A stretch of DNA of 43,134 nucleotides, taken from Nitrospiraceae bacterium. GTDB lineage: Bacteria; Nitrospirota; Thermodesulfovibrionia; Thermodesulfovibrionales; UBA1546. Location: positions 1 through 43,134 of the forward strand of contig JAJFTJ010000007.1 of assembly GCA_021373015.1 (NCBI GenBank). Reading direction: 5' to 3'. The notes under the pieces are model-generated. The model did no database searches. It had not been told where the DNA came from and was given only the letters and a program-made list of their open reading frames with translations. A program made the translations under genes and the position numbers. Of this stretch, positions 1-43,134 are shown piece by piece; the first letter of the stretch is position 1; the number at the start of each line of letters is the position of its first letter.

Positions 1-141
1 GAGATGGTAATGCCTGGAGACAACGTAACAATAACAGTAGAGTTAATAGCGCCGATAGCCATGGAAAAAGAACTGAGGTTTGCAATAAGAGAAGGCGGAC
101 GTACAGTGGGCGCTGGAGTCGTAACTGAGGTGATTGCATAA
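1..141 (+). CDS. tuf: Elongation factor Tu, C-terminal end (partial)
   Basis: The window opens inside this gene; only the last 46 codons and the TAA stop are present. The residues ([17 protein letters not shown], then a [12 protein letters not shown]-type ending) match domain III of EF-Tu, the GTPase that delivers aminoacyl-tRNA to the ribosome. The stop codon is immediately followed by the GTG start of rpsJ with no gap, which is the classic tuf-rpsJ junction of the str/S10 region. EF-Tu versus another tu-type GTPase is settled by this C-terminal signature and the neighbour. Confidence 0.95.
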
Positions 142-447
142 GTGGACCAGAAGATCAGAATAAAACTCAAGGCATACGATCACAGAATGCTTGACCGTTC
201 TGTGAAAGAGATAGTGGATACTGCACAGAGAACAGGCGCTAAGATAATTGGTCCTGTGCCTCTGCCTACACGTATCAGTAAGATAACTGTTTTGAGGTCG
301 CCTCATATTGACAAAAAGTCAAGGGAACAGTTTGAGATAAGGACTCATAAAAGGATGCTTGACATTTACGATCCAACCCCGCAGACAGTTGATGCTTTGA
401 TGAAGCTAGAGCTTGCAGCTGGGGTTGATGTGGAGATAAAACTGTGA
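142..447 (+). CDS. rpsJ: 30S ribosomal protein S10
   Basis: S10 is a small-subunit head protein and, as NusE, a partner of NusB in antitermination. The 101 residues are the family length and show the conserved [10 protein letters not shown] start, the PLPT loop and the [13 protein letters not shown] segment. The start is GTG, directly after the tuf stop, with AGGTG about nine bases upstream inside the tuf end. It is the first gene of the S10 cluster; its TGA overlaps the GTG start of rplC by four bases (GTGA), implying translational coupling. Confidence 0.97.
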
Positions 448-1058
448 TTGGGATTTTAGGAAAAAAACTTGGTATGACCCAGATATTCACTGAAGACGGG
501 AAAATGGTTCCTGTAACAGTGGTCGAGGCTGGTCCATGCTGTGTAATACAGATAAAGACTTTAGAGAAAGACGGTTATGAGGCTGCAAAAATCGGCTTTC
601 AGGAAGTAAGAAAAGAAAAAAGAGTCAACAAGCCAACAGCAGGAGTATTCAAAAAGGCTGGTCTTAAGCCATATAAAATGCTAAAAGAGTTTCCTATGGG
701 AAGCTTGAAAGTAGGAGAGCTTGTAACAGTAGAAAAATTCAAAAAAGGCGACAGTATTTCTGTTACAGGAATCTCAAAAGGCAAGGGTTTTCAGGGCGTT
801 ATGAAAAGACATAATTTTAGCGGCGGTCCAGCATCTCATGGCTCAACATCCTATCGCGAGGTAGGTTCTATTGGCGCAAGCTCATATCCTTCAAGGGTAT
901 GGAAGAATCAAGGAATGCCTGGGCATATGGGATCGGATAAAACAACAACAAGCAATCTTATAGTAGCGGCAGTAATGCCTGATAAAAACATATTAATGAT
1001 TAGAGGCGCTGTGCCAGGTTCAAAAGGCACATATGTAGAGATTAGGAGAGAAGGATAA
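444..1058 (+). CDS. rplC: 50S ribosomal protein L3
   Basis: L3 is an early-assembly 23S rRNA-binding protein near the peptidyl transferase centre. The 204 residues start with the typical [13 protein letters not shown] and contain the conserved [12 protein letters not shown] and MPGHMG segments. The GTG start overlaps the rpsJ stop (GTGA). The loop that is GSIGQ in E. coli L3, whose Gln is methylated by PrmB, reads GSIGA here, so that modification site is missing. rplD follows one base after the stop. Confidence 0.97.
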
Positions 1059-1059
1059 T

Positions 1060-1689
1060 ATGCCTGAACTTGAAATAAAAGATAAAAATAATAAAGTAAC
1101 AGGAAAGATCAATCTTCCAGAAGAAATATTTGGGGTTGGCTTAAAAAGTGATCTTCTTCATAAGTCTGTGGTCAACTTTCTTGCTAATCAGAGACAGGGA
1201 ACGCATGCTACAAAGACAAAGGGACTTGTAAGCGGCGGCGGTAAAAAACCCTGGAAGCAGAAACATACTGGCAGGGCAAGATCAGGAAGTAATCGTTCTC
1301 CTTTATGGAGAAAGGGCGGTACTATTTTCGGACCGCAGCCAAGAGATTATTCATACAGCATGCCTAAGCAGGCAAAAAGACTTGCTCTAAAGACAGCTCT
1401 CTCGGCAAAGTTGGCTGAGGGCGAGATAGTTTTTATTGAAGATATATCAATGAAAAAACCAAAGACAAAAGATGTAGTTTCTTTAATAAGCAAACTTGGG
1501 TTAGAAGGTAAAAGCCTTTTAATAATAATCCCTGAGGATAACAATGTGATTAAACTTTCTGTAGACAATATCCCCGGAGTTGATGTTGTCAGAGCATCAG
1601 ACCTTAATGCTTACAGTGTTGTCAAGTATAGGAAACTCCTTATTACAAAGGGAGCAGTTGAAAAGATTAAGGAGGCCCAAACAGCATGA
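1060..1689 (+). CDS. rplD: 50S ribosomal protein L4
   Basis: L4 binds domain I of 23S rRNA and lines the exit tunnel; in some bacteria it also autoregulates the S10 operon. The 209-residue product has the conserved tunnel loop (GGGKKPWKQKHTGRAR, then SPLWRKGGTIFGP) at about residues 60-90. The ATG start is preceded by AGGAGAGAAGG. Its TGA overlaps the ATG of rplW by four bases (ATGA). Confidence 0.97.
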   Translation: MPELEIKDKNNKVTGKINLPEEIFGVGLKSDLLHKSVVNFLANQRQGTHATKTKGLVSGGGKKPWKQKHTGRARSGSNRSPLWRKGGTIFGPQPRDYSYSMPKQAKRLALKTALSAKLAEGEIVFIEDISMKKPKTKDVVSLISKLGLEGKSLLIIIPEDNNVIKLSVDNIPGVDVVRASDLNAYSVVKYRKLLITKGAVEKIKEAQTA

Positions 1690-1976
1690 GGAGCGCATAT
1701 ACGATCATAAAGAAACCTCTTTTTACTGAGAAAGGCAGCAATCTCAAGGAATCGCAGAACAAGATTCTTGTAGAGGTTGTAAAAGATGCAAATAAAGTTG
1801 AGATAAAAGCTGCAATCGAAGAGATATTCAAGGTAAAGGTCGATAAGATTTCAACGATAAATGTCTCGGGCAAGTGGAAAAGAATGGGAAAATCGATTGG
1901 AAAGAGACCTAATAGGAAAAAAGCTGTAATCACCCTTAAAAAAGGTGAAAAACTTGATTTTGTAGAGGGCGCATAA
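1686..1976 (+). CDS. rplW: 50S ribosomal protein L23
   Basis: L23 sits at the exit of the polypeptide tunnel and is the docking site for trigger factor and SRP. The 96 residues include the family features: [10 protein letters not shown] near the N-terminus, the [17 protein letters not shown] helix and a basic [13 protein letters not shown] loop. The ATG overlaps the rplD stop, with AAGGAGG upstream. Its TAA shares one base with the ATG of rplB (TAATG). Confidence 0.96.
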
Positions 1977-2794
1977 TGGGAATTAAGAAATATAAACCAA
2001 CATCACCAGGCAGAAGATTTCAGACAGTATCTGATTATAGCGATATAACTGCAAGCAGTCCATACGCACCGCTTGTTAAGTCACTCATGAAAACCGGCGG
2101 AAGAAACAACTCAGGCTGTGTTACTGCATGGCAGCGCGGCGGCGGTAACAAGAGAGCTTATAGGATTATTGATTTTAAGAGAGACAAGGCAGGAGTCCCT
2201 GCTGTGGTTGAAACAATAGAATACGATCCAAACAGATCCTCAAGGATTGCATTGGTGAAATATAAAGACGGCGAGAGAAGATATATAATTGCACCTACTA
2301 TGATTCAGGTCGGAGATGTAATTGTATCAGGCGCAGGAGCAGAGATAAAAGTTGGCAATGCACTGCCACTTAAAGAAATCCCTCTTGGAACATTTATCCA
2401 TAATGTGGAGCTTAAAGAGGGGCAGGGTGCAAAAGTTGCAAGAAGCGCCGGGGCATCTGTCCAGCTTGTTGCAAAGGATGAAAAATTTGTTCAGGTAAAG
2501 TTATCATCAGGAGCTGTAAGACTTGTTCCTGCAGGCTGTATGGCAACAATAGGACAGGTTGGAAATCTTGATCATGAAAATATTTCTTATGGCAAGGCTG
2601 GAAGGATAAGATGGTTCGGCAAGAGACCTCATGTAAGAGGTGTTGCGATGAATCCAGTTGATCATCCTCTAGGTGGCGGCGAGGGAAAAAGTTCAGGAGG
2701 TCGTCCTCCTTGCTCGCCATGGGGTCAGCCTGAAGGCATTAAGACAAGACATAATAAGAGAACAGATAAGTTTATTGTAAAGAGGAGGAAGTAA
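1976..2794 (+). CDS. rplB: 50S ribosomal protein L2
   Basis: L2 is needed for subunit association and peptidyl transferase assembly. The 272 residues show the [13 protein letters not shown] start, the [18 protein letters not shown]-binding segment, the conserved [17 protein letters not shown] loop and a basic C-terminus. The loop continues [13 protein letters not shown], where most L2 proteins have GGRHPVTPWG; this is a mild divergence. It overlaps rplW by one base. Confidence 0.97.
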
Positions 2795-2795
2795 A

Positions 2796-3083
2796 TTGCC
2801 ACGCTCACTAAAAAAAGGACCTTTCTTTGAAGCGAAGTTGATGAAAAAGGTAAAGCAGATGAGTGATTCAGGTGAGAAGAAGATCATAAAGACCTGGTCA
2901 AGACGTTCTACGATAATACCTGAATTTATAGGATATACATTTGCAGTTCATAATGGGAAAAAATTTATACCTGTGTATGTGACAGACAACATGGTAGGTC
3001 ACAAACTTGGTGAGTTTTCACCAACAAGAACATTTAAAGGACACTCAAAATCTGATAAGGCTGCGGCGCCAGCAAAGGCATAA
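2796..3083 (+). CDS. rpsS: 30S ribosomal protein S19
   Basis: S19 is a head protein of the 30S subunit that contacts S13 and 16S rRNA. The 95 residues begin [17 protein letters not shown] and contain the conserved [22 protein letters not shown] and [16 protein letters not shown] segments. The start is a TTG, supported by AGAGGAGGAAG about eight bases upstream and by the family N-terminus beginning exactly there. It lies one base after the rplB stop. Confidence 0.96.
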
Positions 3084-3098
3084 AGAGGAAGGATATAA

Positions 3099-3431
3099 AT
3101 GGAAGCGAAGTCGGTTTTGAAATTTGTAAGGATAACTCCAAGAAAGGCCAGAAGGGTAGTTGACCTTATCAGGGACAAGAAGGCAGGAGACGCACTTATT
3201 GCGTTAAGGTTCATGCCTTACAGGGGTGCAGATATTGTTGAAAAAGTCCTTAAGTCGGCAATGGCCAATGCAATCAACAAAAAAGCTGTTAACCCTGATG
3301 CTATGAGTGTAAAAGTTTATGTTGATCAGGGACCATCGCTTAAGAGGGTTGAGCCAAGGTCGATGGGCAGGGCAAATATCATTAAGAAAAAGATGAGTCA
3401 TATAACAATAATACTTACTGAGGAGGCATAA
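3099..3431 (+). CDS. rplV: 50S ribosomal protein L22
   Basis: L22 spans the wall of the peptide exit tunnel with a long beta-hairpin. The 110 residues have the conserved [18 protein letters not shown] start and a hairpin segment ([21 protein letters not shown]) at about residues 78-98, followed by HITIILTE. The ATG is preceded by AGGAAGG. It lies between rpsS and rpsC as in the standard S10 order. Confidence 0.96.
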
Positions 3432-3433
3432 TC

Positions 3434-4102
3434 TTGGGTCAGAAAGCGCACCCTATAGGAAACAGAATAGGAATTACCAGGACATGGGATTCCAGGTGGT
3501 ACCTCAAAAAGGGCTATGCAGATCAGCTTGTAGAGGACATTACCATAAGAAAAATCATAAAACAGAAATTATTCCATGCAGGCGTTGCCCGTTTGGAGAT
3601 TGAAAGAGCGGGACAAAAGATCAGGCTAATTATCCACACTGCTAGACCTGGAATAATAATAGGTAAAAAAGGCGCTGAGGTAGAAAAACTCAGAAAAGAG
3701 ATTGAGGTCATGTCAGGAAAACAGGTAAGCATTGATATAAAGGAGATAAGAAAGCCTGAGGTTGATTCTCAACTTGTTTCCGAGAATATTGCTCTTCAGC
3801 TCGAAAAGAGAATTGCATTTAGAAGGGCTATGAAAAAAGCAGTCATGTCAGCGCGAAGATTTGGAGCTCAGGGCATCAAGGTGCAATGTTCAGGCAGACT
3901 TGGCGGTTCAGAAATAGCAAGAACGGAATGGTACAGAGAAGGCAGAGTGCCTCTCCATACCTTCAGGGCAGATATAGATTATGGGTTTTCTGAGGCTTTA
4001 ACAACATATGGGAAAATTGGCATCAAAGTCTGGATTTATAATGGCGAAGTGCTTCCCGAAGCACACAAGGAAGAAAAGATAAATGAGTCAGCTAAAAGTT
4101 AA
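3434..4102 (+). CDS. rpsC: 30S ribosomal protein S3
   Basis: S3 forms part of the mRNA entry pore. The 222 residues show the [21 protein letters not shown] start, a KH domain with the [15 protein letters not shown] loop (about residues 72-87), and the C-terminal domain with [24 protein letters not shown] split across two conserved blocks. The start is TTG, two bases after the rplV stop, with GAGGAGG upstream inside rplV. A 37-base gap to rplP follows. Confidence 0.96.
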
Positions 4103-4139
4103 GGACAAGACTAATTCAGGTGCAGGAGAATTTTAAAAA

Positions 4140-4559
4140 ATGTTATTGCCTAAAAAAGTAAAGTATAGAAAGATGATGAAGGGGAACATGAACGGCAAGG
4201 CATATAGAGGTGCTGAGGTATCATTTGGCGAATTCGGCCTAAAAGCACTTGAGCCTGGCTGGGTCACAAGCAGACAGATAGAGGCTGCAAGAGTTGCAAT
4301 CACAAGGAATGCAAAAAGGGGTTGCAAGCTCTGGATCAGAATATTCCCTGATAAGCCTATTACAAAGAAGCCGGCTGAAACAAGAATGGGTAAAGGAAAA
4401 GGAGCTCCTGAATACTGGGTGGCTGTTGTAAAACCGGGAAGGGTTCTGTATGAGGTAGCTGGTGTTACAGAAGAAGTTGCAAAGGCGTCTCTGAGACTTG
4501 CAGCATACAAACTCCCGATAGCCACAAAATTTGTAAGAAGAGAGGAGACATCAACATGA
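4140..4559 (+). CDS. rplP: 50S ribosomal protein L16
   Basis: L16 organises the A-site region of the large subunit. The 139 residues begin [15 protein letters not shown] and contain the family blocks [45 protein letters not shown] and an [15 protein letters not shown] ending. A GCAGGAG stretch lies about 12 bases upstream of the ATG, a slightly long spacing. Its TGA overlaps the ATG of rpmC by four bases. Confidence 0.96.
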
Positions 4560-4756
4560 GATCTTCTGAATTAAAAAACTTGACAATAGATGAATTAAGG
4601 ATAAAAGAGCATGATATGAGAAAGGAACTTTTCAACCTAAAATTCAGGGTAGCTACAGGCGAGGTTGAGAATCCAAAACGAATTAATACTCTTCGCAAGG
4701 ATATTGCAAGGGTTTTAACGATAATAACTGAGAAGTCAAAGGTAAATCCTTCTTAA
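4556..4756 (+). CDS. rpmC: 50S ribosomal protein L29
   Basis: L29 is a small helical hairpin protein near the exit tunnel. The 66 residues include the family core ([26 protein letters not shown] read as two blocks) and the [18 protein letters not shown] ending. The ATG overlaps the rplP stop and follows AGAGGAGA. It sits between rplP and rpsQ as expected. Confidence 0.95.
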
Positions 4757-4774
4757 TTTTGGGATGAGGTAATA

Positions 4775-5017
4775 ATGGCGAATAAAATGTATACAGGCAA
4801 GGTAGTAAGCGACAGAATGGACAAGACAGTTGTGGTTGCTGTTACAAGATTGGTACAGCATGCTACATACAAAAAGATTATCAAAAAAATCACAAAGTTC
4901 AAGGCGCACGATGAAGAGAATAAGTGCAAGACAGGCGATACAGTTTCAATTGTTGAGACAAGGCCTATGAGCAAACAAAAAAGATGGAAAGTAGTAAGTG
5001 TCTCAGAAAAGGCTTAA
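4775..5017 (+). CDS. rpsQ: 30S ribosomal protein S17
   Basis: S17 is a primary 16S rRNA-binding protein with an OB fold. The 80 residues show the conserved [16 protein letters not shown] strand pair, the [10 protein letters not shown] segment, and [21 protein letters not shown]. The ATG is preceded by GATGAGGT. The position between rpmC and rplN is standard. Confidence 0.96.
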
Positions 5018-5045
5018 CTTCATGATTCGGAGAGAGGGATAGAGG

Positions 5046-5414
5046 ATGATTCAGGAAAGAAGCATAGTAGAAGTGGCGGACAATTCAGGAGCTAAAAAGG
5101 CCCAGTGCATTAAGGTCGTTGGCGGCTTTCATAGAAGATATGCGGGTCTTGGCGATATTGTGATGGTTAGCATTAAGGAAGCTATCCCTGAATCAAATGT
5201 TAAGAAAGGTTCAAAGGCAAGGGCAGTTGTTGTAAGAACAAAAAAAGAGTATAGAAGACCTGATGGTTCATATATCAGATTTGATCAGAATGCAGTGGTG
5301 CTCATAAACCCTCAGGGTGAGCCAGTGGGAACAAGAATATTCGGGCCTGTTGCAAGAGAATTGAGATGGAAAGAATTTATGAAGATAATTTCATTAGCAC
5401 CGGAGGTTCTGTAA
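5046..5414 (+). CDS. rplN: 50S ribosomal protein L14
   Basis: L14 is a five-stranded barrel protein at the subunit interface that also binds the silencing factor RsfS. The 122-residue product begins [24 protein letters not shown] and ends [11 protein letters not shown], both hallmarks of the family at the usual length. A GGAGAGAGGGATAGAGG stretch precedes the ATG. Confidence 0.97.
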
Positions 5415-5418
5415 AGCA

Positions 5419-5739
5419 ATGGGACTTGGAATAAAAAAGAATGATACTGTGATAGTTCTCACAGGAAAAGAAAAAGGGAAAAAAGGACGCGTGCTTTCAG
5501 TCCTGCATTCAAAGGGCAAGATTATTGTAGAAAAAATAAATTTAATAAAAAAACATATGAAGCCTAACAAGAAATATTCACAGGGCGGAATCATAGAAAA
5601 GGAAGCGCCATTGCAAATTTCAAATGTAATGCTGGTATGTCCGAGATGCAATAAACCCACAAGGATTGGGAATGATATTATTGAAAATGGTAAAAAAGCA
5701 AGGGTGTGTAAAAAATGCAAGGAAACAATAGATCAGTGA
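5419..5739 (+). CDS. rplX: 50S ribosomal protein L24, with zinc-ribbon cysteines
   Basis: L24 initiates 50S assembly. The 106 residues have the KOW motif ([18 protein letters not shown], about 8-24) and a C-terminal domain with two CxxC pairs, C74/C77 and C97/C100, which would bind one zinc. The ATG lies four bases after the rplN stop. The TGA stop is overlapped by the preferred GTG start of rplE. Confidence 0.96.
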
Positions 5740-6734
5740 AAACTACAAAGACGACAAAAACAACAAAAACTATGACTAAAAAAACAGAGAAAACAACAAA
5801 GGCTGCTAAAATTGTTAAGCCAGTCAAGGCTGAAAAACCAGTTAAGGCTAAGGCAAAAGAAAAGCCTAAGAAGATTGCTGTTGAAAAGAAACCTGTGCAA
5901 AAAAAGGAACAGGTTGTAAAGGCAGAAAAGACAATAGATAAGATTGAGCCTAAAAAAGAAGAAAAGATCGAAAAAACTATTGTTGTTGAACAAGTACCAG
6001 ATAAAAAATTAGAATCTCAGAAGGAACACCATCAGGTTGATAAGCTGGTTGTTATAGAGAAAACTCCTGCACCTATGCACAAGGAAGAAAAAGCTGTTAA
6101 AGAACCTGAGGTAAAAGAGCCTCTAAGAGAATTGGTAAAGGAAATAAAAAAAGAATCAGTAAAAGAAGTAAAAAAAGATGCAAAAGAATCAGGACAGCCA
6201 AGACTCAAGACAAAATATATTAAAGAAATTATCCCTGCAATGATGAAAGAATTTACCTATAGTAATATAATGCAAGTTCCAAAAATCGAGAAGGTTGTTC
6301 TAAATGTAGGGCTTGGCGAAGCCATTCAAAACATAAAGATTCTGGAAAATGCGCAAAAAGAACTTGGAACCATTACAGGCCAGAAGGCAGTAATTACAAA
6401 AGCAAAGAAGGCTATTGCAGGATTTAAATTAAGAAAGGGAATGCCGATTGGATGCAAGGTGACACTCAGAGGTGCTGTAATGTATGAATTCCTTGATAGA
6501 TTTATCAGTCTTGCTCTTCCTAGGGTTAGGGATTTCAAGGGAGTTCCACCAAAGTCATTTGACGGAAAAGGCAATTATTCAATAGGTGTAAAGGAACAGT
6601 TCATGTTCCCAGAAATAGAGTATGACAAGGTTGATACGGTTCATGGTATGGACATAACAATATGCACAACAGCAAAAACTGATAAAGAGAGCAAAGCCCT
6701 GTTAACCTATATGGGTATGCCATTCAGGAAATAA
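5736..6734 (+). CDS. rplE: 50S ribosomal protein L5 with a long Lys-rich N-terminal extension
   Basis: The last 180 or so residues are a normal L5, the 5S rRNA-binding protein of the central protuberance. They start with [18 protein letters not shown] and include [29 protein letters not shown] and an ending [15 protein letters not shown]. In front is an extension of about 153 residues rich in Lys, Glu, Val, Pro and Thr, starting with a [11 protein letters not shown] repeat and lacking hydrophobic clusters, so probably disordered. I chose the GTG at 5736 because it makes the GTGA overlap with rplX seen elsewhere in this operon; an ATG at 5715 in the same frame, with AGGG upstream, is an alternative. 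No start codon with a Shine-Dalgarno lies near the L5 core, so the extension should be translated. Confidence 0.93.
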
Positions 6735-6745
6735 GAGAGGATTAT

Positions 6746-6931
6746 ATGGCAAAAAAATGCATGATAGAAAAAGTAAAAAGGACCCCAAAATTCAAGGTCA
6801 GGGCATATAACAGGTGTCGTGTATGCGGAAGACCAAGAGCTTATTTAAGAGACTTTGGTCTTTGCAGAATTTGTTTCAGATCGCTTGCCTTGAAGGGACA
6901 ACTTCCAGGCGTTACAAAATCAAGCTGGTAA
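6746..6931 (+). CDS. rpsN: 30S ribosomal protein S14, zinc-binding short form
   Basis: S14 of the type Z form: 61 residues with C24xxC27 and C40xxC43 binding zinc, and the [17 protein letters not shown] core. The ending (LPGVTKSSW) is the family C-terminus. It helps assemble the 30S head. AGAGAGGAT precedes the ATG. The zinc-containing form, not the long cysteine-free form of many proteobacteria, is present. Confidence 0.97.
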
Positions 6932-6964
6932 TGTTAATGATTTATAGAAGAGGTGAAGAATAAT

Positions 6965-7357
6965 ATGATGACTGATCCAATTGCAGATATGCTGACACGT
7001 ATAAGAAATGCAGTAACAATACGTGCAGAAAAAGTTGATATTCCTGCTTCAAAGATAAAACTTGAGATAGTTAAGATTCTCAAGGAAGAAGGTTTCATAA
7101 AAGCATATAAGATATTAAAAGATGAAAAACAGGGTGTGCTCAGAATTACACTTAAATATTTGGACGGAGGCAGTGTGATTTCAGGAATGAAGAGAGCAAG
7201 CAAACCCGGCCGCAGAATGTATGTTGCAAGCGATAACATTCCAAAAGTAATGGGCGGAGTAGGGATGGCAATACTGACGACATCAAAGGGTGTTTTAAGT
7301 GAGAATGTTTGCCGTCGTGATAGTATTGGCGGAGAAGTTATCTGCTACGTCTGGTAA
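6965..7357 (+). CDS. rpsH: 30S ribosomal protein S8
   Basis: S8 is a central-domain 16S rRNA-binding protein and, in E. coli, the spc operon repressor. The product shows MTDPIADMLTRIRNA at the N-terminus, then GVGMAILTTSKGVL and a CYVW end. A GTG at 6953 would add four residues, but it overlaps the AGAGGTG Shine-Dalgarno sequence; the ATG at 6965 (nine bases downstream of it) gives the usual 130 residues, so it is preferred. The ATG at 6968 is equally compatible with the family start. Confidence 0.95.
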   Translation: MMTDPIADMLTRIRNAVTIRAEKVDIPASKIKLEIVKILKEEGFIKAYKILKDEKQGVLRITLKYLDGGSVISGMKRASKPGRRMYVASDNIPKVMGGVGMAILTTSKGVLSENVCRRDSIGGEVICYVW

Positions 7358-7378
7358 GAAAAGGATAAAGGAGAGTAG

Positions 7379-7921
7379 ATGTCACGGATAGGGAAGAAAC
7401 CCATAGAGATACCAAAGGGAGTGGATGTAAAGCTCGAAGGTTTAAATGTAACAGTCAAAGGGGCAAAGGGCGAGATAAGCGCAACGTGTCCTTCTGAGAT
7501 CAAAATCTCAGTTGTTGATGGCAGGGTGGTTTTAGAGAGAATTAATGAAGAGAAGAATGTAAGATCGCTTCATGGTCTTACAAGAAGTCTTCTTTCAAAT
7601 ATGATAGATGGTGTTTCATCAGGATACCAGAGAGTTTTAGATATAGCAGGTACTGGATACAGAGCACAAGTTCAGGGAGAAAAGATAATTCTTGCTTTAG
7701 GTTTTTCAACCCCTGTTGAATTTCAGCTCCCAAAAGGGATAAAGGCAGCTGTAGATCAGAAACAGACCCAGCTTACCCTCACTGGCTTTGATAAACAGCT
7801 TATAGGACAGGTGGCTGCTAATCTCAGAGGAATAAGACCGCCTGATGCTTATAAAGGCAAGGGCGTAAGATATTCTGGTGAGCGTATTAAACTAAAAGTT
7901 GGTAAAGCAGGGAAAAAATAG
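7379..7921 (+). CDS. rplF: 50S ribosomal protein L6
   Basis: L6 sits near the factor-binding site. The 180 residues begin SRIGKKPIEIPKGV and show both duplicated L6 domains, with HGLTRSLLSNMIDGVSSGY and the C-terminal IRPPDAYKGKGVRYSGE motif. GGAGAG precedes the ATG. Order rpsH-rplF-rplR is standard. Confidence 0.97.
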   Translation: MSRIGKKPIEIPKGVDVKLEGLNVTVKGAKGEISATCPSEIKISVVDGRVVLERINEEKNVRSLHGLTRSLLSNMIDGVSSGYQRVLDIAGTGYRAQVQGEKIILALGFSTPVEFQLPKGIKAAVDQKQTQLTLTGFDKQLIGQVAANLRGIRPPDAYKGKGVRYSGERIKLKVGKAGKK

Positions 7922-7952
7922 GTATTAGCCGAATTTACTGGAGGATAATAAG

Positions 7953-8315
7953 TTGACAGTGGATACAAGGGCAGCAAAAGAGAGAAGACATAAGAGGATA
8001 AGAAAAAAGGTTGTTGGTTTTACTGAAAGACCGAGACTTTCGGTTTACAGAAGCCTTAACCACATCTATGTACAGGTAATAGATGATACGAGCGGTCAAA
8101 CACTGGTCTCTGCATCGAGCCTTGATAAGGATATCAAGGAAAAGAAGGCTCACAAAGGCAATGTCAAGACAGCAACGGAAGTAGGAAAGCTGATTGCAAA
8201 AAAAGCATTGGGAAAAGGCGTGAAAAAAGTTGTGTTTGACAGAGGCGGATATATCTACCACGGCAGAGTGAAGGCATTAGCGGATGCAGCCAGAGAAGGA
8301 GGATTAGAGTTCTAA
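7953..8315 (+). CDS. rplR: 50S ribosomal protein L18
   Basis: L18 binds 5S rRNA together with L5. The 120 residues contain [25 protein letters not shown] and the [23 protein letters not shown] ending (in two blocks). The TTG start at 7953 has GGAGG eight bases upstream; the in-frame GTG at 7959 is a less well spaced alternative. The TAA is followed directly by the ATG of rpsE. Confidence 0.95.
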
Positions 8316-8846
8316 ATGTTGAACAAGAAGATAGATCCAGACGGACTTACTTTAAAAGACAAGGTTGTTTATATCAACCGTGTTGCAAAAGTTGTTAAGG
8401 GTGGAAGAAGATTTTCTTTCAGCGCACTTGTTGCTGTTGGAGATGCCAACGGAGTAGTCGGCATTGGAAAGGGAAAGGCATCAGAAGTCCCTGAGGCAAT
8501 CAGAAAGGCTGTTGAGCAGGCAAAAAAATCCCTTGTGAAAATACCTTTGAATGCCAGAAGCATACCCCATAGAATAATAGGAAAATACGGCGCTATATCT
8601 GTAATAATGAACCCTGCTACAAAAGGTACAGGACTTATTGCAGGCGGTGCAGTCAGGGCTGTTCTTGATGTAGCCGGTATTCAGGATATAGTTGCAAAGG
8701 CAATAGGAAGTCATAATCCATATAACACGGCAAAGGCAACACTTGATGGACTTGCAAGGCTTAAGGATCCTGAAGCGGTAAAAAAGCTTAGGGGAAAATG
8801 CGAGGAAGAGACATCACATGAATCAAATGGCGGAGGAATGAAATAA
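8316..8846 (+). CDS. rpsE: 30S ribosomal protein S5
   Basis: S5 acts in decoding fidelity and mRNA entry. The 176 residues have the [22 protein letters not shown] double-stranded RNA-binding domain, the [18 protein letters not shown] block and the C-terminal [16 protein letters not shown] segment. AGAAGGAGG lies upstream of the ATG, inside rplR. The stop shares a base with the rplO start, which leaves no room for rpmD, the L30 gene normally found here. Confidence 0.96.
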
Positions 8847-9319
8847 TGAGGATATGTGATATTAAACCCTCAGCAGGAAGCAATAAAAAAACAAAACGCG
8901 TAGGCCGTGGAATCGGTTCAGGTCATGGCAAGACATCATGTAAGGGACATAAAGGACAGAAAGCACGTTCAGGCGGAACAAAAGGCGCTGGGTTTGAAGG
9001 CGGACAGATGCCTTTGCAGAGAAGACTTCCAAAACGTGGATTTACGAGTTTATCTGGAAAAGAGTATTCAATAGTTAATCTTAGAGATTTAATGAAAATA
9101 AAGGGTGTTGATGTAATAACTCCAGAAGTTCTTATAAAAAAAGGAATTATCAAAAATATCAAGGATGGAATAAAAATACTTGGCACTGGCGAGATAACAA
9201 AGCCTTTAACTATAAAGGCAAATGTTTTTAGCGCATCAGCGTCAGCAAAGATAACAGCAGCTGGCGGTAAGGCTGAACTGCTCGGCAATGCCAAATCCAA
9301 ATCCAAAGGCAAGAGCTGA
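8846..9319 (+). CDS. rplO: 50S ribosomal protein L15
   Basis: L15 is a late-assembly 23S rRNA-binding protein. The 157 residues show a glycine-rich N-terminus (VGRGIGSGHGKTSCKGHKGQKAR), GFEGGQMPLQRRLPKRGF and a C-terminal globular domain, ending in a basic SKSKGKS tail. The ATG overlaps the rpsE TAA by one base (TAATG), with GGAGG upstream. Confidence 0.96.
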   Translation: MRICDIKPSAGSNKKTKRVGRGIGSGHGKTSCKGHKGQKARSGGTKGAGFEGGQMPLQRRLPKRGFTSLSGKEYSIVNLRDLMKIKGVDVITPEVLIKKGIIKNIKDGIKILGTGEITKPLTIKANVFSASASAKITAAGGKAELLGNAKSKSKGKS

Positions 9320-9324
9320 GATAT

Positions 9325-10632
9325 ATGGGAGCTCTTGCAAATTTCCAAAATATATTCAAAATCCCTGAGCTAAAAAACAGGGTTCTTTTTACCTTTGCTC
9401 TTCTGATTGTCTATAGGGTTGGCTGTCATATCCCAACACCAGGCATTAACGGCGAAGCACTCAATGAGTTTTTGACAAAACAGGCAGGAAGCTTCATGAT
9501 GTTCTTTGATATGTTTTCCGGCGGTGCATTATCAAGGGTAACAGTCTTTGCATTAGGAATAATGCCTTACATTAGCGCATCGATTATCTTTCAGCTCCTG
9601 ACAGTAGTAATCCCTGCAATCGGAAAACTTGCAAAAGAAGGCGAGGCTGGAAGAAAGAAGATAACTAAATACACAAGATACGCAACTGTTGTAATAAGCG
9701 CTATACAGTCATTCGGTATTGCAATCGGCCTTGAGAGCATGGCAGATGGAGCATTTATACAAAATCCTGGATGGTCATTCAGGCTTCTTACTATGATAAC
9801 CCTTACATCTGGAACAGCTTTTATAATGTGGTTGGGTGAACAGATAACAGAGAGAGGAATCGGGAATGGTATCTCTCTTATAATATTTGCCGGTATTGTT
9901 GCAAGATTTCCTAATGCAGTTGTCAGTACTTTTAGGTTGATGCAGGCAGGTGAATTATCGATCTTTTTGTTGATATTCCTTGTTGCAATGATGGTTGCTG
10001 TTGTAGGCGTAATCATATTTGTTGAAAGAGGGCAGAGAAAAATTCCAGTTCAGTATGCAAAAAGGGTTGTGGGAAATAAAGTCTATGGAGGGCAGAGCAC
10101 TCATCTGCCTTTAAAGATAAACACAGCAGGCGTTATTCCTCCTATATTTGCGTCTTCAATAATCATGTTCCCTGCAACAATTGCAGGATTTATAACAATC
10201 CCATGGGTTCAGGCAATTGCAAAACAACTTTCTCCAGGAACAATTTTTTATACGCTTTTATATGTAAGTATGATTTTCTTTTTTGCATTTTTTTACACAG
10301 CGATTGTATTTAACCCAATGGACATAGCTGATAATTTGAAAAAATACGGCGGATTTGTTCCTGGCATAAGACCAGGGCAAAAGACATCGGAGTATATATA
10401 TAAAGTTCTTTCAAGGCTTACGCTGGTAGGCGCTATTTATCTTGCTGTTGTCTGTATCATACCTGAAATACTTATAACCAAATTCAATGTACCATTCTAT
10501 TTTGGCGGTACGTCGCTTTTAATTGTTGTAGGTGTTGCGCTGGATACAGTTTCCCAGGTAGAGTCGCATCTCATTACGCGCTCATATGAGGGATTTCTTA
10601 AAAAGGGAAGGATAAAAGGCAGAAGGGGATAA
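9325..10632 (+). CDS. secY: Protein translocase subunit SecY
   Basis: SecY is the channel subunit of the SecYEG translocase in the inner membrane. The 435-residue protein has about ten hydrophobic segments. Recognisable family blocks are IPTPGIN near the start (plug region), the GGALSRVTVFALGIMPYISASI segment, GERGIGNGISLIIFAGI-type loop (here TERGIGNGISLIIFAGI) and the cytosolic RKIPVQYAKRVVG. The ATG follows the rplO stop by five bases. adk, which often follows secY, is missing; map comes next after 49 bases. Confidence 0.98.
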   Translation: MGALANFQNIFKIPELKNRVLFTFALLIVYRVGCHIPTPGINGEALNEFLTKQAGSFMMFFDMFSGGALSRVTVFALGIMPYISASIIFQLLTVVIPAIGKLAKEGEAGRKKITKYTRYATVVISAIQSFGIAIGLESMADGAFIQNPGWSFRLLTMITLTSGTAFIMWLGEQITERGIGNGISLIIFAGIVARFPNAVVSTFRLMQAGELSIFLLIFLVAMMVAVVGVIIFVERGQRKIPVQYAKRVVGNKVYGGQSTHLPLKINTAGVIPPIFASSIIMFPATIAGFITIPWVQAIAKQLSPGTIFYTLLYVSMIFFFAFFYTAIVFNPMDIADNLKKYGGFVPGIRPGQKTSEYIYKVLSRLTLVGAIYLAVVCIIPEILITKFNVPFYFGGTSLLIVVGVALDTVSQVESHLITRSYEGFLKKGRIKGRRG

Positions 10633-10681
10633 TTTTGCCTTTGAGACCCTTTTTTAAAAAGTATGGGCAGAAGTTTATCAT

Positions 10682-11431
10682 ATGATTATCATAAAGACAG
10701 CGGAAGAGATAAGGAAAATCGAAAAATCGTGCCGAATTGTAGCTGAAGTCCTTGAAGAACTTAAATCATTTGTAAGAGCAGGCATTACAACAAAAGAAAT
10801 AGAAGTTTTTGCTGAGAATAAGATATATAAAAAAGGCGGCACTCCAGCATTTAAGGGGTATAGAGGATACCCATCAAGTATTTGTACTTCTGTGAACAAT
10901 CAGGTTGTTCATGGAATTCCCTCAGAGCTTAGATTGAAAGAGGGGGACATACTAAGTTTGGATCTAGGTGTTTTAATTGACGGTTTTTATGGGGATAGTG
11001 CAATAACTCTTCCTGTCGGAAAGATAAGTCCCCTTGCAAATAGGTTGCTTAAGATTACAGAAGACGCTCTTTATATTGGCATTGACATGGCAACTCCCAA
11101 TAACAGGGTGAGCGATATATCAACAGTAATACAGAAGCATGTTGAGTCAAACGGTTTTTCAGTAGTCAAGACTTTTGTTGGTCATGGCATTGGTATCGCT
11201 CTTCACGAGGATCCGCAGATACCTAATTTTGGTATGGCTGGACAAGGACCACGACTTAGAAGCGGGATGACTCTGGCGATTGAACCCATGGTAAACAGCG
11301 GAAGAGATGAAGTGAAAATACTCGATGATGGATGGACAGCTGTAACAGCAGACAATAGTCTCTCTGCGCACTTTGAGCATACGATAGCAATAAGTGATGA
11401 TGGTGAGCCAAAAATCTTGACGAAACTTTAA
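10682..11431 (+). CDS. map: Methionine aminopeptidase, type I
   Basis: Removes the initiator methionine from nascent proteins; a two-metal enzyme. The 249 residues show the pita-bread fold metal ligands: Asp in LSLDLG (residue 94) and GDSA (105), His in GHGIG, and the two Glu in AIEPM and FEHT. The substrate-loop His is in VVHGIP (77). No clear Shine-Dalgarno precedes the ATG at 10682. It sits between secY and infA, as in many Gram-positive and deep-branching genomes, and its last codons overlap the infA promoter. Confidence 0.96.
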
Positions 11432-11446
11432 CAATGGTGTTATACT
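11417..11446 (+). promoter_or_regulatory. Internal promoter for infA-rpmJ-rpsM-rpsK-rpsD-rpoA-rplQ
   Basis: TTGACG (11417-11422), an 18-base spacer and TATACT (11441-11446) preceded by TGT, making an extended -10. It overlaps the end of map. The predicted start point near 11453 leaves only about four bases before the infA ATG, so the transcript would be nearly leaderless. Both hexamers match the sigma-70 consensus well; activity is inferred. Confidence 0.6.
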
Positions 11447-11456
11447 TTCGAGTTCA

Positions 11457-11675
11457 ATGTCCAAAGAAGATAATATAGAAGTTGAAGGGACGATAGTCGA
11501 GACACTGCCAAACGCAATGTTCCGGGTGAAACTTGAAAAAGGACAGATAATATTGGCGTATGTTTCTGGTAAGATGAGGATGCATTTTATAAAAATACTG
11601 CCTGGGGATAAGGTGACAGTTGAACTTTCTCCTTATGATCTTACAAAGGGCAGAATAACTTATAGATTTAAATAG
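11457..11675 (+). CDS. infA: Translation initiation factor IF-1
   Basis: IF-1 blocks the ribosomal A site during initiation. The 72-residue product is a full S1/OB-fold IF-1 ([15 protein letters not shown], then [16 protein letters not shown] and [11 protein letters not shown]). There is no Shine-Dalgarno sequence upstream of the ATG; instead a strong promoter ends 10 bases before it, so the mRNA may be leaderless when made from that promoter. rpmJ follows, as is typical. Confidence 0.97.
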
Positions 11676-11694
11676 AAGATATCAGGAGCTATAA

Positions 11695-11808
11695 ATGAAA
11701 GTAAGATCATCAGTAAAACCTATATGTGCTAAATGCAAAGTTGTTAAGAGAAAAGGGATAAGAAGAATAATTTGCGAAAATCCCAGACATAAACAAAGGC
11801 AGGGATAG
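11695..11808 (+). CDS. rpmJ: 50S ribosomal protein L36, zinc-binding form
   Basis: The 37-codon gene encodes [19 protein letters not shown], continuing to a RHKQRQG end. C11, C14, C27 and H32 form the zinc site of the C+ form of L36. ATCAGGAG lies about eight bases upstream of the ATG. The infA-rpmJ-rpsM order is standard in the alpha operon. Confidence 0.97.
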
Positions 11809-11817
11809 GAGAGAAGC

Positions 11818-12192
11818 ATGGCGAGAATTGCCGGAGTGGATTTACCAAAGAACGAACGAATTGAAATAGGACTTACCAGAATATTTGGCATAGGCAGATC
11901 TCTGTCTAAACAAATATTGAAAGATACCGGCGTTAATCCTGATATAAGGGTTAAAGACCTGAAAGATGAAGACATCGTAAAGATAAGAGCTTCTATTGAG
12001 AAAGAGTGTAAGGTTGAAGGTGATCTTAGACGCGAAAACTCAATGAACATTAAGAGACTTACTGATATTGGATGTTATAGAGGAGTAAGACATAAGCAGG
12101 GGCTTCCTGTCAGAGGGCAGAGGACAAAAACAAATGCCCGCACACGCAGAGGGCCAAGAAAAACCATAATGGGCAAGAAGAAAGAGGTATAG
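11818..12192 (+). CDS. rpsM: 30S ribosomal protein S13
   Basis: S13 forms intersubunit bridges and contacts P-site tRNA. The 124 residues begin [21 protein letters not shown] and have the helix-two-turn-helix [11 protein letters not shown], with the basic C-terminal [15 protein letters not shown] tail that touches tRNA. TAGGAGAGAAGC precedes the ATG. Confidence 0.97.
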
Positions 12193-12195
12193 CGC

Positions 12196-12582
12196 ATGGC
12201 TCAGAGGAAAAAGGGCGGGAAAAAAGAGAAAAAACATGTAAGTGCTGGTTCAGCACACATACAGGCGACTTTCAATAATACGATAGTATCAATAACAGAC
12301 TCTAGCGGAAATGTTATTGCATGGTCTACAGCAGGTAGCTTAGGATTTAAGGGATCTAGAAAAGGAACTCCTTATGCTGCACAGATTGCAGCTGACACTG
12401 CTGCAAAAAAAGCTATGGACATGGGATTGAAGCAGGTCGATGTTTTTGTGAAAGGACCGGGAGCAGGGAGAGAATCAGCGATCAGGGCTTTGCAAGGAGC
12501 AGGGCTCGAGATTAATCTTATAAAAGACGTTACACCAGTTCCACATAACGGGTGTAAGCCTCCGAAGAGAAGGAGAGTTTAA
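12196..12582 (+). CDS. rpsK: 30S ribosomal protein S11
   Basis: S11 lies on the platform near the Shine-Dalgarno helix. The 128 residues have a basic N-terminus, then [21 protein letters not shown], the [17 protein letters not shown] block and the highly conserved [17 protein letters not shown] end. The ATG lies three bases after the rpsM stop. Confidence 0.97.
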
Positions 12583-12584
12583 CA

Positions 12585-13211
12585 GTGGCAAGATATACAG
12601 GATCTTTATGCAGAGTGTGCAGACGTCAGGGGGAGAAACTCTTCCTTAAAGGCGAGAGATGCAGCACAGAAAAATGTGCGGTCGAAAGAAGAAAATACGC
12701 GCCTGGGCAGCACGGACAGCGCCGCAGTAAAATTTCTGATTATGGTCTTCAGTTGAAAGAGAAACAAAAAGCAAAGAAAAACTATGGAGTGCTGGAAAAA
12801 CAGTTCAGAAGATATTTTCATGAGGCGGAAAGGCAGAGGGGAACAACAGGTGAAGTGCTTCTCCAGCTTCTTGAACGCCGTCTTGATAATGTAATTTTCA
12901 GAATGGGTTTTGCTGTTAACAGGAGAGAAGCCAGACAGTACATATCTCACGGACATTTTAGTGTTAACGGGAAAAGAACGAATATTCCTTCCTACCTTGT
13001 AAAGATAGGAGATTCAGTAGAGGTTAAAGAAGCAAGCAGGGAGATAAAGAGCATATCAGAAAATATATCAAAGCTTGAGCATAAAGGACTTCCTGCCTGG
13101 ATTCAGATTGACGCCAAGAACTATAAAGGCAAGATATTGCATATTCCTTCCAGAGACGAGATGCAGCTGCCAATAGAAGAACAGTTGATCGTTGAGTTTT
13201 ATTCAAAATAA
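12585..13211 (+). CDS. rpsD: 30S ribosomal protein S4, zinc-binding form
   Basis: S4 nucleates 30S assembly. The 208 residues contain an N-terminal cysteine set C9, C12, C26, C31 (zinc-type S4 as in Thermus), the YAPGQHGQRR motif and an S4 RNA-binding domain from about residue 95 (RRLDNVIFRMGFAVNRREARQ, in two blocks). The start is GTG, two bases after the rpsK stop, with GGAGAG upstream. Confidence 0.96.
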   Translation: MARYTGSLCRVCRRQGEKLFLKGERCSTEKCAVERRKYAPGQHGQRRSKISDYGLQLKEKQKAKKNYGVLEKQFRRYFHEAERQRGTTGEVLLQLLERRLDNVIFRMGFAVNRREARQYISHGHFSVNGKRTNIPSYLVKIGDSVEVKEASREIKSISENISKLEHKGLPAWIQIDAKNYKGKILHIPSRDEMQLPIEEQLIVEFYSK

Positions 13212-13242
13212 AAAAAATACAAGGGCGTAGGAGGCCTTAGAC

Positions 13243-14286
13243 ATGGATTTAAAGAAAAAGGGCTTTCAGTTACCTGAAAAGATGCAGTTTGAGGAAGATA
13301 CATTAACAGAAACTTACGGTAAACTGATTGCAGAACCGCTTGATAGAGGATTTGCTACTACACTAGGGAATTCACTTAGAAGAGTTTTGATCTCATCCCT
13401 GGAGGGTTCTGCAGTAACTTCAGTAAAGATACCGGGAGCATTACATGAATTCTCATCGCTAACCGGCATTAAAGAAGATGTAATGGATGTTATTTTGAAC
13501 ATAAAGAAACTCAGGTTAAAGATGCATTCAGACGGCAAAAAACTGGCTACGATTAAGGTAAAAGGCCCCGGTGAAGTAAAGGGAAACGATATACGCGTAG
13601 ATGCGGATGTAGAAATACTAAATCCTGATCAGCTTCTTGCAACACTGGATAAAGGTGCTGTTTTCGAGGCTGAGATGTATATTAAAAAAGGCAGAGGTTA
13701 TGTGCCTTCAGAATTGAATAAAGAAGAAGATCTTCCTATAGACATGATAGCGGTTGACTCTGTATTCAGTCCGATAAAAAAAGTTAATTTCTGGGTTGAA
13801 AAAGCAAGAGTCGGCAGATCAACAGACTACGATAAACTTGTTATGGAGATATGGACAGATGGAAGTATGACGCCTGAAAAGGCAATATCCCAGGCAGCTT
13901 TAGTTATGATCGAACATATGGAGCACTTTATTTTTGAAGAGGATTATGAGGAGTCTGAACTCGATAAAATCAGCAGCGCTGTTGTTATGAGCGAGGGATC
14001 AGCTCTCAATCCAAATCTTCTTAAAAGCGTTAATGAGCTTGAACTGTCTGTTCGCTCGTACAATTGCCTGAAGAACGCAGATATAAAGACAATTTTAGAA
14101 CTTGTCCAGAAAACAGAACCTGAGATGCTCAAGACAAAGAACTTCGGACGTAAATCACTGAATGAGATAAAAGAAATACTTCACACAATGGGGCTTTCTC
14201 TTGGAATGAGATTGGATCAGGAAGCTGTCAATAAACTGATAGCTTCAAGGGGCAAAGGAGTGGAACAAGATGCGTCACAGAGTTAA
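13243..14286 (+). CDS. rpoA: DNA-directed RNA polymerase alpha subunit
   Basis: The alpha subunit nucleates RNA polymerase assembly and contacts upstream promoter DNA and activators. The 347 residues include the N-terminal dimerisation domain ([22 protein letters not shown] at about 32-53) and the C-terminal helix-hairpin-helix domain ([18 protein letters not shown], then [13 protein letters not shown]). About 15 extra residues at the C-terminus ([10 protein letters not shown]) are not conserved. GTAGGAGG precedes the ATG; the last 17 bases overlap rplQ. Confidence 0.98.
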
Positions 14287-14710
14287 TGGAAGGCTATTTG
14301 GTAGAACGGCAAATCAGAGGAAGGCGCTCCTAAAAGGAGTGATAACATCTCTTTTTGAGCACCAGAGAATAGAGACAACTATTGTAAAAGCAAAGGCAGT
14401 AAAAGGCACAGCAGAGAAGCTTGTAACAATGGCAAAAAAAGGCGATCTTCATTCAAAGCGCGTTGTGCTTTCATACATACCAAACAGAAAAGTTGTATCA
14501 AAACTCTTCGATGATATTGCAAAAAGATTTGCTGACAGAAACGGCGGTTATCTAAGGATAGTAAAGACAAGAGACAGGGTTAAAGATGCTGCGCCTATGG
14601 CAGTGCTTGAATTTATAGACTATCAGCCTGTGAAAAAAGTAAAACACGAAAAGAAGGAAAAGGTAAAAGCTAAAGAGAAAGAAAAGGAAAAAGAACAGAA
14701 AAAGAGCTAA
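14270..14710 (+). CDS. rplQ: 50S ribosomal protein L17, Lys/Glu-rich tail
   Basis: L17 sits at the exit side of the 50S subunit. The core (residues 1-120) begins [20 protein letters not shown] and is family length. A 26-residue tail of alternating Lys and Glu follows (about 121-146), probably disordered. The ATG lies inside rpoA, with AAAGGAGTGG upstream, a 17-base overlap that suggests coupling. It is the last gene before the operon terminator. Confidence 0.96.
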
Positions 14711-14733
14711 CAGTACTAATAAATATATTTTTT

Positions 14734-14770
14734 AAAGCCTGTTTTTTTAAAAAGACAGGCTTTTTATTTT
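14734..14770 (+). terminator. Intrinsic terminator of the ribosomal superoperon
   Basis: AAAGCCTGT (14734-14742) pairs with ACAGGCTTT (14755-14763), and the A/T-rich interior can extend the stem; a run of T follows (14761-14770 with one A). It lies 24 bases after the rplQ stop. Confidence 0.9.
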
Positions 14771-14789
14771 TAACACCAGCTTTAATTAT

Positions 14790-14818
14790 TTGACAAACCC
14801 TTCAGAAAATAATAAATT
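14790..14818 (+). promoter_or_regulatory. Possible promoter upstream of the secreted orphan gene
   Basis: TTGACA (14790-14795), 17-base spacer, TAAATT (14813-14818). The -35 is perfect and the -10 weak. The leader to the gene at 14951 would be over 120 bases and would include the AACCGTCCC repeat. Nothing else that I can name was seen in 14771-14950. Confidence 0.35.
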
Positions 14819-14896
14819 CTCATCATATAGAGGCAAGAAGAGATAAGCTGTGATTAGTCCAAAAGGAAGGCATAAGAAAGAGGATGATAAAAATAG

Positions 14897-14905
14897 AACC
14901 GTCCC
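14897..14905 (+). repeat. Inverted repeat, left copy (AACCGTCCC)
   Basis: The 9-mer AACCGTCCC, preceded by AAATAG, is repeated in inverse orientation at 15552-15560, on the far side of the orphan gene. Similar AGAACCGTCCC ends are familiar to me from small IS/REP-type elements in other bacteria, but this link is from memory and not proven here. Confidence 0.55.
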
Positions 14906-14950
14906 ATTTAACATTCATTGACGTATTTATATTTAAATAAGGAGATATGT

Positions 14951-15514
14951 ATGAGAGTCAGAATTCTAATAATAATTATTATATTTGTTTTTATAGAAAT
15001 ATTTTTTGGAGAATCTGTAACTGCATTAGAGAAAAAAGTCTTTATTGAAATGGACTCAATCCCATCAATAGTTATCCCTGGAGATAAGCCGATCACATTA
15101 ACTAAAGAGTTTCTAACAAAATTATTACCGGAATTAAAAAATCCTCGACTTATGTCACTTGAAGATTTTGCAGATCCTGAAGATAAAGAGGCATTCTTAG
15201 AAAGTGGTTGTACATTTGTATTGCGGGGAGATTTTAATAATGATGGTATAGCTGATTTAGCATTTGTTGGTAAATATGACAATCTTTCTAATCCAAAATA
15301 TAGCAGTTTTTTTGTAATAGTAAGTATTAAGCAGAAAAAAGTAGTCAGAGAGTATTTTACGCCACTTATGACTTCTCAGGTTGCTCTGCTTAACGTATTA
15401 AAATATAAAAGAAAAATTGATGCAATCGAGCTTATATATCATTTTGAATCTGAGGAATGCGGGTATTTATTTTGGAGCAACAAAAAGTATGTATATCAGA
15501 GCTGCTTAGATTAA
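14951..15514 (+). CDS. Exported protein with a calcium-loop-like motif, function unknown
   Basis: I do not recognise a family. The 187 residues start with a hydrophobic signal peptide (about residues 4-20, likely cleaved after VTA at 25), so it is exported. At residues 94-102 is DFNNDGIAD, the DxNxDGxxD pattern of FG-GAP/VCBS and EF-hand-like calcium loops, followed by LAFVGKYDN. There are two cysteines in the C-terminal part (ECGYLF and QSC). The ATG at 14951 is chosen because GGAG lies six bases upstream; a TTG at 14918 in frame has no support. The DNA is more A+T-rich than its neighbours, and the gene sits alone between inverted 9-mers, which suggests transfer. Confidence 0.7.
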   Translation: MRVRILIIIIIFVFIEIFFGESVTALEKKVFIEMDSIPSIVIPGDKPITLTKEFLTKLLPELKNPRLMSLEDFADPEDKEAFLESGCTFVLRGDFNNDGIADLAFVGKYDNLSNPKYSSFFVIVSIKQKKVVREYFTPLMTSQVALLNVLKYKRKIDAIELIYHFESEECGYLFWSNKKYVYQSCLD

Positions 15515-15551
15515 AAAAAATGATTAAAAGTGAATATTTGGGGCAAAAGAA

Positions 15552-15560
15552 GGGACGGTT
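15552..15560 (-). repeat. Inverted repeat, right copy (GGGACGGTT on the plus strand)
   Basis: Exact inverse of the 9-mer at 14897-14905, 38 bases after the stop of the orphan gene. The flanking bases are not conserved between copies, so the shared core is 9 bases only. No terminator was recognised in the rest of the gap to the convergent gene at 15624. Confidence 0.55.
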
Positions 15561-15623
15561 GTACTAGCTCACTGCTTCTTGCTAAGGCATTTCAACAATC
15601 AATTTCTAAATTCCAAATTTTGC

Positions 15624-17531
15624 TTATGCAGAAGGATATCCAATTTCATTAAGAGCTGTCTCGATCTCTTTTAAAACAGCAGGATCGTCTATGGTCGATG
15701 GCATAGTATATTCTTCACCATCAGCTATTTTTCTCATCGTGCCTCTTAATATTTTCCCTGACCGCGTCTTGGGAAGTCTGTTTACTACCGCAACATTTTT
15801 AAAACAGGCGATGGGGCCTATCTCCTCTCGCACCATTTTTATAAGATCTGATTTTATCGTTTCAGAGGCTGCGTCAACGCCTAATTTAAGAACAACCAAT
15901 CCGACAGGCAGTTGCCCTTTTAGAGAGTCGGCGGCTCCGATTACAGCGCACTCAGCAATGTGTGGATGTGTTGATACAACTTCTTCCATCTCGCCTGTTG
16001 AGAGTCTGTGACCTGCAACATTTATAACATCATCGACTCTTCCCATTACGAATACATACCCGTCTTTGTCTATGAATCCTCCGTCACTTGTAAAATAATA
16101 TCCCTTAAACACATTGAGATAGGATTTGATAAATCTGTCGTCAGCGTTCCAGAGCGTAGGGAGTGTTCCGGGAGGAAGTGGAAGTTTTATGGCAATGACA
16201 CCTTCAGTGCCATTAGGTACTTCTTTACCTTCAGTATCCAGAACTCTCACATCATATCCCGGCACTGGTTTTGTGGATGAACCGGGCTTTACAGGCATCT
16301 GCTCTATTCCAATGCAATTTGCTGTAATAGGCCAGCCTGTTTCCGTCTGCCACCAGTGATCAATAACGGGTTTATTAAGCAGGTTCTTTGCCCAATTATA
16401 GGTGTCCGGGTCGAGTCTTTCTCCTGCCAAGAAGAGATATCTGAAATTTGAAAGATCATATTTTTTGGTATATGCTCCGTCAGGGTCTTCTTTTTTTATC
16501 GCCCTGAAAGCAGTCGGAGCAGTAAATAATGCCTTTACTCCGTGCTCTGATATTACTCTCCAGAAAGCTCCAGGATCAGGAGTGCCTACGGATTTTCCTT
16601 CATAAAGAATTGTTGTACAGCCGTGCAGAAGCGGGCCATAGACAATATATGAATGTCCTACCACCCATCCCACATCGGATGCAGCCCAGAATACTTCTCC
16701 CGGCTTTACGTCATAAATATTTTCCATGCTCCATGCAAGAGCAACAGCATGCCCGCCATTATCGCGTACAACACCCTTTGGAATGCCTGTTGTGCCTGAA
16801 GTATAAAGGATATAAAGAGGATCAGTAGCTTTGACAGACACACAGTCTGCAGGCTTAGCAGATAATAGTATTTCATCCCAGTCAAGATCTCGGTCATTAA
16901 TGAAATTGACCTTCATCTTATCTTTAATCTCAGGTCTTTGGTATATTACGCATTTTCCAGGCTTATGCTTTGAAAGCTCGATCGCCTTGTCAATCATTGG
17001 TTTGTATTCTATCAATCTTGATATTTCTATTGCTCCAGATGCTGATACGATAACCTTTGGTTTTGCGTCGTCTATTCTTATTGCAAGCTCATGAGGAGCA
17101 AACCCTCCAAAGACTACGGAATGTACAGCACCGAGCCTTGCGCATGCCAGAATAGAAATAACAGCCTGAGGAATCATAGGCATATAAATAATTACTGTAT
17201 CGCCTTTTGAAACGCCAAGGCTTGATAGTGCGCCTGCAAACAGAGATACTTCCTTCAGGAGTTCTTTATATGTGAATTTTTGGGTTTGTTTTGTTACAGG
17301 ACTGTCATAAATAAGAGCTGTCTGATCTGCACGTCCATTTTCGACATGGCGGTCGAGTGCATTGTAGCACGTGTTCATCTCAGCGCCTGGAAACCATTTA
17401 TATAGAGGCTCAGCAGAATCATCAAGCACCTTGTCCCATTTTTTGTACCAATGTATTTTATCTGCTGCCTCAGCCCAAAAACTTTCAGGATCTGAGATGC
17501 TTTTTTTGAATTTTTCGTTATATCTGCTCAT
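15624..17531 (-). CDS. prpE: Propionyl-CoA/acetyl-CoA synthetase (AMP-forming), PrpE-like
   Basis: Activates a short-chain acid to its CoA thioester with ATP, via an acyl-adenylate, in the cytoplasm. The 635 residues carry the adenylation motif YTSGTTGIPKG (243-253), DHWWQTETGW (391-400), the DDVINVAGHRLSTGE hinge region (500-514) and the catalytic Lys in RSGKILRG (K593). The VVRDNGGHAVAL and DHWWQTETGWPI forms are closer to propionyl-CoA synthetases (PrpE/ACSS3) than to acetyl-CoA synthetase, which has TTGGYL and DTWWQTETG; substrate is inferred. AAGGAGGCGT precedes the ATG. It is transcribed alone, divergent from the PPC gene and convergent with the orphan gene. Confidence 0.9.
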   Translation of the reverse strand: MSRYNEKFKKSISDPESFWAEAADKIHWYKKWDKVLDDSAEPLYKWFPGAEMNTCYNALDRHVENGRADQTALIYDSPVTKQTQKFTYKELLKEVSLFAGALSSLGVSKGDTVIIYMPMIPQAVISILACARLGAVHSVVFGGFAPHELAIRIDDAKPKVIVSASGAIEISRLIEYKPMIDKAIELSKHKPGKCVIYQRPEIKDKMKVNFINDRDLDWDEILLSAKPADCVSVKATDPLYILYTSGTTGIPKGVVRDNGGHAVALAWSMENIYDVKPGEVFWAASDVGWVVGHSYIVYGPLLHGCTTILYEGKSVGTPDPGAFWRVISEHGVKALFTAPTAFRAIKKEDPDGAYTKKYDLSNFRYLFLAGERLDPDTYNWAKNLLNKPVIDHWWQTETGWPITANCIGIEQMPVKPGSSTKPVPGYDVRVLDTEGKEVPNGTEGVIAIKLPLPPGTLPTLWNADDRFIKSYLNVFKGYYFTSDGGFIDKDGYVFVMGRVDDVINVAGHRLSTGEMEEVVSTHPHIAECAVIGAADSLKGQLPVGLVVLKLGVDAASETIKSDLIKMVREEIGPIACFKNVAVVNRLPKTRSGKILRGTMRKIADGEEYTMPSTIDDPAVLKEIETALNEIGYPSA

Positions 17532-17568
17532 ACGCCTCCTTTAAAACGAGCTTTTTTAGAGTTTCAAT

Positions 17569-17597
17569 ATGCTATAAAATGAGCGAGGCTTTGTCAA
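17569..17597 (-). promoter_or_regulatory. Promoter of the acyl-CoA synthetase gene
   Basis: On the minus strand, TTGACA (17597-17592), a 17-base spacer and TAGCAT (17574-17569). The start point would be near 17562, giving a leader of about 30 bases that contains the AAGGAGG ribosome-binding site. Confidence 0.5.
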
Positions 17598-17624
17598 TAA
17601 ATATGAAGAATTATTTTTTGAGGT

Positions 17625-17633
17625 TGATATAAA
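17625..17633 (+). promoter_or_regulatory. Extended -10 promoter of the PPC-domain gene
   Basis: TGATATAAA, an extended -10 with no recognisable -35, about 40 bases before the ATG at 17671. The leader carries AAAGGAG. Confidence 0.4.
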
Positions 17634-17670
17634 ATATCGAAAATACCGCTGCATCTAAAAAAGGAGAATT

Positions 17671-18105
17671 ATGAAATATCAGATAGGGAAAACAGGACGA
17701 GTTGTAATTGCAAGATTCGAAGATCATGAGGATGTTCTTGGGAATATCGTGAACATTTCTAAGAAAGAGAACATAAAGTCAGGAGTTGTTTACATAGTCG
17801 GAGGAATGAGAGAAGGAGGGATTGTTGTAGGACCTGATAAGGATGTTGTGCCTCCTGTTCCTGTGTGGAAAAATCTTCGTGAGGTTCACGAAGTCGTAGG
17901 CTTTGGCACGATCTTCTGCCAGGATAATGAGCCTAAGGTGCATCTGCACGGAGCATTCGGGAAAAAAGATATGGTTAAGGTCGGGTGTCTGAGAGAAAAA
18001 TCAGAGACATTTCTTGTGCTCGAGGCGGTAATTATTGAGATCGACGGAGTTAATGCTGTAAGGGAATTCGATCCTGAGTCAGGACTCACGCTCTTGAAAC
18101 TCTAA
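17671..18105 (+). CDS. PPC domain (DUF296) protein
   Basis: A stand-alone PPC (plants and prokaryotes conserved) domain of 144 residues. Shown by the order: an early strand VVIARFEDHEDVLGNI, SGVVYIVGGMREG, then PKVHLHGAFGKKD with the conserved His pair, and an FLVLEAVIIEIDG end. Prokaryotic members form trimers, and some bind zinc through His residues; in plants the domain is fused to AT-hooks, absent here. Its cellular role in bacteria is not established. AAAGGAG lies seven bases before the ATG. Monocistronic, just upstream of the aroQ promoter. Confidence 0.85.
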   Translation: MKYQIGKTGRVVIARFEDHEDVLGNIVNISKKENIKSGVVYIVGGMREGGIVVGPDKDVVPPVPVWKNLREVHEVVGFGTIFCQDNEPKVHLHGAFGKKDMVKVGCLREKSETFLVLEAVIIEIDGVNAVREFDPESGLTLLKL

Positions 18106-18134
18106 AAAACAAAGGTTTTCAAGACAGGAAGCTG

Positions 18135-18163
18135 TTGAGTTTATATAATTAAATTGATATTAT
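18135..18163 (+). promoter_or_regulatory. Promoter of the aroQ-pepP-efp-accBC-pilZ cluster
   Basis: TTGAGT (18135-18140), 17-base spacer, TATTAT (18158-18163) with TGA in front (extended -10). The start point near 18170 gives a leader of about 28 bases containing TGGAGG for aroQ. Confidence 0.55.
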
Positions 18164-18197
18164 ACGAATATCGAAATTGCTTTAATTGGAGGCTGTC

Positions 18198-18626
18198 GTG
18201 AATGTCCTTGTAATACACGGACCGAATCTTAATCTTCTTGGCAAGCGCGAAAAAAATATATATGGCATGCAGACACTTGAGGATATTAATAATAAACTCA
18301 ATTTGCTTGCATCTGAGCTCGGCTTGAAAATATCGATAGCCCAGTCAAACAGCGAAGCAGAGATAATAGATACAATCCAGAAAAAAGATTTTGACGTGCT
18401 TATTATAAATCCTGCAGCATATACACATACAAGCGTGGCAATAAGAGATGCTATTGCAGCAGTAGACAAGCCTGTGATTGAAGTGCATATTTCTAATATC
18501 TACAAACGCGAAGACTTTAGGCAAAAATCTTACATTGCAGGAGTTTCAACAGGACAGATAAGCGGTCTTGGCGTTGACAGTTACCTCATGGCCCTTAGGG
18601 CATCAAAGAATCTCATCCAGAGATAG
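18198..18626 (+). CDS. aroQ: 3-dehydroquinate dehydratase, type II
   Basis: Third step of the shikimate pathway: 3-dehydroquinate to 3-dehydroshikimate, by a dodecameric type II enzyme. The 142 residues begin MNVLVIHGPNLNLLGKREKNIYG, with the active-site Arg17 and Tyr22, then NPAAYTHTSVAIRDA (catalytic His) and EVHISN. The GTG at 18198 is chosen: TGGAGG lies five bases upstream, and the family N-terminus begins exactly there; the in-frame TTG at 18186 overlaps that Shine-Dalgarno. pepP follows after 10 bases. Confidence 0.96.
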   Translation: MNVLVIHGPNLNLLGKREKNIYGMQTLEDINNKLNLLASELGLKISIAQSNSEAEIIDTIQKKDFDVLIINPAAYTHTSVAIRDAIAAVDKPVIEVHISNIYKREDFRQKSYIAGVSTGQISGLGVDSYLMALRASKNLIQR

Positions 18627-18636
18627 CATTTATTTT

Positions 18637-19728
18637 ATGAACTATAAACCAGATACCACATATATGTCTTCTCACTTTGAGAGCAGGATTAAACAGGTTA
18701 GAAAAACTCTTAAAAGCGCAGATGGATTTTTAATTTTCGATAAGAGTAATGTAAGATACTTGACAGGCTTTACAGGTTCATCGGGGTCTGTTCTGATTAC
18801 AAAGAAGAAGAATATATTCCTGACTGATTTCAGATATAAAGAACAGGCAGAGGCTGAATTAAAAAAATTTGATGTTTTTACAGTTAAGAAAAACTGGCCT
18901 GAATCTGTATCGAAAATCACAAGAAAACTCTGTCTGAAAAAAATCGGGATCGAATCGTCCGTGTCGTATGCTTTTTTCAAAGATATAGAGAAAAGAATTA
19001 AACTAAAGCCTTTCAAAAATATAATCGAGAGAATAAGAGCGATTAAAGATGATGAAGAGATTCGGCTGATCAAAGAGGCAGTGCATCGCGCTGAATCCGG
19101 ATTTTTGGAAACACTGCCTTATATAAAGCAAGGCAGAACCGAAATTTGTATTGCAGGAATTCTTGAAAAAAACCTTAAAAAAACAGGAAGTAAACATATG
19201 CCATTTGATATAATACTGTCTTCAGGGAAAAATGCATCCATGCCTCATATGAGGCCTACAGAGAAAAAGCTGGAAGCAGGAGATATTGTTGTTATTGACT
19301 GGGGCGCTGAGGCAGGAGGATATTGTTCTGATATGACAAGGACACTGCTTGTAAAGGGGAAAGATACCGCAAAACAGCAAAAGATTTACAATGTGGTGCT
19401 GGAGGCAAATAAAAAGGCTATAGCTAAAGTGAAACATGGAATAAGCTGCAGAACGATTGACAACTTTGCAAGAGATGTTATAAAAAAAGCCGGATATGGA
19501 GAATTTTTTGGACACGGCACAGGACATGGAGTAGGAATCCAGTTTCATGAGCTGCCGTGGATATCACGACTGGGCAAAGGTGTGATAAAAGAAAACATGG
19601 TTTTTACGATAGAGCCTGGCATCTATCTGCCGGGATCATATGGAGTCAGGATTGAGGATATGGTGCTTGTAAAAAAGAAGGACGCTGAAGTGCTTACAAA
19701 ACTGCCTAAAGAATTGAAGATGGTTTGA
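18637..19728 (+). CDS. pepP: Xaa-Pro aminopeptidase (M24 family)
   Basis: Cleaves the N-terminal residue before proline. The 363-residue product has an N-terminal creatinase-like domain (FDKSNVRYLTGFTGSSG, FLTDFRYKEQAEAEL) and a C-terminal M24 domain with the metal ligands: Asp in IDWGAEAGG and CSDMTRT, His in HGTGHGVGI, and Glu in TIEPGIY and RIEDMV. The ATG at 18637 follows the aroQ stop; no good Shine-Dalgarno is visible, and the ATG at 18664 is also possible. Could be called PepQ; the aroQ-pepP-efp-accB context is widespread. Confidence 0.9.
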   Translation: MNYKPDTTYMSSHFESRIKQVRKTLKSADGFLIFDKSNVRYLTGFTGSSGSVLITKKKNIFLTDFRYKEQAEAELKKFDVFTVKKNWPESVSKITRKLCLKKIGIESSVSYAFFKDIEKRIKLKPFKNIIERIRAIKDDEEIRLIKEAVHRAESGFLETLPYIKQGRTEICIAGILEKNLKKTGSKHMPFDIILSSGKNASMPHMRPTEKKLEAGDIVVIDWGAEAGGYCSDMTRTLLVKGKDTAKQQKIYNVVLEANKKAIAKVKHGISCRTIDNFARDVIKKAGYGEFFGHGTGHGVGIQFHELPWISRLGKGVIKENMVFTIEPGIYLPGSYGVRIEDMVLVKKKDAEVLTKLPKELKMV

Positions 19729-19755
19729 TTAATAATATTTTGACGGAGGATGTAA

Positions 19756-20319
19756 TTGATTTCGACGAGTGATTTTAGAAAAGGATTAAAAGTTGAATAC
19801 AAGGGGGAACCTTGCGAGATAGTGGACTTCCAGCATGTAAAGATGGGACGCGGGGGCGCTATAATCAGAACAAAGATGAGAAATATCAAGACAGGAGCTG
19901 TGCTTGAAGAGACTTTCAGGTCAGGCGAAAAACTTCCACCTCCTTCTCTTGAAGAAAAGAACATGCAATATTTGTATGTTCAGGATAATGTGTATTATTT
20001 TATGGATGCGGAGACATACGAACAGGTTCCTTTATCAGAGGAAAATCTTGGTGATATAAAAAAATTTCTTAAAGAAAATACCAATGTAAAGATACTCTAT
20101 CATAAGGGTGAACCTATAAGCGTGGATATTCCTACCTTTGTTGAATTAAAGGTTATGCAGACCGATCCTGTGGGCTTTAAAGGAGATACAGCATCAGGAG
20201 GCGGAAAACCCGCAACACTTGAAACAGGCACGGTGGTAAGAGTGCCTTTTCATATAAATGAAGGCGATGTAATTAAAATAGATACTAGAACGTCTGAGTA
20301 TATTGAGAGAGTAAAATAA
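19756..20319 (+). CDS. efp: Elongation factor P, arginine-type
   Basis: EF-P rescues ribosomes stalled on polyproline. The 187 residues have the KOW-like domain I, then two OB domains, with PTFVELKVMQTDPVGFKGDTA and VVRVPFHINEGD. The tip of domain I reads KMGRGGA with Arg32, where E. coli has the lysyl-modified Lys34. Arg at this place is the rhamnosylated residue in EarP organisms; no earP is in this window. The TTG start has GGAGG seven bases upstream. It precedes accB, as in many bacteria. Confidence 0.96.
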   Translation: MISTSDFRKGLKVEYKGEPCEIVDFQHVKMGRGGAIIRTKMRNIKTGAVLEETFRSGEKLPPPSLEEKNMQYLYVQDNVYYFMDAETYEQVPLSEENLGDIKKFLKENTNVKILYHKGEPISVDIPTFVELKVMQTDPVGFKGDTASGGGKPATLETGTVVRVPFHINEGDVIKIDTRTSEYIERVK

Positions 20320-20353
20320 TTATTGCAGTAAGGACTATTTATCAGGAGGGAAT

Positions 20354-20800
20354 ATGGAGCTTGATGATTTAAAGGAAATAATAGAGCTGCTTAAAGATAC
20401 TGATATTACGGAATTGCAGGTAGAAAAAGACGGAACTAAGGTCAAAGTAAAAAGAGAAAAATTATTATCCTCTATTGAACTGACAAAGCCTCAGATTTCA
20501 CATCAGGAAAGATCTTTGCTTCCCAAGGAAGAAGATACGCAGAGACTGGTAACAGTAACCTCGCCTATTGTAGGAACATTTTACAGATCTTCATCCCCTG
20601 AGGCAGCGCCTTTTGTCGAGGCAGGAGCAAAAGTCAAAAAAGGCCAGGTGCTCTGCATTATAGAAGCAATGAAGCTTATGAATGAGATTGAGTCCGATGC
20701 TGACGGCGTTCTGATGAGAATTCTCGTTGAAAACGGACATTCTGTTGAATACGGAGAGCCTCTCTTTCTCATCGAGCCTGAATCCACATATTCACAATAG
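20354..20800 (+). CDS. accB: Biotin carboxyl carrier protein of acetyl-CoA carboxylase
   Basis: Carries carboxybiotin between the two active sites of acetyl-CoA carboxylase. The 148 residues have an N-terminal helical region, a linker and a biotinyl domain with SPIVGTFYRSSSPEAAPFV (the protruding thumb) and EAMKLMNEI, where K107 is the biotinylated lysine. CAGGAGGGA precedes the ATG. accC follows after 18 bases. Confidence 0.96.
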   Translation: MELDDLKEIIELLKDTDITELQVEKDGTKVKVKREKLLSSIELTKPQISHQERSLLPKEEDTQRLVTVTSPIVGTFYRSSSPEAAPFVEAGAKVKKGQVLCIIEAMKLMNEIESDADGVLMRILVENGHSVEYGEPLFLIEPESTYSQ

Positions 20801-20818
20801 AAAGCGAGCACATATAAA

Positions 20819-22189
20819 ATGGATTTATTTAAAAAAATTCTTATAGCAAATAGAGGCGAGATTGCAGTAAGGGTAATACGCGCTTGCAAAGAACTAGGCA
20901 TAAGGACAGTTGCTGTTTATTCTGAAGTGGAAAAAGATTCTCTGCATGTAAAGATTGCTGATGAGGCTGTCTGCATTGGACCTGCAAATCCAACACAAAG
21001 CTATCTGAATATCCCAGCGATACTGAGCGCAGCAGAGATAACTGATGCTGAAGCAGTACATCCAGGTTATGGATTTTTGTCAGAGAATTATCATTTTGCA
21101 GAGGCATGTGCAACCTCAGGCATAACATTCGTCGGCCCTACTGCTGAAAATATCAGAACCGGCGGAGACAAGGCTAAGGCAAGACAGATAATGAAGAAAC
21201 GCGGGATCCCTGTTGTGCCTGGAAGCGACGGACCGGTTATCTCAGAAGAAGAAGCAATGGAGGTTGCAAAAAATATCGGGTTCCCTGTGATCATAAAGGC
21301 TTCAGCCGGCGGAGGCGGAAGGGGAATGAGGATTGTGAAAGAGGAAGGCGAGCTTGACAATTTATTTTTTATGGCACAGAGAGAAGCTCTTGCTGCATTT
21401 GGCAATGGAGAGCTTTATGTTGAAAAATATATACCTGAACTCAGACATGTTGAGGTTCAGATAGCTGCGGATAATAAAGGCAATGTTCTTCACTTTGGCG
21501 AAAGAGACTGTTCAATACAAAGAAGGCATCAGAAGCTGGTTGAGGAATCTCCGTCACCGATTTCAACAGAAAAATTCAGAAAGGACATAGGTGAATATGC
21601 TGTTAAAGCTGCCAGGGCTCTCAAATACAGAAATATTGGGACAATTGAATTTATAGTTGACACTGAAGGTAATATGTATTTTATCGAGATCAATACAAGG
21701 GTTCAGGTCGAACACCCTGTAACAGAGATGGTCTGCGGTATTGATCTGATAAAAGAACAGATAAAGCTTGCAGCAGGGCTGCCTCTTGATTATAAACAGA
21801 GCAACATAAAGATGACAGGGCATGCTATAGAATGCAGGATAAACGCAGAAGATCCTGAAAAATTTATTCCTTCTCCCGGGAAAATAACAATGCTTTCATT
21901 GCCTGGAGGCCCGGGCGTTAGAGTAGATACAGCCGCTTATTGCGGATGGACAGTTCCGTCCCAGTATGATTCACTGATAGCAAAGCTGGTGGTTCACGCA
22001 AGCTGTAGGGAAGAGGCTATAATGAGAATGAGGCGGGCGCTTGACGAATTTATAATAGAGGGCATAAAAACAACAGTGCCTTTTCACAAAAAAGTTTTTT
22101 CACATCCTGATTTTACAAGAGGCGAATTCAATACTGGCTTTATTGAGAAGCTGAATGGAACAGGAGTTGTGAAACAGGAACAAAAATGA
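20819..22189 (+). CDS. accC: Biotin carboxylase subunit of acetyl-CoA carboxylase
   Basis: Carboxylates biotin on AccB with ATP and bicarbonate, the committed step toward fatty acids. The 456 residues contain the N-terminal [21 protein letters not shown], the ATP-grasp glycine loop [12 protein letters not shown], the [15 protein letters not shown] block and [13 protein letters not shown]. Length is normal for AccC rather than a fused pyruvate carboxylase. The TGA overlaps the ATG of the PilZ gene (ATGA). accA and accD are not in this window. Confidence 0.97.
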
Positions 22190-22479
22190 AAAAAGATATT
22201 GACCTGAGAAAAAAACGCACTCTTATCGAAAAGGAAGTAATAATCAAAAATATAATAAAGGCAGAGGCGCTTGATATCAGCTCGGAGGGAATGTATATAT
22301 ATACGCAGGCGGATGTTATAGAAGGCGCTATTTTTGAGATAAGCTTTAAGATAGATAACCACAATATAAAAGCGATGGTCAAGGCACAGCATGTTGAACC
22401 ACACGTCGGTGTTGGAGTTAAGTTTGTGGATATTTCTGATACGGATTCGAACTTAATAAAAAAGTTTGTCGAGTCTTGA
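22186..22479 (+). CDS. Small PilZ domain protein
   Basis: A 97-residue protein that fits a PilZ domain, the c-di-GMP receptor fold. The DxSxxG motif is present (D30-S32-G35, in [11 protein letters not shown]) and strands with [11 protein letters not shown] follow. The usual RxxxR motif is replaced by R8KKR11, so nucleotide binding is uncertain. It overlaps accC by four bases, so it is probably cotranslated with fatty acid synthesis genes, an unusual partner. Another small beta-barrel protein cannot be excluded. Confidence 0.7.
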
Positions 22480-22509
22480 TCAAAGGGATTTTAAGGGAAA
22501 AATCAGAGA

Positions 22510-22539
22510 TTGCTAAAGTTATCTGGAATTATTTATAAT
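22510..22539 (+). promoter_or_regulatory. Promoter of rpmE
   Basis: TTGCTA (22510-22515), 18-base spacer and a perfect TATAAT (22534-22539). The start point near 22546 gives a leader of about 20 bases containing GGGAGG. Confidence 0.55.
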
Positions 22540-22566
22540 ATATAAATTTCATTTGGGAGGAAAAAG

Positions 22567-22776
22567 TTGAAGGAAGGTATTCATCCAAAGTACAAAGAAG
22601 CAACAGTAATCTGTGCCTGCGGCGAGACTTTTACTACTAGATCAACTATGCCGAAGATACATGTTGATATATGCTCAGTATGCCATCCGTTTTTCACAGG
22701 GAAGCAAAAGATAATGGATGCAGAGGGCAGAGTAGAAAAGTTTAAGAAAAAATACGCAAAGACAAGCAATAAGTAG
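22567..22776 (+). CDS. rpmE: 50S ribosomal protein L31, zinc-binding form
   Basis: L31 bridges the subunits at the central protuberance. The 69 residues begin [20 protein letters not shown] and hold the zinc ligands C16, C18, C36 and C39 of the C+ form. The start is TTG with GGGAGG five bases upstream, and the family N-terminus begins there. Own promoter upstream and a terminator downstream make it a separate unit within the usual rpmE-DUF1385-prfA-prmC neighbourhood. Confidence 0.95.
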
Positions 22777-22790
22777 ATATCCAAAAGATT

Positions 22791-22834
22791 AAAGTCGTTA
22801 GTTGCTTTAAGTGTGACTAACGGCTTTTTTATTT
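22791..22834 (+). terminator. Intrinsic terminator after rpmE
   Basis: AAGTCGTTAGT (22792-22802) pairs with ACTAACGGCTT (22816-22826), with one G-T pair and a 13-base loop, followed by a T-rich run to 22834. Confidence 0.85.
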
Positions 22835-22892
22835 GGAAAGATATTAGTGTGTATCCCCTCTTTAATAAAAAAATACTACAAGAAGGTTTTTA

Positions 22893-23747
22893 ATGAAAAA
22901 TGTAGGCGGACAGGCAGTAATTGAAGGTGTTATGATGAGGGCGCCTGAAAAATGGGGTGTTGCAGTGAGAGATACCAAAGGCAATATCCATGTAAAAACT
23001 GAAGAACTCTCAGAACTTTCAAAGCCTTTTAAGATGCCTCTGGTGAGAGGATTCATAGCGCTTTTTTACGCATTATTTCTTGGGGTAAAAGCAATAGAAT
23101 TTTCTGCAAACAAGGCATATGATGAAGCCGAGGGAAAACTTACTCCTCTGGCAATGGCCGGCACAATGGGCTTTGCTTTTATCCTTGCAATCCTGCTCTT
23201 TCTGCTGCTCCCTTTGTATGCAACAAAACTGGTTGGCATTGCATATTCCTCTGTCTCAGACAGTTCGTTCATGTTTAATATTGTTGACGGGATTATAAGA
23301 GTCTTTGTGTTTCTTATATATGTTGTGTCAATAGGATTTTGGAAGGATATGAAAAGAATATTCGAATATCACGGAGCAGAACATAAAGTTATCCATGCAT
23401 ATGAAGCAGGTGAGAGTCTTACGATAGAAAATATCAAAAAATACAGCATTCATCATGCAAGATGCGGTACAAGTTTTCTTCTTATCGTAATGGTGATAAG
23501 TATTTTTATCTTTTCCTTTATACCGCAGGAATGGTCATTCCTTTATAAATTCGGTTCAAGGCTTTTGCTTATCCCTCTAGTTGCAGGACTTTCATATGAG
23601 ATGCTTAAGCTGTCTTCAAAATTAAAAGAGAATTTTTTTATGAAAATAATGATCATGCCCGGCCTTATGCTTCAGAGGCTGACAACGAGCGAGCCTGACG
23701 ACAAGCAAATAGAAGTTGCTGTCAGGGCTTTAAAAGAAGTGCTTTAA
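22893..23747 (+). CDS. DUF1385 family membrane protein (YqhQ-like)
   Basis: Function unknown in the literature I know. The 284 residues start with the hallmark [17 protein letters not shown] and hold the conserved [17 protein letters not shown] and [10 protein letters not shown] blocks; the His and Cys residues there look like a metal site. Several hydrophobic segments (about 93-113, 128-150, 190-210) mark it as an inner-membrane protein. AGAAGG precedes the ATG. It lies between rpmE and prfA, its usual place in many genomes. Confidence 0.88.
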
Positions 23748-23760
23748 ACAGGAGAGAAAG

Positions 23761-24822
23761 ATGCTTGATAAACTCCATGCAATAAAAGAAAGATACGAAA
23801 AGCTTAATAATTTTCTGATGGATCCTAAGATCCTTGCAATACCTTATGAATATCAGAAATGTTCCAGGGAACAGTCAGAGCTCCAGCCTATTGTTACAAA
23901 GATAGACGAATATATGAAACTCATCTCTGATATAGAAGAAGCAGAAGAGATGATTAAAAGCGAAGACAGTGAGATGGTAGAGCTTGCTAAGACAGAGATA
24001 AATGAACTCAGAGACAGAAAGCCGAAGATTGAGGAAGATCTCAAGATAATGCTTATTCCAAAAGATTCCAGGGACGAGAAGAGCGTAATTCTGGAAATAA
24101 GAGCAGGAACAGGCGGAGACGAGGCAGCATTGTTTGCTGGTAACCTGTTCAGGATGTATTCAAGATATGCTGAGTCAAAGAAATGGAAAGTTGAGATAAT
24201 TGATTCGAGTCCAACAGGACTTGGAGGACTCAAGGAGATTGTAGCATCAATAGATGGTAAAGATGTTTACAGCAAGTTAAAGTATGAAAGCGGAGTGCAT
24301 CGCGTACAAAGAGTCCCACAAACAGAAACATCAGGAAGAATTCACACATCAGCTGCAACAGTTGCAGTTTTGCCTGAAGCCGAAGATGTTGATATAAGGA
24401 TAGAAGAAAAAGATCTCAGGATTGATACATTCTGCTCATCAGGCGCAGGAGGACAGAGCGTTAATACTACCTATTCAGCAGTCAGGATCACCCATGTGCC
24501 TACAGGTCTTGTTGTACAGTGTCAGGATGAGAGGTCTCAGTTGAAAAACAGGGGAAAAGCGATGAAGGTTCTGCGCTCAAGACTGCTTGAACTTGAGATA
24601 GAGAAAAAAGATAAAGAGCGCGCTGCTGATAGAAAAACGCAGGTCGGCACTGGAGACAGAAGCGAAAGAATAAGAACATATAATTTCCCGCAAAACAGGG
24701 TGACAGACCACAGAATAGGGCTTACGCTTCACAAGCTTGAAAATATTCTTGAGGGAAACCTTGACGAAATAGTCGAAGGACTGATCATCTATTATCAGAC
24801 AGAAAAGCTGAAAGAACTGTAA
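23761..24822 (+). CDS. prfA: Peptide chain release factor 1
   Basis: Recognises UAA and UAG and triggers peptide release. The 353 residues carry the tripeptide PxT as P186-Q187-T188 in [15 protein letters not shown], where RF2 would have SPF, and the catalytic GGQ at 230-232 in [17 protein letters not shown]. The GGQ glutamine is the target of PrmC. CAGGAGAG precedes the ATG. The expected partner prmC is displaced 1.2 kb downstream by an opposite-strand gene. Confidence 0.97.
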
Positions 24823-24848
24823 AGATTATAAATTTAAAGTTTTTGTTT

Positions 24849-24880
24849 GTAGTCGTATATTTTGAACATTATACGACTAC
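24849..24880. repeat. Perfect 11-bp inverted repeat after prfA
   Basis: GTAGTCGTATA (24849-24859) and TATACGACTAC (24870-24880) are exact inverse copies around a 10-base loop. There is no T-run on either strand, so it is not a typical intrinsic terminator. The TCGTAT/ATACGA arms recur on the other side of the neighbouring methyltransferase gene at 25912-25927. Confidence 0.8.
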
Positions 24881-24917
24881 GGAGTGTGATGAAATTACTG
24901 TCCAGTACAGCGACTTG

Positions 24918-25874
24918 TTAGAGCACCTTTCTTATCCACAAGCTTGTATTTCCGGGCGTTAACTTTGAACTAGGCGTATTCAGTATGCGCGGCATGGACT
25001 TTTCTAAAACGTCAGTATGATGTAACGCCATGTAGGAATTGAAATACAGAATTTCAAAGGCCTGATTATACTGCAAAAAAGCCCGTAGAATATATGCTTC
25101 ATTCCATGCTCGTCCATCTTCTAGCCAATTCTTTGGATACTCAAATGGCCATAGGACATCGTGAAAATGTATCAGCACGCCCTTTTTAAGTTGAGGAAGG
25201 ATATGAAAAAGAATATGCAGGACATCACTATTGATTTTTGTTACATGACTCGAATCGATGAATAGGATATCATCTGCTTCGAGCGAGCTGAAGATATTCA
25301 ATTCAACTTCTTGGATTTGTTTTACTTCTACCCTGACTTTCCCTCTGTCTTCTTCTGAAAGTAAAGTGAATAATCGGTCTGGAAACGGTTCAATAAATGT
25401 AAAATCAACTTTTTTATGAAGAAACAAGTCATTTATGTCGAGCATTTCAGATGAGGAAAATCCAGATCCAACCTCAATTATGCGCTTTGGACTAAAGTGC
25501 CTCAAAAAAAAATACAAGATGATACCATCACCGTAGCTAAAAAATGGATTGTCAAGATAGTAACGATATTCTTCTGATTTAGTGTCGGGGAATGGCATTT
25601 CCTTATATAGCGCAGAGACGCTCTCTATGAGTTGAATCTGTGAATCAGCGTTAATCTTTAGTGATTCTATGCTTGTTGCTGATCTGTCAAAAATATATCT
25701 TGATTTTGAACAAATTTCTTGAAAGTCAGGTATAGGAGAATAAAAATGACCTGGAGCTGCAAATCTAATAAAACGAAAATTATCTGATTTCAATAGAGAA
25801 CGAATAGTATCTCTGTTTCTGTAGAGGTTTTTCAGAAATTTAATATTTCTGGATATCTTATTAATTAAGCTCAT
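24918..25874 (-). CDS. Class I SAM-dependent methyltransferase, Methyltransf_24-like
   Basis: The 318 residues contain a Rossmann methyltransferase core: motif I RIIEVGSGFSSSEML (131-145), FIEPFPDRL (160-168) for the ribose-binding acidic residue, DDILFIDSSH (201-210) and a LIHFHDV motif (234-240). The acceptor is unknown; relatives often occur in glycan or secondary-metabolite clusters. The first 110 residues have no motif I can name. It is the only minus-strand gene between 17.7 and 33.6 kb, splits prfA from prmC and is bordered by related palindromes, all consistent with insertion. AAGGGAC lies about seven bases before the ATG. Confidence 0.78.
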   Translation of the reverse strand: MSLINKISRNIKFLKNLYRNRDTIRSLLKSDNFRFIRFAAPGHFYSPIPDFQEICSKSRYIFDRSATSIESLKINADSQIQLIESVSALYKEMPFPDTKSEEYRYYLDNPFFSYGDGIILYFFLRHFSPKRIIEVGSGFSSSEMLDINDLFLHKKVDFTFIEPFPDRLFTLLSEEDRGKVRVEVKQIQEVELNIFSSLEADDILFIDSSHVTKINSDVLHILFHILPQLKKGVLIHFHDVLWPFEYPKNWLEDGRAWNEAYILRAFLQYNQAFEILYFNSYMALHHTDVLEKSMPRILNTPSSKLTPGNTSLWIRKVL

Positions 25875-25911
25875 TGTTCAGTCCCTTATAATACATGTTC
25901 TAGCAATTAGT

Positions 25912-25927
25912 ATACGAACTGTCGTAT
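25912..25927. repeat. Palindrome ATACGA-ACTG-TCGTAT upstream of the methyltransferase gene
   Basis: Six-base arms around a four-base centre, 38-53 bases upstream of the minus-strand start at 25874. A possible minus-strand -10 (TATACT, 25914-25909) overlaps it, so it could be an operator. The arms match those of the longer palindrome at 24849-24880. Confidence 0.5.
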
Positions 25928-26004
25928 TTCCCTAAAACTGCTAAAACAGTATCACATCCAAAAGACTTTTTAAAGAAAAAATCGCGTTGATTAAGTATTC
26001 AGAT

Positions 26005-26033
26005 TTTACGGTTTTTAGATTTTGTGATATTAT
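26005..26033 (+). promoter_or_regulatory. Promoter of prmC
   Basis: TTTACG (26005-26010), 17-base spacer, TATTAT (26028-26033) with TGA in front (extended -10). The start point near 26040 would place the ATG of a seven-codon upstream reading frame at the very 5' end of the RNA. Positions 25928-26004 showed nothing else I could name. Confidence 0.5.
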
Positions 26034-26042
26034 GGACACGAA

Positions 26043-26066
26043 ATGAATCAGACGGATAATCTATGA
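26043..26066 (+). CDS. Possible seven-codon upstream reading frame (uORF) of prmC
   Basis: ATG to TGA encoding MNQTDNL. The TGA overlaps the prmC ATG (ATGA). It begins about nine bases after the predicted -10, so it would be translated as a leaderless ORF. Very short; existence as a translated peptide is an inference from the geometry only. Confidence 0.3.
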   Translation: MNQTDNL

Positions 26067-26905
26067 ATGTGATCGAAAAAATAAAAGAGGTTTCTACTCT
26101 CCTTGAATCTAAAGGCATCGAGGATTCTGCAAAAGAGGCTGTGCTGTTAATAACAGAGACGCTTCAGATAGACAAACATACGCTTTATGCGAAAGATATA
26201 GAGATTACATATGAGACATCTGGATTTATAGATTCACTTGTTCAAAGACGTATAAGAAGAGAGCCAATACAATACATACTGGGCCATGTTGATTTTTTCG
26301 GACTTAAAATAAAAGTAGGTAAAGGTGTTCTTATTCCAAGGCCCGAGACAGAGATTATAGCAGAAGAAGTTATTAAAATTTTACCTTCTGAGGCTGAAGT
26401 GAAAATCCTTGACCTTTGCACAGGCTCAGGGTGCCTTGCTTTTGCAATAGCAAAAAATTTTCCTTATTCAAAGGTATTTGGCACAGACATATCAGACAGG
26501 GCTCTTGAATATGCAGTAGAAAATGCAAAGATTAATAACATTAAAAATATATCTTTTTTTTCAGGCTCATTGTATGAACCAGCCAGACAATTTACGCCTT
26601 TTGATCTGATAGTCTCTAATCCACCTTATATTAAAAAAAATGATATTGATTCTCTCCAGCAGGAAATCAAAGATTGGGAACCTCATACAGCGCTTGATGG
26701 TGGAGAAGACGGTATGGAATTCTACAGAAAAATAATTTCAGATGCAGGGAAATATCTTTCGGATAATGGCTGTGTTTTTCTTGAGATCGGCATGGGACAG
26801 GCTGACGATATTGCAAAGATTGCAAAGCAGGCAGGTTTCAGCGATATTAATATTATTAAGGATTTTGCCGGAATAGAGCGTGTTTTTCGTATAAAAATAA
26901 GGTAG
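26063..26905 (+). CDS. prmC: Release factor glutamine methyltransferase
   Basis: Methylates the Gln of the GGQ motif in RF1 and RF2. The 280 residues have an N-terminal helical domain with RREPIQYILGHVDFFGL (65-81), the PRPETEIIAEEV segment, SAM motif I KILDLCTGSGCLAFA (114-128) and the NPPY catalytic motif (186-189). Full length for PrmC. Only a weak CGGA lies upstream of the ATG, inside a possible upstream reading frame whose stop overlaps the start. Confidence 0.95.
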   Translation: MNVIEKIKEVSTLLESKGIEDSAKEAVLLITETLQIDKHTLYAKDIEITYETSGFIDSLVQRRIRREPIQYILGHVDFFGLKIKVGKGVLIPRPETEIIAEEVIKILPSEAEVKILDLCTGSGCLAFAIAKNFPYSKVFGTDISDRALEYAVENAKINNIKNISFFSGSLYEPARQFTPFDLIVSNPPYIKKNDIDSLQQEIKDWEPHTALDGGEDGMEFYRKIISDAGKYLSDNGCVFLEIGMGQADDIAKIAKQAGFSDINIIKDFAGIERVFRIKIR

Positions 26906-26946
26906 TTTAGGGCTATTGTAAAATCAAGACTTTTCAAAACCCAGTA

Positions 26947-26955
26947 TGGTAAAAT
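26947..26955 (+). promoter_or_regulatory. Extended -10 promoter of the rseC-like gene
   Basis: TGGTAAAAT with no clear -35. The hexamer ends nine bases before the ATG at 26965, so the start point (near 26962) predicts an almost leaderless RNA. Confidence 0.45.
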
Positions 26956-26964
26956 TCTACAATT

Positions 26965-27393
26965 ATGGAAGAGATTGGCATAGTAAAAAGCATAGATGGT
27001 GTTTTAGCCAAGGTCTCGGTTCCAAAAAAAAGCATCTGCGAGGGCTGTACTGCAGGCACATGCAAACCTGATGCACAGACTATGGAGATAGATGCAGTAA
27101 ACAAAGTGAATGCATCTATAGGGCAGAAGGTCAGGGTTGTCATAAACAGCTATACGTATCTTGGCGGCTCTATTATTGTTTACGGCCTCCCTGCAATCGC
27201 ACTCATAGCAGGCGCAATAATAGGCAAGGATGTTGTCAGCCCAAAAATGAGCGATATGAATTCTGATCTGGTTTCAGCTATATTCGGATTCGGGGCTTTT
27301 CTGCTTTCTTTCATTGTAATAAAACTCTGGAGTATGAAGGCAGAAAAAAAGACTGAATCAAGACCTGTAATAGAAGAAATACTTAATGATTGA
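26965..27393 (+). CDS. RseC/MucC family membrane protein
   Basis: The 142 residues have the family layout: a short N-terminal domain with a cysteine cluster (C25, C28, C33 in SICEGCTAGTCK) after GIVKSIDGVLAKVSV, then two membrane segments (about 64-87 and 102-121). RseC proteins take part in reducing SoxR and in sigma-E control in enterics and are linked to electron transfer by Rnf-type complexes; the role here is not known. No Shine-Dalgarno precedes the ATG. An EF-G paralogue follows after 84 bases. Confidence 0.8.
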   Translation: MEEIGIVKSIDGVLAKVSVPKKSICEGCTAGTCKPDAQTMEIDAVNKVNASIGQKVRVVINSYTYLGGSIIVYGLPAIALIAGAIIGKDVVSPKMSDMNSDLVSAIFGFGAFLLSFIVIKLWSMKAEKKTESRPVIEEILND

Positions 27394-27477
27394 AAGCTAG
27401 CTGATCAGCCTCAAACTTTTATTCGTTTGAATTTTAGTTGAATACTAAGAGTTCTATAAAACGAGGGAGGGTGTCTT

Positions 27478-29577
27478 ATGGCTAATTTTGAAGTCGACAA
27501 GATTCGCAATGTTGCTGTAATTGCACATGGAGGCGCGGGTAAAACTTCGCTTGTCGAGGCAATGCTTTTTGATTCAGGATCAGTAGATAGACTTGGCACT
27601 ATCGAGGAAGGCAATACTACAACAGATTGTGAGCCGGAAGAAATTGCGAGAAAGATAACTATCATTTCTGCTCTTGGGTTTTGTAACTGGAATGGTTACA
27701 GGGTGAATGTTATTGACACTCCAGGATTCATAAATTTTATTGAAGATGTTAGAGGCTGCCTCAAGGCTGTTGACGGTGCGGTTGTAATAGTCAGCGCTAT
27801 CTCAGGTGTAAAAGGCGAGACAGAGAAAATCTGGAGATATGCATGTGAATATGAAATACCGAGAATTGTTTTTATAAGCAAGATGGACAAGGAAGCAGCC
27901 AATTTTCATGTGGCGCTTGATGAACTCAGCCAGTCATTTGCAACAGAAGGATTAGCCCTCCAGATACCAATAGGAGCAGGTGACAATTTCACAGGAATAA
28001 TAGACCTCGTTAATATGAAGGCATATAAATTCAATAATGGCAAGGCAGTTGAATCTGAGATGCCTGCTGACATGGCTTCACTGTTACAGGAATACAGAAA
28101 AAAGCTAATAGAGAAAATTGCAGAGTCAGATGATGCGCTTTTGGAGAAATATCTTGAAGGCAATGAATTGACACACGAAGAAATCTTGAAGGGAATAAAG
28201 GAAGGCGCGTTATCAAAGAAATTTATACCTGTGGTCTGCGGGTCAGCTACAAAAAATATCGGCATTCCTCAGCTGCTTGATACAATAATACTCTGTCTTC
28301 CATCACCTGATGACCTTGTGAAGGTTTTTCCAATAAAGGGAAAGAATCCTAAAACCGGCGAGCAAGTTCAGAGAAAGCCTGATCCAAAAGAACCCTTCTC
28401 AGCATATGTGTTCAAGACAATAGCAGACCCTTATGCAGGCAAGCTCTCGCTGTTCAGGATTTATTCAGGTATATTAAGAGCTGACTCAACTGTGCATAAT
28501 GCAAATTCAGATACTGAAGAAAGAATAGGACATGTTTCCTACCTTCTCGGCAAAAAACAGATACCGGCAGCACAGCTTGGTCCCGGAGAGTTAGGCGTTC
28601 TCACAAAATTAAAAGAGACAAATACTGGCGATACGCTCTGCGAGAAAGCGCATCCAATAGTATTCGATAAAGTTAAATTTGCCGAACCGATAATCTCATA
28701 TGCAATAGCTACAAAGGTAAAGGGGGATGAGGAAAAGGTGAGCGTTGGTCTTCACAGGATTCTTGAAGAAGACCCGACAATAAAGTTTCACAGGGACGAA
28801 GAGACAAAAGAAATGATACTCTCTGGAATGGGGCAGGTTCATCTTGAAGTTGCCTTAGAGAGATTAAAGAGAAAATTCGGTGCAGAAGTTATGATGAAGA
28901 CGCCTAAGATCCCTTACAGAGAAACAATAAAGGCTGCAGCAAAGGCTCAGGGAAGATACAAAAAGCAGTCAGGAGGGAGAGGTCAGTATGGAGACTGCCA
29001 TATAATGATCGAGCCTCTTGCAAGAAGCAAAGGTTTTGAATTTGTTGATAAGGTTGTCGGCGGATCTATCCCGAGGCAATATATCCCTGCTGTTGAGAAA
29101 GGCATTGTTGATGCAATGCATGAGGGAATAATTGCAGGTTATCCGATGGTTGATATCAGGGTAACACTTTATGACGGCTCATATCATACAGTTGACTCTT
29201 CAGAAATGGCATTCAAGATCGCGGGCTCGATGGCTATTAAAAAAGCTGTTGAGGATGCAAAACCGATTCTGCTTGAGCCGATAATGAAAGTAGAGGTTAC
29301 AACTCCTGATGAGGCGCTTGGCGCAGTAATAGGAGACCTTAACTCAAAGAGAGGAAAGGTTCAGGGTGTAGAGCCTCAGAGCAAGAACCAGAAGATAAGC
29401 GCACTTGTTCCAATGTCAGAGATGCTGACTTATGCTAACCAGCTTCACAGTTTCACATCAGGAAGAGGAATGTATTCGATGGAGTTTTCACATTATGAAG
29501 AAGTTCCTTCACATATGGCGCAAAAGATAATAACTGAGAGAGAAGCTCACAAGAAGGAGAAGACAGAAGATAAATGA
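27478..29577 (+). CDS. Elongation factor G paralogue (EF-G-like GTPase)
   Basis: A five-domain translational GTPase of 699 residues. The P-loop is AHGGAGKTS (16-24), where canonical EF-G has AHIDAGKTT; G3 is DTPGF (80-84), and G4 is SKMD (134-137) in place of NKMD. The C-terminal half has the domain IV block GGRGQYGDCHIMIEPL and an ending TSGRGMYSMEFSHYEEVP. These differences place it with the EF-G2/EF-G-like branch; the housekeeping fusA is expected upstream of tuf, outside the window. Role (translocation, ribosome recycling or stress) cannot be told. GAGGGAGGG precedes the ATG; its TGA overlaps ileS (ATGA). Confidence 0.9.
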   Translation: MANFEVDKIRNVAVIAHGGAGKTSLVEAMLFDSGSVDRLGTIEEGNTTTDCEPEEIARKITIISALGFCNWNGYRVNVIDTPGFINFIEDVRGCLKAVDGAVVIVSAISGVKGETEKIWRYACEYEIPRIVFISKMDKEAANFHVALDELSQSFATEGLALQIPIGAGDNFTGIIDLVNMKAYKFNNGKAVESEMPADMASLLQEYRKKLIEKIAESDDALLEKYLEGNELTHEEILKGIKEGALSKKFIPVVCGSATKNIGIPQLLDTIILCLPSPDDLVKVFPIKGKNPKTGEQVQRKPDPKEPFSAYVFKTIADPYAGKLSLFRIYSGILRADSTVHNANSDTEERIGHVSYLLGKKQIPAAQLGPGELGVLTKLKETNTGDTLCEKAHPIVFDKVKFAEPIISYAIATKVKGDEEKVSVGLHRILEEDPTIKFHRDEETKEMILSGMGQVHLEVALERLKRKFGAEVMMKTPKIPYRETIKAAAKAQGRYKKQSGGRGQYGDCHIMIEPLARSKGFEFVDKVVGGSIPRQYIPAVEKGIVDAMHEGIIAGYPMVDIRVTLYDGSYHTVDSSEMAFKIAGSMAIKKAVEDAKPILLEPIMKVEVTTPDEALGAVIGDLNSKRGKVQGVEPQSKNQKISALVPMSEMLTYANQLHSFTSGRGMYSMEFSHYEEVPSHMAQKIITEREAHKKEKTEDK

Positions 29578-32381
29578 CGGAAAAGAAGGACTACAAAGAC
29601 ACACTGAATCTGCCTAAAACGGGTTTCCCCATGAAGGCTAACCTCACACAGAAGGAGCCCGAGATGCTGAAGTTCTGGGAGGATAACAGCATATATCAGA
29701 AGATTCAGGATAAACATGAAGGCAGAGATTCCTACATACTGCATGATGGTCCGCCTTATGCTAACGGGAACATCCATATCGGGCATGCACTCAACAAGAT
29801 ACTCAAGGATATAATTATAAAATTCAAATCAATGCAGGGATTTTATTCGCCTTATGTTCCTGGATGGGACTGCCACGGACTGCCTATCGAACTTCAGGTA
29901 GACAAAAATCTTGGAGAAAAAAAAGATAAGGTAGACATCCTTGAAAAAAGAAAACTCTGCAAGGAATACGCAGCAAAGTTTGTTGATATACAAAGAGATG
30001 AATTCAAAAGGCTCGGTGTATTCGGAGACTGGCAGACGCCTTATCTTACTATGTCATATGGATATGAAGGGGCGATAGTAAAAGAATTTGTAGAATTCGT
30101 AAAAAACGGTTCTGTATATAAAGGCAAGAAGCCTGTTCACTGGTGTCCTTCATGCGTTACCGCACTTGCAGAGGCTGAGGTCGAATACGCTGATAAAGAA
30201 TCTCCGTCAGTGTTTGTTAAATTCAGGATAGACGAGAATGACCTGAAAAAATATATTCCTATTCTTAAAGGAAAAGATGTTTTTGTAATCATCTGGACAA
30301 CAACCCCGTGGACTCTGCCTGCAAATCTTGCACTCGCATTCCATCCGGAACTCAAATATGCTGCAGTAAAACATAACAATGAGATTTATATTGTTGCCGA
30401 AGGAAGGATGAATGAATTAAAAGAGAGAATTGGTCTTGAAGGAAATATCCTTGCATCAGTCTTAGGGAAGGATCTTGAAAATATGAATGCACATCATCCA
30501 TTCATTAAGAGAAAATCAAGGACTGTGCTTGCTGATTTCGTATCTCTTGAAGAAGGGACAGGAATTGTTCATATAGCGCCGGGACACGGCGAGGATGACT
30601 ATGCAGTAGGACTAAAATACAAACTTGATATATTTGCGCCTGTTGATGACAACGGTAAATTCACAAAAGAGGCAGGTGAATTTCAGGGGCAGTTTGTATT
30701 CAAGGCAAATGCTGCAATAATCGAGACGCTAAAAAACAATAACGCATTAATAAAAGAAGAAAAGGTAGGACATTCATATCCCCATTGCTGGAGATGCAAA
30801 AGGCCTGTGATATTCCGCGCAACAGAGCAGTGGTTTATATCTCTCTCTAATAATCAGCTCAGAGAAAAATCTCTTGCAGAGATTGATAAGGTGAACTGGG
30901 TTCCAAAGTGGGGCAGGGATAGAATCTACAATATGGTTCTTAACAGGCCTGACTGGTGTATCTCAAGACAGCGCTCGTGGGGTGTTCCTATCACTATCAT
31001 AAGATGTAATGAGTGCGGGAGTTTTGTAAAAGACAGTAGTGTTCTTGAAGGAATAATAAAAGATGTTGAAAAGAACGGAGCTGATATATGGTTCATAAAA
31101 AAAGCGTCAGAGTTTCTTCCTTCAGGATATAAATGCAAGGGATGCGGGAAAACATCATTTTCAAAAGAGATGGACATATTGGATGTATGGTTTGATTCAG
31201 GCGTAAGCCATGCTGCTGTAGTAGAGAATGACAAAAGACTCACATGGCCTGCTGATATGTATCTTGAGGGCAGCGATCAGCACAGAGGATGGTTCCAAAG
31301 TTCTCTGCTTGCATCCACAGGCACAAGAGGGAAAGCTCCATATAAAACAGTGCTTACGCACGGCTTTGTTGTGGACGGATCAGGAAAGAAGATGTCCAAA
31401 TCACTCGGAAATGTAGTAGCGCCTCAGGAAATAATAAAGGCAAACGGAGCTGAGATACTAAGACTATGGGTGTCAGCAGAAGATTACAGTGATGATATAA
31501 GAATATCAAAAGAGATAATAGACAGGCTTACAGAGGCTTATAGAAAGATAAGAAACACTGCGAGATTCCTTCTTGGCAATATAAATGATTTTGACGGCAG
31601 GAATTACAGCAGTGATCTTCTTGAGTTGGACAGATGGGCGATGTCAAGACTTCAGAATCTCATAGAAAAAATTACTCGAGCTTATGAGAAATTTGATTTT
31701 CATGAAGTCTATCAGCTGCTTCACAATTTCTGTATTGTGGATATGAGTAATTTTTATCTGGATATACTCAAGGACAGGCTTTATACATTCAAGACAGATT
31801 CAAAGGAAAGAAGGGCTGCCCAATGGGTGCTCCATAAAATTCTTGTAGCAATGACCGGGCTTATGGCTCCGACAGTCTCATTTACCGCTGAAGAGATATG
31901 GTCGACTATAAGAAAAGAGCTGAAGACAGGCGAAAAAGAGGAAAGTATTTTCCTTGCGCCTTTCCCTATTGTTGATAAAAAATTCATCAATCCTTCCCTT
32001 GAAGAAAAATGGGAGAGAATGATAAAGATAAGAAATGATGTAAATAAAGCGCTCGAGATAAAGAGACAGGGAAAGTTCATAGGTAATTCTCTTGAGGCAA
32101 AGGTAATTCTTTATCTCTCAGATAAAGATTATGAATTGCTCGGAGATTATAAGGATTTTTTATCCGCATTGTTTATAGTATCAGCTGCCGAGATAAGAAA
32201 AGAGGATGAGTTAGTAAAGACAGAATGTTTATTAGAAGCGCAAGAATCTTCTGAAATCTCAATTATTGTAGAAAAGGCAGAAGGCATGAAATGTGAGAGA
32301 TGCTGGAGTCGTAGCATTTCTGTAGGCACATTTAAAGATGCGCCTGAGGTATGCAGCAGGTGTTATGGTGTAATAAAATGA
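29574..32381 (+). CDS. ileS: Isoleucyl-tRNA synthetase
   Basis: Charges tRNA-Ile, with editing of valine. The 935 residues show the HIGH motif in PPYANGNIHIGHALN (68-71), the editing domain with the TTPWTLPANLALAFHP block, KMSKS in GSGKKMSKSLGN (about 606-610), and a C-terminal zinc finger with CERC and CSRC (about 907-930). The ATG overlaps the EF-G paralogue stop. The C-terminal zinc domain marks a bacterial-type IleRS. lspA follows with an ATGA overlap, a widely conserved pair. Confidence 0.98.
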   Translation: MTEKKDYKDTLNLPKTGFPMKANLTQKEPEMLKFWEDNSIYQKIQDKHEGRDSYILHDGPPYANGNIHIGHALNKILKDIIIKFKSMQGFYSPYVPGWDCHGLPIELQVDKNLGEKKDKVDILEKRKLCKEYAAKFVDIQRDEFKRLGVFGDWQTPYLTMSYGYEGAIVKEFVEFVKNGSVYKGKKPVHWCPSCVTALAEAEVEYADKESPSVFVKFRIDENDLKKYIPILKGKDVFVIIWTTTPWTLPANLALAFHPELKYAAVKHNNEIYIVAEGRMNELKERIGLEGNILASVLGKDLENMNAHHPFIKRKSRTVLADFVSLEEGTGIVHIAPGHGEDDYAVGLKYKLDIFAPVDDNGKFTKEAGEFQGQFVFKANAAIIETLKNNNALIKEEKVGHSYPHCWRCKRPVIFRATEQWFISLSNNQLREKSLAEIDKVNWVPKWGRDRIYNMVLNRPDWCISRQRSWGVPITIIRCNECGSFVKDSSVLEGIIKDVEKNGADIWFIKKASEFLPSGYKCKGCGKTSFSKEMDILDVWFDSGVSHAAVVENDKRLTWPADMYLEGSDQHRGWFQSSLLASTGTRGKAPYKTVLTHGFVVDGSGKKMSKSLGNVVAPQEIIKANGAEILRLWVSAEDYSDDIRISKEIIDRLTEAYRKIRNTARFLLGNINDFDGRNYSSDLLELDRWAMSRLQNLIEKITRAYEKFDFHEVYQLLHNFCIVDMSNFYLDILKDRLYTFKTDSKERRAAQWVLHKILVAMTGLMAPTVSFTAEEIWSTIRKELKTGEKEESIFLAPFPIVDKKFINPSLEEKWERMIKIRNDVNKALEIKRQGKFIGNSLEAKVILYLSDKDYELLGDYKDFLSALFIVSAAEIRKEDELVKTECLLEAQESSEISIIVEKAEGMKCERCWSRSISVGTFKDAPEVCSRCYGVIK

Positions 32382-32842
32382 AAAAAACAGCTTATCTTTT
32401 TATCGCATCTGCTGTAGTTATGATTGACCAGATCACAAAATATTTTGCAGACAATCTGATAAGTCCTTTTGAGTCTGTGAGGATTACGCCTTTTTTTCAT
32501 CTGGTGAATGTAAGAAATACAGGCGTTGCATTTGGCATGTTCAAAGACTGGGGGAATGCTGTTTTTATAATAGTCTCCATTGCTGCGATAGCAGTTATTG
32601 TCTATATGTTTTTTAAAAACAAGGAAGATCCTCTGGGGCTTTCCCTTATTCTCTCAGGAGCAGCAGGCAATCTTATTGACAGGATCTACTACGGCTCTGT
32701 CAGGGATTTTCTGGATTTTTTCATAAACAGATTTCACTGGCCTGCATTTAATGTTGCGGATTCTGCTATCACAATAGGCATAGGACTGATTTTCATAAAA
32801 CTGCTCAGAAGTCCGGTTGTTCAGACAGATAGTTATGAATAA
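32378..32842 (+). CDS. lspA: Lipoprotein signal peptidase (signal peptidase II)
   Basis: Cleaves the signal peptide of diacylglyceryl-modified prolipoproteins in the inner membrane. The 154 residues have four hydrophobic segments and the conserved blocks VNVRNTGVAFGMF (43-55), GNLIDRIYYGSVRDFLDF with catalytic D110, and FNVADSAITIG with D128. The ATG at 32378 overlaps the ileS stop; a TTG 27 bases upstream in the same frame is not needed. Acts directly after Lgt, encoded next. Confidence 0.96.
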   Translation: MKKTAYLFIASAVVMIDQITKYFADNLISPFESVRITPFFHLVNVRNTGVAFGMFKDWGNAVFIIVSIAAIAVIVYMFFKNKEDPLGLSLILSGAAGNLIDRIYYGSVRDFLDFFINRFHWPAFNVADSAITIGIGLIFIKLLRSPVVQTDSYE

Positions 32843-32863
32843 AGAATTAGGACAGGAGATATA

Positions 32864-33631
32864 ATGTTCCCGATTTTAATAAAAATAGGACCAGTCACGA
32901 TACATACTTATGGTGTACTTATCGCAATAGGTTTTCTGCTGGGACTTTATCTAACTGTCAGACAGGCAAAAAAACTCGGTCTGTCTACAGATAAAATAAT
33001 TGACCTCAGTTTCTATATTCTTTTGTCAGCGCTTATCGGCGCAAGACTTTTTTTTGTTATCCAGAATGCAGGATATTATTTCAGGAATCCTCTTGATATC
33101 CTCAAGATATGGCAGGGTGGCCTTGTATTTTACGGCGGAGTGCTTCTTGCTATACCTGTTGGCATCTGGTATGCAAAGAAAAAAGAACTTGACCTCTGGA
33201 CAACAGCAGACATCTTTGCTCCGTCGCTTGCAATCGGACATGCAATCGGCAGACTTGGATGCTTCACAGCAGGATGCTGTCATGGAAAAGAGGCAGAAGG
33301 TCTTCCGTGGGCAGTGACTTTTTTTGATCCTGAATCGCTTGCAAAGCTCGGAGTTCCACTGCATCCAACTCAGATTTATGAGGCAATAGGAGAGTTTATA
33401 AATTTCCTGATACTTATTACTCTTAGAAAGCACCAGACATTCAAGGGTCAGTTATTCATGACATATCTTCTTGTCTATTCGGTCGTGAGATTCATGGTCG
33501 AGATTTACAGAGGCGATGATATAAGAGGATTTATATTCGGCATTATCTCTGTTTCTCAAGGTATAAGCATCCTGTTATTTATCGCTTCTATTATAGGGAT
33601 AGTGGTTTTAAAGAATAGAAAAAGGCTCTAG
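32864..33631 (+). CDS. lgt: Prolipoprotein diacylglyceryl transferase
   Basis: Transfers diacylglycerol from phosphatidylglycerol to the lipobox Cys, the first step of lipoprotein maturation. The 255 residues have seven hydrophobic segments, GGLVFYGG (85-92), HAIGRLGCFTAGCCHG (126-141) and HPTQIYEA, all family signatures. ACAGGAGAT precedes the ATG. Its TAG and the TAG of the convergent tsaD are built from the same CTAG (33628-33631). Confidence 0.96.
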   Translation: MFPILIKIGPVTIHTYGVLIAIGFLLGLYLTVRQAKKLGLSTDKIIDLSFYILLSALIGARLFFVIQNAGYYFRNPLDILKIWQGGLVFYGGVLLAIPVGIWYAKKKELDLWTTADIFAPSLAIGHAIGRLGCFTAGCCHGKEAEGLPWAVTFFDPESLAKLGVPLHPTQIYEAIGEFINFLILITLRKHQTFKGQLFMTYLLVYSVVRFMVEIYRGDDIRGFIFGIISVSQGISILLFIASIIGIVVLKNRKRL

Positions 33632-34617
33632 AGCGGCAGATACGCCTTTGGATTCAAATCCATCCCTGCGAAATCGCCGGCCTTGAAATGGTGAAATCCA
33701 GCTCCTGCAATCATTGCAGCATTGTCTGTGCATAGATTAACAGAAGGTATGAACATTTTTATCCCTCTATCATTTCCCATCTCTTTCATACGTTTTCTCA
33801 ATTCTTTATTTGCTGCAACTCCCCCTGAAAGAGTAACGCTCTGAACTTTCTGATTTAATATTGTCCGTTCTGTTTTTCTTATAAGAACGTCTATGATACA
33901 GGCCTGAAAAGATGCAGATATGTCCTCTTTGAATAATTTGCTTTCATTTTTTTTCAGATGGAGAAGCACGGCTGTTTTTAATCCGCTGAAACTGAAATCA
34001 AGGGTTTCAGGAAGATACGGTCTTGTGAAATTTATGGATTTTGGATCTCCTTTTTCTGCAAGTCTGTCTATAACAGGTCCACCCGGATAACCTAGTCCAA
34101 GAAGTTTTGAGACTTTATCGAATGCCTCGCCGGCAGCATCATCGCGGGTTCTGCCCAGCTCTTTGTATTTTCCGAATCCATCAACGCGATATAGGCTGGT
34201 ATGTCCGCCTGAGACTATTAAAGATATGAACGGGAATTCAGGCTTTGATTTTTCAAGAAAGCATGAGAATATATGTCCCTCAATATGATTGACTGCTACA
34301 AGGGGAATATTTTTAGAAAAAGAGACTGCTTTAGCAAAAGAACATCCCACAAGGAGTGAACCTATGAGTCCTGGACCATTGCATACAGCTATTGCTGATA
34401 TATCCTCAAGTTTTATGACTGCTGTCTTAAGAGCTTCATCAACAACAGGCCATATCATCTCTATATGTCTGCGTGAAGCAAGCTCAGGCACGATCCCGCC
34501 GTATTTGCTGTGGATATCAGTCTGGCTCGATACTATATTTGAGATGATTTTTACGCCGTCCTCAACCACTGCAGCTGAGGTGTCATCACATGATGTGTCT
34601 ATCCCTAAAATAAGCAT
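33628..34617 (-). CDS. tsaD: tRNA threonylcarbamoyladenosine transferase TsaD
   Basis: Transfers the threonylcarbamoyl group to A37 of ANN-decoding tRNAs, with TsaB and TsaE. The 329 residues begin MLILGIDTSCDDTSAAVVEDG (ASKHA fold) and carry metal ligands H111 and H115 in NHIEGH, then VSGGHTSLY and the NLCTDNAAMIAGAG block near the C-terminus. No Shine-Dalgarno is visible before the ATG; a TATAAT lies five bases upstream. It overlaps lgt by four bases at the 3' end. Confidence 0.97.
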   Translation of the reverse strand: MLILGIDTSCDDTSAAVVEDGVKIISNIVSSQTDIHSKYGGIVPELASRRHIEMIWPVVDEALKTAVIKLEDISAIAVCNGPGLIGSLLVGCSFAKAVSFSKNIPLVAVNHIEGHIFSCFLEKSKPEFPFISLIVSGGHTSLYRVDGFGKYKELGRTRDDAAGEAFDKVSKLLGLGYPGGPVIDRLAEKGDPKSINFTRPYLPETLDFSFSGLKTAVLLHLKKNESKLFKEDISASFQACIIDVLIRKTERTILNQKVQSVTLSGGVAANKELRKRMKEMGNDRGIKMFIPSVNLCTDNAAMIAGAGFHHFKAGDFAGMDLNPKAYLPL

Positions 34618-34622
34618 GAGAT

Positions 34623-34628
34623 ATTATA
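34623..34628 (-). promoter_or_regulatory. Possible -10 of tsaD
   Basis: TATAAT on the minus strand, five bases before the ATG, with no clear -35 or TG extension. If used, the RNA would begin at or within the start codon. Confidence 0.35.
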
Positions 34629-34652
34629 TAAAATTTCATTAACATAATCTTC

Positions 34653-34681
34653 TTGCATTTTAAATATTATCGTGGTAAAAG
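34653..34681 (+). promoter_or_regulatory. Possible promoter of the CMD-like gene
   Basis: TTGCAT (34653-34658), 17-base spacer, TAAAAG (34676-34681) preceded by TGG. The leader of about 25 bases holds AAAGGAGGAG. Confidence 0.4.
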
Positions 34682-34712
34682 TTTTGTAAGTAAACAGTTT
34701 AAAGGAGGAGTT

Positions 34713-35033
34713 ATGACTAAATTACCTTCGCAGTATTTGAACATCCAAAAAAGATTCAAAGAATACCTGAAAGCAGTTGACAGTCTGGGCAAGACATTAA
34801 AGGCATCGGGTCCGCTTAACAGCAAGACATCCCATCTTGTCCAGCTTGCTGCAGCAGCATCAATAAGATCAGAGGGTTCTGTGCATTCACATGCAAGAAG
34901 GGCGCTTGAAGCAGGCGCTAAACCAGAGGAGATATACCATACACTAATTCTGCTTACGAGCACAATCGGGTTCCCTACGGTGTCGGCTGCGATGAGCTGG
35001 GTTGATGATGTAATGAGAAAAAAGAAACGCTGA
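34713..35033 (+). CDS. Carboxymuconolactone decarboxylase (CMD)-like protein without redox cysteines
   Basis: The 106 residues fit the helical CMD/AhpD fold: SHLVQLAAAASIRSEGSVHSHARRALEAGAKPEEI, read as two blocks, then a TIGFPTVSAAMSWVDDV end. In AhpD-type enzymes the segment before the His is CxxC; here it is RSEGSVHSH, so thiol peroxidase activity is unlikely. The ATG at 34713 is preceded by AAAGGAGGAG; a TTG 60 bases upstream in frame is not supported. Its TGA directly abuts the stop of the convergent TPR gene. Confidence 0.8.
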   Translation: MTKLPSQYLNIQKRFKEYLKAVDSLGKTLKASGPLNSKTSHLVQLAAAASIRSEGSVHSHARRALEAGAKPEEIYHTLILLTSTIGFPTVSAAMSWVDDVMRKKKR

Positions 35034-35780
35034 TTATTTTTTGAGTCTTCTGAGTCTTTCGCTGACTTTCTTTTTGACAGCTTCGTCTGATGAAAGATTA
35101 AGGAATGTGTGATAGTGGCTTACAGCTTCCTGTTCATTGTTCTCTGACTCAAGAAGAAGGGCGTAATTCAGATGAGCCTCGGCATATGATGGTTTTACTG
35201 AGAGAGCCTTTTTATACAAGACTTTTGCAGCAGCTGTGTCGCCAAGCATTTCTTGTGTAACAGCAAGATTGTTCATTGCCTCATAATAATCAGGCTTTAG
35301 TTGTATGGCTCTTGCATATTCAACAGCAGCCTCTTTGTATTTTCCCTGTTTTTTTAATGCAAGACCAAGATGATTGTAAATTACTGCATTATCAGGCTTA
35401 AGAAAGGATGCTCTTCTTAAGCCGCTCTCAGCTCCTGAATAGTTGTCGCTTTTAAGCATCACGAGCGAATCTTCTATAAGTTTTGCAGTATCCTCAGGCT
35501 TTGGTGCAAGCAAGATTTCTTTTTTTTCTTCGAGCTGTATTTTTTCAGGCGTTGGCTGGCTGATTGGCTGAAGCTTGGTTGTTTGCACTATCGGAGACTT
35601 TATGTCTTTGAAGAAGAAGTTCCAGACAAAGAATACACCGACCAATACAACGAATAACATGACCAATAAAATAATTTTTGTGCTGTCTTTGGAAATATAT
35701 GAATAGGATTTGTCCTGAAAAAGTTCTTTTTCTGTTTTTGTTTCTTCTGCTTTTTTAAGAGCCTTGAGAATTATACTCAT
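35034..35780 (-). CDS. Membrane-anchored tetratricopeptide repeat protein
   Basis: The 248 residues have a short cytoplasmic segment (MSIILKALKKAEE, resembling GspB-type N-termini), one membrane helix (about 36-57), a Pro-rich linker and TPR units from about residue 95 to 225 (NAVIYNHLGLALKKQGKYKEA, then YYEAMNNLAVTQEMLGDTAAA). The repeats would lie in the periplasm. Function unknown; a scaffold role in the envelope is likely. AAGGGGAC precedes the ATG, and the start overlaps lolA by 26 bases. Last gene of the uppP-ftsK-DUF1189-lolA run. Confidence 0.82.
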   Translation of the reverse strand: MSIILKALKKAEETKTEKELFQDKSYSYISKDSTKIILLVMLFVVLVGVFFVWNFFFKDIKSPIVQTTKLQPISQPTPEKIQLEEKKEILLAPKPEDTAKLIEDSLVMLKSDNYSGAESGLRRASFLKPDNAVIYNHLGLALKKQGKYKEAAVEYARAIQLKPDYYEAMNNLAVTQEMLGDTAAAKVLYKKALSVKPSYAEAHLNYALLLESENNEQEAVSHYHTFLNLSSDEAVKKKVSERLRRLKK

Positions 35781-36402
35781 AAATATTTGTCCCCTTTGGC
35801 AGAGAAAAATTAAAAATTGAATCCTTGACGCCTGTATTTATCTCTATATTCTCGAGTCTTATTTCCACTTTATTTGAATAGGTGTCGTTGATAACAAAAT
35901 ATTTTATCGGAAAATTTTCAGCCGATGTCTCGATCTCTATCGAAACAATATTGGACATTGGCTTCTTGGGTTTGAGAATGAGCCTGTCATTCTTTTTTGT
36001 TATATTGAATTCTTCATTGATATTTCCAAAGCCATTCAACAGCGCAACAGGCGCCTGCCCGTATGTCTGCCTGTCAAAATTACCTTTGTAAGCCTGCTTG
36101 TCGGTTTTTTTGTAGATTATTATTCTGTCATTGTTAATGATTACTTCTTGCGGTTTTTCTCCTTTGTATTCCCATCTCATCTTCGAGGGTCTTTTTATCA
36201 GGAGACTGCCTTTGTATGTCTCTGTTTTTTTAAGGTCTTTTATGTAGCTTTTCTGAATAAAACTGCCTTTTATATCTTCTATCTTTGAATAGGCATTTTG
36301 TATCTTCTGAACATCTTCCTCCACTGTTGATGCAGAAGAAAGATTGCAGATGAATAAAGATATGAAAAGAACTGCTGTAAGTTTAATGTATGGCATCTTC
36401 AT
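35755..36402 (-). CDS. lolA: Outer-membrane lipoprotein carrier protein LolA
   Basis: LolA carries lipoproteins across the periplasm. The 215-residue product has a signal peptide (about 1-24, ending CNLSSAS) and the family N-terminal half: QNAYSKIEDIKGSFIQKSY, GSLLIKRPSKMRWEYKGEKP and the VIINNDRIIIYKK strand. The C-terminal half is less conserved, as usual. It lies two bases after the DUF1189 stop, with no clear Shine-Dalgarno. lgt and lspA nearby complete the lipoprotein theme, though on the other strand. Confidence 0.88.
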   Translation of the reverse strand: MKMPYIKLTAVLFISLFICNLSSASTVEEDVQKIQNAYSKIEDIKGSFIQKSYIKDLKKTETYKGSLLIKRPSKMRWEYKGEKPQEVIINNDRIIIYKKTDKQAYKGNFDRQTYGQAPVALLNGFGNINEEFNITKKNDRLILKPKKPMSNIVSIEIETSAENFPIKYFVINDTYSNKVEIRLENIEINTGVKDSIFNFSLPKGTNIYEYNSQGS

Positions 36403-36404
36403 AA

Positions 36405-37190
36405 TTATTGTTTTATCTCAACTTCTTTCCCAGAAATAGACCTTACTGCAAAATAAAGATAACACATAGCAATTATAAAACATATGACCCACCAGAATGG
36501 AATCCTGCGGTTAATGTAACTGTAGACAGCATTTATAATAATAGCCGGTGTCATGGATACAATAGCAAGACTTATCAAAGCCTGATAATTCAGGTCTGTC
36601 TTTAATGCTCTGCCGAATATTTTTCCTATGAGCGCATATGCTAGTGCCTGAACAGTGCGGTAAGCATATAAAAAGAACAGGATGAACGGATATAAAATAA
36701 TAATAATCCATGTCCTGAATATATCAGTCCATTCATATAGATTGCTCTGGTTGATTGTGAAGCTTTCGATATCGGTCAGTTCTATTGTCCTTGTCTCTAT
36801 CTTGCTTTTTCTGATTAATAGTTTGTTTTTTGTAAGCAGCGCCTGGGCATTGGCGTCTTCAATAGAATTTATCTTTCCTGTAGTATCGATTACAATCAGC
36901 GGTCTGTCTGTCTCAGTATCATTTATTGTATAAGGCATACTCACATCTGTTGTAACAATGCCGTCTGTGATCTTAATTTCAGGCACCTGCTTTATTAATT
37001 TAGGAACTTCATTGTCAATAAATGTATTTAAGCTGGACTGCAGCTGAAACATCATTGGGATAGATATTAAGACAAGCAGAAGCAGAAGGTAAACAAATGA
37101 TATGCCTTTCCAGTCAGCTCCTACATCTTTATATAATGATTTTGAGAAAAAAGACATATACAGCGCATTGATAGTTGAATATTTTCTCAT
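36405..37190 (-). CDS. DUF1189 family membrane protein
   Basis: The 261 residues have an N-terminal hydrophobic segment (about 28-50), a periplasmic middle part with ITDGIVTTDVSMPY and PLIVIDTTGKI, and three to four hydrophobic segments from about 158 on. The FFSKSLYKDVG start and alternating extracytoplasmic beta-rich domain are typical of DUF1189, whose function is not known to me. AAGGAGAAG precedes the ATG, three bases after the ftsK stop. Confidence 0.78.
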   Translation of the reverse strand: MRKYSTINALYMSFFSKSLYKDVGADWKGISFVYLLLLLVLISIPMMFQLQSSLNTFIDNEVPKLIKQVPEIKITDGIVTTDVSMPYTINDTETDRPLIVIDTTGKINSIEDANAQALLTKNKLLIRKSKIETRTIELTDIESFTINQSNLYEWTDIFRTWIIIILYPFILFFLYAYRTVQALAYALIGKIFGRALKTDLNYQALISLAIVSMTPAIIINAVYSYINRRIPFWWVICFIIAMCYLYFAVRSISGKEVEIKQ

Positions 37191-37193
37191 TTT

Positions 37194-39245
37194 CTATCTT
37201 CTCCTTCTTAAAAAATCTCTGGGCTTGCCAGCTCCTTTTGGAGAACCCACCAGTCCGTCTTCTTCCATCAACTCCATGATTCGCGCAGCTTTGTTATAAC
37301 CTATTTTAAATCTTCTTTGTATTGAAGATATGGATATCTCACCAATAGATTCTGCGTGATCCAGAACCTTATAATATAATTCATCCCTGTCAGGCGAAGG
37401 CTCTGTGGTTTCAGGTTCCTGTATTCGTATCTGTTCAAAAGATGAAAAATCAGGTTCACCCTGAGCTTTTATGAATTCAGTCACCGAGGCTATCTCATCT
37501 TCAGTAATTAGCGCGCCGTGCACACGGATTATTTTAATGCCTGGAAGCATGAAGAGCATGTCTCCTTTTCCAAGAAGCTGTTCAGCGCCCTGTGAATCGA
37601 GAATTGTCCTTGAATCTATCTTTGAGGTGACCTGGAATGAGATCCTTGCAGGGAAATTCGCCTTTATAACGCCGGTTATGACATCGACTGAAGGTCTTTG
37701 AGTTGCAAGGATGAGATGTATGCCTGATGCGCGTGCCATTTGCGCGAGTCTTGCAATAGCATCCTCAACCTCATTTGCAGATGCAAACATCAGATCTGCA
37801 AGCTCGTCGATAAATACGACAATATAAGGGAGTTGTTCTTCGTCTGAAGCTTTTTTATTAAATCCTTCAATATTCTTTGCGCCTTTTTCAGCAAGCAGCC
37901 GGTATCTTCTTTCCATCTCATAGACCATTTTCCTGAGGGCCTCTGCCGCTTCTTTTGGATTCGTTATTACAGGGGAGATAAGATGCGGGATATTTTCATA
38001 TGCTGAAAGTTCAAGGAGCTTTGGATCTATCATGAGCATCTTAACTTCTTTTGGCGATGATTTATAGAGCAGGCTCATTACCATTGAATTTATCGAAACG
38101 CTTTTGCCTGAGCCTGTTGCCCCTGCAACAAGAAGGTGAGGCATTTTTGATAGGTCTGCAACAATGGGATTCCCGAATATATCCTTGCCCAGTGCAAGTG
38201 TGAGCCTTGAATGACTTTTTCTGAAATTATCAGAAGAGATTATTTCTCTTAATGAAACTGTCTCGCGCTGTCTGTTTGGAACCTCGATGCCTATTGCTGC
38301 CTTGCCTGCAACAGGAGAAACGCGTACGCCTGCGGCTTTGAGTGATAGTGCAAGATCGTCTGACAGGGACACAACCCTGTTTATCTTTACTCCCGGCGCT
38401 GGTTCGAATTCATACAAGGTTACTACCGGCCCGGGATATACCTGTATTACCTTGCCTTCGACGTCAAAATCAGCAAGTTTCTGCTCGAGCATATATGAAC
38501 TTGATAAAAGCTCATCTTTTTGGGGCCTTGTTGCTGAGTCGTAAGTTTTGAGCAGATCAAGAGGAGGAAGCTCATAGTCTCCGATTTTTCTGGAACGCAG
38601 AGCCTCGGCCTTTTGAATCTGACGGGGCTGAGCAGAAGCAGTTTTTTCAGGTTCAATATATACAAGAGGCTCATCATTCTCGATATATTCCTCTTCATCT
38701 TCCACAATAACCTTGCCTTTGTTTTTTTGTTTTTTCTTCATTGCAAGTGAAACAAGCGAGACAGGACTCAGTAATATTATTGAAGAAAGAAATATTGATA
38801 ATGTAAAGATATATGTCCCGGGTATAGATAGAAGACCTTTAATAAAATCACTAATCAAAAGTCCTGTCATTCCGCCGGGATTTGAATCAGGCTTTACATC
38901 AAAAGTGTCTGATAGAAGTGAAGCAAGCATGGTTGATGACAGGATAAAGAGCAAAGCTCCGATAATATAAAGCCTATTTTCTTTTTTACTGATAAGGCTT
39001 CTTACGCCGAATATAATAATAAAGACAGGTATGATTAAAGAAGTCAGTCCCAAACTCACAAAAAGCAGATCTGATATATAAGCTCCTACAATCCCGCCGT
39101 AGTTTTTTGCGGGCGAGCTTGTCGAAGTGAAAAAGGAAGGATCCCATTTTGTGTGGGTTACAAGAATGAGTGCAAGGTAAAACCCTCCAAGAATAAGGAT
39201 AACGCCTGTTATCTCGTCTTTTATTTTTCTTATTTTTTCAGCCAT
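37194..39245 (-). CDS. ftsK: DNA translocase FtsK
   Basis: Pumps DNA at the division septum and activates XerCD recombination. The 683 residues hold four N-terminal membrane segments (about 13-31, 55-80, 92-112, 145-170), a short linker, the alpha domain, then Walker A GATGSGKS (375-382), Walker B VVFIDEL (476-482) and a winged-helix gamma domain (about 620-683, RRFKIGYNKAARIMELMEEDGL). The linker is short compared with E. coli, as in SpoIIIE-type proteins. AGGAGCG precedes the ATG; 16 bases overlap uppP. Confidence 0.96.
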   Translation of the reverse strand: MAEKIRKIKDEITGVILILGGFYLALILVTHTKWDPSFFTSTSSPAKNYGGIVGAYISDLLFVSLGLTSLIIPVFIIIFGVRSLISKKENRLYIIGALLFILSSTMLASLLSDTFDVKPDSNPGGMTGLLISDFIKGLLSIPGTYIFTLSIFLSSIILLSPVSLVSLAMKKKQKNKGKVIVEDEEEYIENDEPLVYIEPEKTASAQPRQIQKAEALRSRKIGDYELPPLDLLKTYDSATRPQKDELLSSSYMLEQKLADFDVEGKVIQVYPGPVVTLYEFEPAPGVKINRVVSLSDDLALSLKAAGVRVSPVAGKAAIGIEVPNRQRETVSLREIISSDNFRKSHSRLTLALGKDIFGNPIVADLSKMPHLLVAGATGSGKSVSINSMVMSLLYKSSPKEVKMLMIDPKLLELSAYENIPHLISPVITNPKEAAEALRKMVYEMERRYRLLAEKGAKNIEGFNKKASDEEQLPYIVVFIDELADLMFASANEVEDAIARLAQMARASGIHLILATQRPSVDVITGVIKANFPARISFQVTSKIDSRTILDSQGAEQLLGKGDMLFMLPGIKIIRVHGALITEDEIASVTEFIKAQGEPDFSSFEQIRIQEPETTEPSPDRDELYYKVLDHAESIGEISISSIQRRFKIGYNKAARIMELMEEDGLVGSPKGAGKPRDFLRRRR

Positions 39246-39997
39246 AGCGCTCCTAGGATTGTGGCTGCCAGTATGAATCTGTAATATACAAAAACATTCA
39301 AGGTGTGTTTCCTGAAAAAATGCATGAGAAACTTGATGACAGCAAAACCAGCTATTGCAGATACTGCCAGTCCGACAATAAATAATTTCAAGTCATAATT
39401 ATCAGGAGATGCTACGAGTTTTTTGCCTTCAAGTAGTGTTGCTCCAAACACAGCAGGTGTTGAAAGCAGGAATGAGAATCTTGCAGCTTCGTCTCTTTTC
39501 ATCCCGCTGAAAAGACCTGCGGATATTGTGATGCCTGAGCGTGATACTCCAGGTATCAATGCAATTGCCTGACACAGGCCGATTATCACTGCGTCCTTAA
39601 GACTGATCTGTTTAACATCTTTTTCACCCCTGAATTTTTCTGATATAAGCATAATTATCGCAAAAATAATGAGAGTTGCAGCAATAATAGCGGGCAGTCT
39701 TAAATTATTTTCTATCTGATGGTGGAATAACAATCCTAGAATTGCTGCAGGGATTGTTCCGATAACCAGAAGCAGTAATAACTTTCTATTGTTTGAAAAG
39801 ATCTCTACCCAGTCTTTATAAAAGCATGCGAGCAGCGCCAGAAGTGTTCCTGCATGGAGCGCAACGTCGAAGGTTAAGGTGTTTACCTCTCCGCTCCAGT
39901 TAAAGAACCATGGAAGAAGTATTAGATGCGCTGTACTGCTTACAGGCAGAAATTCTGTTGCGCCCTGGATTATTCCAAGGATTATTGCCTCTATCAT
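39230..39997 (-). CDS. uppP: Undecaprenyl-diphosphatase
   Basis: Recycles the undecaprenyl carrier lipid of peptidoglycan synthesis in the inner membrane. The 255 residues have eight or so hydrophobic segments, QGATEFLPVSSTAHL (11-25) and the PGVSRSG motif (149-155) that together make the active site. No Shine-Dalgarno before the ATG; an extended -10 lies six bases upstream. First gene of the ftsK-DUF1189-lolA-TPR run. Confidence 0.96.
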   Translation of the reverse strand: MIEAIILGIIQGATEFLPVSSTAHLILLPWFFNWSGEVNTLTFDVALHAGTLLALLACFYKDWVEIFSNNRKLLLLLVIGTIPAAILGLLFHHQIENNLRLPAIIAATLIIFAIIMLISEKFRGEKDVKQISLKDAVIIGLCQAIALIPGVSRSGITISAGLFSGMKRDEAARFSFLLSTPAVFGATLLEGKKLVASPDNYDLKLFIVGLAVSAIAGFAVIKFLMHFFRKHTLNVFVYYRFILAATILGALWLKK

Positions 39998-40003
39998 CGT
40001 ATG

Positions 40004-40012
40004 ATTATACCA
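40004..40012 (-). promoter_or_regulatory. Extended -10 promoter of uppP-ftsK-DUF1189-lolA-TPR
   Basis: TGGTATAAT on the minus strand (40012-40004), a perfect extended -10, six bases before the uppP ATG. The start point (position 39997) would be the A of the ATG itself, giving a leaderless mRNA. No -35 is evident. Confidence 0.55.
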
Positions 40013-40033
40013 GATTAGTTGTTAAGGCTGAGG

Positions 40034-40456
40034 CTATTTTCTGAATACGCTGTGGCATTTTATGCAGAGCTTCAGCATTTTCTGCATCTGCTGCTGAACT
40101 GTAATCATATTCTTTTTTTTTGAGGCATTCACAAGTATTTCAGTCTCGCGGTGAAACTGATTATCAAGTCTTACAAATCTTTTAAACTGATTCTGGTTTT
40201 TTGAAAGAGTTATCTGCTGTCCTGATTTTAATCTGGTTTCGACCTCTTCTCTGATTTTATGGACTTCTTCGTATGCCGGTGCAATAATCTCGGGCTTATT
40301 AAAAACAATCGCGTCAATAGTTGTCTTGAAGGCTTTGTCAAGCGCAGCCATCTCTCTTATGACCAGAGCATCTGATCCCTGCTGCTGGGCATCTGAAATG
40401 GAAATGCCTGAAAAAAATATTACAGTTAAAATAAGGAGTATGACTCCGAGGCGCAT
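40034..40456 (-). CDS. Small exported c-type cytochrome, cytochrome c'/c556-like
   Basis: The 140 residues begin with a signal peptide (about 1-23, cleaved after SDA). The mature part is predicted helical, with one heme-binding CIKCH at 131-135, close to the C-terminus, as in cytochrome c' and c556. Two His residues (66, 102) could be considered, but c' usually has an open sixth position. Partner unknown. CAGGAGG precedes the ATG. It lies 33 bases after the rnj stop. Confidence 0.8.
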   Translation of the reverse strand: MRLGVILLILTVIFFSGISISDAQQQGSDALVIREMAALDKAFKTTIDAIVFNKPEIIAPAYEEVHKIREEVETRLKSGQQITLSKNQNQFKRFVRLDNQFHRETEILVNASKKKNMITVQQQMQKMLKLCIKCHSVFRK

Positions 40457-40489
40457 AATCTTTTCCTCCTGTTTAATGAAAGTAATTAA

Positions 40490-42145
40490 TTATACCTCAA
40501 ATATTATAGGAACTATCATAGGACTTTTTTCCATCTTGTTCCTAAGATATTTTTTTAGCACGCTTCTTATTTTTTCTTTGATAAGAGAGGAATCTGACAT
40601 TATCTCTCTGTCCAGCAGCTTTAAAGTTTCAGATACCAGACTCGAGACATCGCTTATCAGTTCAGGAGATGTATCTTCAAACACAAAACCTTTTGTTATG
40701 ATATCAGGCCCTGATACGATCTTCCCTGCCAGTTTTTCAACTGCAATAATTACAAGGACTATTCCATCCTGCCCGAGTCTTCGCCTGTCTCTGAGCACCA
40801 TTGCCTCGACATCTCCAACGCCTTTGCCGTCAATAAAAATTCTTCCTGAGATTGCCTTTCCATTTTTCTTTGCACCCTGCTCTGAAATTTCGAGAATCTC
40901 TCCGTTGTCCTGAATGAAAATATTTTCTTTAGGGATGCCGACCTTCTCTGCAAGATTTGAATGATACACAAGATGTCTGTATTCTCCGTGCACCGGCATA
41001 AAATATTTAGGTTTCACCATATTAAGCATGAGCTTGAGTTCTTCTTTTGAGGCATGTCCTGAGACATGAACCTCTGAGACCTTTTCGTATATGACATTTG
41101 CGCCTCTTCTGAATAAATGATTGATAATTCTTCCTATTGAGCGTTCATTGCCGGGGATCATTTTTGCTGAGAGTATTACTGTATCACCGCTTTTTACTTT
41201 TATTTGTTTATGTTCGTCTGTTGCAATCCTTGAAAGAACACTCATCGGTTCTCCCTGGCTTCCAGTTGTTATTATCACAACCTCTTTGTCATCCAGGTTT
41301 TTCAGATCTTCCAAACGAAGCCATGTGTCTTTTGGCAGTTTTAAATAACCAAGATCAAGCGCTATCTGAGCATTTGAGACAATGCTCTTGCCGCAGAGGA
41401 TTATTTTTCTATTGAATTTTATCGCAACATCAATTGCCTGCTGGATTCTGTGTATGTTTGATGCAAATGTCGCAATTATCAATCTGCCTTGCGAAGTTGC
41501 GAATATATCTTCAAATGCCCTTCTTACTTCTTTTTCTGAAAAAGTAAATCCGCCTTTTTCAGCATTAGTGCTGTCAGAGAGAAGAAGAAGCGTTCCTTTT
41601 TCCCCATATTCGGAAAATCTGTGGAAGTCCATAAGATGTCCGTCAACAGGCGTTGGATCCAATTTGAAATCTCCTGTATGCACTATTTTCCCAAGAGGAG
41701 TATCGATCCCAAGTCCTACGCCGTCAACAATACTGTGTGTAACTCGGATAAATTCAACTTTAAAGCTTCCGAGTGTGATTATATCGCGAGCCTTTACAGG
41801 AATGAGTTCGGATTTTTCAAGCGAGTGCTCCTTTAGTTTTTCCTTTACAAAGCCGAGAGTAAGAGGCGTACCGTATATGGGAACATCAATTTCTTTTAAA
41901 AGAAAGGGAAGTGCGCCTGTATGGTCTTCGTGCCCGTGTGTGATGACTATTCCTCTGATATTTTCTTTTTTTGAGATAAGATACGAAAAGTCAGGTATGA
42001 CAAAATCAACTCCTAGCATATCTTCTTCAGGGAACATGAGTCCGGCATCGACTATTATGATGTCATTACCGTATTCTAAAACGGTCATGTTGAGGCCGAT
42101 TTCCTCAACACCGCCTAGAGGGACAACTCGAAGAACTTTCTCCAT
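40490..42145 (-). CDS. rnj: Ribonuclease J
   Basis: Metallo-beta-lactamase ribonuclease with 5'-3' exo and endo activity in mRNA decay and rRNA maturation. The 551 residues show the zinc motif HGHEDH (70-75), the GDFKLDPTPVDG block, the beta-CASP region (TTGSQGEPMS) and VHVSGHASKEEL, plus a C-terminal domain. No Shine-Dalgarno precedes the ATG; an extended -10 lies eight bases upstream. It precedes the cytochrome gene. Confidence 0.96.
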   Translation of the reverse strand: MEKVLRVVPLGGVEEIGLNMTVLEYGNDIIIVDAGLMFPEEDMLGVDFVIPDFSYLISKKENIRGIVITHGHEDHTGALPFLLKEIDVPIYGTPLTLGFVKEKLKEHSLEKSELIPVKARDIITLGSFKVEFIRVTHSIVDGVGLGIDTPLGKIVHTGDFKLDPTPVDGHLMDFHRFSEYGEKGTLLLLSDSTNAEKGGFTFSEKEVRRAFEDIFATSQGRLIIATFASNIHRIQQAIDVAIKFNRKIILCGKSIVSNAQIALDLGYLKLPKDTWLRLEDLKNLDDKEVVIITTGSQGEPMSVLSRIATDEHKQIKVKSGDTVILSAKMIPGNERSIGRIINHLFRRGANVIYEKVSEVHVSGHASKEELKLMLNMVKPKYFMPVHGEYRHLVYHSNLAEKVGIPKENIFIQDNGEILEISEQGAKKNGKAISGRIFIDGKGVGDVEAMVLRDRRRLGQDGIVLVIIAVEKLAGKIVSGPDIITKGFVFEDTSPELISDVSSLVSETLKLLDREIMSDSSLIKEKIRSVLKKYLRNKMEKSPMIVPIIFEV

Positions 42146-42153
42146 TAACTGAG

Positions 42154-42162
42154 ATTATATCA
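42154..42162 (-). promoter_or_regulatory. Extended -10 promoter of rnj
   Basis: TGATATAAT on the minus strand (42162-42154), eight bases before the ATG. The start point near 42147 predicts a leader of about two bases. Confidence 0.55.
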
Positions 42163-42201
42163 GATTGTAGATGGGTATTTATAGTGATGAAAACGTACTT
42201 G

Positions 42202-43134
42202 TTATCCCTTGATAACGCCCAGCGGCCTTAATCTTGCAACTTTTTTTGATATGCCTGCCTCATGTACAACATCAACAACATTTGAGATGTCTTTGTATGC
42301 TTCCGACATTTCTTCAGCAAGTGTATCCCTGCCGACAGAGCGGACAATAATTCCCTTATCTTCCATCTCGCGCCAGATTGCGCGGCCTTTTGCTTTTTTA
42401 ATCGCCTGATGTCTTGAAAGCACTCTTCCTGCGCCATGACATGTTGAACCAAATGTCTCGTTCATTGCTTTTGCAGTTCCAAGCAATATGTATGATGCAC
42501 GCCCCATGTCTCCGGGAATTAATACAGGCTGACCAATATTTTTGTAAATTGCAGGAAGTTCGGGATGTCCGGGAGGAAATGCCCTTGTTGCTCCTTTTCT
42601 GTGAACTATTAATTTTTGTTTTTTTCCGTTTATTGTGTGCTCTTCTATTTTAGCTATGTTGTGAGCGACATCATAAATAAGATTCATCGATAAACTGTCT
42701 GGAGACATGCCGAAAAATTTTATGAAGGTTTCTCTTGTCCAGTGCATTATGCATTGTCTGTTTGCCCATGCATAATTTGCAGCAGCCTTCATTGCAGAAA
42801 GGTAATCCTCAGCTTCAGTAGAACTATACGGAGCGCAGGCAAGTTCTCTGTCAGAAAGTGTGATCTTATATTTTTTTGAGGCGTTTCCCATTGTCTCAAG
42901 AAAATCTGTGCAGACCTGATGTCCGAAACCCCTTGAGCCTGTGTGGATCATGACAGTGACCTGTTCTTTAAATACCCCGAGTGTATTTGCTGCTGTTTCG
43001 TCGTATATTTCATCGACATACTGTATTTCGAGAAAGTGATTGCCGGAGCCCAGAGTTCCCTGTTGTGCCTTGCCTCTTTCATACGCCTTATCGCTTATGA
43101 TCTCAGGGTCAGCGCCTTCCATACATCCGCCTGA
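42202..43134 (-). CDS. rtcB: RtcB RNA ligase (partial, N-terminus outside the window)
   Basis: RtcB joins 2',3'-cyclic phosphate and 5'-OH RNA ends with GTP and manganese. About 310 C-terminal residues are present. They show GTLGSGNHFLEIQ, the HTGSRGFGHQV block, HRKGATRAFPPG and the FGSTCHGAGRVLSR motif whose His is guanylylated. The reading frame stays open to the window end (SGGC before MEGADPE), so the ATG at 43122 is internal and the true start lies beyond. No archease gene is seen on the visible side. Confidence 0.95.
   Translation of the reverse strand, partial: SGGCMEGADPEIISDKAYERGKAQQGTLGSGNHFLEIQYVDEIYDETAANTLGVFKEQVTVMIHTGSRGFGHQVCTDFLETMGNASKKYKITLSDRELACAPYSSTEAEDYLSAMKAAANYAWANRQCIMHWTRETFIKFFGMSPDSLSMNLIYDVAHNIAKIEEHTINGKKQKLIVHRKGATRAFPPGHPELPAIYKNIGQPVLIPGDMGRASYILLGTAKAMNETFGSTCHGAGRVLSRHQAIKKAKGRAIWREMEDKGIIVRSVGRDTLAEEMSEAYKDISNVVDVVHEAGISKKVARLRPLGVIKG

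Follow-up and report, generated by a model that had tools for sequence, protein, structure and literature searches.

The genes for release factor 1 (prfA) and release factor glutamine methyltransferase (prmC) stand 1240 nt apart in a 43,134-nucleotide stretch of DNA from a Nitrospiraceae bacterium (hereafter 'the window'), and a further methyltransferase gene lies between them on the opposite strand. This arrangement raises the questions of how the intervening gene was acquired and of what the sequences on either side of it represent. On the basis of the characteristics described below, we judge with a probability of roughly 0.9 that the gap is a decayed chromosomal integron, in which the methyltransferase gene is the surviving captured cassette, the integrase gene (intI) has been lost, and the integrase promoter (Pint) has been left in front of prmC. 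Our comparisons drew on 61 genomes, comprising that of the window and 60 relatives, none of which belongs to the same genus. The window's family is designated f1, and the other families of the order f2 to f13.

Gene organization of the prfA-prmC gap

The preliminary description placed a 957-bp opposite-strand gene for a Methyltransf_24-like protein between prfA and prmC, and both its coordinates and its description are borne out by profile matches (Table 1). The protein scores 36.7 bits against a PF13578 cut-off of 26.3, and positions 24823 to 26062 correspond exactly to the gap. In the window's lineage, the integron is bounded by the end of prfA. Among the genomes searched, the product of the EF-G-like gene in the same window is most similar to a protein of 'Nitrospirae bacterium RBG_13_39_12' (72% identity), with 51%, 48% and 42% identity to its best matches in Desulfobacteraceae, Acidobacteriota and Rugosibacter genomes, respectively; this probably places the organism in the Nitrospirota.

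The 95 nt that separate prfA from the methyltransferase stop codon include a perfect palindrome, and our integron reading gives this stretch no role. The genome holds no second copy of the palindrome, even when up to 3 mismatches are allowed. We rejected it as an intrinsic terminator; by eye, a T-run is absent on both strands, and the terminator scan does not report it. The peptide MNQTDNL, encoded upstream of prmC, is too short for a test, and we do not claim it as an integrase remnant.

Table 1. Positions in the window of the genes and predicted integron parts.
Feature	Position	Strand	Remarks
prfA, release factor 1	23761-24822	+	TIGR00019, 539 bits (cut-off 423)
Perfect inverted repeat	24849-24880	none	11 bp, 10-nt loop; between prfA and the methyltransferase gene
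Candidate attC 5' half, CTCTAACAAGTCGCTGTACTGGAC	24900-24923	-	overlaps the methyltransferase stop codon; 3' half not recognised
Methyltransferase gene	24918-25874	-	957 nt, 318 codons plus stop; PF13578 Methyltransf_24
Predicted attI site	25901-25987	+	model R1, 62.6 bits, E 5.1e-17 (whole genome)
attI and integrase promoter region (attI-Pint module)	25902-26041	+	nhmmer, 72.8 bits, E 1.4e-20
Expected cassette junction	between 25903 and 25904
Putative Pint, now before prmC	26005-26033	+	TTTACG, 17 nt, TATTAT; TG precedes the -10 element
Proposed place of integrase loss	26034-26062	+	the 432-aa intI of G046 starts at the equivalent position and runs as far as the start codon of prmC
prmC, release factor glutamine methyltransferase	26063-26905	+	TIGR03534, 285 bits (cut-off 199)
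EF-G-like gene (named by eye)	27478-29577

A predicted attI site beside an integrase promoter region

The sequence between the methyltransferase start codon and prmC matches a profile that was built from 11 aligned attI-Pint regions, with the window excluded, and searched against 1.5 Mb of loci. When 40 resampled windows were searched with this profile, the top score was 9.5 bits, compared with 72.8 bits for the real sequence. The attI site was also recognised by model R1, which derives from 13 attI sites other than the window's own. Judged by this homology, a predicted attI site lies beside an integrase promoter region in the window.

On the cassette strand, the attI core reads GCT in the window, compared with GTT in relatives with a clear junction. 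The 17-mer of the core at positions 25913-25929 is the sole exact copy in the genome. Searching for this 17-mer across genomes with up to 3 mismatches proved uninformative, with the reversed control matching more often in most rows, and our attI calls rest on exact 17-mer matches and profile models only.

The module match includes the putative promoter. Promoter scanning alone performs at the level of chance (11 sites, with 9.6 expected), as does the terminator scan alone, and neither was counted as proof. Rather, we call Pint a promoter because it is homologous to the region that precedes intI in relatives.

An intact integron in the same gap of a relative

The prfA-prmC gap of one relative from family f12 (G046, locus L042) contains a transposase-like gene (named by eye) and a methyltransferase gene with a complete attC site, both on the minus strand, followed by attI and a plus-strand intI. 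This integrase gene encodes 432 aa, scores 416 bits with TIGR02249 (cut-off 265), and has a stop codon that shares one base with the prmC start codon. Thus, the two genomes share the gap, the attI-Pint module and a minus-strand methyltransferase gene adjoining attI, and G046 offers a homologous intact element at the same site. Unlike the window, however, G046 has an intact integrase and a complete attC, and its methyltransferase belongs to other Pfam families (Methyltransf_23 and Methyltransf_11).

Other genomes carry lesser portions of such an element. Before prmC, G003 has the promoter part of the module (31.2 bits) together with 16 C-terminal intI codons, G037 has approximately 80 N-terminal integrase codons with 33% identity to those of G046, and G010 has a C-terminal fragment from an integrase of another type. 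A contig of G001 starts within an integrase gene that ends on prmC, and in G008 an integrase stop codon overlaps the probable start of mnmE. In the window's genome, which is rated 100% complete, no intI scores above the TIGR02249 cut-off, and the top match (73.7 bits) lies inside xerD; the genome does not have the intI of a functional chromosomal integron.

We propose that the ancestral order would have been prfA (+), a cassette array (-), attI, Pint, intI (+) and prmC (+), with intI ending on the prmC start codon. Cassettes would have been captured at attI through IntI-mediated attC x attI recombination, and the surviving one would be a horizontally acquired methyltransferase gene. Subsequent deletion of intI, loss of the 3' half of the last attC and mutation of the attI core would have frozen this cassette in place. 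The same deletion would leave the integrase promoter region directly before prmC, such that prmC is probably transcribed from the leftover Pint today. The preliminary description held that prmC had gained its own promoter. A promoter-like site is indeed present, but the homology of the module indicates that it belongs to the lost integrase and did not arise from scratch.

The prfA-prmC junction in related genomes

The sequence downstream of prfA was examined in 49 of the 60 relatives, namely 35 from other families and 14 from f1; one f1 genome (G015) was left out, having no match of prfA quality. That prfA and prmC are usually neighbours, as had been assumed, holds for the other families. Of their 35 genomes, 21 have prmC at most 63 nt behind the end of prfA and 5 have a gap of 210-3416 nt, and in 9 prmC falls outside the available stretch. 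Within f1, prmC closely follows prfA only in G013 (14 nt). The gap measures 237-3267 nt in six of the 14 (G003, G004, G005, G009, G011 and G014), and prmC is outside the available stretch in seven (G001, G002, G006, G007, G008, G010 and G012), in three of which the contig ends 81 nt (G007), 595 nt (G008) or 0 nt (G012) after prfA. Judged by these distances, the junction is disturbed across the family and not in the window alone.

In G001, G005, G008 and G010, a palindromic attC lies over the prfA stop codon and is oriented for a minus-strand cassette, although these four sites match our attC model by construction because all are among its nine training sites. The cassettes in the gap differ among genomes, with a BrnT and CopG-antitoxin pair in G001 and BrnT in G009; five other gap cassettes match no Pfam family at E <= 0.001. 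In G041 (family f4), an attC scoring 31 bits is located approximately 550 nt behind prfA, and a weak attC (22 bits) occurs near prmC in G006. The module itself precedes prmC in G004 (80.8 bits) and G014 (76.5 bits), both outside the training set, and scores 49.8 bits in G009, where one other gene stands between it and prmC.

Two f1 genomes count against the integron reading within the family. One is G013, with its short prfA-prmC spacing, and the other is G002, in whose gap no integron part was found by model. The prfA end and the prmC start of G002 (L035, L148) both resemble tRNA-Leu sequence by eye; for this reason its gap was probably opened by another route, and an island inserted into a tRNA gene is suggested.

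Comparison of the locus in sister genomes, which the preliminary description recommended, revealed other cassettes or integron parts in the gap, and the methyltransferase gene in none of the 15 f1 relatives. It was further proposed that the same arrangement in distant members of the phylum would imply an old and stable order. Only two of the 60 relatives have a match to the methyltransferase, in each case on a contig other than that of prfA. The integron site recurs in f12 (G046 and G037), and one f4 genome (G041) has an attC near prfA.

Age and spread of the integron platform

In a tree of prfA and the gene before it, the window's genome clusters with 13 f1 genomes (support 1.0). Nine of these 14 genomes (G000, G001, G003, G004, G005, G008, G009, G010 and G014) have integron components where prfA ends or prmC begins, as recognised by model or protein match, and G006 adds its weak attC; therefore, a platform was probably present in their common ancestor. 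Family f12 is separate from f1 in the tree, and in some genomes of the intervening families prfA and prmC are direct neighbours, so the platform either arrived more than once or was lost several times.

Platform parts are also widespread outside this gap. The attI model finds matches in 25 of the 61 genomes, including 15 of the 16 from f1, and mostly several per genome. The attC model finds sites at E <= 0.01 in 27 of 39 genomes, including all 16 from f1, in a search whose genomes contain eight of the nine training sites. Among 44 distinct modules in the loci examined, a full-length integrase of the G046 type, the only type considered, lies behind four, an N-terminal piece behind four and a C-terminal piece behind one. 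The gene behind the module, as identified by eye, is mnmE in six instances and prmC in five, with a sixth case of prmC where one gene intervenes. Thus mnmE is a second recurrent neighbour of the platform (L074 in G008, L153 in G007, L157 in G006, L277 in G014, L278 in G010 and L264 in G050).

Besides the prfA-prmC gap, the window's genome has two further attI relics. One (L280, C4:43000-48000) is an attI-Pint relic, with attI at C4:45258-45351, located before apbE (ApbE by Pfam), to which the first intI codons are seemingly fused in frame. The other (L279, C5:356500-361000) has attI at C5:358764-358843 before a ubiA-like prenyltransferase gene (named by eye), and a 168-aa ORF with no Pfam match on its other side. 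The same genome also includes a locus (L304, C5:216500-226500) with two complete attC sites, several cassette-like genes and xerD approximately 3 kb away, where no integron integrase was found. In G006, two modules on different contigs (L155 and L156) share 258 bp at 94.6% identity. The similarity continues beyond the integrase start, and both modules have the same sequence lacking an integrase behind Pint, as though a platform already devoid of its integrase had been copied.

These patterns bring to mind a broader model, which we offer tentatively and consider somewhat improbable as it stands. The attI-Pint-intI platform may move within genomes and land between co-directional housekeeping genes, with intI ending on the next start codon. 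Loss of intI would then leave Pint as a new promoter, by which essential genes (prmC, mnmE, a sua5-like gene and apbE) might have been repeatedly rewired, and derivatives without intI might still have multiplied.

The methyltransferase gene as a presumed cassette

The methyltransferase gene starts 28 nt from the attI-Pint module and is read away from attI, opposite to Pint, which is the placement of a cassette gene. A minus-strand ORF of at least 60 aa begins within 60 nt of 31 of the 44 distinct modules; when 4000 positions were drawn at random from these loci, 28.5% had such an ORF. At the other end of the gene, the candidate attC half (Table 1) outscores every other position on either strand of the window with a matrix derived from nine attC 5' ends (16.3 bits, with the runner-up at 15.8). 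With a covariance model, a full attC is not recognised anywhere in the window at E <= 10, so none stands behind the gene, and the element is therefore probably dead. This absence and the GCT core of attI speak against the cassette reading. The methyltransferase gene is nevertheless most likely the remaining cassette of the integron.

The covariance model was built from the junction sites of G001, G005, G008 and G010, together with sites of the array in G046 and of four arrays that lie close to integrase genes. Pairing occurs in 84.0% of cells in these nine sites, compared with 64.0% after shuffling, a figure that is partly selected because seven of the sites were picked by script for complementary ends (the other two were picked by eye). 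The covariation score is 0.519, compared with 0.159 after shuffling, and none of 500 shuffles reached this value; when the partner is shifted by one column, pairing falls to 29.6% or 41.2%. Less clear measures are the number of pairs altered on both sides (11, compared with 8.4 shuffled; 22 of 500 shuffles) and the number of pair types (21, compared with 18.3; 101 of 500). When applied to nine of the 82 loci with methyltransferase relatives (L168, L169, L002, L003, L172, L179, L187, L198 and L207), the model found no site, including at the nearest relative, L168. Across these nine and three loci of the window's genome (L304, L279 and L280), only the two sites of L304 were found at E <= 1.

Origin and likely function of the methyltransferase

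The gene's foreignness, already suspected in the preliminary description, is confirmed by its distribution and codon use. In addition to being absent from the 15 f1 relatives, it has matches in only 2 of the 45 genomes from other families of the order, with 49% and 34% identity. Its mean codon log-likelihood is -1.21, compared with -0.96 to -1.04 for seven window genes, six of which were part of the reference set and the seventh of which scores -1.04.

A total of 320 encoding places were found in the genome collection. Among the best 80 of these, the nearest relative is a full-length protein from a betaproteobacterial Rugosibacter MAG, with 77% amino acid identity (79.9% at the nucleotide level over 974 columns), and the next is from Desulfobacteraceae (61%). 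Between the window's and Rugosibacter copies, dN is 0.14 and dS is 0.84, values that suggest purifying selection; in view of these and of the full-length relative, the gene is not a chance ORF. The Rugosibacter copy is likewise out of place in its contig, with a GC content of 0.37 in a locus of 0.51. At this locus (L168:4800-6100), a stretch of the following FkbM gene is seemingly duplicated upstream, and at the stop codon CTCTAAC precedes a second TCTAAC. Because of this duplication and repeat, a recent insertion is suggested for L168 as well.

The preliminary description stated that relatives of the gene belong to glycan-type clusters, and we indeed find such genes often near them. Glycan-type neighbours (glycosyltransferase, sugar dehydratase, polysaccharide deacetylase, pyruvyl transferase or FkbM-type genes) are present in 8 of 13 loci scanned (L002, L168, L169, L170, L171, L172, L174 and L179), where the scan mostly covered one or two ORFs each, and more in L168. 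None was found in the other five (L173, L175, L177, L178 and L181), some of whose ORFs are perhaps spurious. The predicted structure (pLDDT 86.6) is of the class I SAM type. Its best PDB matches are mostly class I O-methyltransferases, with TM-scores of 0.31-0.44 by query length and 11-17% identity, and mycobacterial MeT1 is within the first 50 PDB structure matches. Searching solved structures with the single sequence gave nothing at E <= 0.1, and a 31-sequence profile gave only weak matches to CmcI (E 0.032 and 0.041). Our best guess is that the enzyme is probably a glycan O-methyltransferase, with a substrate suggested by the neighbour genes of its relatives.

Alternative explanations

Even if the attI-Pint relic is real, the methyltransferase gene might have arrived by illegitimate or transposon-mediated recombination, and the attC half at its stop codon would then be a product of chance. 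This route would fit a window without a complete attC, the narrow margin by which the half site leads its runner-up, and a nearest relative (L168) that lies amid glycosyltransferase genes with no attC according to the model. We nevertheless consider it unlikely, given that the gene is placed and oriented as a first cassette, and that the best attC-half match in the window falls exactly at its stop codon. Candidate transposon footprints in the gap were rejected as well, the direct repeats being short and none flanking the gene on both sides. A cassette might also have been put into a non-classical site (attG) at the prfA stop codon without any platform, if an integrase had acted in trans. Such insertion is a mechanism reportedly described already by Loot in 2024, and the attC sites over the prfA stop codon in four sister genomes speak for it. 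However, attI and Pint are present on the other side of the methyltransferase gene in the window, a whole platform resides in the G046 gap, and an empty platform with its attI core abutting prfA accounts equally well for the attC-prfA junction, which together make this explanation quite improbable.

The preliminary description saw an inserted gene and a newly gained prmC promoter. On this view, a single gene would have entered the prfA-prmC junction by ordinary horizontal transfer, and AT-rich sequence would have given rise to the promoter. The gene's foreign codon usage and its patchy occurrence agree with this, and promoter-like sites are common by chance in the window, but we regard its probability as close to negligible since the promoter lies within a module that has its homologue in the sequence preceding intI in relatives. 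The gene is indeed foreign; what does not hold is the notion of an isolated event, the gap being an integron site common to much of f1. Hence, we continue to favour a decayed integron with one remaining cassette.

Relationship to known integrons

Several findings from earlier work bear on this locus. One survey, in the relevant passages of its report, judged 43-46% of integrase genes to be inactivated (PMC3108266). According to the portions of the IntegronFinder 2.0 survey that concern these points, more than one integrase occurs in 22% of integrase-bearing genomes, and Nitrospirota are represented by two CALIN elements (PMC9024848). The level of prmC expression influences the growth of Bacillus subtilis, as stated in a passage of PMC8073009.

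Searches of the open-access PMC literature yielded no paper that describes an integron beside prfA or prmC. As far as this literature was searched, the site, the lineage, the presence of several relics per genome, the overlap of intI with the next start codon, and the retention of Pint before housekeeping genes appear to be new. The genomes described herein would provide a natural series that runs from the entry of an integron into a translation operon, through its decay, to an integrase promoter region left standing before prmC. They also suggest that uncultured Nitrospirota harbour a group of chromosomal integrons, and indicate a route by which cassette genes could be shared between phyla.

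A CALIN is a cluster of attC sites without an integrase, as the term is used in the pertinent part of PMC9668308. The window's genome is similar in having cassettes without an integrase, and the combination of at least two attC sites and no intI is found at C5:220888-222490, together with cassette-like genes, but not in the window. There, because attI and Pint are present and a complete attC is absent, we regard the locus as a decayed complete integron and not as a CALIN.

In Xanthomonas, a chromosomal integron is located downstream of ilvD, broken integrases are known, and attC clusters occur elsewhere in about half of genomes, according to the sections of PMC12444791 that address these matters. 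As in the Xanthomonas integron so described, the platform of the window's relatives is fixed next to a conserved housekeeping gene. In contrast to it, the lineage and site are different, each genome carries several platform relics, intI runs in the same direction as the gene that follows and terminates on that gene's start codon (G046 and G008), and the integrase promoter region persists before a housekeeping gene.
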